A DNA stretch of 64,000 nucleotides from Paracholeplasma manati (GTDB taxonomy: Bacteria; Bacillota_I; Bacilli_A; Acholeplasmatales; UBA5453), in the NCBI RefSeq assembly GCF_025742995.1, contig NZ_JAOVQM010000002.1:124001-188000 (forward strand), in the 5' to 3' direction. The translations under genes and the position numbers were made by a program. Of the stretch, positions 1 through 64,000 are shown in pieces (position 1 is the stretch's first letter; the number at the start of each line of letters is the position of its first letter). The notes beneath the pieces were generated by a model. The model searched no databases, had not been told where the DNA came from, and saw nothing but the letters and a program-made list of their open reading frames with translations.

Positions 1-794
1 TCTGTAGACAAGCTTGAGAAGTGTTCAGGGACATATTTACCATCTTTGTCTTTGATACCTTCGGAAACAACGATGATCGCTTTGGTCTTACGTTTAACAA
101 CGTCTTCAACATCTTTGAAGAATTGGTCATAATCAAAGACCACTTCTGGTAGATAAATCAAATCTGGACCTTGGCCTTTAGATACAGCGAGTTGAGCTGC
201 AGCGGTTAACCAACCGGCATTTCTACCCATCACTTCAACCACAGTCACCATTGGGGTGTTGTATACGGTTGCGTCATGATAAAGTTCCATTAATGTGGTT
301 GCGACATATTTTGCAGCAGAACCATACCCTGGGCAGTGGTCAGTACCAAATAAGTCGTTATCGATGGTTTTAGGTACACCAACGACGTTGCAATCCCAAC
401 CAGACTTCTTGAAATATTTAGAAATCTTGTTGCAGGTATCCATGGAGTCGTTACCGCCATTATAGAAGAAGTAACGGATGTTGTACTTCTTGAAGACTTC
501 TAGTAATCTTTCATAATCACTTGGGTCTTTCTTCAATGGTTTGAGTTTGTAACGAACTGACCCAATCGCTGAGGATGGGGTGTTTTTAAGTAATTCAAGT
601 TCGTATAAGTCTTCTTTGGAGATATCATAGAAGTTTTCATCTAGAATTCCTTTGATGCCATGTGCAGCGCCGTACACTGCAGTAATGTTTTCTTGTTTTA
701 ATGCTTCGATAAATACACCAGCAGCACTTGCGTTAATTACGCTTGTAGGACCACCGGATTGACCAAGAATGGCCGCGCCTTTTAAATTTTTCAT
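1..794 (-). CDS. pfp: Pyrophosphate-type 6-phosphofructokinase (C-terminus outside window)
   Basis: Phosphorylates fructose 6-phosphate in glycolysis, most likely with pyrophosphate as donor. About 264 N-terminal residues are visible and the stop lies beyond position 1. The protein opens with the PFK-family phosphate loop (GQSGGPTSVIN, about residues 11-21). Two positions that separate donor types are readable: GGNDS (113-117) has Asp where ATP enzymes have Gly, and PKTIDND (141-147) has Lys where ATP enzymes have Gly. Both match the PPi class. The ATG at 794 has an AAAGGAACC ribosome site upstream. It is divergent from an ATP-type pfkA. Family call is sure; donor specificity is inferred from the two residues. 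Confidence 0.9.
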   Translation of the reverse strand, partial: MKNLKGAAILGQSGGPTSVINASAAGVFIEALKQENITAVYGAAHGIKGILDENFYDISKEDLYELELLKNTPSSAIGSVRYKLKPLKKDPSDYERLLEVFKKYNIRYFFYNGGNDSMDTCNKISKYFKKSGWDCNVVGVPKTIDNDLFGTDHCPGYGSAAKYVATTLMELYHDATVYNTPMVTVVEVMGRNAGWLTAAAQLAVSKGQGPDLIYLPEVVFDYDQFFKDVEDVVKRKTKAIIVVSEGIKDKDGKYVPEHFSSLST

Positions 795-829
795 ATCTTT
801 TGGTTCCTTTCGTTCAACTTTTCGATACT

Positions 830-838
830 ATTCTATCA
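830..838 (-). promoter_or_regulatory. Extended -10 promoter for the PPi-type phosphofructokinase
   Basis: Read on the minus strand the bases are TGATAGAAT, a TGn extension plus a -10 hexamer with one mismatch to TATAAT, about 35 bases upstream of the start codon. No convincing -35 box is seen, as is usual for extended -10 promoters. Confidence 0.45.
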
Positions 839-916
839 CATATGATTTAAAAAAACTTGAAGAAAGCGATTTCGATGTTACTTTTGTAAAAAACACATAA
901 ATTGAGGTAAAATTAG

Positions 917-925
917 TGATATAAT
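917..925 (+). promoter_or_regulatory. Extended -10 promoter for pfkA
   Basis: TGATATAAT is a perfect extended -10 element (TGn plus TATAAT), 24 bases before the pfkA start. No good -35 box lies 17 bases upstream. Together with the minus-strand element at 830-838 it makes a compact divergent promoter region. Confidence 0.6.
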
Positions 926-949
926 AATGACGGTTTGAGGTGATGATAC

Positions 950-1903
950 ATGAAAATAGCAGTACTCACATCGGGTGGAGACGCCCCTGGGATGAACCCC
1001 GCCATTCGTGCGGTTGTCCGTGCAGGCATCAATAGTGGACATGAAGTTTATGCTGTCATGGATGGTTATGCCGGTTTGGTTAGCGGTTCGTTTGAAAAAA
1101 TGAGTCGAAAAAGCGTTTCAGAAATTCTCGCAAAAGGTGGGACCATCATTGGTACTGCCAGATTAAAAGAGTTTAATAAACTTGAAGTTCGTCAAAGAGC
1201 AATTAATAATATGAAAGAAGCTGGCATCGATGCTTTGGTCGCGATTGGTGGCGATGGAACTTACCGTGGGGCGAAAGCTTTAACGGAAATGGGGTTTCCT
1301 GTAGTCGGACTACCTGGCACCATCGACAACGATTTGGCTTGTACCGATTATACCATCGGTTTTCATACCGCATTAGAAACCATTGTCGATGCAATAGACA
1401 AAATTCGTGACACGTCTTCTTCACATCAACGATGCTCCATCGTTGAAGTCATGGGCAGATATTGTGGCGATTTGGCTGTATCCGCTGGTCTAAGTTGTGG
1501 TGCTGAATTCATTATCACACCAGAACATCCGATGAACAAAGATGAAATCATTGAACGTTTAAAAGTACATAAGAGTGAAGGACGTCGTAACGCGATTATT
1601 GTCATCACTGAAAATGTCTGCAACGTTCATGAATTTGCAGAAGAAATTACACAACAAAGTGGATTTGCATGCCGCGCTACTGTCTTAGGTTATGTCCAAA
1701 GAGGTGGTTCGCCATGTGCAGAAGATAGAATTTTGGCAGGACGCATGGGCGCTTACGCGGTAGATTTATTATCGCAAGGCATTTCAGGGGTAGCTGTCGG
1801 TATTCAAAACTCCAAAATGGTGCATTATACATTCGATGAAGTATTATCCACACCGAATGAATCGATGCAAGACATTTACGAACTTGCTGCGAAAATTCGC
1901 TAA
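950..1903 (+). CDS. pfkA: ATP-dependent 6-phosphofructokinase
   Basis: Converts fructose 6-phosphate to fructose 1,6-bisphosphate with ATP, the committed step of glycolysis. The 317 residues match the usual bacterial PfkA length (about 320). The N-terminal loop TSGGDAPGMN (7-16), GGDGT (100-104) and PGTIDND (122-128) are all present; Gly in the fourth position of GGDGT and in PGT marks the ATP class. The start has a GAGGTGAT ribosome site 6 bases upstream. It appears to be a single-gene unit, followed by a tiny open frame and a terminator. It is divergent from a PPi-type paralogue, so the cell likely has both a reversible PPi enzyme and an ATP enzyme. Confidence 0.96.
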   Translation: MKIAVLTSGGDAPGMNPAIRAVVRAGINSGHEVYAVMDGYAGLVSGSFEKMSRKSVSEILAKGGTIIGTARLKEFNKLEVRQRAINNMKEAGIDALVAIGGDGTYRGAKALTEMGFPVVGLPGTIDNDLACTDYTIGFHTALETIVDAIDKIRDTSSSHQRCSIVEVMGRYCGDLAVSAGLSCGAEFIITPEHPMNKDEIIERLKVHKSEGRRNAIIVITENVCNVHEFAEEITQQSGFACRATVLGYVQRGGSPCAEDRILAGRMGAYAVDLLSQGISGVAVGIQNSKMVHYTFDEVLSTPNESMQDIYELAAKIR

Positions 1904-1920
1904 TCCTCTAGAGGTGATTT

Positions 1921-2004
1921 ATGACTATACATCAAACCTGCTTACCAATGGTCCACATGATAGCCTATAACGATACTAGACACTCAAAAAAGGTGCTTTT
2001 TTAG
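1921..2004 (+). CDS. Possible 27-residue small protein between pfkA and its terminator
   Basis: An ATG 17 bases after the pfkA stop is preceded by a strong AGAGGTGATTT ribosome site and opens a 27-codon frame (begins MTIHQTCLP, ends KKVLF). Its TAG stop sits inside the loop of the terminator hairpin. The peptide is polar, rich in His and Thr, and not recognised. It could be a genuine small protein or a chance frame; the well-placed ribosome site is the only support. Confidence 0.35.
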   Translation: MTIHQTCLPMVHMIAYNDTRHSKKVLF

Positions 2005-2015
2005 CATCTTTTTTT
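1986..2015 (+). terminator. Terminator after pfkA
   Basis: AAAAAAGGTGC and GCATCTTTTTT pair across a 7-base T-rich loop (one G-U pair) and run into a T tract. Confidence 0.7.
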
Positions 2016-2045
2016 CATTTTTAGTTTAGAAAACAAGGAGATACT

Positions 2046-3737
2046 ATGACAGAAAACATTCTATTCATTCTCGGTGGGGTTGCGATATTTTTATATGGCA
2101 TCGAACTGATGGGTGACGGCTTAAAACGTTCTGCCGGGAACAAAATAAGAACGATTATTGAAAAAACGACCAACACACCTTTAAAAGGTATTTTGGTGGG
2201 TATTTTACTTACAGGGCTTTTACAATCCTCTAGTGGTGTAACGGTGCTTGTGATTGGATTGGTTGGGGCTGGTCTCATGACCCTCAGACAAGCGGTAGGT
2301 GTGGTTTTTGGTGCCAATATCGGTACGACTATCACCTCCATTTTAATCGGTTTACCAATTGCTGATTATGCCTTATTATTCGTATTTGTGGGCGTCATCA
2401 TGGTATTCTTCTTCAAGCGCAAAATGGTTCAAAGTATCGGAACAACCATTCTTGGTTTTGGACTCATTTTCTTTGGATTAGATGTCATGGGTAGTGGTTT
2501 AAAAGAAATTGTCATGACCGATTATGTCCATGATTTGTTCTTGTTATTCTCAGATACATCGAATAGTTTCTTCTGGTTCTTTGGCGTCACATTCGGCACA
2601 TTGTTTACCGCAGCCGTTCAAAGTTCGTCGGCAGCGATTGGGATTATTCAGAAACTCTATCATTTAAACATTGAGGCAGGAGTTCAGACATTTACCTTAT
2701 GGGGTGCATTACCGATGATTTTAGGGGCGAATATCGGAACCACGATTACAGGTTTATTGGCCTCAATTAACGGTACTTTAGAAGCGAAACGCGTATCCGC
2801 TATCCACATCATGTTTAATCTCATAGGAACCACCATTTTCTTGATTTTATTATGGCCATACCACGAAATTGTTGAGTGGGTTGAACGCACTTTCCTAGAA
2901 CCATACTCCATGGCAACCCTCGCGGTGGCGCATGTGATGATGAATGTGGTGACCACACTCATCCTGTTCTGGTTCATCGATTTGATGATCAAGTTTACCC
3001 ATGTCATCATTAAAGATAAACCATACAATGATGAATTAGAAGTCATTTTCTCGGAATCACTCTTACAAGAAACCCCATCTTTAGCGCTTTATTATGTCAA
3101 AAAAGGCATCAACAAAATGGGTGACTTAGCGAAAAACTATTTCTTATTAGCAAAGCGTTATAGTTTTACCAATGAGGATGGTGTTGTGGATAAAGCGGAA
3201 GCCATCGAAAACACATTGGATGACTATGACAAGCGTCTTCATGACTACATGATCAAACTGGTTCGTAACAATTCATTGTCCGAAAAGGACTCTAATCGTC
3301 TATCTAGAGACTTAGATACCATTCGTGACTTTGAACGCATTGGTGACCACTTAACCAATTTGGTGGGTTTCTTCAAAAATCGCTACAACGAAAACCAAGT
3401 ATTATCCAAAGGTGGCGAAGAAGACCTCAGACATTACTATCGTATTTTGGAAGAAATGTTTGATGTTACCCTCGCATCCTTTGTGTTTAATGATGTTGAA
3501 AAAGCCAAAATCGCGATTGAGTATGAAACGTTGACCGATAAACTCGAAGAAAAATTTAGATTATCGTATGTTGAAAGACTCAAAGCAGGTGAACTCAACT
3601 TTACATCCAAGACCAATTATGTTGAAATTCTATCCAATTTGGAACGCATTGGTGACCATTTAAAGAATATTGCAGAAAACATCATCAATCCGATGCGTGT
3701 ACCACGATTAGATACTGAAGATAATCCACTCGAATAA
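2046..3737 (+). CDS. Na+/phosphate cotransporter-like protein with C-terminal PhoU-like domain
   Basis: Membrane symporter of the NptA/YjbB (Na/Pi cotransporter II) family, expected to move phosphate with sodium. The first 320 residues hold eight or more hydrophobic segments arranged as two related halves, each with the QSSS-type signature: LLQSSSGVTVLV (about 57-68) and AVQSSSAAIGI (about 191-201), plus two GANIGTTIT motifs. Residues from about 345 are soluble and helical with two DFERIGDHL / NLERIGDHL motifs, typical of PhoU repeats. Start ATG follows AAGGAGATACT. It stands alone between terminators. Transport of phosphate rather than another anion is inferred from family. Confidence 0.88.
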   Translation: MTENILFILGGVAIFLYGIELMGDGLKRSAGNKIRTIIEKTTNTPLKGILVGILLTGLLQSSSGVTVLVIGLVGAGLMTLRQAVGVVFGANIGTTITSILIGLPIADYALLFVFVGVIMVFFFKRKMVQSIGTTILGFGLIFFGLDVMGSGLKEIVMTDYVHDLFLLFSDTSNSFFWFFGVTFGTLFTAAVQSSSAAIGIIQKLYHLNIEAGVQTFTLWGALPMILGANIGTTITGLLASINGTLEAKRVSAIHIMFNLIGTTIFLILLWPYHEIVEWVERTFLEPYSMATLAVAHVMMNVVTTLILFWFIDLMIKFTHVIIKDKPYNDELEVIFSESLLQETPSLALYYVKKGINKMGDLAKNYFLLAKRYSFTNEDGVVDKAEAIENTLDDYDKRLHDYMIKLVRNNSLSEKDSNRLSRDLDTIRDFERIGDHLTNLVGFFKNRYNENQVLSKGGEEDLRHYYRILEEMFDVTLASFVFNDVEKAKIAIEYETLTDKLEEKFRLSYVERLKAGELNFTSKTNYVEILSNLERIGDHLKNIAENIINPMRVPRLDTEDNPLE

Positions 3738-3759
3738 AGCACATTCATAGTGCTTTTTT
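3736..3759 (+). terminator. Terminator after the Na/Pi symporter gene
   Basis: AAAGCAC and GTGCTTT form a 7-bp stem with a 7-base loop, ending in a run of T. Confidence 0.7.
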
Positions 3760-3772
3760 CTTTTCTATTATG

Positions 3773-3778
3773 TATAAT
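3773..3778 (+). promoter_or_regulatory. -10 box of the uvrB-pepF promoter
   Basis: A perfect TATAAT lies 24 bases before the uvrB start. The -35 is poor (GTGCTT at 3750-3755, 17-base spacer) and overlaps the preceding terminator stem. Confidence 0.5.
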
Positions 3779-3801
3779 AGACTCTATAAGGAGTGGATAC
3801 G

Positions 3802-5766
3802 ATGTCAAAGTTTAAACTGGTTGCGCCATATAAACCGATGGGTGACCAAATTGAAGCGATTGAAAAGTTGTATCAAAACTTCAATAACGGGATGAAACAA
3901 CAAGTCTTACGCGGTGCGACAGGTACAGGTAAGACTTTTACTATCAGTAATTTAATCGAAAAAATGGGGAAGAAAACCCTCGTTTTGGCACATAATAAAA
4001 CGCTCGCTGGACAACTTTACAGCGAGCTTAAAGCTTTTTTTCCTGAAAACCGTGTAGAATACTTCATCTCTTATTACGATTATTATCAACCGGAAGCGTA
4101 TGTCGTAACCTCAGATACCTACATCGAAAAAGACGCGTCGATCAACGATGAAATCGATGAAATGCGCCATAGCGCGACGGCATCCTTACTTGAACGAGAC
4201 GATGTCATTGTGGTGGCTTCTGTATCCTGTATTTATGGGATTGGGGACCCAGATGATTATAAGAACTCCATGATCTTCCTGAGGGTTGGTCAAGGCATCA
4301 GACGCAATGCCCTTTTGGGTAAATTGGTTGAATTGACTTACCAACGAAATGACATTGACTTCCACCGTGGCACGTTTAGAGTACGCGGAGACATTGTTGA
4401 AATCATCCCCTCCAACCAACGTGAAAACGGGGTAAGAATTGAGTTCTTTGGTGATGAAATTGACAGAATCAAACGTTTTGATGTGTTAACGGGTAACGCC
4501 ATTGAATCTTTGGATTACGTGACCATATGGCCAGCAACCCACTTTATGACCAATAAAGAAAAACTTAAAGAATCGATTCGACGCATTAAGAATGAACTTC
4601 AAGAACGGATTCTTTATTTCAAAGATAACGACAAACCATTAGAAGCTGAACGCATCCAAATGCGTACCAAATACGATCTAGAAATGTTAGAAGAAATGGG
4701 CGTATGTCCAGGTGTTGAAAACTATTCAAGGCACATCGCACTGAAAGAAGCCGGCGAAACCCCATCCACTTTAATCGATTTCTTCAATAAAGATTTCATG
4801 CTCATCATCGATGAATCACACGTCACTGTATCTCAAGTTCGAGGTATGTATAATGGCGATAGATCGAGAAAGATGACATTGGTAGATTATGGATTTAGAT
4901 TGCCATCGGCACTGGATAATAGACCACTCAAGTTTGATGAATTTGAAAACAAACTAGACCACGTGATTTATCTATCTGCGACCCCAGGGGATTATGAATT
5001 ATCCAGAAACCTCCCCATCATTGAACAAATCATACGACCAACGTATTTGATAGACCCGGAAATTGAAGTCAGAAAATCATTTGGACAAATCGATGATTTA
5101 TACGCTGAAATTGTTAAACGTGTCGCTTTGAATGAACGCGTACTCGTGACCACACTCACCATCAAGATGAGTGAGGATTTAACCGCGTATTTCAAAAAAC
5201 TTGGGATGAAAGTCGCTTATTTACACAGTGAAATCAAATCGCTTGAACGTATCGTCATCTTAAGGGATTTACGTGTGGGTAAGTACGATGTCTTGATCGG
5301 CATCAACTTGTTAAGAGAAGGCTTGGATTTACCAGAAGTATCCTTGGTTGCGATACTTGATGCAGATAAACAAGGTTTCTTAAGAAGTGAACGCAGTTTG
5401 ATCCAAACCATTGGACGTGCGGCACGTAACTTGAATGGTAAGGTTATCATGTACGCCGATACCATCAGTGAATCGATGGAAAAGGCGATTCAAGAAACCA
5501 ATCGTCGTCGTTCCATCCAATTAGCCTTCAATGAAAAATATGGGACGAAACCTGTTTCTATTAAGAAGGACATCCGAGATGATATCTCCATGAAAGAAGA
5601 CATTGATGAATTGCCAATGAAGAAGCGATTTACTGCGAAAGACTTGGATAAAGCCATTGCAAGAATTGAACGTGATATGAAACAAGCCGCCAAAGAACTC
5701 AACTTTGAATTGGCTACCGAATTAAGAGACCAGCTTTTTGAATTGAAAGCAGAAAGAGGATACTGA
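3802..5766 (+). CDS. uvrB: UvrABC excision nuclease subunit B
   Basis: DNA damage-recognition helicase of nucleotide excision repair, working with UvrA and UvrC. The 654 residues match family length. Walker A GATGTGKT (about 36-43), the beta-hairpin [11 protein letters not shown] (about 90-100), helicase motif [23 protein letters not shown] and a C-terminal UVR domain (about 610-654) are present. A GTG at 3793 is in frame but lies within the AAGGAGTG ribosome site; the ATG at 3802 is 6 bases behind it and is the likely start. It is followed after one base by pepF, so the two are probably cotranscribed. Confidence 0.97.
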
Positions 5767-5767
5767 T

Positions 5768-7519
5768 ATGAATTGGAATTTAAATGATTTATACAAAGGC
5801 TTTGATGATTCCTATGAAGCCGATTTAAAGAAACTTGAACAACTATTAAATGACTACAAAGCATTGGTAAAAAATGAAAAAGGCTTATCTGATTTAGCAC
5901 TATTAGAGGGATATCTTAAATCACAAGAAGATTTAGAACGTCTCGCTACCAGCTTATACGCTTTCGCAAGCCTGACGACCTCAACCGATGTTACCAATCA
6001 AGTGGCTTTAGGTTATATGGCAAGACTTCAACAATTGTTATCTAGTGTCACCAAAGAAAACGTTCAAATGAGCCGTTTTATTGCGGGATTGGATTTAGAC
6101 AGTCTAGAACAACAAAGTGAATTGGTTAAAACATACCGCTATGGTTTAAACTTAACCCAAACCGGTGCGAAACATTTATTATCTGAATCTGAAGAAGTGA
6201 TTTATGCGAAAATGCGTCAATTGGCTTCGAACCAATGGAGTCAACTCCAAGGGTTATTAACTGCGAACCTTAACGTGGATTTTGAAGGTAAACAAATCAC
6301 CTTGAGTGAAGTTAGAAACCTCGCTTATGACCACAACAAAGACGTACGCAAAAAAGCCTATGAAGCTGAACTTAAGTCCTATGAACCAATCGCGGATGCG
6401 GTGGCGATGGCACTATCCAACATCAAACGTGAAGTCACCGAATTGAATGCCATGAGAGGTTATTCGAGTGCGTTAGAAAAAACCTTAGAAATCTCTCATA
6501 TGACCAAAGAAACCTTAGACGCGATGATTGAAGCGATGAAAGATTTTAGACCAAACTTCGCTAAATACCTTAAAGCGAAAGCGGCTTATCTAGGCCATCA
6601 AAAAGGATTACCATTCTATGATTTATTCGCCCCTATCGGCAAATTGGATAAAACCTACACTTTTGAAGAAGCACAAAAAATTGTATTAGACAGTTTTTAT
6701 GGCTTCTCTCCAAGGTTGGGTAATTTTGCGAAAAAAGCGTTTGATAACCAATGGATTGATGCCTTCCCAAGAAAAGGGAAACGCGGTGGGGCTTTTTGTT
6801 CGAATCAACCACAAATTCGTCAAAGTCGTTTCTTGTTAAATTTTACAGGGTCACTTTCTGACGTATCGACCCTTGCTCATGAGCTTGGTCATGGTTATCA
6901 TGGCGATGTGATTCAAGATGAACAACCACTCAACTGGGATTACCCTATGCCACTAGCGGAAACTGCTTCAATTTTCTGTGAAACCATCGTCATGAATAAA
7001 CTCTTCAATGAACTAGAAAAAGACGAAGAAAAATTATCCGTCTTAGAAATCTCCTTACAAGGCGATACACAAGTCATCATCGATATTCTTTCAAGATACT
7101 TATTCGAAACCAAATTATTTGAAAATGCGAAAGGACCAATCTCTAAAGACCAAATGAAGTCTTGGATGTTAGAAGCTCAAAAAGCGGCTTACACCGATGG
7201 GTTAGACCATGACTTATTGCACCCATATATGTGGTTAAATAAAGGTCATTACTATTCCGCAGGATTAAACTTCTATAACTTCCCGTATGCTTTCGGTTTA
7301 TTGTTTGGTAAAGGCTTATATAGTTTATATCAACAAGACCCACAATCGTTCTTGAAAAACTATGATCGTTTATTGGGTTTAACCGGTAAAGCGAGCGTTG
7401 AAGACGTCGCCGCTTCGATGGGTATCGATGTGACTAAGAAAGATTTCTGGGTTACTTCGTTAAATGAAGTGAACAAAGACATCGAACTTGTGATCGATTT
7501 AATGAAAAAAACAGTTTAG
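5768..7519 (+). CDS. pepF: Oligoendopeptidase F, M3 family metallopeptidase
   Basis: Cytosolic zinc peptidase that trims short peptides (roughly 5-20 residues), important to bacteria that import peptides. The zinc motif HELGHGYHG is at about residues 375-383, with the third ligand Glu in the downstream LAETASIFCE segment. At 583 residues it fits the pepF/M3 group. Start ATG is one base after the uvrB stop; the ribosome site AGAGGA lies within the end of uvrB, suggesting translational coupling. No terminator is obvious before the next promoter. Confidence 0.94.
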   Translation: MNWNLNDLYKGFDDSYEADLKKLEQLLNDYKALVKNEKGLSDLALLEGYLKSQEDLERLATSLYAFASLTTSTDVTNQVALGYMARLQQLLSSVTKENVQMSRFIAGLDLDSLEQQSELVKTYRYGLNLTQTGAKHLLSESEEVIYAKMRQLASNQWSQLQGLLTANLNVDFEGKQITLSEVRNLAYDHNKDVRKKAYEAELKSYEPIADAVAMALSNIKREVTELNAMRGYSSALEKTLEISHMTKETLDAMIEAMKDFRPNFAKYLKAKAAYLGHQKGLPFYDLFAPIGKLDKTYTFEEAQKIVLDSFYGFSPRLGNFAKKAFDNQWIDAFPRKGKRGGAFCSNQPQIRQSRFLLNFTGSLSDVSTLAHELGHGYHGDVIQDEQPLNWDYPMPLAETASIFCETIVMNKLFNELEKDEEKLSVLEISLQGDTQVIIDILSRYLFETKLFENAKGPISKDQMKSWMLEAQKAAYTDGLDHDLLHPYMWLNKGHYYSAGLNFYNFPYAFGLLFGKGLYSLYQQDPQSFLKNYDRLLGLTGKASVEDVAASMGIDVTKKDFWVTSLNEVNKDIELVIDLMKKTV

Positions 7520-7531
7520 ACACACCCTTAA

Positions 7532-7562
7532 TTGTCATAATAGACAGCTGTTATGTTATAAT
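7532..7562 (+). promoter_or_regulatory. Promoter of the tyrosine kinase cassette
   Basis: TATAAT at 7557-7562 is preceded by TGT, giving an extended -10; a -35-like TTGTCA is at 7532-7537 with a 19-base spacer. It leaves a leader of about 50 bases before the GGAG ribosome site. Confidence 0.55.
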
Positions 7563-7618
7563 GAAATTGGCAATTTTAAGTTATTAAGATTTTTTTAACA
7601 TTTTAAAGGAGATTTTTT

Positions 7619-8323
7619 ATGGAAAATCAAGAAGAGAAAGGCCTTAGTATCATCGAATTATTCAACCTGTTACTCAAAAACTGGCTATTAATTGGCTTAT
7701 CGACTGTACTAGTCGCGGCCATTGCAGGGGTATACGCGTTTGTCATCGCGACCCCGATGTATGAATCAAAATCTGACATCATCGTTCAAGTAGAATCCTC
7801 TTCTGAACTCGGTTATGACTATACCACAGCGTTACGCTTAGTGCCGTCGATTGCAGAATTCATGAAGAAAGACATCGTCTTAGATGACGTGATTCAAACA
7901 CTTGGACTTGAAACCACCATGTCAACCGCACAATTACGTGCTGGTTTGACCGTAACGTCATCCAACACCACATTCTTCGTCTATGTGAGCTACGTTTCTG
8001 ACGACCCAGAAATGGCAAAATTGGTTGCCGATCAAATCGTCGCATCAGCGAGAAAAATCGCCAACGAAAATGAGACATTCTCCTCATTTAAAGACAAAAT
8101 TTCTGACCCAACAACCGTCGCAAAACTTGGGGTCCAAACCTCACCAAATAAACCATTGTTATTGATCATTGGTGTTTTATTGGGTGGTATCCTTGGGGTT
8201 GGTATCGTATTGGTAATGGAATTAACGAATAATACCTATCGAACCAAAGAAGAATTAGAAGCTGACTTCGACTTACAAGTCTTAGGTGTCATCCCAAGCT
8301 TCGAAGTGAAGGAGGAATTCTAA
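7619..8323 (+). CDS. Wzz/CpsC-type membrane activator of a bacterial tyrosine kinase
   Basis: Polysaccharide co-polymerase family membrane protein that normally pairs with a CpsD/CapB kinase and controls polymer length. Two transmembrane helices, about residues 23-45 and 178-200, bracket an extracytoplasmic domain; a cytoplasmic C-terminal tail of about 30 residues would contact the kinase. It carries a Pro-containing segment before TM2 (TSPNKPLLL), typical of the Wzz domain. AAGGAGA precedes the ATG. The next gene starts 2 bases after its stop. No glycosyltransferase, flippase or polymerase is nearby, so the role here may be signalling or an unlinked glycan. Confidence 0.85.
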   Translation: MENQEEKGLSIIELFNLLLKNWLLIGLSTVLVAAIAGVYAFVIATPMYESKSDIIVQVESSSELGYDYTTALRLVPSIAEFMKKDIVLDDVIQTLGLETTMSTAQLRAGLTVTSSNTTFFVYVSYVSDDPEMAKLVADQIVASARKIANENETFSSFKDKISDPTTVAKLGVQTSPNKPLLLIIGVLLGGILGVGIVLVMELTNNTYRTKEELEADFDLQVLGVIPSFEVKEEF

Positions 8324-8325
8324 TC

Positions 8326-9030
8326 ATGAAATTATTCTCTAAGAAGATTGAAAGCAACTATAGTTACTTGGTTGCTAAAGAAGCCCCAACTTCCTTTGTT
8401 ACTGAACAGCTACAAAAAATGATTGTCAACCTTGAATATGCCAATGTCGATGGTCAATATAAAGTCGTACAATTCACCTCTTCAATGCAAAGTGAAGGGA
8501 AAACAACGCTCATTTCAAACGTTGCATACCTTTTAGCCACCAGAGGTAAAAAAGTATTGGTTGTGGACTTAGACTTAAGAAGACCTAAAGTCAACCGCAT
8601 TTATTCCGCCATCAATAAAGATGGATTAACCGACTATTTATTAGGCAAAATCGACAAAAAGACATTAATTCGTAAGTCTGAAGACAACATTGATTACATC
8701 ATCAGTGGTGAAAAGACATCCTCTATTGTTCAAATTTTGGAATCTCAAAAACTCAAAGATTTATTTGAAGACCTTAAACATGATTACGACTACATTTTGT
8801 TAGATACACCACCAGTCATCGTTGTTTCCGATGCATTACTGATCAATCGTATCGCGGATGGTGTCATCTTCATCATCGCTCATGGTCAAGGTAAGAAGAG
8901 TATGGTCAAAGAAGCCATCAGCAGTTTAACCAGAAACAATGTGCCAATCATTGGACTTTGTATGACACAAGACAAAGTAACCAAAGGTAAGAAGTATGGC
9001 TACACTTACAAATACTACAGCAATGATTGA
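8326..9030 (+). CDS. cpsD: CpsD/CapB-family tyrosine autokinase
   Basis: Bacterial tyrosine kinase (BY-kinase) acting at the membrane with the Wzz-like protein. It has the deviant Walker A SEGKTT (about residues 53-58), Walker A' VLVVDLDLRRPK (about 77-88) and Walker B YILLDTPP (about 155-162). The C-terminal tail is a tyrosine cluster (YGYTYKYY within the last 13 residues), the usual autophosphorylation site. Length, 234 residues, fits Firmicute CpsD. GGAGG lies in the end of the upstream gene. The TGA stop overlaps the ATG of the phosphatase. Confidence 0.93.
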   Translation: MKLFSKKIESNYSYLVAKEAPTSFVTEQLQKMIVNLEYANVDGQYKVVQFTSSMQSEGKTTLISNVAYLLATRGKKVLVVDLDLRRPKVNRIYSAINKDGLTDYLLGKIDKKTLIRKSEDNIDYIISGEKTSSIVQILESQKLKDLFEDLKHDYDYILLDTPPVIVVSDALLINRIADGVIFIIAHGQGKKSMVKEAISSLTRNNVPIIGLCMTQDKVTKGKKYGYTYKYYSND

Positions 9031-9718
9031 TATCCACTGTCATATGTTGCCTGGTGTGGATGATGGTGCCAAAGATGAAGCCATGGCGTTAGCAATGATT
9101 GAAAAATCGGTTAACGATGGCGTCACTCACATCATTTTAACCCCACATTTTCGCAAGTATGATGAAAATAAACGCTTAAAACAGACCGAAATTTTTGAAA
9201 CCCTCAAACAAACGGTGAAAGATAAAGGCATCCCTGTCGAATTGTATCTAGGTCGAGAAGTCTATTATAAAGACAATTTGATTGACCAAACCAAACACCT
9301 AGCCATCGATGGTAGTCCATATGTACTGGTTGAATTTTCAACCACCATGGAACAAAATATTGATGAAATCGTCTTTAATCTAAAAGTATCGAAATTAAAA
9401 CCCATCGTTGCCCATGTTGAAAGATACCCATACTTGAAAAAAGAAGACTACCATCAAATTCGTTTGACGGGTGGGTTACTTCAAGTCAATGCAGGTGCCA
9501 TAAAAGGGTTTGAAGGATTTGGAAAAAGACGATTGATTAAGTATTTACTCAAGAACCAATTGGTCGATGTGGTCGCAACCGACGCACACAATTTAACCAA
9601 CCGTAAGCCCAATCTCAAAAATGCCTATAAATCTGTTTTAAAAAAGTATGGCAAAGCCTACGCGGATTTGATTTTCTACGAAAACCCGAAGAAAATCATC
9701 GATTCAATTCAACGATAA
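9023..9718 (+). CDS. cpsB: CpsB/YwqE-type PHP-family protein-tyrosine phosphatase
   Basis: Manganese-dependent phosphatase that removes phosphate from the CpsD tyrosine cluster. PHP motifs are DIHCHMLPGVDDG at the N-terminus, TPHFR (about 46-50), an internal VAHVERYP and a late ATDAHN. The ATG at 9023 overlaps the kinase stop (ATGATTGA), and the resulting MIDIHCH start matches relatives; an in-frame ATG at 8996, nine codons upstream with AAAGGT ahead, is possible. 231 residues. It is the last gene of the cassette and ends at a terminator. Confidence 0.92.
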   Translation: MIDIHCHMLPGVDDGAKDEAMALAMIEKSVNDGVTHIILTPHFRKYDENKRLKQTEIFETLKQTVKDKGIPVELYLGREVYYKDNLIDQTKHLAIDGSPYVLVEFSTTMEQNIDEIVFNLKVSKLKPIVAHVERYPYLKKEDYHQIRLTGGLLQVNAGAIKGFEGFGKRRLIKYLLKNQLVDVVATDAHNLTNRKPNLKNAYKSVLKKYGKAYADLIFYENPKKIIDSIQR

Positions 9719-9739
9719 GCCAGCCACCGCTGGCTTTTT
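9717..9739 (+). terminator. Terminator of the tyrosine kinase cassette
   Basis: AAGCCAGC pairs with GCTGGCTT around a CACC loop, followed by TTT. Confidence 0.75.
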
Positions 9740-9761
9740 ATATTCTTTTAGGGAGAAAACA

Positions 9762-10988
9762 ATGAAATTTACAAATGCTTTCACAGAAGATTTTGTTTTA
9801 ACCGATGACATTTTAAGCATTGGTCAGATGGCGAAAGAACGTAAAAAACAAAATCCAAAAACGATTGATGCAACCATTGGGGCGTTACTCAATGACCAAG
9901 GGGTGTTGTTGGCATTCCCAACGGTAGAACAAATACTGAAGAGCCAAGATTCAACCAAAGTGCGCGCTTATCCACCAGTAGATGGCGGAAAGCCATTCAA
10001 GAAATCCTTGAAACAATGGGTTTTTCAAGACAGTTTAGCAGCGATAGAAGCAGCGTTTAAGCTTGAAGTACTCGCGACCCCAGGGGCATCTGGTGCTTTA
10101 TCTAACGTCTTAGCTAACTATGTTACCAAAGGCGATATGGTAATATTACCCGATATTTTTTGGAGTAATTACGCAGCAATCATCAACGCGACAGAAGCGG
10201 GTCATGTGACTTATCCGATGTTTAAAAACAACGCATTTAATATCGAAGGGTTTAAAAAAACCACCGAATTGATTGCGAAAGAAACCAATAAAGTCGTTGT
10301 TTTACTCAATGATCCTTGTCAAAATCCGACAGGGTATTCGCTGTCAAAAGTTGAACTCGAACAACTGATTGCCCACTTAGATCAATTAGGCAAATCATAT
10401 CCTGTCGTACTCATCTATGACATTGCTTACTTAGATTATGCGGATGAGCATTATGAAGACACCCGTAAACGTTTCTTATCATTTACTAACATCGCATCAT
10501 CGATGCTCATTACCATCGCTTTTAGTGCATCCAAAACTTTTGGTATCTATGGTTATCGTGGTGGTGGGGTTGTGGCTTTATCGAAAGATGAAGCGGTCAT
10601 CCAAGAATTCAGTCGTGTGGCGTTGTATAAAGCGCGCTCGACTTGGAGCTGCCCACCCACTGAACCGATTTTCTTGATGAATACATTGGAAGATAACGCC
10701 CTTTTACAACAATCCTTTTTTAAGGAATTGTCTGAAGTGCGACACCTTTTACAACAAAGAGCGAAAGCGTTTATTGAAGAAGCCAAAGCCGTGGGGTTGG
10801 TACATTACCCGTATGTATCAGGGTTCTTCGTGACCATTCCGGTTTTACAACCCAAAGTGGTATTTGAACGTCTAAAAGCGAAAGACATCTTCGTTGTGCC
10901 GCTATCTGGCGCGATTAGAGTCGCTTTAGCAGCCATTTCTGTGGATGAAATAAAAGGCTTAGCCGCTAAAATCAAACAAGAAATCTAA
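9762..10988 (+). CDS. Class I/II PLP-dependent aminotransferase
   Basis: Fold-type I aminotransferase of the aspartate/aromatic aminotransferase superfamily. The PLP lysine is in FSASKTFGIYGYRGG (about residues 250-264); NDPCQNPTGY (about 186-195) gives the Asn that contacts PLP, and IYDIAYLDY (about 217-225) supplies the pyridine-binding Asp and Tyr. The C-terminal IRVALAAI holds the substrate-carboxylate Arg. At 408 residues it is of usual size. GGGAGAAAAC precedes the ATG. It is a single-gene unit between terminators. The amino acid substrate cannot be read from the sequence. Confidence 0.85.
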   Translation: MKFTNAFTEDFVLTDDILSIGQMAKERKKQNPKTIDATIGALLNDQGVLLAFPTVEQILKSQDSTKVRAYPPVDGGKPFKKSLKQWVFQDSLAAIEAAFKLEVLATPGASGALSNVLANYVTKGDMVILPDIFWSNYAAIINATEAGHVTYPMFKNNAFNIEGFKKTTELIAKETNKVVVLLNDPCQNPTGYSLSKVELEQLIAHLDQLGKSYPVVLIYDIAYLDYADEHYEDTRKRFLSFTNIASSMLITIAFSASKTFGIYGYRGGGVVALSKDEAVIQEFSRVALYKARSTWSCPPTEPIFLMNTLEDNALLQQSFFKELSEVRHLLQQRAKAFIEEAKAVGLVHYPYVSGFFVTIPVLQPKVVFERLKAKDIFVVPLSGAIRVALAAISVDEIKGLAAKIKQEI

Positions 10989-11008
10989 GAGGTAAAAACC
11001 TCTTTTTT
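10987..11008 (+). terminator. Terminator after the aminotransferase gene
   Basis: AAGAGGT and ACCTCTT form a 7-bp stem with an AAAA loop, followed by six T. Confidence 0.75.
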
Positions 11009-11053
11009 CTTTCTAGAGTCTTTGAGCATATACAATTCAATCTTATGATCTCG

Positions 11054-11062
11054 TGTTATAAT
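11054..11062 (+). promoter_or_regulatory. Extended -10 promoter of zwf
   Basis: TGTTATAAT, a perfect extended -10, 66 bases before the zwf start; no clear -35. Confidence 0.6.
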
Positions 11063-11128
11063 TAGAATGTCAAAGTAAACTGATTAAGGTCTTTGACCTT
11101 GAAATACATCGAAAGGTTAGGATAACCC

Positions 11129-12508
11129 ATGAACCCTACCAATACCATCATCACCATCTTTGGATCCACAGGCGATTTGACCATCCGTAAGTTATTGCCC
11201 GCGATTGAAAAATTATTGCAAGAAAAATTACTCGATGATCGTACCAAAGTGATCGCAGTCGGTAGACGAGATTACACAACCGAATCCTATTTGAGTTTTG
11301 TTGAAAAAGAACTCAAAGTCCCATTTAACACGAAGGCACTGATTCCCCATGTGACTTATTTTAAACTGGATGTCGATAATCAAAAGGATTATTTATCATT
11401 AAAACAATACATCGCTTCGATATCCAATTCGGATACAAGAAAGATATTTTATCTAGCCGTAGGTCCAGAATTGCTTAAAGGCATCGCTACCAACATTGGA
11501 GAATCCAAACTGGTTGAAAAAGAGGATCTAAACGCTACGATCACTTTTGAAAAACCATTCGGTTCTGATTTAGCCTCAGCCAAAGCCATCAATGCTTTAT
11601 TATGGCAGTATTTTGATGAAAAACAAATCTATCGTATTGACCATTACTTAGGCAAAGAAATGATTCAAAATATCCTAACAGTGAGATTCGCGAATAAGAT
11701 ATTTGAAAGTGTGTGGAATAACAATACCATCAAGCACGTCAAAATATATGCGAAAGAAACCGATACGATTTTATCAAGAGCTGGCTATTACGATACCTCC
11801 GGTGCGTTGAAAGACATGGTTCAAAGTCACCTTTTACAGATGCTATCCTTGGTCGCGATGGAGGTCCCACGTTCTTATAATAGTGAAGACTTAAAGAATG
11901 AAAAAGTGGAAGTCTTAAGAAAGTTGCGATATGACCGTAAATCGTTGGTGATTGGGCAGTATGATGGTTATCAAAATGAACCAAATATTGCGAAAGACTC
12001 TAAGACAGAAACATTTGTATTCTTTAAAGCCTTCGTCGATACACCGCGATTTAAAGGGGTACCCTTCTACTTATTGACTGGGAAAGCTTTAGAACAAAAA
12101 GAATCGGTCATCATCATTGAATTTGAAGAAACATCCGAACAACATAAATGGGATTTACCATTATTCACCAATAAGCTTTATATCAAAATAGCCCCTCAAG
12201 ATGGCATCAGTTTGACCTTGAACTCTAAAGTACCAGGGTTACGAAATGCCGTTGAAGAAGTGGACTTGGATTATTGTGTCGCATGTAACGCGGTAGGTAA
12301 CTTACCAGAAGCCTATGAAAAACTCATCTTAGACATGACCAAACACAGCAAATCCCTTTTCACCCGTTGGGATGAAATTGAGCTTTCATGGCAATTTATT
12401 GATCAGGTTAAACAGGATATCGTTAACAAACAAATCCCACTTCGCATATACAAGAATCATCAAGAACTTTATGACCTCATATATGAAATGACAGGAGAAT
12501 CGATTTAA
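11129..12508 (+). CDS. zwf: Glucose-6-phosphate 1-dehydrogenase
   Basis: Oxidises glucose 6-phosphate to 6-phosphogluconolactone, giving NADPH and feeding the oxidative pentose phosphate path. The N-terminal coenzyme fold has IFGSTGDLTIRKL (about residues 10-22), equivalent to the GASGDLAKRK motif, and the substrate signature RIDHYLGKE (about 170-178), including the catalytic His region. At 459 residues it is a little shorter than typical enzymes (480-500). The start follows AAAGGTTAGGAT. Its stop directly abuts the next start, so the cyclase-family gene is cotranscribed. Confidence 0.95.
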   Translation: MNPTNTIITIFGSTGDLTIRKLLPAIEKLLQEKLLDDRTKVIAVGRRDYTTESYLSFVEKELKVPFNTKALIPHVTYFKLDVDNQKDYLSLKQYIASISNSDTRKIFYLAVGPELLKGIATNIGESKLVEKEDLNATITFEKPFGSDLASAKAINALLWQYFDEKQIYRIDHYLGKEMIQNILTVRFANKIFESVWNNNTIKHVKIYAKETDTILSRAGYYDTSGALKDMVQSHLLQMLSLVAMEVPRSYNSEDLKNEKVEVLRKLRYDRKSLVIGQYDGYQNEPNIAKDSKTETFVFFKAFVDTPRFKGVPFYLLTGKALEQKESVIIIEFEETSEQHKWDLPLFTNKLYIKIAPQDGISLTLNSKVPGLRNAVEEVDLDYCVACNAVGNLPEAYEKLILDMTKHSKSLFTRWDEIELSWQFIDQVKQDIVNKQIPLRIYKNHQELYDLIYEMTGESI

Positions 12509-13129
12509 ATGAAAATCTACGATATTTCAATGGAAATCCATCCGGATATGCCGGTTTATAAGGATTTACCTTCCAAAAAGCCAACCTTCAAAAATGTAGC
12601 GAACTTTACAGACAGTAGCCACTACGAAACAGACGTCAACATGAATGTCCACAGTGGTACCCATGTGGACTTCAATTTACACATGATCGATGGTGGAGAC
12701 ACGAGCAGTGAAGCCAAACTAGATCACTACATCAGTGAAGCACGTGTGTTTGATTTATCCTATGTATTAGAAACCATTACGAAAGAAAATTTGGTGAATT
12801 TAGCCATTCGTAAGAACGATTTTGTGCTCTTTAAAACCAGAAATTCACAAGACGAAGGATTCAATCCAAACTTTGTGTTCGTTGGTGAATCTGCAGCGAA
12901 CTATTTAGCAGAAATTGGCATCAAAGGCGTCGGTATCGATGCGTTAGGCATTGAAAGAAGCCAAACAGGTCATCCTACCCACAAAGCATTGATGTCTAAA
13001 AATATCATCATTTTGGAAGGACTTCGTCTAGCAAACATCCGTAGTGGGACTTACACCTTGATTGCTTTACCACTCAAACTACGCGGTTTAGATGCTTCAC
13101 CCGTGAGAGCCATTCTTTTAGGAAACTAA
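12509..13129 (+). CDS. Cyclase/kynurenine formamidase-family metal-dependent hydrolase
   Basis: Member of the cyclase (KynB-like) family, zinc or manganese hydrolases acting on amides or lactones. The family metal motif HSGTHVDFNLH (about residues 48-58) is intact, preceded by the ISMEIHPDMPVY opening typical of these enzymes. 206 residues fits. It begins immediately after the zwf stop without a separate promoter. No tryptophan degradation gene is nearby, so kynurenine formamidase activity is doubtful. Pairing with zwf might suggest a lactone or sugar-derived substrate, but that is only inference. Confidence 0.8.
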   Translation: MKIYDISMEIHPDMPVYKDLPSKKPTFKNVANFTDSSHYETDVNMNVHSGTHVDFNLHMIDGGDTSSEAKLDHYISEARVFDLSYVLETITKENLVNLAIRKNDFVLFKTRNSQDEGFNPNFVFVGESAANYLAEIGIKGVGIDALGIERSQTGHPTHKALMSKNIIILEGLRLANIRSGTYTLIALPLKLRGLDASPVRAILLGN

Positions 13130-13148
13130 GCCATTTAGTTTCCTTTTT
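13120..13148 (+). terminator. Terminator of the zwf operon
   Basis: AGGAAACTAA and TTAGTTTCCT form a perfect 10-bp stem containing the stop codon, followed by TTTTT. Confidence 0.8.
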
Positions 13149-13165
13149 GTCATCAATAAACGCTA

Positions 13166-13174
13166 TGTTATAAT
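13166..13174 (+). promoter_or_regulatory. Extended -10 promoter of the CotH-like gene
   Basis: TGTTATAAT, 18 bases before the start codon; the ribosome site GAGGT follows directly. Confidence 0.6.
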
Positions 13175-13192
13175 GATATTGAGGTATGTCAT

Positions 13193-14659
13193 ATGAAACG
13201 ATTTTGGATTTTGATTTTGGGCATCACATTTTTGGTTGGATTGGCGGGTTGTACACCCCCTGAAGAAACCAAAGCGTTGGTCCTAGATGAAGTACCAACA
13301 CAAATCACTGCCGATTTTGCTTTACCAACTGTATATGAAGATTTTAATCTAGAATGGTTTTTAAATGATGAGCCCATTGGGTTCGTTTTACCAATCAAAT
13401 ATTCATTCAAAGGCATCACCGATGTGTTATCGGTCAAGATGACCAAAGGATTTACAGTCGTCACTGGCGAAAAAGAAGTTACCTACGCCCTCAGTTCAAT
13501 CACAACCGATTTATACATTCAAACCGAAAACAATCAAAGTATCACCTCAAAAGATACCTATGTTCAAGGTTCAGTTCGACTAGACTCTGATGTCGATGCA
13601 TTCGACCAAGAGAATCTAACGATGGGCATCAAAGGTAGAGGAAACTCCACTTGGGATTTTCCTAAAAAACCATATCGAATCAAATTCACAGAAAGACAAA
13701 GTTTGTTGGGTATGCGTCCCGCCAAAGATTATGTGCTATTGGCTGAATACAACGATAAATCTTTGATTAGAAATTACTTAGCACAATATTTCGCAACTTT
13801 ATTAGATATTGAATACACGTTGGAAAATCGTTTTGTACAACTCTACATCAATGGTAACTACAACGGATTATACTTATTAACCGAACAAGTCGAAGTCGAT
13901 AAGAATCGTTTAAACATCGATGAATCGGTGGATGCGGATGGTGGATTCTTAATTGAAATGGAATCCAATGACCGTATCTGGCAAGAAGGGGAAGAAGATT
14001 TAAATTGGGTCAAGGTAGATGGCTATAATTATGTCATCAAATCCCCGGATATGGATGAACTCACAGCGACTCAAGTCGATGGCAAAGTTCAATATATCAA
14101 GAGTACCCTTAACACCTTTATCCAATCGATTGGACAGGGCACATATGAATCCTACATGGATATGAACCAATTCATCGATTACTTCATCATTTCTGAACTC
14201 TTTAAACAAGTCGATATTGGCTATTCATCTGTGTATATCTATAAAGATAAAAATGAACTCATGCGTATGGGTCCAGTATGGGATTTCGACATTTCAAGTG
14301 GGAATGGAGACTATTACGATTCGGGTCCTGAAGGCTATTGGGTCGATTACAACCCATGGTTTAATTACTTGATTGATAAACCTGAATTTGAATCTAGATT
14401 CATCGTGAGATTCATGGAAGTCTCGTATCAATATTTTGATCAATTGATTGCAGAACTGGATTTGGTGTCCTCTTTATTATTCACGGATGCGCTAATCAAT
14501 TTTGAGAAGTGGCAAATCCTCGGCATATATGTATGGCCAAATCCACCACAAATGGTCGAAGCGGATACGTATGCAAAACAGATTCAATACTTAAAAAATT
14601 ATTTAATCCAACGTGAACCGTGGTTAACCACCACTTTGACCACGGAGGGGTATCGATAA
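13193..14659 (+). CDS. CotH-family (atypical protein kinase fold) lipoprotein
   Basis: Membrane-anchored, surface-exposed protein with a CotH domain, a family of atypical kinases first known from Bacillus spore coats. The first 20 residues are a lipoprotein signal ending in the lipobox VGLAGC, with Cys20 as the lipid anchor. CotH hallmarks follow: IKGRGNSTWDFPKKPYRIKF-type core (about 143-162), an AEYNDKSLIRNYLA segment, and GPVWDFDISSGNGDYY (about 359-374), which would hold the metal-binding Asp residues. 488 residues. This organism group does not sporulate, so a role on extracellular or surface proteins is likelier. Kinase activity is inferred from family. Confidence 0.82.
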   Translation: MKRFWILILGITFLVGLAGCTPPEETKALVLDEVPTQITADFALPTVYEDFNLEWFLNDEPIGFVLPIKYSFKGITDVLSVKMTKGFTVVTGEKEVTYALSSITTDLYIQTENNQSITSKDTYVQGSVRLDSDVDAFDQENLTMGIKGRGNSTWDFPKKPYRIKFTERQSLLGMRPAKDYVLLAEYNDKSLIRNYLAQYFATLLDIEYTLENRFVQLYINGNYNGLYLLTEQVEVDKNRLNIDESVDADGGFLIEMESNDRIWQEGEEDLNWVKVDGYNYVIKSPDMDELTATQVDGKVQYIKSTLNTFIQSIGQGTYESYMDMNQFIDYFIISELFKQVDIGYSSVYIYKDKNELMRMGPVWDFDISSGNGDYYDSGPEGYWVDYNPWFNYLIDKPEFESRFIVRFMEVSYQYFDQLIAELDLVSSLLFTDALINFEKWQILGIYVWPNPPQMVEADTYAKQIQYLKNYLIQREPWLTTTLTTEGYR

Positions 14660-14682
14660 AATAGGCGATTGCCTATTTTTTT
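14658..14682 (+). terminator. Terminator after the CotH-like gene
   Basis: AAAATAGGC and GCCTATTTT form a 9-bp stem around GATT, followed by a T run. Confidence 0.75.
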
Positions 14683-14692
14683 CGATAGAGAG

Positions 14693-14714
14693 AAAGCGCT
14701 TTATATAGTATAAT
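14693..14714 (+). promoter_or_regulatory. Promoter of the lplA-gcv operon with a palindrome in its spacer
   Basis: A perfect TATAAT at 14709-14714 lies 22 bases before lplA. Just upstream is the perfect 10-base palindrome AAAGCGCTTT (14693-14702), where a regulator could block RNA polymerase. It resembles a CcpA cre site only loosely (three mismatches). No glycine riboswitch fits in the 76-base gap. Confidence 0.45.
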
Positions 14715-14735
14715 ATAAACAGAAGGATGTGAATT

Positions 14736-15707
14736 ATGAAATACGTGAACTTAAGCCGTTACGGCAGACAAATCGATCCTTTTTTCTTTGCGTTAGAAAG
14801 CGTCTTACTCGAAGACTTGAAGGCAGATTTATTTTTCATTTGGCATGTCTATGGGGCTGTCATCATTGGTAAAAATCAGTTATTAGAAACCGAAGTCAAT
14901 GAAGCCTTTTTAAAAGAAAACAATATCCCAGTATTCAGACGTTTGTCTGGTGGTGGGGCAGTATACTCGGATGAAGGGTGTATCAAGTACAGTTTTTTAT
15001 CCAAAAAATTTGATAAAGATGTCATTTTCAAAGAATCATTAACCAAAATCAAATCCGTATTTGACGCTTTAAACATACCAGTGGTGTTATCGGGTCGAAA
15101 TGACATTCTTTTTGACGGGAAGAAATTCTCAGGAAACGCCTATTTTCATAATCAATACGGGTCTTGTTTACACGGTACCATTTTGTATGACACAGACTTT
15201 GAAACCTTGGTCAAATCGATAACACCTTCGAATGAGAAACTCATCTCTAAAGGCATTGAATCGGTCAGACAACGCGTCACCAACATGAAAGACGTGGTTG
15301 GTAAAGACATTGAAGATTTTACCCATTTCTTGGTGAATCATTTGACCGATGGGGAATACGTATTAACCGAAGCACAAGAACAAAAAGTGTTTGAGCGGAT
15401 GAAACGATTCAGTGAACCAAGCTATATCAAAGGCAATAACCCGCCCTATAGTTTTAAACATATGAAGCGATTCAACTGTGGGTCGGTGGGTGTTAAATTA
15501 GACATCAACCGCGGAATCATCAAAGACTTTATCGTATATGGGGATTATTTCACAGACCAAGAACCCGAAGATTTAAAAGGTTATTTTGTCAATCAACCCT
15601 TCCATGTGGAAACCATTGAAACAATCATCAATCAATTTCATGTGGGCGATTATATTGTTGGGTTAACCAATGAAGAATTCATCAGTCTATTCAAGGAGGA
15701 TGTATGA
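14736..15707 (+). CDS. lplA: Lipoate-protein ligase A
   Basis: Activates lipoate with ATP and attaches it to lysine in lipoyl domains, here presumably GcvH and the 2-oxoacid dehydrogenase E2. Motifs: RRLSGGGAVYSDEGCIKYSF (about residues 70-89) with the RRxSGGGAVYHD-type loop, and GKKFSGNAYF (about 128-137) with the adenylate-contacting Lys. The C-terminal accessory domain (about 240-323) is present; length 323 is standard. Ribosome site AGAAGGATGTG. Its stop overlaps the gcvT start, and it leads the glycine cleavage operon, which links lipoate attachment to H-protein synthesis. Confidence 0.93.
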   Translation: MKYVNLSRYGRQIDPFFFALESVLLEDLKADLFFIWHVYGAVIIGKNQLLETEVNEAFLKENNIPVFRRLSGGGAVYSDEGCIKYSFLSKKFDKDVIFKESLTKIKSVFDALNIPVVLSGRNDILFDGKKFSGNAYFHNQYGSCLHGTILYDTDFETLVKSITPSNEKLISKGIESVRQRVTNMKDVVGKDIEDFTHFLVNHLTDGEYVLTEAQEQKVFERMKRFSEPSYIKGNNPPYSFKHMKRFNCGSVGVKLDINRGIIKDFIVYGDYFTDQEPEDLKGYFVNQPFHVETIETIINQFHVGDYIVGLTNEEFISLFKEDV

Positions 15708-16795
15708 TGGATATGAAAATCACGTGTCTACACGATAGACACCTCAAACTCGGTGCGAAAATGACCGAATTCGGTGGCTTTGATATGCCGGTATCTTATA
15801 AAGGTATCCTACAAGAACACCAAGCGGTACGTGAAGCCTGTGGGGTATTTGATTGTTCCCACATGGGTGAAATTGACTTAAAAGGCAAAGACGCGGTGAA
15901 ATTCTTAAACGAAATCACCACCAATGATTTTTCCGATTTAAAAGACAAACAACTACAATACACCTTACTCTGTGAAGCATCGGGTGGGGTCGTCGATGAT
16001 TTGATGGTTTACCAATACAACAAAGAACACTTTCTATTGGTTGTCAACGCTTCGAATACCACGAAAGATTTTAAATGGTTAACCAGCCATCAATCCGGGT
16101 ATCAAATCGAATTGTCCAACGATTCCGAATTTTTTGGACAACTCGCTTTACAAGGACCAAAAGCAGTAGAGGTATTGAAAGGACTCATCCCTGAAGTAGA
16201 ATCGCTATCCTTCATGCATTTTGACATGTTTCAATGGAAAAACCACGAATACATCATTTCAAGAAGTGGGTATACGGGTGAAGATGGGTTTGAAATCTAT
16301 GGGTCACCGAAAGCGACCGTTGAACTATGGGACCAACTGATGAGTTTACAAGTTGAACCGTGTGGATTAGGTGCGAGAGATACCTTACGTTTTGAAGCAG
16401 GACTCCCCCTCTATGGCCATGAAATCAATGGGTTCATCACACCACTCGAAGCGGGATTATCTTTTGGGGTTAAACTCCACAAACCATTCATTGGTAGAGA
16501 TGTCTTATTGAAACAAAAAGAACAAGGCCTCGAAAGACGAATCATCGGCCTTGAACTGCTTGAAAGAAATATTGCGCGTGATGGTTATATCGTCTATGAT
16601 GCCAATCAAAAGATGATTGGATACATCACCACGGGCTATATGATTCCAAATACAACAAAAGCGCTTGCGAACGCGATGATTGACTCCAATGTTAAAATTG
16701 GTACAGAAGTATATGTTGAAATTAGAAACAAGATGGTGAAAGCCGTCATTAGAAATAGAAAATTCTACGAAAAGAAATATAAAAAAGAGGTCTAG
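15704..16795 (+). CDS. gcvT: Glycine cleavage system T protein (aminomethyltransferase)
   Basis: Transfers the methylene group from aminomethyl-lipoyl H protein to tetrahydrofolate, releasing ammonia. Family features: HMGEI near residues 50-54, the SRSGYTGEDGFEIYG motif (about 186-200) and GLGARDTLRFEAGLPLYGHE (about 222-241), which holds the catalytic Asp. 363 residues is standard. Two adjacent ATGs are possible; 15704 gives an ATGA overlap with lplA, while 15707 is better spaced (7 bases) from AGGAGG at 15694-15699. Second gene of the operon. Confidence 0.96.
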   Translation: MMDMKITCLHDRHLKLGAKMTEFGGFDMPVSYKGILQEHQAVREACGVFDCSHMGEIDLKGKDAVKFLNEITTNDFSDLKDKQLQYTLLCEASGGVVDDLMVYQYNKEHFLLVVNASNTTKDFKWLTSHQSGYQIELSNDSEFFGQLALQGPKAVEVLKGLIPEVESLSFMHFDMFQWKNHEYIISRSGYTGEDGFEIYGSPKATVELWDQLMSLQVEPCGLGARDTLRFEAGLPLYGHEINGFITPLEAGLSFGVKLHKPFIGRDVLLKQKEQGLERRIIGLELLERNIARDGYIVYDANQKMIGYITTGYMIPNTTKALANAMIDSNVKIGTEVYVEIRNKMVKAVIRNRKFYEKKYKKEV

Positions 16796-16797
16796 AC

Positions 16798-17175
16798 ATG
16801 GAAAAAATTCTAAAGGATTTACTGTACACCCCAACCCATGAATGGGTTAAGATTGAAAACAACAAAGCGAAGATTGGTATCACAGACTATGCACAACACA
16901 GCCTTGGATCAGTGGTCTTCGTCGATTTGCCAAATGTTGGCAGTACATTCGGTCAGTTTGACCCATTTGGTGCTGTAGAATCGGTTAAAGCAGCGTCTGA
17001 TTTATTGATGCCAATTACCGGCAAAGTCATCGCTGTCAATGAAGCTTTACTCTCACAACCAGAACTTTTAAACGACGATGCTTTTGCCAATTGGGTCATC
17101 GAAGTTGAAGTCTCTGACGCAGCCGAAGTATCTAAATTATTGTCTCCAGAAGCGTATCAAAAGACCCTACATTAG
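16798..17175 (+). CDS. gcvH: Glycine cleavage system H protein
   Basis: Lipoyl carrier that shuttles the aminomethyl group between P, T and L proteins. The lipoyl-lysine is Lys64 in ESVKAASDLLMP, the canonical ESVKA motif. The N-terminal THEWVKIENNKAKIGITDYA segment is typical. 125 residues matches family. It starts 2 bases after the gcvT stop, with ribosome site AAAGAGG in the end of gcvT. It is the local substrate for the lipoate ligase two genes upstream. Confidence 0.97.
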   Translation: MEKILKDLLYTPTHEWVKIENNKAKIGITDYAQHSLGSVVFVDLPNVGSTFGQFDPFGAVESVKAASDLLMPITGKVIAVNEALLSQPELLNDDAFANWVIEVEVSDAAEVSKLLSPEAYQKTLH

Positions 17176-17183
17176 GAGGACCT

Positions 17184-18497
17184 ATGTTCAAATACTTCCC
17201 GCATACTGAGCAAGACATCCAAGAGATGCTTGATAAAATCGGGGTTCAATCGATCGATGAGCTTTTTTTAGATTTACCTAAAAAGCTTCAAACCAAACCC
17301 GATTACCAAGTACCGCTTGCGAAAAGTGAAATAGAACTCAGAAATCATTTCAAGGGGTTATCGGGTAAAAACCGAGAACTCATCATTTTTAGAGGGGCTG
17401 GTGCCTATGACCACTATACACCATCAGTCATCCCAGCCATCATTTCAAGAGAAGAATTTTTAACTGCTTATACACCTTACCAACCAGAGATTGCCCAAGG
17501 CACACTCCAATACATCTTTGAGTTCCAAAGTATGATCACAGACCTCACAGGGATGGATGTGTCAAACGCATCCATGTACGATGGTCCAACTGCGACCGCA
17601 GAGGCGATGTTTATGGCGGTTGCACAAACGAGAAAAAACAAGATTGTACTTTCTGATAACGTCAATCCAAATGTGATAGATGTTGTTAAAACGTATTCTT
17701 TATACCGTGGTATTGAAGTTTTAATTATCGCTTCGAAAAACGGTTTGGTCGATAGAACCCTATTGGATGAAGCCCTAGAAAACGCAGCTGGATTCATTGG
17801 CCAAGTACCAAACTATTTTGGTTTGGTTGAAAACCTTACGGATGTGTCTGAAAAGGTTCAATCCAAAGGTGGTATCATGATCATCAATGCCGACCCACAA
17901 GTCTTAGAGACCATTGAGTCACCACGCAAGATGAAAGCCGATATCGCATGCGGCGAATGCCAAAGTTTAGGTATTCCTCTATCTTATGGTGGCGCATATG
18001 TGGGTTATTTAGGTACGACAGAAAAACTATTACGCAAGATGCCTGGCCGTATTTGTGGGGTCACCACCGATGTCGATGGCAAGCGTGCGTTTGTATTAAC
18101 CCTTCAGGCGAGAGAACAACACATTCGAAGAGAAAAAGCCAACTCAAACATCTGTTCAAACCAATCCTTGATGGCATTATGGACCACCATTTATATGTCA
18201 ACCATGGGCAAACAAGGCCTGAAAGAAGTGGTTGCACAATGCTATCAAAATAGCCATTATCTACAAGAACAACTCATTAAGACAGGTTTATTTAAACCCG
18301 TTCACAACGGCTTTTTCATCAAAGAATTCTTATTAGAAGCATCTTTTGATTTAAAAGCGTTTGAACAAAAGTGCATTCAAAAAGGCATTTTGCCGGGTTT
18401 AATCATCGAAGACAAATACATGTTATTCGCTGTGACTGAAAAGCGTACGAAACAAGAAATGGATCTACTGGTATCCTTAGTCGGAGGTGCAAAATGA
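17184..18497 (+). CDS. gcvPA: Glycine dehydrogenase (decarboxylating) subunit 1
   Basis: N-terminal half of the split P protein, which decarboxylates glycine on PLP together with GcvPB. 437 residues, as in other GcvPA proteins; motifs include IPAIISREEFLTAYTPYQPE (about 72-91) and NASMYDGPTATAEA (about 128-141). It lacks the PLP lysine, which is in the partner subunit, as expected. Ribosome site TAGGAGGACCT is strong. Its TGA stop overlaps the gcvPB ATG, consistent with coupled synthesis of the two subunits. Confidence 0.96.
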   Translation: MFKYFPHTEQDIQEMLDKIGVQSIDELFLDLPKKLQTKPDYQVPLAKSEIELRNHFKGLSGKNRELIIFRGAGAYDHYTPSVIPAIISREEFLTAYTPYQPEIAQGTLQYIFEFQSMITDLTGMDVSNASMYDGPTATAEAMFMAVAQTRKNKIVLSDNVNPNVIDVVKTYSLYRGIEVLIIASKNGLVDRTLLDEALENAAGFIGQVPNYFGLVENLTDVSEKVQSKGGIMIINADPQVLETIESPRKMKADIACGECQSLGIPLSYGGAYVGYLGTTEKLLRKMPGRICGVTTDVDGKRAFVLTLQAREQHIRREKANSNICSNQSLMALWTTIYMSTMGKQGLKEVVAQCYQNSHYLQEQLIKTGLFKPVHNGFFIKEFLLEASFDLKAFEQKCIQKGILPGLIIEDKYMLFAVTEKRTKQEMDLLVSLVGGAK

Positions 18498-19951
18498 AAG
18501 CATACGACCAATTGATTTTTGAGATCAGCAAACCTGGACGTGTCGGTTATTCTTTACCGAAAAACAACTTACCATACGACATCTCGAAAGATATCCCACA
18601 AAACCTCAAGAGAAGTGAAGAAACGTTGTTGCCAAGTGTTGCAGAACTTGACTTGGTTAGACACTATTCCAATGTTTCAAGAAAGAACTTTGGGATCGAA
18701 ACAGGGTTCTATCCTCTAGGGTCTTGTACAATGAAGTATAACCCAAAAATCAACGAAGAAATCGCTGCGTTACCTGGTTTAAGAAACATCCACCCACTTC
18801 AACCTATGGATACAGCTCAAGGCTCATTAGAAATCTATTATGAGACCGCACGTATGTTATCCGAACTCTCAGGGATGGCTAGTTTCTCCTTAAACCCATT
18901 CGCGGGTGCCCAAGGTGAACTGGCTGGCCTCATGATTATGAAAGCCTACCATCACCATAATGGCAACCTTCACAAGACCAAAGTCATCGTGCCAGATTCG
19001 GCACATGGTACCAACCCAGCCTCCGCGACGGTTGCTGGCTTTGAAATCATTGAAGTCAAATCCAATAAAGATGGCACGGTCAATATCAAAGCGTTAAAAG
19101 AAGCCTTAAGTGATGAGGTTGCAGGCATCATGCTGACCAACCCAAATACCTTGGGTATCTTTGAAAAAGACATCTTAAAGATATCCAAACTCATTCACAG
19201 TGTGGACGGGTTACTCTATTATGATGGCGCGAACTTAAATGCGTTATTGGGTCGTGCACGTCCAGGTGATATGGGCTTTGACATCATCCATATCAACTTA
19301 CACAAGACCTTCTCAACCCCACACGGTGGCGGTGGTCCAGGGTCTGGTCCAGTGGGTGTTTGTAAGAAGTTAGTCGATTTCTTACCAAGCCCACAAGTCT
19401 ATAAGAGAAGAAACAAATTCATCTTAGAACAACCTATCCATACCATTGGTCACGTCTCCGGATTCTTAGGTAACTTCAGTGTAATCATTAAAGCCTATAG
19501 TTTCATGTTAACTTTAGGGAAGGAAAACCTTTCTAAAGTGGGTGAACTATCGGTATTGAACGCGAACTACCTAAAAGAATCCTTGAAAGAAGACTATTTC
19601 CTACCAATCAAAGGCTTGTGTAAACACGAAGTGGTCTTTGATGGCTTAGTCGATAAATCTACCGGGGTAACAACCTTGGATGTTGCGAAAAGATTGTTAG
19701 ACTTTGGAATGCACCCACCAACGATTTATTTCCCACTCGTGTTCCATCAAGCATTGATGATTGAACCGGTTGAAAATGAATCGAAAGAAACATTAGACCA
19801 ATTCGTCAGTGTCATGAAACAAATCGCATTTGAAGCGAAAAATGACCCTGAAAAAGTCAAACATGCCCCATATACCACCGTCGTTCGTCGTTTAGATGAA
19901 GTATCGGCGGCACGTAACCCAAGGGTTAAATACAGAGATTTATTGAAATAA
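18494..19951 (+). CDS. gcvPB: Glycine dehydrogenase (decarboxylating) subunit 2
   Basis: C-terminal half of the split P protein, carrying PLP. The Schiff-base lysine is in HINLHKTFSTPHGGGGPG. Also seen: FYPLGSCTMKYNPKINE (about 70-86) and the SAHGTNPASA loop (about 168-177). 485 residues is normal. The start overlaps the gcvPA stop and follows GGAGGTG. Last gene of the operon, ending at a strong palindromic terminator. The L protein (dihydrolipoamide dehydrogenase) is not in this cluster and must be encoded elsewhere, probably shared with pyruvate dehydrogenase. Confidence 0.97.
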   Translation: MKAYDQLIFEISKPGRVGYSLPKNNLPYDISKDIPQNLKRSEETLLPSVAELDLVRHYSNVSRKNFGIETGFYPLGSCTMKYNPKINEEIAALPGLRNIHPLQPMDTAQGSLEIYYETARMLSELSGMASFSLNPFAGAQGELAGLMIMKAYHHHNGNLHKTKVIVPDSAHGTNPASATVAGFEIIEVKSNKDGTVNIKALKEALSDEVAGIMLTNPNTLGIFEKDILKISKLIHSVDGLLYYDGANLNALLGRARPGDMGFDIIHINLHKTFSTPHGGGGPGSGPVGVCKKLVDFLPSPQVYKRRNKFILEQPIHTIGHVSGFLGNFSVIIKAYSFMLTLGKENLSKVGELSVLNANYLKESLKEDYFLPIKGLCKHEVVFDGLVDKSTGVTTLDVAKRLLDFGMHPPTIYFPLVFHQALMIEPVENESKETLDQFVSVMKQIAFEAKNDPEKVKHAPYTTVVRRLDEVSAARNPRVKYRDLLK

Positions 19952-19958
19952 TACAAAA

Positions 19959-19987
19959 ACAGTTCACCGCGGTGAACTGTTTCTTTT
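19959..19987. terminator. Bidirectional terminator between gcvPB and the PfpI-like gene
   Basis: ACAGTTCACC and GGTGAACTGT flank a central GC in a perfect 22-base palindrome, with a T run on the right and an A run on the left, so it can serve both convergent genes. Confidence 0.85.
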
Positions 19988-20494
19988 TTAGACTAACTTG
20001 TCGATGATCGCTTTCGCAAATACAGGTAAATCAGCAGGTGTTCTAGAGGTGATCAAATGGCCGTCGACCACCAACGCTTCATCTAGATATTTCGCACCAG
20101 CATTTTCAATATCCACACGGATCGAATGGAATCCGGTCAGCTTTTTACCTTTGAGGTTACAAGCGGATATCATCAACCATGGGCCATGACAGATGGACGC
20201 GACCACTTTTTGTTGCTCGTCCATTGCTTTAACGAAATCAACGGTTGCTTGACAACGACGCATGTAATCGGGTGAAAATCCACCTGGAATGATGACGCCT
20301 TCGTAATCCGAAGGGGATACATCTTTACTCGCATAATCACTCTTTAGTGGCATGCCAAATTTGCTTTTATAGGTGTTGTTGGCCACTGAACCAATCAAAT
20401 CTACTTGAAATCCAGCTTCTTGCATACGGTAATAAGGGTAAATGAGTTCTTTATCATCGTATAAATCTTCAATCAATATCGCAATTTTTCTCAA
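19988..20494 (-). CDS. DJ-1/PfpI-family protein
   Basis: Small class I glutamine amidotransferase-like protein of the PfpI/YfkM stress-protein group, often called deglycase or protease; true activity in this family is disputed. The nucleophile Cys sits in ASICHGPW (about residues 106-113) and the glutamate partner in the N-terminal ILIEDLYDDKE segment. The best start is TTG at 20494, 7 bases behind AGAGGTG, giving 168 residues; upstream in-frame ATGs overlap the ribosome site. Single-gene unit, convergent with the glycine cleavage operon. Confidence 0.85.
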   Translation of the reverse strand: MRKIAILIEDLYDDKELIYPYYRMQEAGFQVDLIGSVANNTYKSKFGMPLKSDYASKDVSPSDYEGVIIPGGFSPDYMRRCQATVDFVKAMDEQQKVVASICHGPWLMISACNLKGKKLTGFHSIRVDIENAGAKYLDEALVVDGHLITSRTPADLPVFAKAIIDKLV

Positions 20495-20580
20495 AATAAA
20501 ACACCTCTTTCTTAGCCTCATTATAACAAAAATCATATTTATTTTTTAGACGAATGCTTCATAACATTTTGACATCAAGC

Positions 20581-20610
20581 GCGACAAAAACGGTCGATTC
20601 ATTGTATAAT
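20581..20610 (+). promoter_or_regulatory. Promoter of the AlkD-like gene
   Basis: GCGACA (20581-20586) and a perfect TATAAT (20605-20610) are separated by 18 bases, ending 21 bases before the start codon. Confidence 0.5.
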
Positions 20611-20631
20611 GAGGGAAAAGGTGGTGTAATC

Positions 20632-21357
20632 ATGGAGTTGAATAAAACGGAATGGCGTTCATCGGATCGAGTGGCGTTTTTAGCCTATTTGAAATCATTT
20701 GAACAACCGAATAAAGTCGATTGGACAAGGCGCATTCTCAACACAAAAATGCCGTTATTAGCCATACCAACCAAAACCATCGATCAGATAGCTAAAGAAA
20801 TCTTCAAAGGCGACTATCCATCCTTTTTAGACTTGCACATCGATGATTACTATGAATCAATCGCCATTCAAGGCAAACTCATTACCAAAATCAAAGACTT
20901 TGATATAATGAAGCGTTATTTAGATCGTTACGCTACCGTGATGGAAAATTGGGCTCATTGTGATCTATTGTCATTCGATATTCATCCAAAGAATCAATCC
21001 AAATTCATCAATCTTTCCTATGGCTATCGTCATTCGACTCAACCATTCATCCGTCGACTCAGTTTGATGATTTTATTTCAAATGGTCAAAGACACTGAGA
21101 TTCTACCCATCATTTATGAAGCACTTTTGGCACTTGAAGATGAACAAGACTATTATGTCATCATGATGGCAGGATGGTTGTTATCGGAATGCATCATTCA
21201 ACACAAAACACCAACGCTATCATTCATTCAACATAAAGAGCTAAACCCGAAAATTGTCAATAAAGGCATTCAAAAATGCCGTGAAAGTCTACGATTATCC
21301 AAAGCCGAAAAAGACGATTTGCTTATATATAAGCGAGAAAAAAACCACAAACGGTAA
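20632..21357 (+). CDS. AlkD-like DNA alkylation repair protein (HEAT-like repeats)
   Basis: 241 residues, all helical, resembling the AlkD/AlkC group of DNA glycosylases that excise bulky or cationic alkylated purines. The segment YRHSTQPFIRRLSLMILFQM (about 149-168) and the preceding NWAHCDLLSFD (about 115-125), with Trp and Asp where AlkD has its base-facing residues, support the call. Start is the ATG at 20632 behind AAAGGTGGTG; a longer in-frame reading from 20554 would run through the promoter. Convergent with ald across a shared terminator. Substrate is not known. Confidence 0.75.
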   Translation: MELNKTEWRSSDRVAFLAYLKSFEQPNKVDWTRRILNTKMPLLAIPTKTIDQIAKEIFKGDYPSFLDLHIDDYYESIAIQGKLITKIKDFDIMKRYLDRYATVMENWAHCDLLSFDIHPKNQSKFINLSYGYRHSTQPFIRRLSLMILFQMVKDTEILPIIYEALLALEDEQDYYVIMMAGWLLSECIIQHKTPTLSFIQHKELNPKIVNKGIQKCRESLRLSKAEKDDLLIYKREKNHKR

Positions 21358-21376
21358 TCCCGATTGTGGCTTTTTT
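21345..21376. terminator. Bidirectional terminator between the AlkD-like gene and ald
   Basis: CCACAA and TTGTGG, with an inner CGG/CCG pairing, flank a short loop; A-rich left and T-rich right flanks suit both directions. Confidence 0.7.
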
Positions 21377-21377
21377 C

Positions 21378-22460
21378 TTATTTGTTTTCAAATAATTTGA
21401 TTAGGGTTGGATAAACACCGATACCATCACGGGTTTGTAAACCACTGTGAATGACTGGGTTTAATAAAGCTTGGTCAATCCCTTTGTTGGCGATTTCTAG
21501 ACCATATCTTAAGGTTGCGTTATTGAGCGCGATTGAAGATGTTTTCGGTACAGACCCTGGCATATTCGCGACGCCATAGAATAACACATGACCTACTTTG
21601 TATATTGGGTTATCATGATAAGTTACTTTAGAAAAATTAGAAATACCACCTTGGTCAATCGCGACGTCGACGATGATGGCACCCGGTTTCATGAGTTCTA
21701 GGTATTCATCTTTGATGAGTTTAGGTGCGGCGTCACCTGGAATTAACACAGCTCCGATGACAACATCGGCTTCAACGATCGATTTCTTTAGGTTTTCTTG
21801 GTTCGAATAAAGGGTATGTACTTTATTGTGGTATAAATCTTCTAAGTAACCTAAACGCTTCGTATCGATATCAAGTACAGTCACGTTCGCTTCCATACCA
21901 ACCGCCATACGGCAAGCACTTTGACCAACGATACCAGCACCGATGATGGTGACTTTGGCTCTTGGTGTACCTGGTAAACCAGACATTAAGACCCCAGTAC
22001 CACCAAAGAAGGCTTCAGAATATTTCGCACCCTCAACGACAGACAACCTCCCCGCAACCATACTCATCGGTTCGAGACATGGGAGTGTTTTTTGATATTC
22101 CATGGTTTCATAAGCGACGGATAAAACTTTCTTTTGTTTCAATGCTTGATACAAAGGTTCATTAGAAGCTAAGTGTAAGTACGTATATAAAATCAGGTTT
22201 TCTTTAAAAAGGGCATACTCTGATTCTAGTGGTTCTTTGACTTTGACAATCATATCGCTTCTAGACCAAACAGATTTCGCATCTGAGACCATTTCACAGC
22301 CTAGAGCTTCATATTGTTCATCCGTAAAACCAGAACCCAAACCAGCCCCATTTTCAATGAGGACTTGATGTCCACTTCTGACATACTCTGACGCTGCATT
22401 TGGGGTTAAACCAACTCTAAATTCATATTTTTTAATTTCTTTGACACATCCGATAATCAT
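21378..22460 (-). CDS. ald: Alanine dehydrogenase
   Basis: NAD-linked oxidative deamination of alanine to pyruvate and ammonia, or the reverse. 360 residues. N-terminal GCVKEIKKYEFRVGLTP (about 4-20) contains the substrate-binding Arg; KVKEPLESEY (about 72-81) holds the catalytic-site Lys; the NAD fold has VTIIGAGIVGQSA (about 168-180). The C-terminal VANMPGSVPKTSSIALNNATL is the family signature. Ribosome site TAGAGGTGAGCC. Together with gdhA and sdaA in this window it points to an amino-acid fermenting or nitrogen-balancing metabolism. Confidence 0.96.
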   Translation of the reverse strand: MIIGCVKEIKKYEFRVGLTPNAASEYVRSGHQVLIENGAGLGSGFTDEQYEALGCEMVSDAKSVWSRSDMIVKVKEPLESEYALFKENLILYTYLHLASNEPLYQALKQKKVLSVAYETMEYQKTLPCLEPMSMVAGRLSVVEGAKYSEAFFGGTGVLMSGLPGTPRAKVTIIGAGIVGQSACRMAVGMEANVTVLDIDTKRLGYLEDLYHNKVHTLYSNQENLKKSIVEADVVIGAVLIPGDAAPKLIKDEYLELMKPGAIIVDVAIDQGGISNFSKVTYHDNPIYKVGHVLFYGVANMPGSVPKTSSIALNNATLRYGLEIANKGIDQALLNPVIHSGLQTRDGIGVYPTLIKLFENK

Positions 22461-22478
22461 AGGCTCACCTCTACAACT

Positions 22479-22487
22479 ATTTTAACA
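22479..22487 (-). promoter_or_regulatory. Extended -10 promoter of ald
   Basis: On the minus strand TGTTAAAAT, one mismatch from the extended -10 consensus, 19 bases before the start. Confidence 0.5.
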
Positions 22488-22516
22488 TAACCAAAGCCTC
22501 TTGATGCAAAATTTCA

Positions 22517-22544
22517 TTGAAAAATGTAAGCCTTATGCTAAACT
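22517..22544 (+). promoter_or_regulatory. Promoter of the GH17-like gene
   Basis: TTGAAA (22517-22522), 16-base spacer, TAAACT (22539-22544) preceded by TGC. Divergent from the ald promoter. Confidence 0.45.
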
Positions 22545-22564
22545 AATAGAGGGAGGAATGACCA

Positions 22565-23437
22565 ATGCACTATAAAAAATCCATTTGTTATTCAGGGTAT
22601 CGATTGAACCAAAGTCCAGTCACCAAAATATACCCTTCAAAACAAGAAATACTCGAAGACTTACAACTACTCATCAAAGATGGGTATGAACAAATTCGTA
22701 TGTATGACCCAGGCATGCACGCGAGACTCACTTTAGAAGTGATCAAAGAACACAATTTGCCGATCAAAGTCATGCAAGGCATGGACTTAGATGGTGAAGT
22801 CATCAACAACAACGTTGGTTGGGGTGAACCACTCAAAACCAAAGACATCATCCAAAACAAGAAGAACAACCTTAAGCAGTTGGATCTGTTGATTGAACTA
22901 GCCAACCAATACCCTGACATCATCAATTATGTATCTGCAGGTAATGAGAATACTTCAGATTGGAATCCAAAGATGGTTGCGGTAGACACCTTAGCGAAAT
23001 ACATTCGAACACTCAAAGAAAATATCAAACAACCTGTAACATTCTGTGAAGGGGTCTATTTTTGGAACACCCACGCGATGCCACTGGTGAAAGAAGTAGA
23101 CTTTGTGTCCATCCATATTTATCCATTTTGGTTAAGAAAACCACATGAAGAAGCGTTGGAAAATACATTCGCAGCTTATGAGGCAACCAAAGAAAACATT
23201 AAAGACAAACCGATCATCATCACCGAAGCGGGTTGGCCAACCAAATCCAGTCTAGGAGACTACACGTCTAATGCGTTTCATCGTACCTATGTAGATGGCT
23301 TAGAAGCTTGGGCAAAAAAGAACGATGTGTTGCTTTATATGTTTGAAGCCTTCGATGAACCATGGAAGGGTTCGGATAAACCAGATGAACCAGAAAAACA
23401 CTGGGGTGTCTACGATTTGAACCGAAATAAAAAGTAA
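22565..23437 (+). CDS. Family 17-like glycoside hydrolase (beta-1,3-glucanase type)
   Basis: 290-residue TIM-barrel protein resembling GH17 beta-1,3-glucan hydrolases of bacteria and fungi. The putative acid/base Glu is in SAGNENTSDW (about 122-131) and the nucleophile Glu in IIITEAGWPTKS (about 217-228), both canonical GH17 contexts; FEAFDEPWKG (about 260-269) and KHWGVYD are also typical of the exo-type enzymes. There is no signal peptide, so the enzyme seems cytosolic and would act on imported or internal oligosaccharides. Ribosome site GGGAGGAATGACC. Monocistronic. Confidence 0.8.
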   Translation: MHYKKSICYSGYRLNQSPVTKIYPSKQEILEDLQLLIKDGYEQIRMYDPGMHARLTLEVIKEHNLPIKVMQGMDLDGEVINNNVGWGEPLKTKDIIQNKKNNLKQLDLLIELANQYPDIINYVSAGNENTSDWNPKMVAVDTLAKYIRTLKENIKQPVTFCEGVYFWNTHAMPLVKEVDFVSIHIYPFWLRKPHEEALENTFAAYEATKENIKDKPIIITEAGWPTKSSLGDYTSNAFHRTYVDGLEAWAKKNDVLLYMFEAFDEPWKGSDKPDEPEKHWGVYDLNRNKK

Positions 23438-23438
23438 A

Positions 23439-23454
23439 TTGTAAGCGTTTTTAA
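23439..23454 (+). promoter_or_regulatory. cre-like CcpA site upstream of gdhA
   Basis: TTGTAAGCGTTTTTAA fits the Bacillus cre consensus WTGNAANCGNWWNCAW at all but one position. It is centred about 61 bases before the expected transcription start, the position used for CcpA activation in genes such as ackA. Whether this organism has CcpA is not shown here. Confidence 0.45.
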
Positions 23455-23472
23455 AAATAACGCCCATAATCA

Positions 23473-23501
23473 TTGACAAACCAACAAGACTGCGTTTTAA
23501 T
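23473..23501 (+). promoter_or_regulatory. Promoter of gdhA
   Basis: TTGACA (23473-23478) and TTTAAT (23496-23501) with exactly 17 bases between them. Confidence 0.7.
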
Positions 23502-23535
23502 AGAGGTGTGAGTACAAAACCGATATTAAAAAATA

Positions 23536-23561
23536 GTCTTTTTCTTTTAGAAAAGAAAGAC
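23536..23561 (+). other. Hairpin in the gdhA leader
   Basis: GTCTTT and CTTTT (23536-23548, 2-base bulge) pair with AAAAG and AAAGAC (23551-23561). The hairpin ends about 7 bases before the purine-rich ribosome-binding region, in a leader of about 75 bases, so it could affect translation or mRNA stability. Confidence 0.4.
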
Positions 23562-23581
23562 GGAAGGCAAGGGACAAGGCA

Positions 23582-24922
23582 TTGTTTAAAAGTGCGTATT
23601 TAGAGCGAGTGTTTAACGATGTACTTAAAAAGGACAACGGACAACCGGAATTCATTCAAGCGGTTGAAACGTTCTTTTTATCGATGGATGACATCATTTC
23701 GATGACACCGCAAATTGAAAAGTATGGCATTATGGAACGTCTGGTTGAACCAGAACGTCTAATCCATTTTAGAGTCACCTGGGTCGATGATCAAGGCATC
23801 ACACGTGTCAATCGCGGTTATCGTGTCCAGTTTTCATCTGTTTTAGGACCTTACAAAGGCGGGTTGCGTTTCCACCCAACCGTTAACGCCTCCACCATGA
23901 AGTTTTTGGGTTTTGAACAAACCTTTAAAAATGCCTTAACCGGCTTACCGATGGGTGGGGCGAAAGGCGGCAGTGATTTTTCATCGATTGGTAAATCTGA
24001 TGGTGAAATCATGCGTTTCTGTCAAAACTTTATGTTAGAACTCTATCGCCATATCGGTCCAGACACCGATGTACCCGCAGGGGACATTGGTGTGGGTGCC
24101 AAAGAGATTGGATATTTGTATGGCATGTATAAGAAAATCCGTAATGAATCTGTCGGTGTCATGACTGGTAAAGGCTTAACTTATGGTGGGTCTTTGGTCA
24201 GAAAAGAAGCGACTGGGTATGGCTTATGTTACTTTGTTTCGGAAATGCTTAAAACCTATCGTTCCGACCGCATGGATGATAAAAAAGTCGTTATCTCTGG
24301 ATCTGGTAAAGTTGGACTATACGCCGCGATTAAAGCCCATGAACTCGGCGCGATTGTGGTAGGTATGTCGGATGTCAATGGTTATATTCACGATCCAGAA
24401 GGTTTAAAGATGGATATTGTTACAGAACTTGCCAGCAATGGTGAACTCTCGAAGCGATACCATGAAAGAACGGGTTGTGAATATGGAAACGATCCGAGGG
24501 GACTATGGCGCGTACCATGTGATATCGCGATGCCGTGTGCCATTCAAAATGAACTCGATTTAGAATCGGCCAAAGCGTTGGTAGCCAATGGTTGTTACTT
24601 GGTAGCGGAAGGCGCGAACATGCCTTGTACATTAGAAGCTGAAAAGTATTTCACTGAAAATCAAATTCTATTCGCACCTGGTAAAGCCGCGAATGCCGGT
24701 GGGGTCGCTGTTTCACTGTTTGAAATGAGCCAAAATGCGATGCATTACCCTTGGCCATACGATGAAGTGGATGACAAACTCAAAGGCATCATGAAAGAAA
24801 TATTCTTCAAATGTTACACAGCTGCACGACGTTATAAAAACCCTTATGACCTCATCAGTGGCGCGAACATCGCTGCTTTCCTTCGTGTTTATGAAGCGAT
24901 GATGGATCAAGGTATACAATAG
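23582..24922 (+). CDS. gdhA: NADP-type glutamate dehydrogenase
   Basis: Interconverts 2-oxoglutarate plus ammonia with glutamate. 446 residues, the length of hexameric bacterial GdhA. GPYKGGLRFHP (about 90-100) and LPMGGAKGGSDF (about 121-132) hold the substrate and catalytic Lys residues; DVPAGDIGVGAKEIG (about 161-175) has the catalytic Asp; the NAD(P) fold has ISGSGKVG (about 238-245). No ATG fits the N-terminus; TTG at 23582 behind AAGGGAC gives a start matching relatives. It has its own consensus promoter, a cre-like site and a structured leader, so it is probably regulated. Confidence 0.95.
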   Translation: MFKSAYLERVFNDVLKKDNGQPEFIQAVETFFLSMDDIISMTPQIEKYGIMERLVEPERLIHFRVTWVDDQGITRVNRGYRVQFSSVLGPYKGGLRFHPTVNASTMKFLGFEQTFKNALTGLPMGGAKGGSDFSSIGKSDGEIMRFCQNFMLELYRHIGPDTDVPAGDIGVGAKEIGYLYGMYKKIRNESVGVMTGKGLTYGGSLVRKEATGYGLCYFVSEMLKTYRSDRMDDKKVVISGSGKVGLYAAIKAHELGAIVVGMSDVNGYIHDPEGLKMDIVTELASNGELSKRYHERTGCEYGNDPRGLWRVPCDIAMPCAIQNELDLESAKALVANGCYLVAEGANMPCTLEAEKYFTENQILFAPGKAANAGGVAVSLFEMSQNAMHYPWPYDEVDDKLKGIMKEIFFKCYTAARRYKNPYDLISGANIAAFLRVYEAMMDQGIQ

Positions 24923-24929
24923 AACTTTT

Positions 24930-24960
24930 AAAACCGTACCTTTGTTGAGGTACGGTTTTT
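24930..24960 (+). terminator. Terminator of gdhA
   Basis: AAAACCGTACC pairs with GGTACGGTTTT around an 8-base loop, ending in T. Confidence 0.85.
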
Positions 24961-25063
24961 CGTTAATATGAACACTGAGTGGTTATTCAAGAATTTCATA
25001 TTATATATTTTATAAACACTGTTTGAAAAAAATATAATCAGACATGGATTATTGATTGGAATA

Positions 25064-25072
25064 TGTTAAAAT
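25064..25072 (+). promoter_or_regulatory. Extended -10 promoter of the HAD/phosphoesterase gene
   Basis: TGTTAAAAT, 25 bases before the start codon; AAAGGAG ribosome site follows. Confidence 0.5.
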
Positions 25073-25097
25073 TGTTCTAATGAAAGGAGCGATTTCG

Positions 25098-26609
25098 ATG
25101 TATAAAACCATTTTGTTTGATATGGATGGCACATTGATTGAATCTAATGACCTCGTTTTAGATATCTATCAAAGCCTAGTCAAACTTCACCCACCCAAAG
25201 TCAGTTTAAAAAGTATTCCTGTAGCCGATGTGCTTGCGAAAGGATACCCAGAAGTACTCGAAATGCTCTATGGTAAAAAACGTCCGGATTTGATTGAAGA
25301 GATTTACCGAATTCACAGCGAACTCGCGGTCAATCACTTAAAACTCTATCCGAACACATTGGACATTTTAGAAAGCTTAAAAAGCCGAGGTATCAAGCTT
25401 TACATCATCACCTCAGAACTCAGGAAAATCGCGATAGCGGAACTCACAGGTCTCAGCATTTTCCATTTCTTTGAAGACATCATCGCGTTTGAAGATGTAT
25501 CTAGACCTAAACCAGACCCAGAAGGGATCATCAAATTGATCACCACCAAAAAACTCAATAAAAAAGAAATGATGTTTGTGGGGGATTCGATTTCGGATGC
25601 GAAAGCCGCCAAAGATGCAGGGATATTATCCATCTACATGAATTGGCATAAAGACGCCTCTAAGATGATCTATTTCGACAAGACATTCCATGCTTTTGAT
25701 GAGTTGTGTAGTTTTACCTATGATTATGAACCTGTGTTGACACTCAAGATGAAACCCAATAAACCATTTAAAATCGTTCAGTTCACCGATTTGCATTTGA
25801 TGAATGACATGAAGGATTTGAAAACCAAGGGTTTAATCAAAAAGATGATTGCGGAACATAAACCCGATTTCATCGTCTTTACTGGTGACCAAACGATGTC
25901 AAAAGATAGCCCTAAATTATATAAAGATTTAGGGGCTTATATGGGACAATTCAAAACCCCATGGAGTTTTATCTTTGGTAACCACGATACCGACGAAGGT
26001 GTTGCGTACGAAGCACTCATTGAACAAATCAACGATGCGAATTACTTATCCTATAAACCGGGTAATCCAAAGTATGGGTATTCCAACTATTTCATTGAAG
26101 TTAAAGACAAAAAACTGACCAAAGGTTTGTTATTTATGATGGATTCCCATGTCGATGCGTTTTACATCATCGATCAAAAACCAACCTGGGGGTATGGTTC
26201 ACTTAAAGATGAACAACTCCTTTGGATGGACAGTGTGGTCAATCAATACCATTTGCCTTTTGAAAAAGTACCGAGTTCACTCTTGTTTTGTCATATTCCA
26301 CCTTATGAATTTAAATCGGTCACGCCAGAACAAAAGCAGGACTACATTGGGTCTTATCATGAAACCCCATGTACCCCACCGATTCCAAACCATATGATGG
26401 AAATTCTCAGTAAAAAGAACAGTTGTAAAGGCATCTTTGTTGGACATGACCACTACAATGATTATGCCTTCTACCACAACCAAGTATTGTTGGCATATGG
26501 CCGTGTCAGCGGTTATTATGACTATGGTCCAAAAGGATTTAAAAAGGGCTGTCGTGTCATTGAATTGAATCACGATGGTGAAATCAATACATACGTCAGC
26601 ATTCTATAA
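25098..26609 (+). CDS. HAD hydrolase fused to a Dcr2-like metallophosphoesterase
   Basis: 503-residue fusion of two phosphohydrolases. Residues 1 to about 210 are a HAD phosphatase: FDMDGT (7-12) with nucleophile Asp8 and Asp10, a Thr/Ser in IITSE, and VGDSISDAKAAKDAG with the metal Asp residues. Residues about 225-503 are a calcineurin-like phosphoesterase: FTDLHLMND, VFTGDQTM, FGNHDTDEG, CHIPPYEF and GHDHYND supply a full two-metal site, and the spacing resembles the Dcr2/purple-acid type. ATG at 25098 behind AAAGGAG gives the HAD start MYKTILFDMDGT. Both active sites look intact. Substrate unknown; a two-step dephosphorylation is possible. Confidence 0.88.
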   Translation: MYKTILFDMDGTLIESNDLVLDIYQSLVKLHPPKVSLKSIPVADVLAKGYPEVLEMLYGKKRPDLIEEIYRIHSELAVNHLKLYPNTLDILESLKSRGIKLYIITSELRKIAIAELTGLSIFHFFEDIIAFEDVSRPKPDPEGIIKLITTKKLNKKEMMFVGDSISDAKAAKDAGILSIYMNWHKDASKMIYFDKTFHAFDELCSFTYDYEPVLTLKMKPNKPFKIVQFTDLHLMNDMKDLKTKGLIKKMIAEHKPDFIVFTGDQTMSKDSPKLYKDLGAYMGQFKTPWSFIFGNHDTDEGVAYEALIEQINDANYLSYKPGNPKYGYSNYFIEVKDKKLTKGLLFMMDSHVDAFYIIDQKPTWGYGSLKDEQLLWMDSVVNQYHLPFEKVPSSLLFCHIPPYEFKSVTPEQKQDYIGSYHETPCTPPIPNHMMEILSKKNSCKGIFVGHDHYNDYAFYHNQVLLAYGRVSGYYDYGPKGFKKGCRVIELNHDGEINTYVSIL

Positions 26610-26613
26610 AAAG

Positions 26614-26654
26614 AAGAAGCCCGTTCAGTGTTTTTCACTGAGTTGGCTTCTTTT
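26614..26654. terminator. Bidirectional terminator
   Basis: AAGAAGCC...GGCTTCTT with an inner TTCAGTG/CACTGA stem; serves the convergent genes on either side. Confidence 0.75.
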
Positions 26655-26655
26655 G

Positions 26656-27549
26656 TTATTCTTCTTCATCTCTAACAATTTCGATGACAATTGGTATATC
26701 CATTTCGGAAGAATAGACCTCTAACGCATTTTTAAATGTGACAAATTCATAAGGTTCAAGTGGTATAACAATCGGGTAACTGAAATCTAAGATTTCGTTA
26801 TATAGTTCTAACACATAATGACCATCATCATAATAAAGATACTCTACAACGAGCCTTTTTCCAATACGATAAAACAAAATACCCGTTTCATTGTTTTGAT
26901 CGTCTTCTAAGTAACTGAATTGGATGCTGTAATCCGGTAGGGTATTTAGGATATTTTTAAACTGCTTACGATTATTCACTAAACCTACATGAATACGAGA
27001 AATACCAGGTACAGGGGGTATATATATCGTTTCTAGTGACGCTTCAACTTCATAGGGATTCAATAATCTTTTAAATGTCAATGATGAATCTTTAATAAAA
27101 ATAGAAACGATGACAAAAATAATACAAATAATACCAAATATTCCCGTTAAGGTAGAGCCCATGTACAAGTTACTTTGATGATCGTTGATGTAGTCTTCCA
27201 AAGTCAAAATCTCAACGTCGTTATGATAGACATAAACAGCTTTCTTATCATATTCATCGGAGTCAGCATCGATATATCCAATCACTAATAGTTCGTTTTT
27301 TTCTAGTGAGCCCAGATATGTTTTATTAGGATGAACAAATGAGGGGATATAGAGCGGCTTATCCTGTTCAAAAACAAGGATGTAAGTATCACCACTTTCG
27401 TATTCATCATTATAAAAAGTAAACGTTTCTTCTTGAATTCCTGTAACATTAAAGTTTTGAGCATCTAAGTACAACTTTCCTGATCCACAGAATAGTGCTA
27501 TTCCAATAGCAGAAGCTGCAACAATTATAAGTATTTTTCTAAAATACAT
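26656..27549 (-). CDS. Membrane protein of unknown function, two transmembrane helices
   Basis: Not recognised. 297 residues: an N-terminal hydrophobic helix (about 5-24), an extracytoplasmic-type domain of about 100 residues rich in acidic and aromatic residues, a second helix (about 133-153), then a cytoplasmic-type domain of about 140 residues that is mostly alternating beta-like segments and ends DEEE. The layout resembles membrane sensors or scaffold proteins with a soluble domain on each side. Ribosome site GAGGTAAA. Single gene, divergent from the GDPD gene. It is richer in A+T than its neighbours. Confidence 0.75.
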   Translation of the reverse strand: MYFRKILIIVAASAIGIALFCGSGKLYLDAQNFNVTGIQEETFTFYNDEYESGDTYILVFEQDKPLYIPSFVHPNKTYLGSLEKNELLVIGYIDADSDEYDKKAVYVYHNDVEILTLEDYINDHQSNLYMGSTLTGIFGIICIIFVIVSIFIKDSSLTFKRLLNPYEVEASLETIYIPPVPGISRIHVGLVNNRKQFKNILNTLPDYSIQFSYLEDDQNNETGILFYRIGKRLVVEYLYYDDGHYVLELYNEILDFSYPIVIPLEPYEFVTFKNALEVYSSEMDIPIVIEIVRDEEE

Positions 27550-27828
27550 CAGTCTTTACCTCATCTCAATATTATTATACAATTTTATACTTGAAAATAT
27601 AATTATATTTATACATAATGTTTTTATCGGAAAACATGAGCATGGGTTTTGTCGGTTATCAATCTTTTTTATAGGGTACATTTATTAGGGATATATGTCT
27701 TTTATTCTCTGTGTATTTTGATGTCATTTATATTTCGATGTATCCTCTAAAAAACTGCGATTTTCCCTACTATTATCATTGATTAAAAAGGTTAAATATT
27801 ATATGATTAATATACTGGAGAGATGTAT

Positions 27829-29304
27829 GTGTTAAAAAAGATCATTGTTATTTCAAATACCCCTACAAGCGACATCAAATGGCTTGAATATATCAACGAA
27901 GAAAATATCCTCAACGGCTTAAACGCGATTGAGGTTAATCAAATAAAAGATGCGAAAAACATAGGTAAGTTACTCTATAAACATCAATTATTTGATATTT
28001 TTGTGTTTTCCAAATCCAAACAAGCGTTACGAACACTCTACAAGAGTTACCCATATGCAAGACTCATTTACATGCCAGACACTTTCAATAGTTTGGTCGA
28101 TTTATCCAAAGATGCCTTTAACAATCACGCCCATACGGTGTGTTTAAAAGCGACTGCTTTATCCTCATCCATGGTACGACATTTGAAGATGTACGGATTG
28201 GTTGTTTTTGCGTATGTTGAAAAACAATCGGATATCTATCAAGCGGTATTGGCAGGTGTCGATGGTCTGTATGGTAAAAACATCGATAAAAAACAGATTG
28301 ATGTGAAAGGTGATTATGCTTTTTCACCGTTTGTTATTGCCCATCGTGGGTATCACGCCAATGCACAAGAAAACAGTTTAAAAGCCGCTGCAGAAGCGGT
28401 CAGAATGAAATCCGATTTCGTCGAACTGGATTTCCAAATGACCAAAGACAAACACATTGTAGTGAATCACGACGATTCTTTGGGTCGTACTTATGAAAAA
28501 GACTATGTCATTCGTAAAGACACCCTCAAATCACTACAATCCATCAAAATGACCTATCAAGGGGAAAAAACAGATGAAGTATTGCCTACTTTATCGATGT
28601 TTCATCGCCATTTAAAGGATACCAACACATCGTTATTGATTGAAGCTAAAACATCATCCGGTACAGCCATGAAGCGTTTGAACCGAGTCCTCTCGCAAAT
28701 GGACCGTCCACCGTTACTCATGAGTTTTTATCCATTCGCCTTGGTCAATTTCAAGAAGTACGCGAAAGGGTATGCTCGGGGATTTTTAATTGACCTTGAA
28801 CAAAACCACATGAGCGTATCAGATATCATCAAAATATCCAATAAATACAACCTCATGATTCACCCATACTTTAGTCATACCAAATCCAACTTAATTGAGA
28901 TTCTCAAGAAGAGAGCGATTTTATACTGTCCTTGGGGATTGAAAACCGATATCGATTTAAGAAAAGCATTCTTATCTGGATATTATGGCATCAATACCGA
29001 TGAATCTCATCGTTTTAAAGACTTCATCAAGTATTTGGTGGTGAAAACCAGACATACTTATTACATTGGCGATACACTCACCCTTCAAACAACCACGGAT
29101 GTAGGGTCTGAAATCGAAGGAAACATTGAGGTATTGTTCCAAAACCCACTCGGTTTGGTGATTGAAAATAATCGAATTACGCATGCTACCTTAGATGGTA
29201 TGGCTTATTTATATGTGACTTACATGGTTAAAACCGACTTGGTCAACTATACCTTGATGTCTGATCTCATTCAAATTGAAGTTAAGCGTAGTTCTCATGA
29301 ATAA
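27829..29304 (+). CDS. Glycerophosphodiester phosphodiesterase with extra N-terminal domain
   Basis: Hydrolyses glycerophosphodiesters to glycerol 3-phosphate and an alcohol. The GDPD barrel starts at about residue 168: FVIAHRGYHANAQENS, FVELDFQMTKD and VVNHDDSLGRT give the catalytic His pair and metal-binding Glu/Asp. Residues 1-165 lack these motifs but end in a GVDGLYGK segment like the last strand of a GDPD barrel, so this may be a degenerate half-barrel. A domain of about 80 residues follows the catalytic barrel. GTG at 27829 is spaced 8 bases from GGAG; an ATG at 27823 is too close. Its stop overlaps the SGNH hydrolase start. Confidence 0.85.
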   Translation: MLKKIIVISNTPTSDIKWLEYINEENILNGLNAIEVNQIKDAKNIGKLLYKHQLFDIFVFSKSKQALRTLYKSYPYARLIYMPDTFNSLVDLSKDAFNNHAHTVCLKATALSSSMVRHLKMYGLVVFAYVEKQSDIYQAVLAGVDGLYGKNIDKKQIDVKGDYAFSPFVIAHRGYHANAQENSLKAAAEAVRMKSDFVELDFQMTKDKHIVVNHDDSLGRTYEKDYVIRKDTLKSLQSIKMTYQGEKTDEVLPTLSMFHRHLKDTNTSLLIEAKTSSGTAMKRLNRVLSQMDRPPLLMSFYPFALVNFKKYAKGYARGFLIDLEQNHMSVSDIIKISNKYNLMIHPYFSHTKSNLIEILKKRAILYCPWGLKTDIDLRKAFLSGYYGINTDESHRFKDFIKYLVVKTRHTYYIGDTLTLQTTTDVGSEIEGNIEVLFQNPLGLVIENNRITHATLDGMAYLYVTYMVKTDLVNYTLMSDLIQIEVKRSSHE

Positions 29305-30256
29305 CGTCTATTTACATAACCTATACGCCTCGAAAACAGAAGCGGGTTATTCACTACATAAATTCCCTACCTCACTGATAAAACACCTTTCTGCGAAGGG
29401 TCAACCCAATGCGTATACATTGTTTGGTTCAGAGATTAGATTTACCATTGTAAGCAAAGTAACGGTGGAAGTCTACACACCAAATACGGCACAAATCCTC
29501 ATTTATTATGGGGATTATCAAGGGGAGTTTCACAGATTCAGTGGGTCATATACCTTTCAAATCGAACCTAAATTTGATGAAGAAGGTTTGAAACGGTTAT
29601 CCCAATATCATCGATTTGAACCCAATTTAGTTCGCATCATTCTCAAAGAAAATATGACAGTGAGATCCATTGAAGGTGAATATGTATTCCCGGATATTTC
29701 CAAGTTCCCAAAACAGAAGTATTTGGCTTATGGGACATCCATTACACAAGGCAGAAATGGGTTCACCCCAGATTTAAATTACCCAGGCATCGTGTCTGAA
29801 GCATTGGGGTATGAATGTTATAATTACGGCATGAGTGGTTCAGCGTATATTGAACAAGCACTGGTGGATTTCATGTGTGAAAACACGTATGACCTCATCA
29901 CATTAGAGCTCTCAGTGAATTTGTTGGGGGATGGCTATGATGTTTCAATATTCAAAGACAGACTTAGTTATTTACTTCAAAAAATAGCACAAACACAACC
30001 ACACGCAACCGTGATTGGTATCACGATTTTAGACAATTGGCGAAAGCTAGGGTTTGATCAAAACAGAGGCACACAAAAGGATGTCATCTTATATCGAAAT
30101 GCTTTCAAATCAATCATGAAAGATTATCCTCAGTTCATTCTACTAGAGGGTGAATCGATGTTAGAATTCCATCACCTATCCACCGACTTAATTCACCCTT
30201 CTCAATATGGCATGATTGAACTAGCAAACCAAATACTTAAACACACAAAGATGTAA
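29297..30256 (+). CDS. SGNH/GDSL-family esterase
   Basis: 319-residue serine esterase or lipase-like hydrolase. An N-terminal beta-rich domain (to about residue 135) precedes the SGNH fold. Block I is YGTSITQG (about 146-153) with the nucleophile Ser; the block II Gly is in YNYGMSGSAY; block V DLIHPSQYG (about 303-311) holds the Asp and His. No signal peptide. The ATG at 29297 overlaps the GDPD stop (ATGAATAA), implying translational coupling; no separate ribosome site is seen. Pairing with GDPD suggests stepwise breakdown of a phospholipid- or glycolipid-derived compound (inference). Confidence 0.85.
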   Translation: MNNVYLHNLYASKTEAGYSLHKFPTSLIKHLSAKGQPNAYTLFGSEIRFTIVSKVTVEVYTPNTAQILIYYGDYQGEFHRFSGSYTFQIEPKFDEEGLKRLSQYHRFEPNLVRIILKENMTVRSIEGEYVFPDISKFPKQKYLAYGTSITQGRNGFTPDLNYPGIVSEALGYECYNYGMSGSAYIEQALVDFMCENTYDLITLELSVNLLGDGYDVSIFKDRLSYLLQKIAQTQPHATVIGITILDNWRKLGFDQNRGTQKDVILYRNAFKSIMKDYPQFILLEGESMLEFHHLSTDLIHPSQYGMIELANQILKHTKM

Positions 30257-30276
30257 GTAAATTTACATCTTTTTTT
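30248..30276 (+). terminator. Terminator of the GDPD-SGNH pair
   Basis: AAGATGTAA and TTACATCTT pair with a short loop, followed by a T run. Confidence 0.8.
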
Positions 30277-30305
30277 GCTTAAAAAGGGAAATACATACCC
30301 AATTG

Positions 30306-30314
30306 TGGTATAAA
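30306..30314 (+). promoter_or_regulatory. Extended -10 promoter of the Sel1-repeat gene
   Basis: TGGTATAAA (one mismatch), 17 bases before the start; GGTGAT ribosome site follows. Confidence 0.45.
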
Positions 30315-30331
30315 TAATATGGTGATAATAT

Positions 30332-31603
30332 ATGAGTTTAAACACATTATACGATGAAGCATTGTCCTATTTAGGACTCAATGTAAAAGAAAAAGACCCA
30401 GCGAAAGCCATTAAAATCTTAGAAACGTTGGCGTTAAATGGATACGCTGATGCTTTTTACCACTTAGGTAGAAGCTTCGCGATTGGTGAAGGTAATACCA
30501 TGGATGTGGTCAAAGCGAAAGAACTCTATGAAACTGGTATGTCCTTAGGCAGCCTTAAGTGTTTCTATGGGTTTGCGTTACTCCATACCACAGGGTATGG
30601 TGTATTAAAGGATGAAAGACTGGCTAAAGATTATTTTGAAGCAGGTTATCAAGGCATCCTAGAAGAAGCGAATCAAGGCGATCCGATTTCAAACTACATG
30701 ATGGGCTGTTACTACTATTATGGGTTCTATGTTAAAAAGTATATCGCGACCGCGATTGAATATTTGGATAAATCCGCTCAAGCAGGCTATGCAGAAGCAC
30801 AGTTCTTATTGGGTTCAATCTATGAAGCATTGCATAAGGATGTTCGTAAGGACAAAGAAATCTTTGAATACTATTCTTTAGCTGCGATGCAAGGCCATGC
30901 CTATGCACAATACGCATTAGCCCTTTTATACATCGATTCAGACATTGTTTCTAAGGATTATAACGAAGCTAAGAAGTGGTTAGAATTATCGTCTAAACAA
31001 CACCACTATTTGGCTTTAGGTACCTTAGGTATGCTTTATTATGAAGGTGAATTTGGTCAAAAAGATTATGATAAAGCCTACCCTTATTTAAAAGAGTCTG
31101 CGGATTTAGGCTACGCCCTGGCCCAATACTACATCGGTTTGATGTATAAAAATGGTCAAGGGGTTGAAAAAGACATCGATGAAGCGGTGACTTATTTAAC
31201 CTTAGCAGCCAATCAAAACGATATGAATGCCCAGTACAATTTAGGTGTGCTCTATTTCAAATATAAAGGTAAACCGCACTTTGACAAAGCTTTCCACTGG
31301 CTTACCAAAGCAGCAGAACAAAAACACCCATATGCGCAGTATAATTTAGGTGTCATGTATCAAAATGGTGATTTTGTTAAACAGGATTATGAAAAAGCAT
31401 CGGTTTTATACCGTCAAGCCGCTGAAAAAGATGTGGTAGGCGCGATGTTTAACTTAGGCATGTTATACATGAAAGGCCTTGGTGTTGTTAAGAGTGAAGA
31501 CACTGCCGTTCATTATTGGAAAAAAGCAGCCAACCTAGGTCATGATCAATCGAAGATGTATTTAGAATCTGTCGAAGCATTTAATAGGAAGCATATAAAA
31601 TGA
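30332..31603 (+). CDS. Sel1-repeat (TPR-like) protein
   Basis: 423 residues made of about eleven Sel1-like repeats of 36 residues, with recurring A-x-Y-x-L-G-x-x-Y-x-x-G-x-x-V-x-x-D elements from about residue 35 to the C-terminus. Such solenoids bind other proteins; no catalytic motif, signal peptide or membrane helix is present, so it is a cytosolic scaffold. Its TGA overlaps the next ATG, giving a two-gene operon with an esterase. Partner and pathway cannot be told from sequence. Confidence 0.88.
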   Translation: MSLNTLYDEALSYLGLNVKEKDPAKAIKILETLALNGYADAFYHLGRSFAIGEGNTMDVVKAKELYETGMSLGSLKCFYGFALLHTTGYGVLKDERLAKDYFEAGYQGILEEANQGDPISNYMMGCYYYYGFYVKKYIATAIEYLDKSAQAGYAEAQFLLGSIYEALHKDVRKDKEIFEYYSLAAMQGHAYAQYALALLYIDSDIVSKDYNEAKKWLELSSKQHHYLALGTLGMLYYEGEFGQKDYDKAYPYLKESADLGYALAQYYIGLMYKNGQGVEKDIDEAVTYLTLAANQNDMNAQYNLGVLYFKYKGKPHFDKAFHWLTKAAEQKHPYAQYNLGVMYQNGDFVKQDYEKASVLYRQAAEKDVVGAMFNLGMLYMKGLGVVKSEDTAVHYWKKAANLGHDQSKMYLESVEAFNRKHIK

Positions 31604-32349
31604 ACGTTATAGTAAAACCATTTCATCTACCACTATTGAATCGTGATGCGAAACTGTATGTGATGTTACCAGAACACCTAGACATCGATACAGCCTACCC
31701 TTTGATCTTTTTTCACGATGGTCAAAATGTATTTTTTGATAGAGACGCATCTTTCGGTGTTTCCTGGGGAATCAAAGAAATCTATGAACAAAACGCTATG
31801 CCAAAAGCAGTCATCGTTGGTTTATCCTGTGCAAACGGATTAAATAGATTAGATGAATATAATCCTTTCATCGCTTCTAAATCCGTGTCTTTTGGGGAAA
31901 CACCACGTTTAACCGGGGGAAAAGGTGATGCCTATCTGCATGACATCATCGATACGGTTTTACCCTATTTAAAAGAACACTACCCAGTGGACTTAAACAA
32001 CATTACAATCGCTGGTTCATCGATGGGTGGACACATTTCCTTATACGCAACCTTAACGTATCCTAAAGTATTTAAGAACGCTTTATGCTTATCGAATGCG
32101 TTTTGGATTTCCGAAGAAGCGATGGTAAACTACATCAAAAACCTAAGGAAAAAACACAAAGGCTTTATCTATATGGATACTGGCGACAATGAATCCGATG
32201 ATTTTGATTATCTTAAAGCGAATAATCGTGTGTATGAAGCCTTAAATCAAAAACAGATTGAAGCAACCTATAGAATCATTCCTGGCGGTATTCATCATGA
32301 ATCTGACTGGAATAAGCGTATTAAAGACATCATTTTGATGATAAAATAG
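31600..32349 (+). CDS. Putative esterase (EstD-like alpha/beta hydrolase)
   Basis: 249-residue alpha/beta hydrolase of the putative esterase family (S-formylglutathione hydrolase/Fes-like). The nucleophile elbow is GSSMGGHIS (about 143-151), the oxyanion region FHDGQNVFF (about 43-51), and the catalytic His is in the C-terminal GGIHHESDW (about 229-237). No signal peptide. It overlaps the Sel1 gene by ATGA and ends at a strong hairpin. The substrate is unknown. Confidence 0.85.
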   Translation: MNVIVKPFHLPLLNRDAKLYVMLPEHLDIDTAYPLIFFHDGQNVFFDRDASFGVSWGIKEIYEQNAMPKAVIVGLSCANGLNRLDEYNPFIASKSVSFGETPRLTGGKGDAYLHDIIDTVLPYLKEHYPVDLNNITIAGSSMGGHISLYATLTYPKVFKNALCLSNAFWISEEAMVNYIKNLRKKHKGFIYMDTGDNESDDFDYLKANNRVYEALNQKQIEATYRIIPGGIHHESDWNKRIKDIILMIK

Positions 32350-32356
32350 AAAAAAT

Positions 32357-32394
32357 CACCCACATATCAAATGAAGGTATGTGGGTGTTTTTTT
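32357..32394 (+). terminator. Terminator at the left edge of the toxin/immunity island
   Basis: CACCCACATA and TATGTGGGTG form a perfect 10-bp stem with an 11-base loop and a seven-T tail. A near-identical hairpin recurs at 40632-40663. Confidence 0.85.
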
Positions 32395-32455
32395 ACATTT
32401 TTGTTGAAAATGAGAAAATTCTGTACGTATTGTGTCCGATTTTTAGAAAAAAGAA

Positions 32456-32980
32456 TTATGAGATTTTAGTAAGAACGACAAACTTACCCATCTCCTTTTT
32501 TATTGAGTCATTGAATTCATTGATGTAGTATACTTGTTTCAAATTTAAATATGGAATAATGGATGGAATGTTGTTTAAATCCATTTGAAACGAAATGCAA
32601 GTAGAAAAAAATACTTGTTTATTCTTTTGTGCTATGAAGTCTTCGTATTTTTCCATCGTAATATACAAATAACCTTTATCCATAAGAGCGAACAGTTCGC
32701 TATCCAATCTGACTTGCTTAATGATTTTACCTCTATAGACTTTAATCAATTCGTTATCAACGATGATGATTTTTGAGAAAACATGTTTTTTAATCATGAA
32801 AAAAATACAATTAAGAAATATCAGGAAGAAAATTCCAATGGAATTTCCAATTAAACCATCAATAAAAGTATCACTTCTAGAAGTTAAATCTATACTGAGA
32901 AATAGTAGCATTAACATTGAAAGGTTCGAGATGATTACACTAATCACAAACTTTTCAACTCGATTTTTACTGACCAACAT
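32456..32980 (-). CDS. Putative immunity protein, two-helix membrane protein with PH-like domain
   Basis: Not recognised by name. 174 residues: two hydrophobic helices (about 10-32 and 42-66), then a beta-rich domain beginning IIIVDNELIKVYRGKI, a pattern like bacterial PH domains. A strong GGAGG ribosome site lies 12 bases upstream. Directly before it on the same strand is the last stretch of an RHS-type toxin tip (33005-33134), the classic order of toxin then immunity gene. Similar two-helix plus PH-like layout is seen in the genes at 33135-33698 and 42203-42640. The immunity role is inferred from position and architecture. Confidence 0.6.
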   Translation of the reverse strand: MLVSKNRVEKFVISVIISNLSMLMLLFLSIDLTSRSDTFIDGLIGNSIGIFFLIFLNCIFFMIKKHVFSKIIIVDNELIKVYRGKIIKQVRLDSELFALMDKGYLYITMEKYEDFIAQKNKQVFFSTCISFQMDLNNIPSIIPYLNLKQVYYINEFNDSIKKEMGKFVVLTKIS

Positions 32981-33004
32981 AATTTATGATTACCTCCGGA
33001 CTTT

Positions 33005-33134
33005 TCATAAATACCTATATTGATTAACGTAATCAAAGAACATGGATGCTTGAACTCCTAAATAATTATAATATCCAATTGAAGAAATTGAATCAGATAA
33101 ATTACCAGCTGAACCACCACTGATTGATGTCGTT
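33005..33134 (-). pseudogene. Remnant of an RHS toxin tip (last ~43 codons)
   Basis: An open frame without start runs on the minus strand from the end of the next gene to a TGA at 33005-33007. It encodes a Gly/Ser-rich peptide (SGGSAGNLSD, then YLGVQASMFF) like the end of a polymorphic toxin. It shares a GGSA element with the remnant at 35165-35317. No upstream RHS core is attached. It sits immediately before a candidate immunity gene. Confidence 0.5.
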
Positions 33135-33698
33135 TTATATAATAATCCCGCCAGAGTATGCGCCATCAACTATTTCAAGCGTATCCTTAAATACTCTGGT
33201 ATCACCACTTTGATATACTCGAGATTTTATCTCATCAATGATTTTTATTTTTTGTTTTCTTGTAAAGTACATTACGAATATTCTCTTGGTTTTGCCATCC
33301 TTACACATGATTTCTATATAAGGTTTTAAGATTATTGACGATGGCATTTGAATAGGTATTCTTTCATTGATTGAGTTTTCTTCACTCCATATTATACGAA
33401 CATCCTCAATTTCATCATAATGTATTATGGTTTTAAACTGTATTTTTGATCTCATTCCAAGCCAATCATCTGGTATTGAAATACTTTTATTTAAGAACAC
33501 AATTCTATGATGTTCAAAACGAATAAATGTAAATAAAACAAAACAAAATGGAAATATCAGTAATAAAAACACGAACCATGTCTTATTTAAAAATGAAAAA
33601 ACTAGATAATAGCCAGCAACAACACTTAAGATTAACCAAAAAAGCGAGAATAATTGCCAACCGATATTCAATTGGAAGAAAATTTTTGTTTTTTTCAT
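33135..33698 (-). CDS. Putative immunity protein, two-helix membrane protein with PH-like domain
   Basis: 187 residues, unnamed. Two hydrophobic helices (about 13-32 and 38-60) are followed by a beta-rich segment (HRIVFLNKSISIPDDWLG, FKTIIHYDEIEDVRIIW) reminiscent of PH-like domains. AAAGGAG precedes the ATG, 13 bases after the end of the RHS C-terminal fragment, so the two would be cotranslated as a toxin-immunity pair. The membrane location matches the very hydrophobic toxin tip upstream. Function is inferred from context. Confidence 0.65.
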   Translation of the reverse strand: MKKTKIFFQLNIGWQLFSLFWLILSVVAGYYLVFSFLNKTWFVFLLLIFPFCFVLFTFIRFEHHRIVFLNKSISIPDDWLGMRSKIQFKTIIHYDEIEDVRIIWSEENSINERIPIQMPSSIILKPYIEIMCKDGKTKRIFVMYFTRKQKIKIIDEIKSRVYQSGDTRVFKDTLEIVDGAYSGGIII

Positions 33699-33714
33699 CG
33701 TATATAAACTCCTT

Positions 33715-34593
33715 TTAAGGGATTATGTTGGCAAATCTATCATGCAGTCCGTAAGCATCAAATACACCATTAACAACTGAACCTAAACTGCTATAGTACA
33801 AGCTTGCTGCAAACATTTTTCCAAATGTTTTACAAGTAATATTTTTAATCAAGCCCCTATTAAATTTAGTAATAATTTGCCTTGTAACCTGATTGAGGCT
33901 ACCCCTACCAGAAACATTACCTAAAAACGTATTTGATCCTTTCATCGCATAAGCTAATTTATCCATCATTCCCGCTGTTAATGCTGAAACAACACCAACT
34001 GTTAAAGAAGTTAAAAATATTTGTGAAAATGAATAATCAGTTTCTCTAAACAAATTCTGAAATCCCATTCCAAATGCTGATGACAAAAAACCTGTCATAA
34101 ATGCAGCCCCCATAGGTCCCACTCCTGGAATAATGGAGAAAATCCCACCTAGAGCTCCACCGACAATAGAACCAGTAAACATTCCCCATGACCATGACCA
34201 TTCACCAGCTAAAGTATATGATACGATTTCACTGACCGTATAAACTACAGCTCCTATGCCTGCCCCTATTAATGCGGCAATGCCAAGCCCTATAATTATC
34301 GCACTAATCGCAAAATTCCCATCTGGATCAATAAGATTCACTGGATTATTCGCAGTATACGTATATAAGTTCTCACCACTATTACTCATTGGATTTAAGT
34401 AGTTGATACTATCGGGACTAATGAATCTACCTATCTGTGGATTGTAATACCTTGATTGCAAATAATAGAACCCAGTCTCTAAGTCATATCGATATCCGCG
34501 ATATCGATAAGGATTGATGATCGATAATGATATTCCTGAGGTGTCTGTTGCACTAAGGGTATTACCAAAAGCATCATAGCTATAAGTAACCAA
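33715..34593 (-). pseudogene. C-terminal fragment of an RHS toxin with a hydrophobic tip
   Basis: About 292 codons. Residues 1-90 are the end of the RHS core: YSYDAFGNTL, INPYRYRGYRYD, YYLQSRYYNPQIGRFI and NLIDPDGNF, the DPxG seam after which tips diverge. The remaining 200 residues are the tip: Gly/Ala-rich hydrophobic segments (GLGIAALIGAGIGAVV; GSIVGGALGGIF; AAFMTGFLSSAFGMG), then a basic stretch (TRQIITKFNRGLIKN). The YD repeats and signal peptide are missing, and the homology starts abruptly at about 34595, so it is an orphan piece, not expressed as a secreted toxin unless joined to a core. A candidate immunity gene follows at 16 bases. Confidence 0.75.
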
Positions 34594-34595
34594 TA
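34340..34595 (-). repeat. Inverted repeat arm A, RHS core end
   Basis: 256 bases that match 36320-36575 in inverted orientation with about nine differences by eye. It covers the RHS core end up to the seam codons NNPV, after which the two tips are unrelated. Confidence 0.85.
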
Positions 34596-34611
34596 GAATA
34601 CCATTATGATG

Positions 34612-35154
34612 TTAACTATTTCTTTTTAACATATCTTTTACTCTACTCAAGTGCTCGGTTGCTTTAAAATAAGTGGCTTCCTCATAAGTTGGATATTTAC
34701 AAGCAATGTAGCAAAGCTTTTCTATCTTTTTTTCATTAACAACCAAAGATATTAGTACTTTGTCGAAAAAAACTCTATCCTCTTTTTTTATCTCTTTATC
34801 ATCTTTATCTAAATAACGAATTTCCATTTCAATGCTTTTGTTTTTTGCTATATTAATCAATTTCGATATGTTTTTCTTAGTTCTTTGATAACTAAACAGT
34901 GTTTTGTGTTCAATTTCTTTATCACATGTGCCACAATAAAATAAGTGATGTCTAATATCTGAATCAAAATTTCCTATTATACTTCCGCCATCAGTACTGC
35001 TATATAAACTTTCATATTTTTTCGCTTCATCTGAATTTGAGTTTAAAATTTTGTGATTCAGTTTTTTTGACAATAAATTACCACACCATGGACAATAGTG
35101 TTTTTTAAAAAGGAATTTAATTATATTTCCGTGAAAATAATAAGATTTTCTCAT
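34612..35154 (-). CDS. Putative immunity-type protein with paired Cys motifs
   Basis: 180 residues, unnamed. Two CxxC pairs, CPWC (about 21-24) and CGTC (about 76-79), probably bind zinc; the rest is Lys- and acid-rich, without signal peptide or membrane helix. A strong AAAGGAG site precedes the ATG, located 10 bases after the end of a toxin-tip remnant. It is the only soluble, metal-site candidate in the leftward array, perhaps matched to a cytosolic toxin. Function is inferred from position only. Confidence 0.6.
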   Translation of the reverse strand: MRKSYYFHGNIIKFLFKKHYCPWCGNLLSKKLNHKILNSNSDEAKKYESLYSSTDGGSIIGNFDSDIRHHLFYCGTCDKEIEHKTLFSYQRTKKNISKLINIAKNKSIEMEIRYLDKDDKEIKKEDRVFFDKVLISLVVNEKKIEKLCYIACKYPTYEEATYFKATEHLSRVKDMLKRNS

Positions 35155-35164
35155 TTGATCTCCT

Positions 35165-35317
35165 TTACCACGTCAATCTAATATAAAAACTTACACCACT
35201 AGGACCAGGATTTCCTAAGGCAAAAACAAATCCATTGCTTCCAACTCCAAGTTGAAACTCTCCTGTTGTCATAAATTTAGCAGAACCACCAATCTTTATA
35301 TAGGAAAGTGGACTCAT
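35165..35317 (-). pseudogene. Remnant of an RHS toxin tip (50 codons)
   Basis: A short frame ending at TAA (35165-35167) just before the CxxC gene. It reads as a Gly-rich beta-like peptide (IKIGGSAKFMTTGEF, FALGNPGPSG) as seen at the ends of RHS and WapA tips. The ATG at its start has no ribosome site. No RHS core is attached, so it is likely the residue of a displaced tip. Confidence 0.5.
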
Positions 35318-35339
35318 TTTTTGTTAATTAATATATTAC

Positions 35340-35585
35340 TTATTTATAAATAAATAAGCTAACAAGTGCTATAACATTAAACATGTCAACAGCAATATGT
35401 CCTCCTCTTAAATGCAATTTTGTATTTGAAAGCAGAAAGAAAATAACTGCAACACCAATACATAGCAAACTAGTATTGTAATTGTTATGTTTTCGTATAA
35501 AAAGTACATTAATTAACAATGATAATATACAAATTATAAACAAGACAACATGTACTATATTTCTTAAGTCCCACTCAATTTTCAT
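35340..35585 (-). CDS. Small membrane protein, putative immunity
   Basis: 81 residues forming three likely transmembrane segments (about 9-29, 37-53 and 62-79). Unnamed. It follows another short tip remnant on the same strand (35645-35728). Small multi-helix membrane proteins are common cognate immunity proteins for pore-forming or lipid II-independent membrane toxins, but here the role rests on position alone. No strong ribosome site is seen, so expression is uncertain. Confidence 0.45.
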   Translation of the reverse strand: MKIEWDLRNIVHVVLFIICILSLLINVLFIRKHNNYNTSLLCIGVAVIFFLLSNTKLHLRGGHIAVDMFNVIALVSLFIYK

Positions 35586-35644
35586 AAACCATTGTATACT
35601 CAGTAGTGTAATAATATACTGTGTACTTTCCTTTCTTTCTATTG

Positions 35645-35728
35645 TTATAAATAAATCAAGCGCTGTGGATTTGGTCCATAAAATGTTGTTAGACTACTAG
35701 AGTAGGCTATAACCACAGATCCTATTTT
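35645..35728 (-). pseudogene. Remnant of an RHS toxin tip (27 codons)
   Basis: Frame from a TAA at 35729 to TAA at 35645-35647, encoding a peptide with VVIAYSSSL and FYGPNPQR, similar in style to the other tip ends. First of four leftward remnants. Very short, so the call is tentative. Confidence 0.35.
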
Positions 35729-36002
35729 TTACCAATTATAAGTTAGTTAGCGCAAAACGCTACATCACAAGGTTATTGTAAATAGAATCTCATGTCAAAG
35801 GATAATAGCTAAAAAATTAATGAAGGTGCTTGAAATGAGATTAGTCTGAATCAATATTTTCTAAGGGACTAGCTAATTTTTAAACGGATAGTTCTAATCG
35901 TTCATATACATACAAATTATAACATTTAGAAGGATGATATAAAAGTCTGATTTTTAATTATTTAGCTCATTCATTTCATATAATTAAAGATTGAATTGAT
36001 TA
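35729..36002. other. Non-coding centre of the island
   Basis: 274 A+T-rich bases between the leftward and rightward arms. No gene, no tRNA and no transposase remnant is seen. An imperfect inverted pair (AATCTCAT near 35793 and ATGAGATT near 35848) and a small AGCG/CGCT hairpin near 35751 are the only structures. Promoters for both arms could lie here, but none is convincing. Confidence 0.5.
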
Positions 36003-37200
36003 TGAAATTTATTGATGAAGATGGAATAGAACTCGCAAGTATATCCAAGTATTGTGAAAGCAATTACTACAAATACAATGATCAAGGCATTCGCACTAAA
36101 AAACAACAGGTACATGTAGTGGCAATAAAACAACCAAATATACATTGAGTAGCAATTTGGTCATTATGGAATCTTGGGGAACAAGTAACAATCAAAGAAT
36201 CTATTATACATACGATGTAGATGGTTCCTTAATCAGTTTTAGATATAACAATAATGAATATTTTTACATCCGCAACCTTCAAGGTGATATAATAAAGATA
36301 ATTGATATCAGTGGTAATGTATTGGTTACTTATAGCTATGATGCTTTTGGTAATACCCTTAATACAACAGACACCTCTGGAATATCATTATCGACCATCA
36401 ACCCCTATCGATATCGCGGATATCGATATGACTTAGAGACTGGGTTCTATTATTTGCAATCAAGGTATTATAATCCACAGATAGGTAGATTCATTAGTCC
36501 CGATAGCATCAACTATTTAAATCCAATGAGTAATAGTGGTGAGAACTTATATACGTATACTGCGAATAATCCAGTCATGTATACAGACAGCACCGGATAT
36601 GCACCAGAATGGTGGAACAACTTTTGGAATAGTACTGCTGGGAAAATAACAGGAACCATTTTAGTTGTTGCGGTTGTAGTTGGATTATCTATCCTTACTG
36701 CAGGATGGGGTGGAGCTCTTACAATATATTTGGGCGGTAGTTTTTGGGCTGCAGTAGCTGGCGGAGCCTTAGGTGGAGCTATCTCTGGAGCAATATACGG
36801 CGCAGGAATCAGTATGATTTCACAGGGTTTCTCAGATGGATACACCAACATAAGTTACACGAAAGTGGTTAAAGATACCTTGATTGGTATGGTATCTGGT
36901 GCCATAATTGGCGCTGCTTTTGCTGCTGCTGGTAGAGGATTGGGATTACTGGGAAAAACAAAATTAGCACAAAGACAAATAACAAACTGGGGTGACACTA
37001 ATATTAGTTGTCTGTTCGGTTCAAAGTCAGGAAATTTTACATTCATAAGGTATGGAAGATTTATGAGATTTGAAGCAAGTATCCAGCACGGATTGCACTA
37101 TCATATGATTACTTCAAAAGTCTTATGGGAAGGTATATTCATTGCTCAAAATCAAATAGCTGGATTTCTAGGTGGTTCATTTGCTAATCACCTTAACTAA
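36003..37200 (+). pseudogene. Frameshifted C-terminal RHS fragment with hydrophobic tip
   Basis: Homology to the RHS core starts abruptly near 36003 (YYKYNDQGIRTKK) and shifts frame in an A run around 36098-36108; the second frame runs on to 37200 (CSGNKTTKYT, IYYTYDVDGSL, INPYRYRGYRYD, GRFISPDSINYL). The tip follows NNPVMYTDSTG: tryptophan-rich PEWWNNFWN, then Gly/Ala membrane-like segments (GGALGGAISGAIYGAG; GMVSGAIIGAAFAAAG), and a C-terminal part with HGLHYHM. The earliest start in the long frame is TTG at 36145. Without YD repeats or a secretion signal this is an orphan. A candidate immunity gene follows. Confidence 0.75.
36320..36575 (+). repeat. Inverted repeat arm B, RHS core end
   Basis: Partner of 34340-34595, same 256-base length, opposite strand, about 96% alike by eye. 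The spacer is about 1.7 kb. Identity ends exactly at the codons after NNPV. Confidence 0.85.
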
Positions 37201-37222
37201 AAAAGTGAAACGGGGTATAAAT

Positions 37223-37753
37223 ATGAAAAGACAATATTTGATCTTATCTTACATTTTTAATGATCATTTTGAACGTATTCCTTATTTCGCATATGATTTC
37301 TTGACCCAATTAAACATTACTAAAAATATAGTTATTACTTATTTTAGACTACCTACAGAAAAGTTAAGCTTAAATGAATTTGATCCGAAATCTTACAAAT
37401 TGTATATGAATAAAAAGTTGACTGATAATATTATTTTATATTTCCCCTCATTAGAGCCACTTAGTAAGATGAATAAAATGTTTTATGTAGATTATCATTT
37501 AGATCAAACTGAAATCTATTTTGAAAATATAAATTGTTCTTTTGATTATTACATTGAGAATATTATAAAAGCTAACCGAAAGAAAAGTTCCATCAGAAAA
37601 TGTACAAATCTTAGTGTATTTGTAGATGAAGGCATGATAATAATAAAGTTAAATAGAGATTTTTATGAAAAAGACAAACAGCAATTTAATCAATTAATTT
37701 ATAATTGGGAACACACATTTATCGATTTAAAAATTAGAAAGTCAATAAAATAA
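37223..37753 (+). CDS. Putative immunity protein after the rightward RHS fragment
   Basis: 176 residues, unnamed, soluble, without signal peptide or membrane helix; it opens MKRQYLILSYIFNDHFERIPYF and is rich in Lys, Phe, Tyr and Asn, ending in a helical Lys-rich tail. ATG at 37223 follows ACGGGGTATAAAT, 22 bases after the toxin-tip stop. The position is that of a cognate immunity gene for the tip at 36575-37200. No motif identifies its target. Confidence 0.6.
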   Translation: MKRQYLILSYIFNDHFERIPYFAYDFLTQLNITKNIVITYFRLPTEKLSLNEFDPKSYKLYMNKKLTDNIILYFPSLEPLSKMNKMFYVDYHLDQTEIYFENINCSFDYYIENIIKANRKKSSIRKCTNLSVFVDEGMIIIKLNRDFYEKDKQQFNQLIYNWEHTFIDLKIRKSIK

Positions 37754-37756
37754 GTT

Positions 37757-37909
37757 CTTTTCACACAAAATTTTATACGATATAAAGATTCGGAATCCAT
37801 TGAACAAATGCCTACGAAATCTATTGAAAAAGTTAATCGTGATTTCTGTTATCTATTATTAAAAACTCAATTTGAAGTTATTTCTATATCAAGTCAGTTT
37901 TACGATTAG
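37757..37909 (+). other. Unidentified reading-frame remnant and noncoding DNA
   Basis: A frame with no start codon or ribosome site, ending at TAG 37907-37909, encodes about 50 residues (includes SIEQMPTKSIEKVNRDF). It looks protein-like, but I cannot assign it. The following 200 bases to 38107 hold no frame of note; AAAGTGGACACAC near 38060 resembles IS3-type ends but no transposase is present. Confidence 0.3.
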
Positions 37910-38106
37910 AGGTGCAGAAAATAAAAATTATGTCGAGAAAAATGTTGTAAAATGTTGAGAAGTTTAGCGATTGATGGTTTATGAAAAAATCATTGAAAAG
38001 AATCAAGCGCAAGCCTTTTTCTTTGGCACTATAAAATTATCCTGATTTTATTGCTTTTATGTTAATAAAGTGGACACACTAAGTATGTCATTACTTACTT
38101 TGAATA

Positions 38107-38787
38107 CTAGTGGTGAGAACTTATATACGTATACTGCGAATAATCCAGTGAATCTGATTGATCCGGATGGTAATTTTGCTTTATCGATTTTTATAACAAG
38201 TGTAGTTGTTGGTGCATTAATTGGAGCTGGTTTAGGCTGGTACAGTGCAGTACAAAACGATAGTGATATCCTTACTGGCATTATAGTAGGAGCCTTGTTA
38301 GGGGCTTCCGATGGAGCAGTAATTGGATTAGGTGGTGTCTATCTTGCTAGTGGTGTTTCATCACTAATTTCAAAAGGCATCACAGATATGGTGAGTATAG
38401 CATTTTTCGGTGGCGCAATTGGGTCCTTACAAAGTTATGCACTCGCTTTTTCCCTTGGTGGATTAACAGGAGGTTTCTTAGACAAGCTAGGAAAGGCAAC
38501 TACATTTGGTCAAAAGGTATTACAATTTGGAATTAAATTCATTAGTGATGTTGCAGTAAGGCCAGCGCTCTCACAAGGAATTGATATGGGGTTAGGAAAA
38601 CAGAAAACTTGGAATTGGAATCAATATGGTTATGATGTGGCTTCAAGAGGACTAACCTATTTTATACCTTGAAAATACAAAACAAATACTGTATTTGGAG
38701 AACTGTCTATTTCACCATTCAAGGCATTTGGCAGAGGAATAGCAAGAGGTAAGTATCCAAATCTTGCAGAGATATTCATATGGTAGT
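38107..38787 (+). pseudogene. RHS toxin tip fragment interrupted by an in-frame TGA
   Basis: The RHS core homology begins abruptly at about 38108 (SGENLYTYT, NNPVNLIDPDGNF), identical in style to the 34340 copy, then a tip of Gly-rich hydrophobic segments (VVVGALIGAGLGW; GIIVGALLGASDGAVIGLGG; AFSLGGLTGGFLDKLG). A TGA at 38670-38672 ends the long frame, but the same frame continues another 38 codons (TNTVFGELSIS, FGRGIARG) to TAG TAG at 38785-38790. The extension is homologous to the remnant at 40671-40892, so the TGA is either an inactivating TGG-to-TGA change or a readthrough codon. Immunity candidate follows 12 bases later. Confidence 0.65.
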
Positions 38788-38799
38788 AGGAGGCAATCA

Positions 38800-39255
38800 A
38801 TGGATTACGAATTTAAATTAACGAGTAGATTTTTTGAAGTTTTTTGGTTCTTATTAATCAGCATAATTGTTTTATCTGTAGTATGCATCATCTTATTGAT
38901 TTTTAGAAACAAAATCATGAGTAATGATAATATAAGTGGAAAGGGTATTTTTTATTTTTCACTAATCGTGTGTCTATTTTTTAACGGGTGGCTCATATAC
39001 AAATTTATCCCTTATGGTCAGGATTTGCAGTATGTCAGGACAAACGAGTTTAGTTATATTACTGGTGAAGTGGTTGGTTATAACAAGAGAGAAGCTATAG
39101 GTGATATTGCTGTAACATATAAATATTCACAACCGATTATTTTCGATGGGGAGAATAGAGTCGTTTTAGATGTAAATGATACTGAGTTAAATAAGACATA
39201 TAGTCTTATATATTTAAAGCATACAAAGATAGCTATAATTATCGAAATACACTAA
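38800..39255 (+). CDS. Putative immunity protein, two-helix membrane family A
   Basis: 151 residues: two transmembrane helices (about 13-37 and 51-70), then a beta-rich domain (ITGEVVGYNKRE, LNKTYSLIYLKHTKIAIIIE). It is a paralogue of the protein at 40887-41375, which has ITGTVVRYKK and LNKIYHCVYLPNTKLGICVE at equivalent places. The ATG follows TAGGAGGCAATCA, just behind the toxin tip stop. Because both family members sit behind homologous toxin tips, an immunity role is well supported by context. Confidence 0.7.
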   Translation: MDYEFKLTSRFFEVFWFLLISIIVLSVVCIILLIFRNKIMSNDNISGKGIFYFSLIVCLFFNGWLIYKFIPYGQDLQYVRTNEFSYITGEVVGYNKREAIGDIAVTYKYSQPIIFDGENRVVLDVNDTELNKTYSLIYLKHTKIAIIIEIH

Positions 39256-39293
39256 AAAACTCATTAACATCAGAAAGATTTGGGAGAAAAATT

Positions 39294-39788
39294 ATGAAGA
39301 AATTAATACTTTTTATAACCTTGTTATTCACCCTTACTTTATTTGGATGTGTTTCAGATCCAAATACCTACTATTTTGATTCGAACATTTTGTTGAGTAA
39401 TACAGTGAAAATTGAACTCGTGTATTATCAAAATGATGCACCTGAAATGATAGTAGTTGACCAAACTGATTTTCCAAACTTTGATTATGATAGGTCTATG
39501 GTTATTGAAACACTCGATTCATCGTTGTTAGAACCATTCATTTTAGAACTTTCATTGATCACTTTTCACATTCAAAATAAGAGTTCAAATTCCCCGGTAG
39601 GAAATACATTAATCCTTCATCAAACTAACGGCAATATGATTGTGATTTCGTGTACACTAATCGATGGTACAGCATATAGTTTTGTTTCTACATTTGACTC
39701 AGATAGTCATTTTATAGAACATATCGCAAGATTTGCTGATCGTCCAAAATTTGATGAAATGTTGCAGAAGTATTTCAACTCGATATGA
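39294..39788 (+). CDS. Small lipoprotein, putative immunity
   Basis: 164 residues with a lipoprotein signal: hydrophobic core LFITLLFTLTLFGC with lipid-anchor Cys19. The mature part is acidic and beta-rich (VKIELVYYQNDAPE, HQTNGNMIVISC), unnamed. Ribosome site GGGAGAAAATT. Unlike its neighbours no tip remnant is visible directly upstream (the gap is only 38 bases). A surface lipoprotein could neutralise an incoming toxin outside the membrane; this is inference from place. Confidence 0.6.
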   Translation: MKKLILFITLLFTLTLFGCVSDPNTYYFDSNILLSNTVKIELVYYQNDAPEMIVVDQTDFPNFDYDRSMVIETLDSSLLEPFILELSLITFHIQNKSSNSPVGNTLILHQTNGNMIVISCTLIDGTAYSFVSTFDSDSHFIEHIARFADRPKFDEMLQKYFNSI

Positions 39789-39795
39789 GTTTTAA

Positions 39796-39852
39796 AAGAT
39801 ATTAAATCAAGGTATCGAAGCATCATTCAATATAGCACTTGGAATTTTCTAA
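39796..39852 (+). pseudogene. Remnant of an RHS toxin tip (18 codons)
   Basis: Short frame ending at TAA 39850-39852 with ILNQGIEASFNIALG, similar to ALSQGIDMGLG in the tip at 38107. Too short for certainty, but it repeats the pattern of a tip end just ahead of a candidate immunity gene. Confidence 0.35.
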
Positions 39853-39871
39853 GGTAGTTAAGAGGTACTAA

Positions 39872-40564
39872 ATGACACTGAGACAAAAACTTAAACTGAT
39901 GCTTTCTGTGATGTTATTAATATTTAACTTAATTTTGTCGGCTATTCTTTTATTAAATCAATTAGAACTATTGTCAATCATTATGTTTACGATTTTATTA
40001 GCACTTTCCGTTATTTTACTATATGCATTTTTTTGTGACTATACCAAAAATTACCCGAGAAACGATAAAACTGAATACAATTTCAATTTGAAGACAGATT
40101 TAAATCTTATAAGGCATAACACGATATCGTTTGTAAGACTAACTAAAGGTTTATGGCAATGTCAGGATTTAAACATCAAAATGGATATGTCAGGCTATAT
40201 GTTTCAAAAAACGTATATTAGGTCATTTATTACTAGGCAATTTCAGTTTGCCATTGTTAATAAAGAGAAACTACCGTTAAGAAGAATCCTTGAACCTTTA
40301 GACGTCAGACCTTGTTTTGAGACTATAGAATTAAATATTGAGTTTATTTATGATAAAAAGATTTATCGTAAGTCCATAATAAAGGGCTATCGAACAAATG
40401 TCAGTTTCTTGATTGCAGAAATCATATCATCTAGGTATGGAATTCTTGGTTTAGGTGGAAAATCTGGATCAAATCGACTCTATACTTATGAAAAAATCAG
40501 TGAAGATATTTATGAGATGGAAAAAATGCCAAAACCGATCTTTATGAAGCGTAAAATAGAGTAA
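39872..40564 (+). CDS. Putative immunity protein with two N-terminal membrane helices
   Basis: 230 residues, unnamed. Two transmembrane helices (about 9-29 and 32-54) lead into a basic soluble domain with SFVRLTKGLWQCQDLN, FEYIYDKK-like and GILGLGGKSG segments. Ribosome site AAGAGGTACTA. It follows a short tip remnant. No relation to the similar-length protein at 41465 is visible beyond the layout. Role inferred from context. Confidence 0.55.
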   Translation: MTLRQKLKLMLSVMLLIFNLILSAILLLNQLELLSIIMFTILLALSVILLYAFFCDYTKNYPRNDKTEYNFNLKTDLNLIRHNTISFVRLTKGLWQCQDLNIKMDMSGYMFQKTYIRSFITRQFQFAIVNKEKLPLRRILEPLDVRPCFETIELNIEFIYDKKIYRKSIIKGYRTNVSFLIAEIISSRYGILGLGGKSGSNRLYTYEKISEDIYEMEKMPKPIFMKRKIE

Positions 40565-40631
40565 ATTCTAAGATTAAAATCATAAATTTTGTTGTTCAAC
40601 AATTTTGAAATTGTGATTGTACAAAAAAACG

Positions 40632-40663
40632 CACCCACATATCAAAATGCAGGTATGTGGGTG
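40632..40663 (+). repeat. Second copy of the island-edge hairpin
   Basis: CACCCACATA/TATGTGGGTG with a 12-base loop; differs from 32357-32387 only in one inserted base and one substitution in the loop. The T tail is broken (ATTTCT), so terminator strength is doubtful here. Confidence 0.8.
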
Positions 40664-40670
40664 ATTTCTA

Positions 40671-40892
40671 AATGGTTTTTCGACTCTGTTGCAAGACCCG
40701 GACTTAACCAATTAGCAAAATGGGGAACATGAAACGCCAGTCTTAGCGGTGAAAGGTTTCTTTACGATGTTGCGATTAGAACAGTTTCTTTCAAAGTGGA
40801 TCAAAAAATGAACGTATATGGACTCGAACTTAATCCTTCAAAAGCAATAGTTAGAGGTTGGTTAAGTGGACTCGGAAAGGTAATCTATGCTT
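40671..40892 (+). pseudogene. RHS toxin tip remnant with in-frame TGA
   Basis: A frame of about 74 codons with no core: FFDSVARPGLNQLAKWGT, then TGA (40731-40733 region), then NASLSGERFLYDVAIR and VYGLELNPSKAIVRGWLSG to a TGA at 40890-40892. It aligns with the end of the tip at 38107-38787 (YDVASRG, VFGELSISPFKAFGRGIARG). The final TGA overlaps the ATG of the next gene. As at 38670, the internal break is TGA rather than TAA or TAG. Confidence 0.6.
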
Positions 40893-41375
40893 GACGAAAA
40901 TGGGATGATAAGCTTATTAAATCAAAAACTGTATAAGGCTTTTTGGAAAAATGCCATCGCCGCCTTTATTACATTGATAATAGTGTTTATAATGTGTATG
41001 GTGAGTTATATTCATTTTTTAAATGAAACAGAAAGTTTAATGATTGTCATATTGTGCTTCGCTTTATTTGTTGTTGTTCTTGTAGTTGGTGTAATCAGTT
41101 TATTACCATTCAAAAAAGATGTGAAACTAGTCAAATCAGGAAAAATTGAAAGTATTACAGGTACTGTTGTTAGATACAAAAAAATAGTTCATGGTGGTGA
41201 TCCAACGACATATAGTTATCTTCCAATAATTAAAGATATCCATAGTAATTGGATTGAGGTTGAAATTAAAGCTGATAACACAGTGTTAAATAAAATATAT
41301 CATTGTGTATATCTCCCAAATACAAAACTAGGCATTTGTGTAGAATTTCAAAGTACAAGCGATCTCATTCAATAA
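40887..41375 (+). CDS. Putative immunity protein, two-helix membrane family A
   Basis: 162 residues: two membrane helices (about 20-45 and 50-72) and a beta-rich domain with ITGTVVRYKK, IKDIHSNWIEVEI and LNKIYHCVYLPNTK. Clear paralogue of 38800-39255. GGAAAGGTAATCT precedes the ATG, which overlaps the TGA ending the tip remnant, so toxin end and immunity start were translationally coupled. The tip ahead is homologous to the tip ahead of its paralogue, strong contextual evidence for an immunity role. Confidence 0.7.
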   Translation: MLDENGMISLLNQKLYKAFWKNAIAAFITLIIVFIMCMVSYIHFLNETESLMIVILCFALFVVVLVVGVISLLPFKKDVKLVKSGKIESITGTVVRYKKIVHGGDPTTYSYLPIIKDIHSNWIEVEIKADNTVLNKIYHCVYLPNTKLGICVEFQSTSDLIQ

Positions 41376-41377
41376 TA

Positions 41378-41446
41378 AAATATACACCTGGAGCAAATCA
41401 AATCTATTATTGTGGCTTATTAGCGATTTTGTTTACGATGAAGTAA
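41378..41446 (+). pseudogene. Remnant of an RHS toxin tip (22 codons)
   Basis: Startless frame KYTPGANQIYYC... ending at TAA 41444-41446, immediately before the next membrane protein gene. It repeats the island pattern but is too short to prove. Confidence 0.35.
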
Positions 41447-41464
41447 TAAAATGGAGGTTTACTA

Positions 41465-42154
41465 ATGACTATTATTAAAAAAAGATTCTATGTCGAGTTA
41501 TTCATCATCATTAGCAACATCCTAATGATACTTGGATTGTTCGAAGTGAAAATGGACATCATTTTATGGCTATGCCTTCTATTTTGGATCTTACAAATTG
41601 TGTTGATTGGGTTGAACTATGTGTCTAAAAGTATATACAACAATCGAATCGCGATGATAATCACCCATAGCTTGCGTTATGATCCTGTGATACCTAAACC
41701 GAAATCAATCGATGGTATGAATCAATATAGAACACGGTTTAGTACATTAAGAAATTATGTTATCCCTCCAGAGACTAATAGTAAACTCTCATCATTAACC
41801 TACCCATTAAGACAAAGTTTTAGATTTTTTACCCTAAGAATCACATTTGTTTCATTTTTCTTGGTGGTTGGAATTGTCTTAATATTATTTTCTAGCAATC
41901 CTTTACCAAGTATATACTTGAATGAATTTTGGATTCTACCTGCAGTATTTATTGGTAGATATGGTGTGATTACTGTGTTCATTTTGATTTTGAGTTACTT
42001 TGATATAAACCAAGCCATTCAAGAAGATGATCGGATTTATTTGGTCTTGACATCTGTTATTCTCAATAAGAAAAATAGACCGGAAGAACTCATTACTGGA
42101 TTTTATGAACATATGCACAATATATATAAAGTAGTTCGATACGACTTTGAGTAA
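41465..42154 (+). CDS. Putative immunity protein, four-helix membrane protein
   Basis: 229 residues, unnamed. Four transmembrane helices in two pairs (about 10-28, 31-52, 122-142 and 150-178), with a soluble loop between the pairs and a cytosolic-type C-terminal part. Strong ribosome site TGGAGGTTTACTA. It follows a tip remnant; membrane location suits a defence against membrane-acting tips. Alternatively it is an unrelated cargo membrane protein. Confidence 0.55.
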   Translation: MTIIKKRFYVELFIIISNILMILGLFEVKMDIILWLCLLFWILQIVLIGLNYVSKSIYNNRIAMIITHSLRYDPVIPKPKSIDGMNQYRTRFSTLRNYVIPPETNSKLSSLTYPLRQSFRFFTLRITFVSFFLVVGIVLILFSSNPLPSIYLNEFWILPAVFIGRYGVITVFILILSYFDINQAIQEDDRIYLVLTSVILNKKNRPEELITGFYEHMHNIYKVVRYDFE

Positions 42155-42202
42155 ATGCATTCATTATAAAAGTTAATTGCAAAATTAGAGGAGATATAAT
42201 TA

Positions 42203-42640
42203 ATGAAAAAATCTTTCATCACCGATAAATACGGGTTACAAATGTTCATTCTCAACATCATCCTTGTGATTTATATCGCTTGTAATACGATTTATTTCTA
42301 TTATCAAGGTGATTCTGATAGAACATTACTGATGGGTTTATCACTGGTTTTATTGTCCGTGCCTTTGGTTATTCTCCTCTTATTTTATCCTTTAAGTTTA
42401 TCAACAGTTGACATCGATCATAATAACATCACGGTAAAAAGTTATGGGAAATTGGTATTGAACTTGGAATGGTCAGAAATACATACCATCACCGATATTA
42501 AAAAAGGACATGCTAAATATTTGATATTTACAGGACAAAATAATCAAACCATAAAAATAACCTACAGTGTGAACGTAATAAATCATATAATGTCGGTATG
42601 TAAAAACCAGCATGTACTAGATCAAATCAATAAATTGTGA
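42203..42640 (+). CDS. Putative immunity protein, two-helix membrane protein with PH-like domain
   Basis: 145 residues: two helices (about 11-33 and 41-63), then STVDIDHNNITVKSYGKLVL and WSEIHTITDI, a pattern close to bacterial PH-like domains. Same plan as the leftward genes at 32456 and 33135. Ribosome site AGAGGAGATATAATTA. No tip remnant is seen in the 48-base gap upstream. Last gene of the island, followed by a strong bidirectional terminator. Confidence 0.6.
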   Translation: MKKSFITDKYGLQMFILNIILVIYIACNTIYFYYQGDSDRTLLMGLSLVLLSVPLVILLLFYPLSLSTVDIDHNNITVKSYGKLVLNLEWSEIHTITDIKKGHAKYLIFTGQNNQTIKITYSVNVINHIMSVCKNQHVLDQINKL

Positions 42641-42662
42641 TAGATACAAATAGTTAGCAATA

Positions 42663-42703
42663 AAAACCACCTCCATATCATATTTTGATTTGGAGGTGGT
42701 TTT
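42663..42703. terminator. Bidirectional terminator at the right edge of the island
   Basis: AAAACCACCTCCA and TGGAGGTGGTTTT form a 13-bp stem; A and T flanks suit both the island gene and pepT. Confidence 0.85.
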
Positions 42704-42716
42704 ATCATAGGTTTAA

Positions 42717-43928
42717 TTATTTTGAAATGAGTTTAATGATTTCGATCATCACGTCAACGGCCTGTTCCATTTGATTGATGCTAGCGAATTCAAAACGACC
42801 ATGGAAGTTAAATCCACCGGTGCCTAAGTTTGGACAAGGTAGACCCATGAATGTTAATCGCGCACCGTCGGTACCGCCGCGAATCGCTTCACAATGTGGC
42901 GTTAATCCGACATTGGTTATCGCTTGTTTAGCGAGTTCGACTGGAGACATATCGTGTTTCAATACCTCTAACATATTGAAATAGCTATCGGTAATCTTTA
43001 AGCTAACAGCTTCATAACCATATTTATCATTCATAAAGGCGACGACGCGTTTGAAGTCGTCTTTTTGTTTGTTGAATTTAACCATATCGTGGTTACGAAT
43101 GATGTAGGATAGTTTCGCAAATTCAACTGACCCTTCAGTATTGCTTAAGTGGTTGAACCCTTCATATCCTTCAGTGTAAGCAGGATTATCAAATACAGGC
43201 AAAAGACTGTGGAATTCAAATGCGAGGTGTTGAGCGTTAATCATCTTAAGCTTCGCAGCCCCTGGGTGAATGGATTTTCCGACAAATGAAACTCTAGCAG
43301 ATGCTGCATTAAAGTTTTCATATTCAATGCCACCAATCAGAGACCCATCTGCGGTATAAGCGAATTTGGCTTTGAAGAAGTTTAAGTCGAATAAATCTGC
43401 CCCACGGCCGATTTCTTCATCGGGTGTAAACCCAATGTAGATATCCCCATGTTCAAATGGGTGTAAGGTCATGATTTCAACCATGGCCATGATTTCTGCA
43501 ACCCCTGCTTTATCATCAGCACCCAGCAAAGTATTACCGTCGGTGACGACCAAGTCATCGCCGACCACGTGTTTTAAAGCTGTAAATTTTTGTGGGTCCA
43601 TGGATAAGGTCTCATTGAGTTGAATGACTCCGCCATCGTAATTCTTAATGATACGCGGGTTCACGTGTGCGCCTGGCGCGTCAGGTGAGGTGTCCATGTG
43701 TGCGATGAAACCAATCGGTGTAATGTTTCTTTGACTATTGGATGGGATTAAACCATACACATAGCCGTGTTGATCCATATAAGCATTATTTACACCCAGT
43801 TCTAATAATTCTTTAACCAATAGGTGTCCTAAGTCCTTTTGTTTTAACGTAGAAGGACAAGACTCTACTTCAGGGTCAGATTGTGTATCTATTTTGACAT
43901 AAGTTAAAAAGCGATTTAATAAGTTCAT
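42717..43928 (-). CDS. pepT: Peptidase T (tripeptide aminopeptidase)
   Basis: Cytosolic dizinc M20 peptidase that removes the N-terminal residue of tripeptides. 403 residues. Metal and catalytic motifs are HMDTSPDAPG (about 79-88), GADDKAGVAEIMA (about 139-151), TPDEEIGRGAD (about 174-184) and the late GGTDGARLTFMGLPCPNLGT-type segment with the bridging residues. Ribosome site AAGGAGGTTATC. Together with pepF and the M32 carboxypeptidase it indicates growth on imported peptides. Divergent from the small-gene/ABC exporter operon. Confidence 0.96.
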   Translation of the reverse strand: MNLLNRFLTYVKIDTQSDPEVESCPSTLKQKDLGHLLVKELLELGVNNAYMDQHGYVYGLIPSNSQRNITPIGFIAHMDTSPDAPGAHVNPRIIKNYDGGVIQLNETLSMDPQKFTALKHVVGDDLVVTDGNTLLGADDKAGVAEIMAMVEIMTLHPFEHGDIYIGFTPDEEIGRGADLFDLNFFKAKFAYTADGSLIGGIEYENFNAASARVSFVGKSIHPGAAKLKMINAQHLAFEFHSLLPVFDNPAYTEGYEGFNHLSNTEGSVEFAKLSYIIRNHDMVKFNKQKDDFKRVVAFMNDKYGYEAVSLKITDSYFNMLEVLKHDMSPVELAKQAITNVGLTPHCEAIRGGTDGARLTFMGLPCPNLGTGGFNFHGRFEFASINQMEQAVDVMIEIIKLISK

Positions 43929-43948
43929 GTTGATAACCTCCTTGTTTT

Positions 43949-43954
43949 ATTATA
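43949..43954 (-). promoter_or_regulatory. -10 box of the pepT promoter
   Basis: TATAAT on the minus strand, 20 bases before the start; the -35 (ATGTCA, 17-base spacer) is weak. Confidence 0.45.
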
Positions 43955-44009
43955 ATACAAATTTGGGTTTTTGACATACAAACACTCAAAACTCAAAAAT
44001 ATTGAAGTT

Positions 44010-44086
44010 AAAATCATAAAAATCAATTTAATCAACCCTAAAATCAATAAAATCAATATCAAAATTAAAAATATTTATTAAAAGTG
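44010..44086 (+). promoter_or_regulatory. Phased A-tract region upstream of the exporter operon
   Basis: AAAATCA-like elements recur at roughly 9-12 base intervals (ATCA at 44013, 44022, 44031, 44043, 44052, 44058), ending just before the -35 box. Such phasing produces curved DNA or an UP element; it could instead be a repeated operator. Confidence 0.4.
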
Positions 44087-44115
44087 TTGACAACATTGAT
44101 TAGGGGTAGTATTAT
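44087..44115 (+). promoter_or_regulatory. Promoter of the small-gene/ABC exporter operon
   Basis: TTGACA (44087-44092), 17-base spacer, TATTAT (44110-44115): one of the best sigma-70-type promoters in the window. Confidence 0.75.
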
Positions 44116-44134
44116 ATGGGTGTAGGTGATGAAA

Positions 44135-44488
44135 ATGAAAAAGAAAAAAGCACTCGCACTTGTAGAAAGCGGACAAATTTCTGTAGGTGCCTACTTAGAT
44201 TTCAGAGAAAAAGCGTTAAGCAAACCGTACAAATTTAAACCAGCGCGCGGATTTAGATTGGTATTTCTAAAAGGCAATCTCTTATTTCTAACACCGAAGA
44301 TCCCGTTTTGGACATTCCGTTTCTTAGGGACATTCATCAAACGCATTCCAACCGGGGATCAAGTACAGTTTGAGTCATTCAATATCAATGACCTCATCCC
44401 TCTATTAAAGACGATTGGTAAAAACAATCGACTCATTGGGGTGGAATCCCCCAAAGAAAACTTCCTATTTGAAATATGGGGCGTTTAG
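44135..44488 (+). CDS. Small basic protein with SHOCT-like motif, operon gene 1
   Basis: 117 residues, unnamed. The N-terminus KKKALALVESGQISVGAYLDFREKAL carries the short helix-turn-helix-like motif also found in the next three genes. The middle is basic and hydrophobic (RLVFLKGNLLFLTPKIPFW) and could touch the membrane; a conserved-looking NDLIPLLKTIGKNNRL follows. ATG at 44135 behind AGGTGAT is preferred over GTG/ATG at 44126/44129, which lie in the ribosome site. First gene after the promoter; likely a local regulator or membrane-stress adaptor. Confidence 0.65.
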   Translation: MKKKKALALVESGQISVGAYLDFREKALSKPYKFKPARGFRLVFLKGNLLFLTPKIPFWTFRFLGTFIKRIPTGDQVQFESFNINDLIPLLKTIGKNNRLIGVESPKENFLFEIWGV

Positions 44489-44500
44489 AAAGGAATACAC

Positions 44501-44869
44501 ATGAGAGACATAACCAAAGCATTTGAACTCATTGGTGCAGACTTAGTCGTCACCGAAATTCAAAGTAAAAAGAAAGACATTACCGTCAGAGGTGAGTTCC
44601 AATTATCGAAGTTTGATTACCTCACCAAAGAACAACAATATTTCATCGAAGTCTTCATCAAAAACCAAGGGAACATCAAACAAATTGAAAAAGAACTTGG
44701 CATCTCATACCCAACCGTTAAAAAGAGCTTAGAAGAAGTCACCCAAGCGTTAGGGTATAAAGTAGAAGACTCGAAAGACGATGAAAAACGCATCGAAATC
44801 TTCGAACGTATTCGTAAAGGCGAACTCACCATCGAAGAGGCAGAAGCACAACTTAAGAAACTCAAATAG
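44501..44869 (+). CDS. DUF2089-like helix-turn-helix protein, operon gene 2
   Basis: 122 residues similar to DUF2089-type putative regulators. A helix-turn-helix is visible in IKQIEKELGISYPTVKKSLEEV (about 66-87), preceded by LTKEQQYFIEVFIKNQGN. The C-terminus ERIRKGELTIEEAEAQLKKL repeats the operon's SHOCT-like motif. GAAAGGAATAC precedes the ATG. Probably a DNA-binding regulator of this operon; target is inferred. Confidence 0.75.
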   Translation: MRDITKAFELIGADLVVTEIQSKKKDITVRGEFQLSKFDYLTKEQQYFIEVFIKNQGNIKQIEKELGISYPTVKKSLEEVTQALGYKVEDSKDDEKRIEIFERIRKGELTIEEAEAQLKKLK

Positions 44870-44880
44870 AGGCTTAAATC

Positions 44881-45006
44881 ATGGGACACGTTAAATTATA
44901 CGATCTAGTGATTAGAGGGGAAATTACACCCAAAGAAGCCGTGACCATCATTAAAAACAAGGAGACCAATTATGAACGACAAATTAAGAATATTAGAAAT
45001 GCTTAA
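44881..45006 (+). CDS. 41-residue SHOCT-like mini-protein, operon gene 3
   Basis: A 41-codon frame with GAGG 8 bases before the ATG. It is almost only the shared motif (LYDLVIRGEITPKEAVTIIK) plus a basic tail, and its end overlaps the next gene by 35 bases in another frame. Conservation of the motif across four consecutive genes argues that this is real. Confidence 0.6.
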   Translation: MGHVKLYDLVIRGEITPKEAVTIIKNKETNYERQIKNIRNA

Positions 45007-45358
45007 AGAAGGCATCATCTCAATCGATGAAGCAGACAGATTATTAAAAGCACTTGAAAAAGAACCAGATAATGCGAAAGTCGAAGTTTTAGTGCCTAAA
45101 TACAAGACCGATCCAAAGAACTTGATGTTTAAAGTCAGAATCTTATCATCCGATGGTGATAAAGTAAATATCAATATTCCAGTAAAATTTGCGAAAACTG
45201 CCTTAAAGAGTGGTAAAATTAATTTCAGTGGTAAGTCTGATGTGATGGAAAACATCGACATCGATGCCATCTTAGAAATGATCGAAGAAGGCGCTGTCGG
45301 CGACTTAGTCGATATCACTTCCGCGGACGGTGACGTGGTTAAAATCTGCATCGAATAA
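44972..45358 (+). CDS. YvlB-like protein with N-terminal SHOCT-like domain, operon gene 4
   Basis: 128 residues. Residues 1-29 (RILEMLKEGIISIDEADRLL) match the N-terminal domain of Bacillus YvlB-type proteins; the rest is a beta-rich domain (LMFKVRILSSDGDKVNINIP) with a late acidic GDLVDITSADGDVVKICIE. No signal peptide or membrane helix. Ribosome site AAGGAGACCAATT. Ends 22 bases before the ABC transporter gene, so it is likely cotranscribed and may sense or relay envelope stress. Confidence 0.75.
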   Translation: MNDKLRILEMLKEGIISIDEADRLLKALEKEPDNAKVEVLVPKYKTDPKNLMFKVRILSSDGDKVNINIPVKFAKTALKSGKINFSGKSDVMENIDIDAILEMIEEGAVGDLVDITSADGDVVKICIE

Positions 45359-45380
45359 TTTAAGAAACTAGGTATAGCAT

Positions 45381-47126
45381 ATGATTTTTGGAAAACACAT
45401 CAATAAGTACTATCTCAAGTACGCCATCCCGATGATTTTAGGTGTCATCGCCTTATTATATGTGGATTATGTGCAAGTCGAAATTCCAAGAATCTTTGCG
45501 GGTATCATCGATAAACTCAGAGAAAGCACATTAACAAACACAATCTTAAACGAGTCTGTTCTCAGACTCGTTTGGATTGTTTTAATTATGGTGGTTGGCC
45601 GTGTTTTATGGCGTGTATTTGTCTTTGGTTCTGCGAGATTCATTGAACATGATTTGCGTATGAGCATGTTTTTACACGCTGAAGCCCTCGGTGTGGATTT
45701 TTATAAAGAACATAAAGTTGGTGGGTTGATGACCCACTTCATCAATGACCTTGAGGCCATCAGACAAGCGTTTGGTCCAGGGATTTTAATGTTGTTTGAC
45801 TCACTGTTCTTAGGTACCATCGTCATCATTCGTATGACACAACTCTCTAGAGAAATGACGCTCATCGCTGTCATTCCACTCGCATTGATGGGTGTGGTCG
45901 CGATGTTCATCATCAAGAAGATGAGAATGAAATATAAGCTCAGACAAGATTCATTCGAACACATGAGTGATTTTACCCAAGAATCCTTTTCAGGTATCAA
46001 TGTCATTCGTGCCTTTGTCAAAGAAGTGAAAGAAGCGGTGTTCTTCGCAGAGAAAAACGACGACTTTTATAAGAAACACGTCGACTTTGTAAAAACGATG
46101 ATTTTAATCAACATCGTCATCACTGTATTCATCAACTTGACGATTTTAACGATCATCGCCTATGGGGCATGGATCGCGATCACATCCGATTTTACCCCAG
46201 GGATGTTGACCGAATACTTCACCCTGTTTACCACCCTCATTTGGCCAGTCATGGCCTTATCACAGTTCGCATCGATCCGCAGCCAAGCTGTCGCGAGCTA
46301 CAAACGTATTCAAACGTTTATGGGTGCGAAAGTATCGGTTAAAGACGAAAAAAACGTCAAACCGAATCAAACCTTGTCGGGTCGTATCACGTTCAAACAC
46401 TTGGATTTCGCTTATCCAGATGACCCTGAACGACAAATTTTAAACGATATTTCTGTTTCGATTGAAAAAGGTGAAATGGTCGGTGTCCTTGGACGTACCG
46501 GTAGTGGTAAGAGTACCTTCGTCGATTTATTATTAAGATTATATAATGTTAAGTCAGACGCGCTTTATTTGGATGACCATGACATCATGTCTTTATCTAT
46601 CCATAATGTCAGAGATCAAATTGCTTATGTACCTCAAGATAACTTTTTGTTCTCGGACACCATATTGAATAACATCGGTTTTTCTGAACCATCGATGCCG
46701 GAAGAAAAAGCCAGCTATTATGCAAGACTCGCCGATGTCCATGATAACATCATCGATTTTACCCACGGGTATCAAACCGAAATTGGTGAACGTGGGGTCA
46801 CTTTATCTGGGGGTCAAAAACAACGCATCTCGATCGCTAGAGCACTGGCGAAAGACGCACCCATCCTCATTTTAGATGATTCTGTGTCCGCGGTAGATAC
46901 CAAAACAGAAGAATCCATCATCAAGCATTTAGAAGAAATCAGACAAGGCAAAACCACCATCGTCATTGCGCATCGCATATCGACCATCAGAAAGATGGAT
47001 AAGATCATTTTATTAGACCAAGGTCATCTGTTAGACGTCGGGTCACATGAAGACTTATTAAAGCGCAATGCCTTATATCAAGAGATGGTTCGAAAACAAG
47101 AATTAGAACATATGGTGGAGGGATAG
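45381..47126 (+). CDS. Heterodimeric ABC exporter subunit with degenerate Walker B
   Basis: 581-residue half-transporter: six membrane helices (about 14-300) and an ATPase domain with Walker A GRTGSGKST (about 374-382), Q-loop VPQDNFLF, signature LSGGQKQR and Walker B ILILDDSVSAVD. The catalytic Glu after Walker B is Asp here, the mark of the degenerate-site subunit in exporters such as BmrCD, LmrCD and TM287/288. The next gene supplies the other half. Expected to export drugs, peptides or lipids. Ribosome site is weak; it may depend on coupling to the upstream small gene. Confidence 0.93.
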   Translation: MIFGKHINKYYLKYAIPMILGVIALLYVDYVQVEIPRIFAGIIDKLRESTLTNTILNESVLRLVWIVLIMVVGRVLWRVFVFGSARFIEHDLRMSMFLHAEALGVDFYKEHKVGGLMTHFINDLEAIRQAFGPGILMLFDSLFLGTIVIIRMTQLSREMTLIAVIPLALMGVVAMFIIKKMRMKYKLRQDSFEHMSDFTQESFSGINVIRAFVKEVKEAVFFAEKNDDFYKKHVDFVKTMILINIVITVFINLTILTIIAYGAWIAITSDFTPGMLTEYFTLFTTLIWPVMALSQFASIRSQAVASYKRIQTFMGAKVSVKDEKNVKPNQTLSGRITFKHLDFAYPDDPERQILNDISVSIEKGEMVGVLGRTGSGKSTFVDLLLRLYNVKSDALYLDDHDIMSLSIHNVRDQIAYVPQDNFLFSDTILNNIGFSEPSMPEEKASYYARLADVHDNIIDFTHGYQTEIGERGVTLSGGQKQRISIARALAKDAPILILDDSVSAVDTKTEESIIKHLEEIRQGKTTIVIAHRISTIRKMDKIILLDQGHLLDVGSHEDLLKRNALYQEMVRKQELEHMVEG

Positions 47127-47127
47127 T

Positions 47128-48933
47128 ATGAAAGACTTTAAAGAAAATACAATCACCAAAACCGACTGGCAAATCGTCAAACGATTGGTCAGTTATGCAA
47201 AACCATTTCAAAAGAATTTCATCATCGCTTCGTTGATGATGATCTTAGATGTCGCAGCCTCCTCGATTGGACCGATTCTCATTGGGTATACCATTCAAAT
47301 CATCGATAGCAATCAAAGCGTTTCGGATAAGATGTTCAACTTCTTATGGATATCGATTTTATTCTTAGGCATCGTGATTGGGGTTTCCTTCATCATTTAT
47401 TATCAAAACTGGCTCTTACAAGAAGCGGGTCAAAAGATTGTCTACGGCATTCGTAAAAATGTATTCAACCATATCCATACCTTATCAAATGCACAAATCA
47501 ATCAAATCCCTGTAGGTAAATTGGTTACGAGAGTGAATAACGATACCAATACCTTATCAGAAATGTATTCCTCTGTGATTGTCAATTTAATCCGAAACAT
47601 CTTGATGATGATGACCTACTTGATCATCATGTTTGTCATTGATTTTCAAGCCACACTCATCATGTGCTTGGTCTTCCCATTCGTGTTCGTTTCCACCGTA
47701 ATCTTTAGAAAACTATCGCGAAACGCTTATCGAAAAGTAAGAAACAATGTCTCAAACGTCAATGCGTTCTTATCGGAAAACCTCTCGGGTATGAGACTCA
47801 CCCAAATTTTCAATCAAGAAGAAAAGAAGAAACAAGCCTTTACCCTTCAAAGCAAGAAACTCAGAAATTCCTATTTCAATGAACTGATGGTTTTCGCGAT
47901 TTATCGCCCATTGATGTTCTTGTTCTCAATGGCCGCTACCATCACGGTATTATATTATTTTTCAACTTCCATCATTGATATGACACTTGCTGGGGCATCC
48001 ACAGCAAGCATCATCTTAAGGGTCAGTTTACTTGTCATGATGTATCAATACGCGTCACAACTCTTTGAACCGGTTCAACAGCTCGCAGAGCAGTTCAACG
48101 TCTTACAAAGCGCCATGGCATCCTCAGAAAAAATCTTTGACGTCTTGGATACCAAACCAGAGATTGAAGATGAAAATGATTCGATTGAACTTCAAAACTT
48201 TAAAGGTGAAATCGAGTTTAAAAACGTTTGGTTTAAGTATGTTGAAGATGAATGGGTCTTAAAAGATGTGTCCTTTAAAGTCAATCCAAACGATACCGTC
48301 GCTTTTGTTGGCGCAACCGGGTCAGGCAAGACCACCATCATGAGTTTGATTGTGAGAAACTACGACATTCAACAAGGTGAAATCTTGATCGATGGCATCC
48401 CAATCAGACGTATCAAACGTTCTAGTTTAAGAGCACACATTGGTCAAATGCCACAAGATGTGTTCCTATTCACAGGCACCATTCAAAGCAACATCACGTT
48501 AAATGATGAAACCATCTCGAAAGAAAAAGTCATCGAAGCCTCTGAATATGTCGGCGCGAATACGTTTATCGATAAACTTGATGGTACCTATGATCACATG
48601 GTGAGAGAACGCGGAAACAACTTCTCAACAGGTCAAAGACAACTCCTCAGTTTCGCAAGAACTTTGGTCTATGAACCGACGGTGATGATCCTTGATGAAG
48701 CAACCGCGAACATCGACTCTGAAACGGAAGCCTTAATTCAAACATCTTTAGAGAAGATGATGAAGTTATCCACGATGCTGGTGGTTGCACATAGATTATC
48801 CACCATCCAACACGCCGATAAGATTGTTGTCATGCAAAAGGGTGAAATCAAAGAAGCGGGTACACACCAAGCTTTATTAAAACAAAAAGGTTTGTATTAT
48901 CATTTATACGAACTACAATATCAAAAGAAGTAA
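47128..48933 (+). CDS. Heterodimeric ABC exporter subunit with catalytic Walker B
   Basis: 601-residue half-transporter: six membrane helices (about 25-325) and an ATPase domain with Walker A GATGSGKTT (about 389-397), MPQDVFLF, and Walker B VMILDEATANID with intact catalytic Glu. Its signature is FSTGQRQL, a departure from LSGGQ. So one composite ATP site (this Walker B with the partner's LSGGQ) is complete, while the other (partner's Asp with this FSTGQ) is degenerate, as in known heterodimers. GTGGAGGGATAGT precedes the ATG. Last gene of the operon. Confidence 0.93.
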   Translation: MKDFKENTITKTDWQIVKRLVSYAKPFQKNFIIASLMMILDVAASSIGPILIGYTIQIIDSNQSVSDKMFNFLWISILFLGIVIGVSFIIYYQNWLLQEAGQKIVYGIRKNVFNHIHTLSNAQINQIPVGKLVTRVNNDTNTLSEMYSSVIVNLIRNILMMMTYLIIMFVIDFQATLIMCLVFPFVFVSTVIFRKLSRNAYRKVRNNVSNVNAFLSENLSGMRLTQIFNQEEKKKQAFTLQSKKLRNSYFNELMVFAIYRPLMFLFSMAATITVLYYFSTSIIDMTLAGASTASIILRVSLLVMMYQYASQLFEPVQQLAEQFNVLQSAMASSEKIFDVLDTKPEIEDENDSIELQNFKGEIEFKNVWFKYVEDEWVLKDVSFKVNPNDTVAFVGATGSGKTTIMSLIVRNYDIQQGEILIDGIPIRRIKRSSLRAHIGQMPQDVFLFTGTIQSNITLNDETISKEKVIEASEYVGANTFIDKLDGTYDHMVRERGNNFSTGQRQLLSFARTLVYEPTVMILDEATANIDSETEALIQTSLEKMMKLSTMLVVAHRLSTIQHADKIVVMQKGEIKEAGTHQALLKQKGLYYHLYELQYQKK

Positions 48934-48960
48934 TTGTTTTAGTAAGATAAAAAGAATCTA

Positions 48961-49033
48961 AGTGTTATATCCCCTTAAAGTAAACACTACAAATATTGAA
49001 TGTCTGTAGAAGTTTATAAAAAGGGGATTTTTT
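48961..49033 (+). terminator. Terminator with possible alternative folding after the exporter operon
   Basis: ATCCCCTT (48969-48976) pairs with AAGGGGAT (49021-49028), followed by a T run. A second pairing AGTGTT/AACACT (48961-48966 with 48983-48988) encloses the left arm and would compete with it. Confidence 0.5.
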
Positions 49034-49047
49034 CTAATTTATAATAA

Positions 49048-49073
49048 AGGCCAAAACAAGGCCTGATTTTTTT
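49048..49073 (+). terminator. Second terminator after the exporter operon
   Basis: AGGCC and GGCCT pair around AAAACAA, followed by GATTTTTTT. Confidence 0.65.
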
Positions 49074-49245
49074 ATTTATTTACGAATATTTCATCAGTTT
49101 TAGTGATAGTTACAGAGGAAACATTTTTTTAGTTAATTTTTACATAAATACATCTAGTATTAAAAGTTTAGATATGATAGGATTAAAAATAGATTATGTG
49201 TGTAGGTGTACAAGAAGTATTATGTAATTCATGAAGGGAGATATT

Positions 49246-52200
49246 ATGAGATTACGTAGGAAACTAAGTGAAAAACAGATTTTGATGGTTTATAAGTTTT
49301 ATAAAACGACACAACGCTTTTTCGTTATTCTAGCTTTAACCGGTATTTTATTTAGTCTATTTCCAAACCAAAAGTTTTATGCTGCTCAAGAGATAGAAAC
49401 TAAACCAGAAACGGTTGAAAAAGACTACTATCAAAGTAGCGATGTTGACATATCCTTAGTACCTATAGTCGAAGAAGATGTATCTAAACGCACAGCCAAT
49501 GAAAAGCACTTCAGAAAATTAGATGGCACCTATGAAGTCGCTTTATATGATAATGAAGTTCATTATTATGAAAATGGGACATGGCACGATATTGATAATC
49601 GTTTCATCGATGATGGTAATAAGCTTGAGAATAAACAAAACGCCTTTAAAACATTCTTTCCTAAGCATTTAAGTGACAACAAGTCGATTCAAATCAAGAC
49701 TAAAGATTATTCAATCGATTGGCGTGTTATTGATATCGATAAATCAAGTGCAGAATATGTTACGAACAATCAAAAACAAAATGTGAAGAATGAACTGAAC
49801 TCGATAGATCAGTCTGTGTTCTATTCGAACATTAGACCCAATGTAGATTTGGAATACATCCTACAAGGGTCAGATGTCAAAGAGTACATTATACTTAACG
49901 ATTTTATTGATAACTTCAGCATTTCATTTGAGTATTCACTGAAAAACTTGAAACTTGTGAAACTCAGTGATGGTATATTTTTTGTTGATCTTAATGGTAA
50001 AAAAGTCTTTGAATTTGAAGACTTGTTTATGTTTGATTCTAACAATGAAGTGTCGAATGATGTTGACATAGAGATTATTGAGACAAAAAAAAATACATAC
50101 TTAGTAACAGTACTACCAAATCTTGATTGGTTGAGTAGTGCTGTTTATCCTGTAAAGATTGATCCTACTTTGAATAGTGTTAGTACCTACTTTTCAATAG
50201 CGGATACTTATGTTTCTGAATTATATCCACAAATGAACTATTATCAATCTCCTGACATGTATTTGAGTAGCACAAATCAAAATCAAAAATATAAAGGACT
50301 AATCAAATTTTGGATTCCATATTCGATTATGGATAAAGTAATCACTTATACGCATCTATCGTTTTCATTAAAAGACAATTCATACACGAATGGTAGCCAA
50401 ATAGATATTTATAAAAATACTGAAAATTTTAATGACTACAGTGCAACATGGGATAACGCCCCACAATTTGAACTGAATCCGATAGATTATCACTTGATCA
50501 ATAATGGACAACCATTACTTTTTGATGTTACTGAAGCTGTTAAAGAATGGCAGGCACAAGGTATACAATCTACTCATGGATTCACAATATTTCAACATAA
50601 TGGATATGGCAGTTTAAATGTGGCTCATCAGATTAACGTACCGTATTCAACCAAAAAGCCAGTTATCAAGATGGGATATGAAGAACCTTCAGGGTTGAAA
50701 GATTACTGGACGTACACATCACAAAATGTTGGTATGGCTGGGGTAGGATACATTAGCGATTATACTGGTAAACTAACTTTTATTAGAAACGAGTATTCAC
50801 TTAAGAATGAATTAATGCCACTATCATTATCCTTTTATCATAGTCAAACTCAAACCAGCACCAATATTGGATATGGTAATGGTTGGAAGACGAACTATTC
50901 TATGGAAGTCAAATATGATAGTACATTCTATCTTTATTATTTGATTAACCCTGATGGCAATAAAATATATTTTATGAATGAAACATGTGTATCGGTTAAT
51001 TCAGCAATGCTAGAATGTACTTCTACTGCAGAAAATGGTTCAGGTTATAAATTGGTAAGACAATCTACCAATGGTCAGCTAGATGGATATGTGATTAAAA
51101 CTCAAGTGGACATTGAGTATCATTTTGATATTACTGGTAGACTGACCAAAGTACATAATCCTAAAAAACTACTTTCAATATGGGTTAACTATATAGATAC
51201 CAGTTCACTAAAGATTGATTATATCAAGGATAACGCTGACAACAAAATTGAATTTGTATATCAAAATAATCAATTATATCAAACCACACTCAAACTCAAA
51301 TACGACGGGGTTAATTACAATGATGTAGAAAAAAGGTTTTACTCTTATAGTCCAAATAATAATTTAACCAGTATTAGTTATTCGTATAACTACAATTCAA
51401 CGACACAAACCGCTTGGACAAATGACTCTAGTGATTGTTTGTATTACGGATATGATACATCCAATCGGTTAGTGTCTGCGTATAATGATAAAGATGATTT
51501 TAGAATTGATTATGCCTACAATACGGGTAACAAAGTATCTGGTTATGATGTAACTGATAGTGGTGTGTTATTTGAAACTAATAACATCGAGTACCAAAAT
51601 TTTAGAACAATCTATACTAATCAATCAGGAAAACAAGTCATTTACACCTTTGACTACTATGGTCATACCGTTAATATAATAGATAGTTTTGGAAATACTG
51701 CATACTACAAATATAGTGGCTTGTTTAGTGCAATCAACGCTGAACCGAACTATAATAATAATCATCGATTAATTGAAAGCTCAGATATTTTGAATCAAAA
51801 ACAAAATCTAATCGTAAACCACGGATTTGAAGAAAACTTTGGATGGACGTTTTTAAATGCCGTGCCATCGTATAGTACCGATGAAAAACTACTTGGGTCT
51901 CAATCGATAGCGATTGTAGCCTTAACCTCAAGTAATTATGCATCACAGGAAATCTTTTTAACCGCTGGAGAGTACACAATTCAAGGTTGGATTAAACATA
52001 ATGGAACTGGTACAGGAGCATCGATAGAAATTGTTAATGGTACGATTATTGCGAATCAAAGACCAATAAAGTCATCAAACACATGGAAAAAATTTGAAAT
52101 CACATTTTCAGTACCTTATTCCAGAATGGTTAATATAAAACTTAAAAATGAGACCTTGAGCTCAGTTGCTTATTTTGATAACGTACAATTAGTGTCAGGA

Positions 52201-55200
52201 TTAACAGATACTAGGTATAATCCAATTTTCAATAGTTCATTTGAAACGGGAATTAATGGTTGGAATACATCGACAGGTACATCATCACAAAGTCTAACTG
52301 AAACAGGTATATATAAGGATGTTTTAGGCAATTTCTCGTTACGTTTTGATGGAGTACCTGGACTTAATAGAGTTGCTGAACAGAATATAAGTATGTTCGT
52401 AAATGCTGGACAATTATTTATGATTGGTGGATGGGGTAAAGCGGATACTTCACCAAATAAGACATATATAAATAATGGCGCAACAGTAACAGACGGTCGT
52501 TTCTTTGGATTAGTAGTAGAGTTTACTCTTGCCAACACAACTCAAGAGTTCTTATATCTTCCTTTTGATTCCAACATAGAAGGTTGGCAGTATCAAATGA
52601 TGACTTTCACAGTTCCAGAAGACGTATCTAGCGTAAAAATAAAAGCTAGTTTTAATGGAACTGGAATGGCTCTTTTTGACAACATACAGTTATTTACAGA
52701 TGATTTGAGTACTCAGTATGCCTATGATACTAACACTGGTAAAATATTAGAAGTTGTTCATCCAAATGGTGCTTTAACTAATTATGTATATAACGCTAAT
52801 GGGGATTTAATTAGTGTCAGCAAAAATAATAAAGTTGTCGAACTAGATAGAAATTCTATGGGACAAATAAGCCAAATCAGCACGAATAATGTAAGAATGA
52901 CCTATGATTATGATTTGATAACACAACAACCTATTTCAATGAAAATGGGGTATGATCCAAGCTCAACCACTCAAGACAAATGGTTTAAGACTTCCACAAG
53001 TTACACAAGCAATGGGCAATATATCGCTACAGTCACGGATGAATTCGGTAATGTAAACTCAACAACTGTTGATGAGTCGATAGGATTAACCACAGAAATA
53101 ATTGATGAACTAGGAAGAATTCAGAAGTTCGAATATGATTCCTATGGTAATTTAGTTGGTACATCCATTGAATTTGGTTCTACAACATTACTTTCTGGAG
53201 CATATATTTATGACACACTAGGACGACTTTGGAAAATACAAAGAAATAACTATGTGTATGAATTTATATACAATTCACTAAATCAGGTCACAGGTGTAAA
53301 AATCGCCGATCTTTCTTTGATGACCTATGAATATTGGGTAGATGAAGATGGTATTTATCATAGTGATTTGTTAACCAAACAAACCTATGGGAACTCAGAT
53401 TTTATTGAGTTTAGTTATACTGAAGAATTTCAAATTAAAACAGTTAAATTTAATGGTACAATTAGATTCGAATATACTTATGATACTTTTGGAAATTTGG
53501 CGATATACAAGGACATTCATAACGGTAATATTTATTTTTATTCCTATGATTTGTCTGGTCGATTAGAAAGTATCATAGATCAAAGTGGAAACGAGATTAT
53601 TTATTCATATAACGAAGCTGGGAATTTGGATACATATTATTATAATGTATCAAATATATCAAGAGCTGTATCATATAACTACAATCAAACCACTGGTCAA
53701 TATGACTACACAAGATATGTTGTCGGTAATACAACAATACAAAAAGAATTTAACTATAGTACAGATTCATTAAAGCGTTTAAACAATATTGAATTGGTAA
53801 TTAACAATGTGACACTCAAAAAGATCTTTGTCTATGACGATTCAAAAGTAAATTCTGCGATGGGTAACGCAACCAATAGAATTTATGAAGTGAGATATCA
53901 AAAAAATAATGATACTGTGATTACTTATCGATATACATATGACAATGCACAAAATATTACAAAGATTGAAATTATTCAATCGGGAACAATCCAGGAACAA
54001 TACAATTATTATTATGATCATTTGAACCAACTGATTAGAGAAGATATTAAGATTGTTGGACAGTTATCGAAAACATTGGTTTATAGCTATGATTCACAAA
54101 ACAACATTACCTCAATTAAGACCTTTGGTTATCAAACCATATCTGGTACGCCATTAAGTGAAAAGAAGATGTACTACCAAAACACTTGGAAAGACCAACT
54201 GACAAGAGTAGAGTATTACACGAATGGTACCTTAAGCTACTATGAAACCATGACATATGACAATAGTGGTAATATCATTTTTATCCAAGACTCAAGAACT
54301 TATTATAATGATAAAACGTTTCAGTGGGATGGCAGGCAATTAACCAATTATGGATCGTATTGTAATTCATTAACATTTAAATACAATGATCAAGGTATTA
54401 GAACACAAAAGATTCAAAGCTCGTGTGGTGGTAATATCACAACAAATTATGTCTTAGATGGTGATAAGGTACTGGTTGAAACCAGAAGTAATGGGATTAC
54501 GATCTACTATACCTATGATGTAGATGGTAGTTTACTCAGTATGAACTACAATGGTACAGAATACTTTTATATTACCAACCTACAAGGCGATGTCATTGAA
54601 CTTCGTGACATGAGTGGTAATGTTGTTGTAAAATATAAGTATGACGCATGGGGAAATATAGTGTACCAATCTCCTGGAACATTAGCTGATATCAACCCCT
54701 ATAGATATCGTGGATATCGATTTGATGTTGAAACTGGGTATTATTACTTACAATCAAGATATTACAATCCACAAATCGGTAGATTTATTAGTGCGGATGG
54801 TCAAGTAAATGAGGGTATTCTTGGTGAAAATATGTACGCATACACTGAGAATAATCCAGTCATGAATATTGATCCTGAGGGAACAAAAGTATGGCACTTT
54901 GTCGTAGGATTCTGTCTGATATTTATTGGCGCTATAATAAGTATTAACTCTACTACTGGTAATTCAGTAATGGATATCGGAGTCTATTTTGTACGTGAAG
55001 GTCATTATGATAGGAATTATTTAAACACTGATTTACCTGTAAACGCAGAAGCAGCTTTTAATGAAGGATGGATTGAACAAAAAGATGCAGACTTTCATCA
55101 ATCTTCTGGTCCAGGAAATAAAAAATGGTTATCAACTGATGGAAACAGAGAAATCATAGTTGATATTGCAGGTAATATAGTCGATGATCCTCGTGATATT

Positions 55201-55344
55201 GGCACATATAATTTTATTCCGAATGGTGTCAATAAAGCTGGACACGGATTTGTCGATGTATTACCGTGGATACTTTGGGGAAATAATTCGAAAGATTCAT
55301 CAACAATTTTTGATAGATTTTACTTATGGTTAAAAAACTTATAG
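49246..55344 (+). CDS. Secreted RHS/YD-repeat polymorphic toxin (WapA-like)
   Basis: 2032 residues. An N-terminal signal or anchor (hydrophobic about 24-44, then YAAQ) is followed by a DNRLRE-type domain (about 315-475, with WDNAPQFE and GFTIFQHNG), two carbohydrate-binding-like modules (about 870-1000 and 1000-1150), and YD repeats from about 1150 (TYDTFGNL, YSYNEAGNL, YTYDVDGSL). The core closes with INPYRYRGYRFD, QSRYYNPQIGRFI and NIDPEG (the DPxG seam). The last about 150 residues are the tip: a hydrophobic helix, then KKWLSTDGNREI, DDPRDIGTYNF and GHGFVDVLPWILWGN; toxin class not identified. ATG at 49246 follows GAAGGGAGATATT; 49231 lies upstream of the ribosome site. An ankyrin protein gene follows at 10 bases. 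Confidence 0.9.
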   Translation: MRLRRKLSEKQILMVYKFYKTTQRFFVILALTGILFSLFPNQKFYAAQEIETKPETVEKDYYQSSDVDISLVPIVEEDVSKRTANEKHFRKLDGTYEVALYDNEVHYYENGTWHDIDNRFIDDGNKLENKQNAFKTFFPKHLSDNKSIQIKTKDYSIDWRVIDIDKSSAEYVTNNQKQNVKNELNSIDQSVFYSNIRPNVDLEYILQGSDVKEYIILNDFIDNFSISFEYSLKNLKLVKLSDGIFFVDLNGKKVFEFEDLFMFDSNNEVSNDVDIEIIETKKNTYLVTVLPNLDWLSSAVYPVKIDPTLNSVSTYFSIADTYVSELYPQMNYYQSPDMYLSSTNQNQKYKGLIKFWIPYSIMDKVITYTHLSFSLKDNSYTNGSQIDIYKNTENFNDYSATWDNAPQFELNPIDYHLINNGQPLLFDVTEAVKEWQAQGIQSTHGFTIFQHNGYGSLNVAHQINVPYSTKKPVIKMGYEEPSGLKDYWTYTSQNVGMAGVGYISDYTGKLTFIRNEYSLKNELMPLSLSFYHSQTQTSTNIGYGNGWKTNYSMEVKYDSTFYLYYLINPDGNKIYFMNETCVSVNSAMLECTSTAENGSGYKLVRQSTNGQLDGYVIKTQVDIEYHFDITGRLTKVHNPKKLLSIWVNYIDTSSLKIDYIKDNADNKIEFVYQNNQLYQTTLKLKYDGVNYNDVEKRFYSYSPNNNLTSISYSYNYNSTTQTAWTNDSSDCLYYGYDTSNRLVSAYNDKDDFRIDYAYNTGNKVSGYDVTDSGVLFETNNIEYQNFRTIYTNQSGKQVIYTFDYYGHTVNIIDSFGNTAYYKYSGLFSAINAEPNYNNNHRLIESSDILNQKQNLIVNHGFEENFGWTFLNAVPSYSTDEKLLGSQSIAIVALTSSNYASQEIFLTAGEYTIQGWIKHNGTGTGASIEIVNGTIIANQRPIKSSNTWKKFEITFSVPYSRMVNIKLKNETLSSVAYFDNVQLVSGLTDTRYNPIFNSSFETGINGWNTSTGTSSQSLTETGIYKDVLGNFSLRFDGVPGLNRVAEQNISMFVNAGQLFMIGGWGKADTSPNKTYINNGATVTDGRFFGLVVEFTLANTTQEFLYLPFDSNIEGWQYQMMTFTVPEDVSSVKIKASFNGTGMALFDNIQLFTDDLSTQYAYDTNTGKILEVVHPNGALTNYVYNANGDLISVSKNNKVVELDRNSMGQISQISTNNVRMTYDYDLITQQPISMKMGYDPSSTTQDKWFKTSTSYTSNGQYIATVTDEFGNVNSTTVDESIGLTTEIIDELGRIQKFEYDSYGNLVGTSIEFGSTTLLSGAYIYDTLGRLWKIQRNNYVYEFIYNSLNQVTGVKIADLSLMTYEYWVDEDGIYHSDLLTKQTYGNSDFIEFSYTEEFQIKTVKFNGTIRFEYTYDTFGNLAIYKDIHNGNIYFYSYDLSGRLESIIDQSGNEIIYSYNEAGNLDTYYYNVSNISRAVSYNYNQTTGQYDYTRYVVGNTTIQKEFNYSTDSLKRLNNIELVINNVTLKKIFVYDDSKVNSAMGNATNRIYEVRYQKNNDTVITYRYTYDNAQNITKIEIIQSGTIQEQYNYYYDHLNQLIREDIKIVGQLSKTLVYSYDSQNNITSIKTFGYQTISGTPLSEKKMYYQNTWKDQLTRVEYYTNGTLSYYETMTYDNSGNIIFIQDSRTYYNDKTFQWDGRQLTNYGSYCNSLTFKYNDQGIRTQKIQSSCGGNITTNYVLDGDKVLVETRSNGITIYYTYDVDGSLLSMNYNGTEYFYITNLQGDVIELRDMSGNVVVKYKYDAWGNIVYQSPGTLADINPYRYRGYRFDVETGYYYLQSRYYNPQIGRFISADGQVNEGILGENMYAYTENNPVMNIDPEGTKVWHFVVGFCLIFIGAIISINSTTGNSVMDIGVYFVREGHYDRNYLNTDLPVNAEAAFNEGWIEQKDADFHQSSGPGNKKWLSTDGNREIIVDIAGNIVDDPRDIGTYNFIPNGVNKAGHGFVDVLPWILWGNNSKDSSTIFDRFYLWLKNL

Positions 55345-55354
55345 AGGTGAACAT

Positions 55355-56191
55355 ATGAATAAAATACTGAAAGTGGTTATATCTTTAATACTAATATCCT
55401 CTGTTATTTATTTAAGTATCATTGGTTACCGACATTATGACTATAATCAAGGATATGCACAAGCACTAATTAGAGCGATTCATGATTTTGATGATGAAGC
55501 ATTGAACAAACTACTTGAAAACCCTAAAAACATTGATTCAACACCAAGTCTACGCATATTAATTAACGATAGTTCTAATGCTAATCCTCTAGAAGAAGCA
55601 GCCTTTATTGGAAACTATAACGCAGTAGTCGCTTTAGTAGAAGCTGGAGCGAATGTCAATTTCATAAATCCAACTACTGATTTTACGCCTTTATTGAATG
55701 CACTATATTCTAATAAACCAGACCAAATCCTTATAGCGAACTATCTAATAGACCACGGCGCAGATGTGCATTATTCAACAAACTCAAACGGTAGTATAAG
55801 TGTACTCGAAGAGTCTATTAATTACTATGGCATAGACATGGAAGAAAGTTACTCATTATTTTTAAGATTAATCAGTCTTGGCTGTGATCCATATGTAAGA
55901 ACTGGATTGGGAAACATCTTTTTGAAATCAGCATTAGAAAAGAATAAACTAGTTATGGTTTACTTGCTTGAAAATGAAATGTTTGATATCAATGGTGTGG
56001 GTTATAAAGGGTACTCAGCGCTAATGTTACTTTCTTTAAGAGATATTGATGAACTTACAATAGAAATGGTTAACATCTTGTTAACTTATGGTGCTGATAA
56101 AACACTAGTTAGTGAAGAAGGTTTGACAGCCTATGACTATGCATTGAAAACAGGTAATACTGAATTGATTGAACTATTAAGATTCGAATAA
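55355..56191 (+). CDS. Ankyrin-repeat protein, putative immunity to the RHS toxin
   Basis: 278 residues: an N-terminal membrane helix (about 5-25), then about five ankyrin repeats (for example NPLEEAAFIGNYNAVVALVEAG; GANVNF; GADVHYS; GYSALMLLS; GLTAYDYALKTGN). Ribosome site AGAGGTGAACAT lies over the toxin stop, 10 bases apart, so the two are coupled. Ankyrin proteins are known among polymorphic-toxin immunity families. Anchoring at the membrane suggests it blocks an incoming tip there. Function is inferred from position and family habit. Confidence 0.75.
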   Translation: MNKILKVVISLILISSVIYLSIIGYRHYDYNQGYAQALIRAIHDFDDEALNKLLENPKNIDSTPSLRILINDSSNANPLEEAAFIGNYNAVVALVEAGANVNFINPTTDFTPLLNALYSNKPDQILIANYLIDHGADVHYSTNSNGSISVLEESINYYGIDMEESYSLFLRLISLGCDPYVRTGLGNIFLKSALEKNKLVMVYLLENEMFDINGVGYKGYSALMLLSLRDIDELTIEMVNILLTYGADKTLVSEEGLTAYDYALKTGNTELIELLRFE

Positions 56192-56275
56192 GAGTAGAGT
56201 TAGAAATTTTATAAGAAGATTAGAAAGCATCTTGTTTTTTTGGCTAAAAAACAAATGTAAATCTTGGTGAATAAG

Positions 56276-56316
56276 ACACGCATAATTGTCATTCTTGGCT
56301 AAATTATGCGTGTTTT
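56276..56316 (+). terminator. Terminator of the RHS-ankyrin operon
   Basis: ACACGCATAATT and AATTATGCGTGT form a perfect 12-bp stem with a 14-base loop, followed by TTT. Confidence 0.8.
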
Positions 56317-56320
56317 GAGT

Positions 56321-56326
56321 TATACT
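56321..56326 (+). promoter_or_regulatory. Possible -10 box of the mgtE operon
   Basis: TATACT, 20 bases before the mgtE start and only a few bases before the AAAGGAGGG ribosome site. The leader is too short for an M-box magnesium riboswitch. Confidence 0.4.
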
Positions 56327-56346
56327 ATATAAAGGAGGGCATAACC

Positions 56347-57675
56347 ATGTTAGATTTTAAAACACTGTCAATCGATGAACAAAAATTATATCTAGAAACA
56401 CTTCATGATTATGACCTGAAAGAACTTTATGAATCCTTGGATGAAGATGCTCAAGAAACCTTATTTGGCTTATTAGATGATACCCAAAAAGCAGATTTAT
56501 TGTCTTATCTTGATGTTGATGACGCAGCTCAAATTGTTGAAACTTTAGATGCTGAAGAAACGGCAGACATCTTAAATGAGATGGATCCCGATGACGCGAT
56601 GGACATCATCAATGAACTCGAAGAAGAAACCACCCAAGAGTTCATGGATAAACTTGAACCTGAGCTCAAAGAAGACATCATCTCATTAAGGTCTTACGAA
56701 GACTTTGAAACCGGTTCAATCATGAATACCGATTTCATCACACTAACGACCGATTTGGATGTCAAGGAAGCGATGAAGAAACTCATCGCTGAAGCCCCTG
56801 AAGTTGAAACGATTTCGACCCTTTTTGTGGTCGATAAACACGATACCTTTTTGGGTATTGTGCCTTTAAAGAAACTCATCAAAGCGAAATCGCCTTGTGA
56901 TATCGAATCCTTATATGAACCAGCCCTCTTTGTTCTAGATACCGATGACAAAGAAGAAACCGCGACCCTCATCCAAGAAGAAGGGATTAACATCTTACCA
57001 GTTTTGGATGAAAACCACATCTTAAAAGGCATCGTTACCGTCGATGACGCGATCGATACCTATGAAGATGAAATGATTGAAGACTTCCAAAAAATGACAG
57101 CATTAAGGGAAGAACATACCGATTCTACATTCTTTAGTGCATTGAAACGTTTGCCCTGGTTGGTGGTATTGTTATTATTGGCCTTACCCATCGCTAATCT
57201 AGCCTTACAATTTGAGGGGGTCTTAAAAGACTATACCATCATCATCATTTTACAACCCCTCATCCTATCGATGATTGGGAATGCGGGGACACAGACCTTA
57301 ACCTTTAGCTTAATCATGATTGCGGATAAAGAACCAGCAAATGTTGTGAAACGCAATATATTTTATGAAGTGTCATCCGCTGCTTTGTCTGGGGTATTGC
57401 TTTCAATCATTTCTTTTGTCGTCACCATTTTATTCATTATCTTAAACCCAAGTTTATCTGAAGACCCGATCATTTTCGCAAGCATCGTGGGCTTAAGTGT
57501 ATTGTTGTCTTTAATCATTGGAACATTCTTCTCAGCGATCATCCCGGTATTGATTAACAAGACTGGATTGGATCCAGCCAGTGCTTCAGGACCCTTATTA
57601 ACCACCGTGATTGACATCACAACCATATTAACTTATTACGGGATCGCTACCCTCATGATTGGGGTGTTATTATGA
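56347..57675 (+). CDS. mgtE: Magnesium transporter MgtE, full length
   Basis: 442-residue Mg2+ channel. Residues 1 to about 125 are the acidic N domain (DVDDAAQIVETLDAEE, MDPDDAMDIINELEEE), about 130-255 two CBS domains, then a long plug helix and five membrane helices (about 275-442). The pore region MIGNAGTQTLT and the late TTVIDITTILTYYG with the conserved ion-site Asp are intact. The cytosolic domains sense Mg2+ and gate the pore. Strong AAAGGAGGG site. Its TGA overlaps the ATG of a second, shorter MgtE, so both are probably made together. Confidence 0.95.
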   Translation: MLDFKTLSIDEQKLYLETLHDYDLKELYESLDEDAQETLFGLLDDTQKADLLSYLDVDDAAQIVETLDAEETADILNEMDPDDAMDIINELEEETTQEFMDKLEPELKEDIISLRSYEDFETGSIMNTDFITLTTDLDVKEAMKKLIAEAPEVETISTLFVVDKHDTFLGIVPLKKLIKAKSPCDIESLYEPALFVLDTDDKEETATLIQEEGINILPVLDENHILKGIVTVDDAIDTYEDEMIEDFQKMTALREEHTDSTFFSALKRLPWLVVLLLLALPIANLALQFEGVLKDYTIIIILQPLILSMIGNAGTQTLTFSLIMIADKEPANVVKRNIFYEVSSAALSGVLLSIISFVVTILFIILNPSLSEDPIIFASIVGLSVLLSLIIGTFFSAIIPVLINKTGLDPASASGPLLTTVIDITTILTYYGIATLMIGVLL

Positions 57676-58628
57676 AACTAAGAGAAGTCATGAATACCCA
57701 CATCCTTACTTTAAGTCCAACGATGGATGTGAAGGATGCGATGAAGAAGGTTGTCAAACAATCCAATGATGACACATTGATTGATATCTTATATGTCACC
57801 GATCAAGACCAATTGGTTGGGGTTGTGGACTTAAAAGAATTGATCATTGCGAGAAGTCCAATCACAATTGAGGCAATCATGCGTAAAAACTATCATTTTG
57901 TCTTTGAAGATGAACCAGTTTCAAAGGCCATCGATACCGTTCAAAAGTATGACCGAAACATGATTCCAATCTTATCCAAAACCAAAACATTATTGGGTGT
58001 CATCACTGCGGAAATGGCTTTAGATTTACTCGCTGAAGAAACCTTAGAAGACTACCATAAACTCGCATCCTTAAACGAATACGATGTGCATTCAAAGCCA
58101 TTGAGTAGAAGTAAAAAACGATTACCTTGGTTATTGATATTGCTTGCGTTATCCCTCATTACGGCTTCGGTGTTATCATTCTTTGAAACCACCCTTCAAA
58201 CCGTCATCATCTTGGTTTTATTTCAACCGATGATTTTAGATTCCGCCGGTAACATTTCCACCCAATCGCTTGCGAAAGCCATCCTTGTCATCAACGATGA
58301 CCCGGATGCGGATATGAAGCCATTCATCATCAAAGAGTTACTCATTGGTTTGATGAATAGTACGTTCTTGGCGTTGGTTGGGTTTACGTTCAGCTATCTA
58401 TTCTTGTGGGTATTCCAAAACAACGTAGACATTAAAGTCAGTTTCACCGTAGGTTTGGCTTTATTTGTGGCTTTATTGGTCGGTGCCGTCACAGGGGCAT
58501 TTGTACCAATGATTTTAAGAAAAATGAAGATTGACCCATCGGTTGCGTCAGGACCATTTATGACCACACTCAATGACGTCATCTCACTCACGATTTACTT
58601 TTCTCTCGCAACCCTCATTCTATTATAA
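57672..58628 (+). CDS. MgtE-like magnesium transporter lacking the N domain
   Basis: 318 residues, starting directly in the first CBS domain (REVMNTHILTLSPTMDVKDA) and continuing with the second CBS domain, plug helix (about 115-140) and five membrane helices. The pore-lining segment reads DSAGNISTQSL instead of GNAGTQS, but the ion-site Asp is kept in TTLNDVISLT. The acidic N domain is absent. ATGA overlap with full-length mgtE suggests a heterodimer or a differently gated partner (inference). The next gene follows 13 bases after its stop. Confidence 0.9.
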   Translation: MKLREVMNTHILTLSPTMDVKDAMKKVVKQSNDDTLIDILYVTDQDQLVGVVDLKELIIARSPITIEAIMRKNYHFVFEDEPVSKAIDTVQKYDRNMIPILSKTKTLLGVITAEMALDLLAEETLEDYHKLASLNEYDVHSKPLSRSKKRLPWLLILLALSLITASVLSFFETTLQTVIILVLFQPMILDSAGNISTQSLAKAILVINDDPDADMKPFIIKELLIGLMNSTFLALVGFTFSYLFLWVFQNNVDIKVSFTVGLALFVALLVGAVTGAFVPMILRKMKIDPSVASGPFMTTLNDVISLTIYFSLATLILL

Positions 58629-58641
58629 AAGGAGATTTCAG

Positions 58642-60144
58642 ATGAATCATTTAGATGTTTACCTAGCTTCAAGAAAACAAAAATTAGCCTACCAATATGC
58701 CTTATGGTTATTGTCGTGGGACCAAGAAACAGAGACACCGAACGATGCGATGCAATACCGAAGCGATCAAATCGAAGTGTTGTCTACCCTCGCTTATGAG
58801 GTAGAGATGGATCCGAAACGCATTGAAGCGATTGATTTTTTAGCTCTCAACCCAGAAACCTTAACTGAGGAGTTAAAAGTTGAAATCAAACGTGTGAAGA
58901 AGGATTTGGATCAACTCAGAAAAATCCCAAAACAAGATTACATCGATTTCCAAGTCTTGTTATCACAAGCTGGACATATTTGGTCCAATGCGAAAAAGAA
59001 CAACGATTTTGCTTCTTATTTACCAACCCTTGAAAAAGTCATCAGCTATCAAAAGAAATTAGTCAAATACCTTTCAACCGATACAGTTAAAGGCTATGAC
59101 GTGCTTTTAGATATGTACGAACCAGGCATGACTGTGGTAGATTATGACCATTTCTTCAACACGTTAAAAACCGATTTGGTACCCTTTGTTATGAAGGCTG
59201 CTAAAGTCAAACAATCGTTATCTAAAAAACTCACCAAGGGACATTTTTCTAAAGACCAACAAATCGCGTTTAATACCTATTTACTCGATGTATTTAAATA
59301 CGATCAAAATAAAGGGGTATTGAAACAAAGTGCCCACCCATTCACGTCTGGGGTCGCGAGTGTCGATACCCGTATCACCACCGCGTACCATGAAGACGAT
59401 GTGAGAAGTGCGATTTTCTCTACCATCCATGAAATGGGACACGCGATTTATGAACAACAAGTGAAGCCGGAATACGATTATACCGAACTCAAAGGTGGCG
59501 TATCGATGGGGATACACGAATCACAGTCCCGTTTCTATGAAAACATGATTGGCCGTAGTGAAGCCTTTTGGGACACCCATTATGACAAACTTGTAGAAAC
59601 CTTCCCTAAAGCGCTTAAAGGGGTCAGTAAACAAGCATTCATCCTATACATCAACCAAGTCAAACGTGACTTCATCCGAGTTGAAGCCGATGAACTCACC
59701 TATAGCTTGCATGTGATGGTTCGTTATGAAATTGAAAAACAACTATTCAATGGTAAACTCCAAGCAAAAGACCTACCTAAAGTATGGAATAAACTTTATA
59801 AGAAATATCTCGGGTTAACACCGAAAACAGATACCGAAGGTGTCTTACAAGACATCCACTGGGCATTTGGTTCATTTGGGTATTTCCCAACCTACGCACT
59901 CGGTTCAGCGATTTCCGCTCAAATCTATCACCGTATGAATCAGGATTTGAACATTGAACAAGTGGTCAAAGATAATGAAATCATTAAGATCAATACGTGG
60001 TTAAAAGAAAAAATTCACCAATATGGTAAATCCATTGAACCAAAAGCACTCATCTTACAGGCCACCAATGAACCATTTAACCCACAATATTATGTGAATT
60101 ATTTGAAAGAAAAATATTCGAAGATTTTGGGCATCGAAGCCTAG
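58642..60144 (+). CDS. M32 family metallocarboxypeptidase
   Basis: Thermostable carboxypeptidase 1 (Taq) family: cytosolic metal enzyme that releases C-terminal residues from peptides. The HExxH motif is in STIHEMGHAIYEQQ (about residues 258-271), with SMGIHESQSRFYEN (about 286-299) giving the third ligand and signature. N-terminal WLLSWDQETETP is typical. 500 residues from ATG 58642, placed 8 bases behind AAAGGAG; a longer in-frame reading would overlap the MgtE gene. Operon member, 13 bases after the MgtE-like gene. Confidence 0.94.
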   Translation: MNHLDVYLASRKQKLAYQYALWLLSWDQETETPNDAMQYRSDQIEVLSTLAYEVEMDPKRIEAIDFLALNPETLTEELKVEIKRVKKDLDQLRKIPKQDYIDFQVLLSQAGHIWSNAKKNNDFASYLPTLEKVISYQKKLVKYLSTDTVKGYDVLLDMYEPGMTVVDYDHFFNTLKTDLVPFVMKAAKVKQSLSKKLTKGHFSKDQQIAFNTYLLDVFKYDQNKGVLKQSAHPFTSGVASVDTRITTAYHEDDVRSAIFSTIHEMGHAIYEQQVKPEYDYTELKGGVSMGIHESQSRFYENMIGRSEAFWDTHYDKLVETFPKALKGVSKQAFILYINQVKRDFIRVEADELTYSLHVMVRYEIEKQLFNGKLQAKDLPKVWNKLYKKYLGLTPKTDTEGVLQDIHWAFGSFGYFPTYALGSAISAQIYHRMNQDLNIEQVVKDNEIIKINTWLKEKIHQYGKSIEPKALILQATNEPFNPQYYVNYLKEKYSKILGIEA

Positions 60145-60152
60145 GAGGGCCT

Positions 60153-61349
60153 ATGCAATCCCTACGTAAACTATACAAGATTGGCCATGGTCCCTCATCG
60201 TCTCATACAATGGGACCCGGATTCGCAGCGGAATTTGTCAAAAACAAGCATCAAAACGCGACCCATTATGTCGTGACCTTATATAACTCCTTAGCCCTAA
60301 CCGGTAAGGGCCATTTAACCGACACCATCATTGAACAAACCTTAAGACCTAAACCAGTCACGTTTAAATTCAATGTCGATGTTAAATTTCATCCAAACTA
60401 TTTTGTGTTTGAAGTCTTTGAACATGACACCTTATTAGATACCATTTCTGTGCGTTCTATAGGTGGGGGAGACATCTTATTTGATAAAGAAGAAAACCAC
60501 ATTGAAATGGTTTATCCACACCAATCGTTTGATGAGATTAAAGCGTATTGTTTAGCGAATAACATCAATCTATACCAATATGTGAAAGTTTTTGAAGGCG
60601 TATCCATCGATGATTTCTTAGGTGAGATCTGGCAACAACTTCAAAGTACCGTTGAAAAAGGTTTAAAAACCGAAGGCGTTTTACCAGGTGACCTCAAAGT
60701 CCAACGTAAAGCGAAAACCTTGATGGACCGCGCGAAAGCCACCGAAACGGAAGCTCAAAAACAAAACCGTTTGGTCTCTGCGTATGCTTTCGCCGCTTCC
60801 GAAGAAAATGGGTCTGGTGGGATCATCGTCACCGCACCAACCTGTGGTGCATCCGGTGTCTTACCAGCGGTGTTATATTACATGAAGCACCACCAAGGGA
60901 TTTCCGATCAAAAAATCATTGAATCCTTAGCGGTAGCTGGCATCATCGGTAATATCATCAAAACCAACGCCACCATTTCAGGGGCGGTCGGTGGGTGTCA
61001 AGCCGAAGTGGGTTCAGCGTGTTCTATGACCGCAGCAGCCCATGCGTATTTATCTGAATTAGAAATTGAACAAATCGAATACGCAGCAGAAATCGCGATG
61101 GAACACCACTTAGGGTTAACCTGTGATCCGATTGACGGGTATGTTCAAATCCCATGTATCGAAAGAAACGCGGTCGCAGGCATTCGTGCCATCAACGCTT
61201 CAGGCTTATCGGGGTTTTTGAGTGATACCAGAAAAATATCGTTTGATATGATCGTCCATACGATGTATCAAACCGGATTAGATATGCATCCAAAATACAA
61301 AGAAACGGCCGAAGCTGGGATGGCCTATTTCTACAAACAAAAGAAATGA
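60153..61349 (+). CDS. sdaA: L-serine dehydratase, iron-sulfur type, single chain
   Basis: Deaminates L-serine to pyruvate and ammonia using a [4Fe-4S] cluster. 398 residues in one chain: N-terminal beta domain with KIGHGPSSSHTMGP (about 8-21), C-terminal alpha domain from about 200 with TAPTCGASGVLPAVLY. Cluster Cys candidates lie in APTCGAS, GGCQAEVGSACSM and CDPIDGYVQIPC. It is shorter than E. coli SdaA (about 454). AGGAGGGCCT precedes the ATG. With glycine cleavage and ald in the window it suggests serine/glycine/alanine conversion to pyruvate and C1 units. Confidence 0.95.
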   Translation: MQSLRKLYKIGHGPSSSHTMGPGFAAEFVKNKHQNATHYVVTLYNSLALTGKGHLTDTIIEQTLRPKPVTFKFNVDVKFHPNYFVFEVFEHDTLLDTISVRSIGGGDILFDKEENHIEMVYPHQSFDEIKAYCLANNINLYQYVKVFEGVSIDDFLGEIWQQLQSTVEKGLKTEGVLPGDLKVQRKAKTLMDRAKATETEAQKQNRLVSAYAFAASEENGSGGIIVTAPTCGASGVLPAVLYYMKHHQGISDQKIIESLAVAGIIGNIIKTNATISGAVGGCQAEVGSACSMTAAAHAYLSELEIEQIEYAAEIAMEHHLGLTCDPIDGYVQIPCIERNAVAGIRAINASGLSGFLSDTRKISFDMIVHTMYQTGLDMHPKYKETAEAGMAYFYKQKK

Positions 61350-62626
61350 ACGAACCCATCATGTTAACAGCGCTTGACCTCGATTACCAAGGTCAAGGGG
61401 TCTGTCGTTATCAAGATAAAGTGGTATTTGTTAAAGGCATGTTGAAAGGTGAAACCGGTTTGGTTCGCATTTTAAAAGATAAGAAATCGTATTTTATCGG
61501 CGAACTCTTAAACCTAAAAACCAGAAGCAACCAACGCGTGGATGTATCCAACCCAGATGACCTACACTACGCGCCCCTGCTACATTTATCCGTACCAGCT
61601 CAACTTGAGTGGCAACAAAAAATCACCGAAGAAACGTTCAGAAAGATTGCGAAAATGGATGTGTCAATCGACCCCATCCTCTATGATAAACGAGATTTAG
61701 GATACCGTAATAAAATCACATTACATGTGGTTAAAACAGATCGTTTGAAAATTGGGGTATTCGCCCCACAAAGCCATCGTTTATACCCTGTAAAACAGAT
61801 GGTATTGGCAAAAAATGTGATTCAAAAAACACTGGATAAATTGAACGAAATCTTTCAAATCATCGCTTTACAAGACGATACATTGAAACACATCACCATC
61901 CGTAGTCACCAACAAAAAGTGATGATCATTTTCTCAACCACACAAAAAACGTGGATTGAAAAAGACACCATACTTGCGCATTTAAACTTACCATTTATCA
62001 CCTCCATCTACCAAAATATACTCGAAACAGATTTTGAAAACATGGGCAAAGATTCCATTCGTCTGTATGGAGAAGAAGCGATAGATATCCATTTTGGCGG
62101 ATTAAAATTCCCTGTGAAACCAGGCGCATTCTTCCAAGTCAATACACCAGTAGCGCTCAAAATGTATGAAAAAGTAAAAACGCTAATCACAGGAAGAAGC
62201 GTCATCGATGCGTATGCAGGGATGGCCTCGATTGGACAATTCATTTCATCGGCTGTCGACCAAGTGTACGCGATTGAATCGAACCATGACGCGGTTGAAT
62301 CAGCGCTGATATCCATTGAAAATAATCAAATTAACAACGTTGAAGTCATTGAAAACGATGTCGCCTTAGCCATCGAACAATATCTGTCAAAAGTCGATAC
62401 CATCGTGTTTGACCCACCAAGAAGTGGACTAGATGACACCACCAAAGCATTGTTGTTGGAAAAACCTGTATCAGAAATCATTTATGTGTCTTGTGACTTA
62501 AAGACTTTAGTTAGAGACATCAACACGTTAAAAACCATATACAGGGTTACTTCAGTGACCCCGGTTAAAATGTTTTTCCATACCGTTGAAACAGAAACAA
62601 TCGTCAGATTGGAAATGAACAAATAG
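61346..62626 (+). CDS. RlmD/RlmCD-type 23S rRNA m5U methyltransferase
   Basis: SAM-dependent C5-uridine methyltransferase of the TrmA/RumA family, most likely modifying 23S rRNA. An N-terminal TRAM domain (about 1-60; DYQGQGVC) precedes the catalytic fold: AYAGMASIGQF (about 288-298), FDPPRSGLD (about 350-358) and the catalytic YVSCDLKTLVRD (about 378-389), with Cys as nucleophile. The N-terminal Cys cluster for [4Fe-4S] seen in E. coli RlmD is missing; only one Cys occurs in the first 100 residues. ATGA overlap with sdaA. Exact target uridine is not determined. Confidence 0.88.
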   Translation: MNEPIMLTALDLDYQGQGVCRYQDKVVFVKGMLKGETGLVRILKDKKSYFIGELLNLKTRSNQRVDVSNPDDLHYAPLLHLSVPAQLEWQQKITEETFRKIAKMDVSIDPILYDKRDLGYRNKITLHVVKTDRLKIGVFAPQSHRLYPVKQMVLAKNVIQKTLDKLNEIFQIIALQDDTLKHITIRSHQQKVMIIFSTTQKTWIEKDTILAHLNLPFITSIYQNILETDFENMGKDSIRLYGEEAIDIHFGGLKFPVKPGAFFQVNTPVALKMYEKVKTLITGRSVIDAYAGMASIGQFISSAVDQVYAIESNHDAVESALISIENNQINNVEVIENDVALAIEQYLSKVDTIVFDPPRSGLDDTTKALLLEKPVSEIIYVSCDLKTLVRDINTLKTIYRVTSVTPVKMFFHTVETETIVRLEMNK

Positions 62627-62627
62627 T

Positions 62628-62673
62628 AAAACCACTTCATACGCCTATTTAATAGCGATGAAGTGGTTTTTTT
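62628..62673. terminator. Terminator after the methyltransferase gene
   Basis: AAACCACTTCAT pairs with ATGAAGTGGTTT, with A and T flanks; serves both convergent genes. Confidence 0.85.
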
Positions 62674-62675
62674 GA

Positions 62676-64000
62676 TTAGAAAATCAAGATATCATCATAA
62701 TACTTAAGATGGTGATATGTGATACCTAGAATGATTTCGTTTTTGGTATTAATAACACCATATAAACCTTGTTTTTTTACCACAGAAAAGCCACCTTTAA
62801 AACGACTGATGTCTTCATACTCAAATGGGATGATGACGTTTCCATCTTGATCAATCGCACCCATGAGGTTTTGATCATTCATAACCACCATGAGTCCATC
62901 ATAATACCCATAAGCTGGGTAAGTTGCTGGTTGGTAAGTGGTTTTAGAAACCAAGTTACCATTCCAATCGTAAATGGAAATCAATTCTCCATTGTCCATC
63001 GTAAGGATTCGATCTTCAGAAAATGAAATGATCCGTTCTGTCGGACTCGTAAAAAGAACATGCCCATCCAAATCTACGACGCTATAAACCAAATGGTTGT
63101 TTTCATTTAATCGCTTAACGATACTCAAACTGTTTAGTATGTATACAGGTTTAACACCATCATATAATGGATAAATTTCAACATAATTGGTTTCTAACGA
63201 CATAGAACCATTCAAACCCAGTTGTTGATAACCATGATCATTTTCGATATAAGCATAACCTTCATTATAGGGATAACAGGATTTGTAAAAAGTATCGGTG
63301 ATCAAATGCCCATTCAAATCGATATATGAACACGTATCTGGTATTTGATTCCCATGACGTTTGTAAACGATGGCACGACCATTAGAGAAGTAGCTATCAC
63401 CTTTACCAATATGATTGGTCTGGATTTGGATCACACCAAATCTGTCGATGAAGTCGATGGATGTATAATCGTCACCAAATATGATCGATAGACCATCTTC
63501 AAGAAAATGCGGTATCCCATCATATAAAAAGGGATTATAAGGTCTCCATGAGGTTAGGACTGTTCCATTCTCATCAATGTAGTTGAATGTTTGATCTTTG
63601 ATTACCATGGCTCTACCATAATTAAAAGTTGAGATGTCGTCGTATATGGCTTCAATAATGACCTTACCTTGTGGGATCATTAACCCCCATTTACCATCTT
63701 GTTCAAATCGAACGAAAGATTCATTACCTAAAGCATACGTACTATACTTGGCGTAGAGGTGGGTATTCTTGATGATACGTTCACCTCGATATGCTGTTTG
63801 ATAATCAGATTGATAATACCATCCTAGGAATTCATAACCATCTTTTTCAGGTGTTTGTACCACAGGCAAATAGCCAATCTCATCTAAGTCGATGACTTGG
63901 TTAGGTTCACCATTGTTAAAATGGATGGTAACTGTGACTTTTTTTGAACATCCATACAATAGACTGGTAAGAAAAAATAAGATAAATATAGCGATATACT
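62676..64000 (-). CDS. WG-repeat lipoprotein (N-terminus outside window)
   Basis: At least 441 residues; the frame is open to the window end, so the start lies beyond 64000. The visible N-terminus is a hydrophobic run ending in the lipobox LLYGC, indicating a lipid-anchored surface protein. An InlB-type B repeat follows (EKDGYEFLGWYY... HLYAKYS), then tandem WG (KWGLM...) repeats such as EQDGKWGLMIPQGKVIIEA, NYIDENGTV and YGVINTKNEI over about 350 residues. These are beta-propeller-like or solenoid domains, likely for binding. Convergent with the mgtE operon. No enzyme motif is seen. Confidence 0.88.
   Translation of the reverse strand, partial: YIAIFILFFLTSLLYGCSKKVTVTIHFNNGEPNQVIDLDEIGYLPVVQTPEKDGYEFLGWYYQSDYQTAYRGERIIKNTHLYAKYSTYALGNESFVRFEQDGKWGLMIPQGKVIIEAIYDDISTFNYGRAMVIKDQTFNYIDENGTVLTSWRPYNPFLYDGIPHFLEDGLSIIFGDDYTSIDFIDRFGVIQIQTNHIGKGDSYFSNGRAIVYKRHGNQIPDTCSYIDLNGHLITDTFYKSCYPYNEGYAYIENDHGYQQLGLNGSMSLETNYVEIYPLYDGVKPVYILNSLSIVKRLNENNHLVYSVVDLDGHVLFTSPTERIISFSEDRILTMDNGELISIYDWNGNLVSKTTYQPATYPAYGYYDGLMVVMNDQNLMGAIDQDGNVIIPFEYEDISRFKGGFSVVKKQGLYGVINTKNEIILGITYHHLKYYDDILIF

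Follow-up and report, generated by a model that had tools for sequence, protein, structure and literature searches.

In the window, by which we mean the whole 64,000-nucleotide stretch of Paracholeplasma manati DNA analyzed here, from a source genome of 1.87 Mb in 28 contigs, positions 25098 to 26609 of the forward strand carry one intact open frame of 503 codons, which starts with an ATG at 25098, ends with a TAA at 26607 to 26609, and translates into 503 amino acids. A preliminary description of this locus had read it as a HAD phosphatase fused to a metallophosphoesterase (MPP) in a single chain, which is borne out by the open frame and by the matches of its product to both Pfam HAD_2 and Pfam Metallophos, and the motifs singled out there (FDMDGT, GDSISDA, FTDLHL, GNHDTDE, and GHDHYND) are all present in the translation. 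The features of the locus are the following.

24930..24960, + strand: hairpin with T-run after gdhA, seen by eye and not reported by the consensus terminator scan
25084..25089, + strand: probable ribosome binding site, AAGGAG, upstream of the start codon, by eye
25098..26609, + strand: HAD-MPP fusion gene, 503 aa (open frame and translation; 16 genomes with the fusion among 160 searched in the order)
25098..25730, + strand: N-terminal HAD phosphatase domain, residues 1 to 211, with a C1-type (helical) cap (Pfam HAD_2, model alignment, and motifs)
25749..26606, + strand: C-terminal calcineurin-like MPP domain, residues 218 to 503 as searched (Pfam Metallophos and motifs)
26623..26643, + strand: terminator-like hairpin after the fusion gene, from the consensus scan, weak by count

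The two domains are joined with almost no linker, and no signal peptide was discerned by eye. The fusion gene is probably transcribed alone, since a hairpin with a T-run follows gdhA and a further hairpin lies 3' of the fusion gene; the former suggests that read-through from gdhA is unlikely. The consensus scan reported two terminator-like sites, versus a mean of 1.5 in shuffled sequences.

The HAD and MPP halves

The N-terminal half matches Pfam HAD_2 over residues 5 to 179 (E 3.7e-36) and has the features of HAD subfamily IA, namely, a DxDGT motif I, a Ser/Thr in motif II, a Lys in motif III, and an acidic motif IV, with the helical cap sitting between motifs I and II. Its catalytic residues are D8, D10, T105/S106, K138, D163, and D167, to which we assign the roles presumed from general knowledge of HAD enzymes. 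Scores lie above the cut-offs of two NCBIfam HAD-IA models, TIGR01509 (37.4 versus 29.4 bits) and TIGR01549 (35.5 versus 23.3). Among the NCBIfam models, PpaX and Gph score highest for the fusion protein, yet both stay below the equivalog cut-offs (96.2 versus 218 bits for PpaX and 84.6 versus 225 bits for Gph, NF009695), and no equivalog was found among the best 25 of the 42 NCBIfam families matched. A structure model built on 13 sequences has a mean pLDDT of 64.4 and is good for the HAD half only, where blocks of residues 1 to 180 reach 73 to 89, while a model built on 3 sequences gave 40.7. In the former, residues 2 to 209 align to the phosphoglycolate phosphatase 2yy6 (Z 25.5, rmsd 2.0, 204 residues aligned), though several further HADs score within 1 Z of this match and so tie with it. 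The Foldseek and VIA matches listed are HADs, in a comparison that barely covers the residues after 211.

The C-terminal half matches Pfam Metallophos (PF00149) over residues 224 to 453 (E 1.8e-13), with 51.8 bits against a gathering score of 21.5 and a complete two-metal motif set. The metal-site residues are D231, H233, D264, N295, H296, H399, H450, and H452, whose roles we presume from general knowledge together with the motif given in PMC8366450. In NCBIfam, this half falls below the equivalog cut-offs of LpxG (35 versus 350), CpdA (30.1 versus 225), and YaeI (20.8 versus 188). It is modeled with low confidence, and its best matches among solved structures extend over only 47 to 80 residues (E 0.001 to 0.03), none of them called Dcr2 or CPPED1. 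By eye, and over the motif stretch alone, IFGNHDTDEG of the fusion protein resembles VWGNHDDEG of the H338 region of yeast Dcr2, the latter as it appears in a mutagenic primer in the cited part of PMC5533888. For a predicted MPP of this kind, this motif likeness gives the label "Dcr2-like" only indirect support.

Six of the genomes with the fusion also encode standalone MPPs (L112 to L117), in which the motif reads GNHE, and the fused MPPs have GNHD in all 16 cases. Judging by eye, the relatives of the MPP half at L121, L122, and L124 have N-terminal membrane segments or are lipoproteins, so members of the MPP family may also serve outside the cell. A standalone relative is also found on the Enterococcus faecium plasmid NZ_CP065529.1 (L128), where it adjoins genes for a sugar ABC transporter, a sugar phosphate isomerase/epimerase, and an aldo/keto reductase on the opposite strand.

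Distribution, conservation, and ancestry of the fusion

Searching 160 genomes of the order with a profile of four fusions, we found the fusion, matched over both halves and in one open frame, in 16 of them. These span two families and three genera, with four in the source genus (seven genomes searched) and, in another family, two in genus g7 and ten in genus g9; the copy of G428 is cut by a contig end at about residue 5. A second assembly of the species (G004; Acholeplasmataceae bacterium UBA6235) has a copy 99% identical, Paracholeplasma vituli (G008) has one 80% identical, and the same reading frame occurs in 13 further genomes, identities ranging from 45% to 99% where measured. The preliminary description had named one finding that would undo it, two separate genes merged by a sequencing or assembly error; copies in 16 genomes rule out such an error.

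Outside the order, no fusion was seen in draws of 395 genomes of the class (MPP half as the query) and 392 genomes of the phylum (searched with the full profile down to E 1e-40); the fusions retrieved in these draws were those of G000, G008, and G303, all of this order. In the class draw, the MPP half matched 58 of the 395 genomes at E 1e-10, mostly in frames of about 200 to 400 residues. The long non-fusion frames of that draw (>600 residues) numbered six, of which five were inspected, a second look at G206 giving the L124 protein; G062 (437 residues) was left out. No HAD motif occurs in the translations of the long frames at L121, L122, and L124, the frame at L024 (G168) shares its DNA with a glycosidase gene read in a different frame, and the 868-residue frame of G368 (L123) was matched by the full-length profile in the MPP half alone. 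An exact-word scan of contigs returned only the two nearest relatives at full length plus nine HAD-only loci, a scan that missed the g9 fusions and says little about fusions beyond the phylum.

Spread by phages or plasmids was considered and set aside, as no full-length record appeared in any of the phage, plasmid, or IMG/VR scans. By tblastn against 50,697 phage and 72,556 plasmid records, none covered 80% of the protein; 5 phage and 15 plasmid records gave any match, and all 5 of the former and the best 8 of the latter match one half only. Narrow pattern scans of IMG/VR gave no relative for the fusion profile and one MPP-only locus.

Both active sites are well conserved. The MPP metal-site motifs are intact in 16 of 16 fusions, as are HAD motifs I, II, and III, and motif IV is kept in 15; in G007, the first motif IV Asp is replaced by Asn (GNSQID in place of GDSISD; L053, the same as the L007 region). 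The distance from HAD motif I to motif IV is 153 to 154 residues, and that from motif IV to the first MPP motif is 68 to 69 residues, in every copy. The linker of the source protein is 17% identical to that of G007 and 87% identical to that of G008. The HAD and MPP halves differ little in dN (0.134 and 0.135 against G008, 0.434 and 0.399 against G007), and in both halves non-synonymous differences are far fewer than synonymous ones, the synonymous sites being saturated or nearly so in both comparisons. The safest statement is that the gene encodes a cytosolic bifunctional phosphatase, perhaps acting on sugar and glycerol-type compounds, and that both active sites are under selection. It is very unlikely, in our opinion, that either half now serves only in regulation or structure, the likeliest form of which would be the HAD as a sensor or scaffold for the MPP: the substitution in G007 speaks for such a role, but the full set of HAD catalytic motifs in 15 of 16 copies and the near-equal dN of the halves speak against it.

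In the MPP tree of 57 tips, made up of the 16 fused and 41 distinct standalone proteins (49 standalone loci before duplicates were removed), a single branch has all 16 fused MPPs on the same side (FastTree 0.91; SH-aLRT 86 by a quick method); the quick method gave a warning over four long rows and over odd composition in L026 and L027. The HAD tree holds the 16 fused and 17 of 19 standalone HADs (L004 and L105 were left out). In it, the fused HADs lie apart from 16 of the 17 standalone ones and form, with the remaining one (G412, at L097:6774-7418 on the minus strand), a single group among 33 tips (support 99/98), with a warning that L003, a long row, might be attached to the fused group in error. 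In the best tree, the G412 HAD branches within the fused group (branch 91/62), and of 200 bootstrap trees 0% have the HAD fusions by themselves on one side; holding this HAD outside the fusions costs 3.04 log units with a p-AU of 0.087, so that this alternative is not rejected. Its two upstream neighbors match those near the G415 fusion at 75% and 78% identity, and both genes lie near cupin-like and antiporter-like genes. That the G412 HAD is a fusion minus its MPP half is favored but not proven; it might instead be a pre-fusion ancestor, the less favored of the two readings.

The trees fit a single fusion event within the order. In the full-length gene tree (midpoint root), G402 of g7 groups with the source genus (bootstrap 91), G303 of g7 lies among the g9 copies (99), and the ten g9 copies are split between both deep halves (98 and 97), a pattern that fits putative transfer of the whole gene between genera within the order, or else an old duplication followed by loss. 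Across the order, HADs and MPPs of these families often occur as standalone proteins, and 8 of the 16 fusion genomes have a separate MPP match of the same kind, two of them partial. Together with the lone HAD of G412, this agrees with a chain of two independent phosphatases joined for co-expression or stability only, which would act on unrelated substrates; we regard this as unlikely, as the near-constant spacing and the retention in three genera suggest that being joined brings an advantage.

Genomic neighborhood and predicted function

In the four genomes of the source genus, the gene order is gdhA, fusion, and a gene for a glycerophosphodiester phosphodiesterase (GDPD), followed in three of them by a GDSL hydrolase gene; the fourth contig ends at the GDPD gene. 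The source genome and G004 have an extra gene between fusion and GDPD, and in G004 (L083:5397-7023) two inserted genes, one HipA-like by eye, separate gdhA from the fusion. The gene between fusion and GDPD in the source genome, at 26656-27549 on the minus strand, encodes a 297-residue protein with no Pfam or NCBIfam match, a relative of which is present in the sister strain (L083) and not at that place in P. vituli (L084). In G417, G418, and G419 of g9, the fusion is preceded by GDPD (Pfam on one) and by a large protein that looks, by eye, like a secreted lipoprotein-type product. Elsewhere, a GH1-family gene adjoins the fusion downstream in four genomes (Pfam on one), one locus has GH65 and LacI nearby, and another KDPG aldolase and PfkB; an asparagine synthetase (AsnA) gene lies directly before the fusion in G402, an APH-type kinase gene near it in G303 and G413, and a cupin-like gene (by eye) near it in G415. 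A conserved operon as a general rule was rejected, since neighbors differ between lineages and none is universal.

GDPD lies within 5 kb of the fusion in 7 of 16 genomes, with contigs of about 5 kb or shorter in G415, G425, and G428. The expectation, by simple arithmetic from 56 GDPD rows in 26.6 Mb, some of which are pieces of one gene, is about 0.46 rows within 6 kb on each side. The proximity perhaps reflects only two independent placements. In the source genus it may be a chance of position, as in G005 (same genus, 99% complete, without the fusion) gdhA and GDPD stand side by side, about 200 bases apart, which makes this genome a clean empty site for the fusion. The glycerophosphodiester link is a lead, not proof.

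We lean, at a little better than an even chance, toward a cytosolic bifunctional phosphatase in which each site acts on its own phosphate ester, so that two related reactions run in fixed proportion. The HAD domain is of the Asp-nucleophile type and the MPP domain of the two-metal type; each would hydrolyze its own ester, and the likeliest substrates would be small phosphorylated sugars, polyols, and glycerol-type compounds. A glycerol or sugar theme is drawn from the GH1, GH65 and LacI, KDPG aldolase and PfkB, and GDPD neighbors; AsnA, the APH-type kinase, and the cupin-like neighbors do not fit it. The fixed spacing would imply a defined packing of the two sites against each other, which the structure model is too poor to show, and such packing would hold the two related reactions in one complex at a fixed proportion. 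The two sites might also act on successive forms of one substrate.

The preliminary description had gone further and proposed two distinct phosphate-cleaving chemistries, by which a phosphodiester and then a monoester would be removed from one substrate. Two distinct and complete sites, with selection on both halves, agree with the first part of this proposal; its division into diester and monoester does not follow, and the successive removal is unsupported, the sequence being silent on chemistry and the HAD of G412 standing alone. According to the cited part of PMC8366450, human CPPED1 is a protein phosphatase, yet its authors place it by sequence in the class III phosphodiesterases, and the chemistry of the MPP half can accordingly not be read from the same motifs. 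A sequential enzyme, whose MPP cleaves a phosphodiester and whose HAD removes the resulting monoester from the same molecule, seems to us rather unlikely. It would account for a fusion with fixed spacing and for GDPD genes nearby in 7 of 16 genomes, and it has a precedent in MtlD, described in the cited part of PMC6291793 as a HAD fused to the enzyme of a neighboring step. However, a nearby GDPD would already provide the diesterase, both Dcr2 and CPPED1 are described, in the parts of the sources cited, as phosphatases, and G412 has the fused kind of HAD without an MPP, although its pre-fusion branching is not rejected (p-AU 0.087). Since that HAD occurs alone, the HAD half may not depend on the MPP half. 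A more elaborate version, an order-specific cascade enzyme in which MPP and HAD would act in succession on one metabolite, with the spacing serving transfer and the gene portable between genera, we also hold to be rather improbable. More generally, the fusion of two enzymes hints at a connection between their reactions, and this one offers a handle both on the little-studied bacterial Dcr2-like phosphoesterases and on the handling of phosphate esters in wall-less bacteria with small genomes.

Comparison with known systems

A PpaX-like HAD is also present on the C-terminal side of an Lgt-like protein at L125, L126, and L127 (G276, G487, and G207), the partner being, by eye, what we take to be prolipoprotein diacylglyceryl transferase (Lgt). 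Ten HAD rows in the genomes of the order have open frames of 500 to 580 residues, which suggests that more Lgt-like/HAD fusions occur in the order. A full-text search (titles and abstract openings, with subscription journals poorly covered) returned no HAD-metallophosphoesterase fusion. Each of the two domains is familiar in itself, and a HAD joined to a partner enzyme has a known example in MtlD, as the cited part of PMC6291793 describes.

The HAD half is like the subfamily IA phosphatases Gph and PpaX in its fold and catalytic motifs, including the tied match to 2yy6 (Z 25.5), and unlike them in scoring far under their equivalog cut-offs, in its own tree group, and in the second enzyme at its C terminus. 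With the Dcr2/CPPED1-type MPPs the MPP half shares all residues of the class III motif D-GD-GNH[E/D]-H-GHxH, as given in the cited part of PMC8366450, whereas the fusion protein is bacterial and its MPP is joined to a HAD. Yeast Dcr2 is itself a phosphatase and a negative regulator of Ire1 in the cited part of PMC5533888, where Dcr2 had no effect on stress survival. MtlD, which is among the matches of the fusion protein (including the Foldseek/VIA comparison), likewise has a HAD phosphatase domain on its N-terminal side fused to a second enzyme; in the cited part of PMC6291793, however, that partner is a dehydrogenase and not a second phosphoesterase as in the fusion protein.
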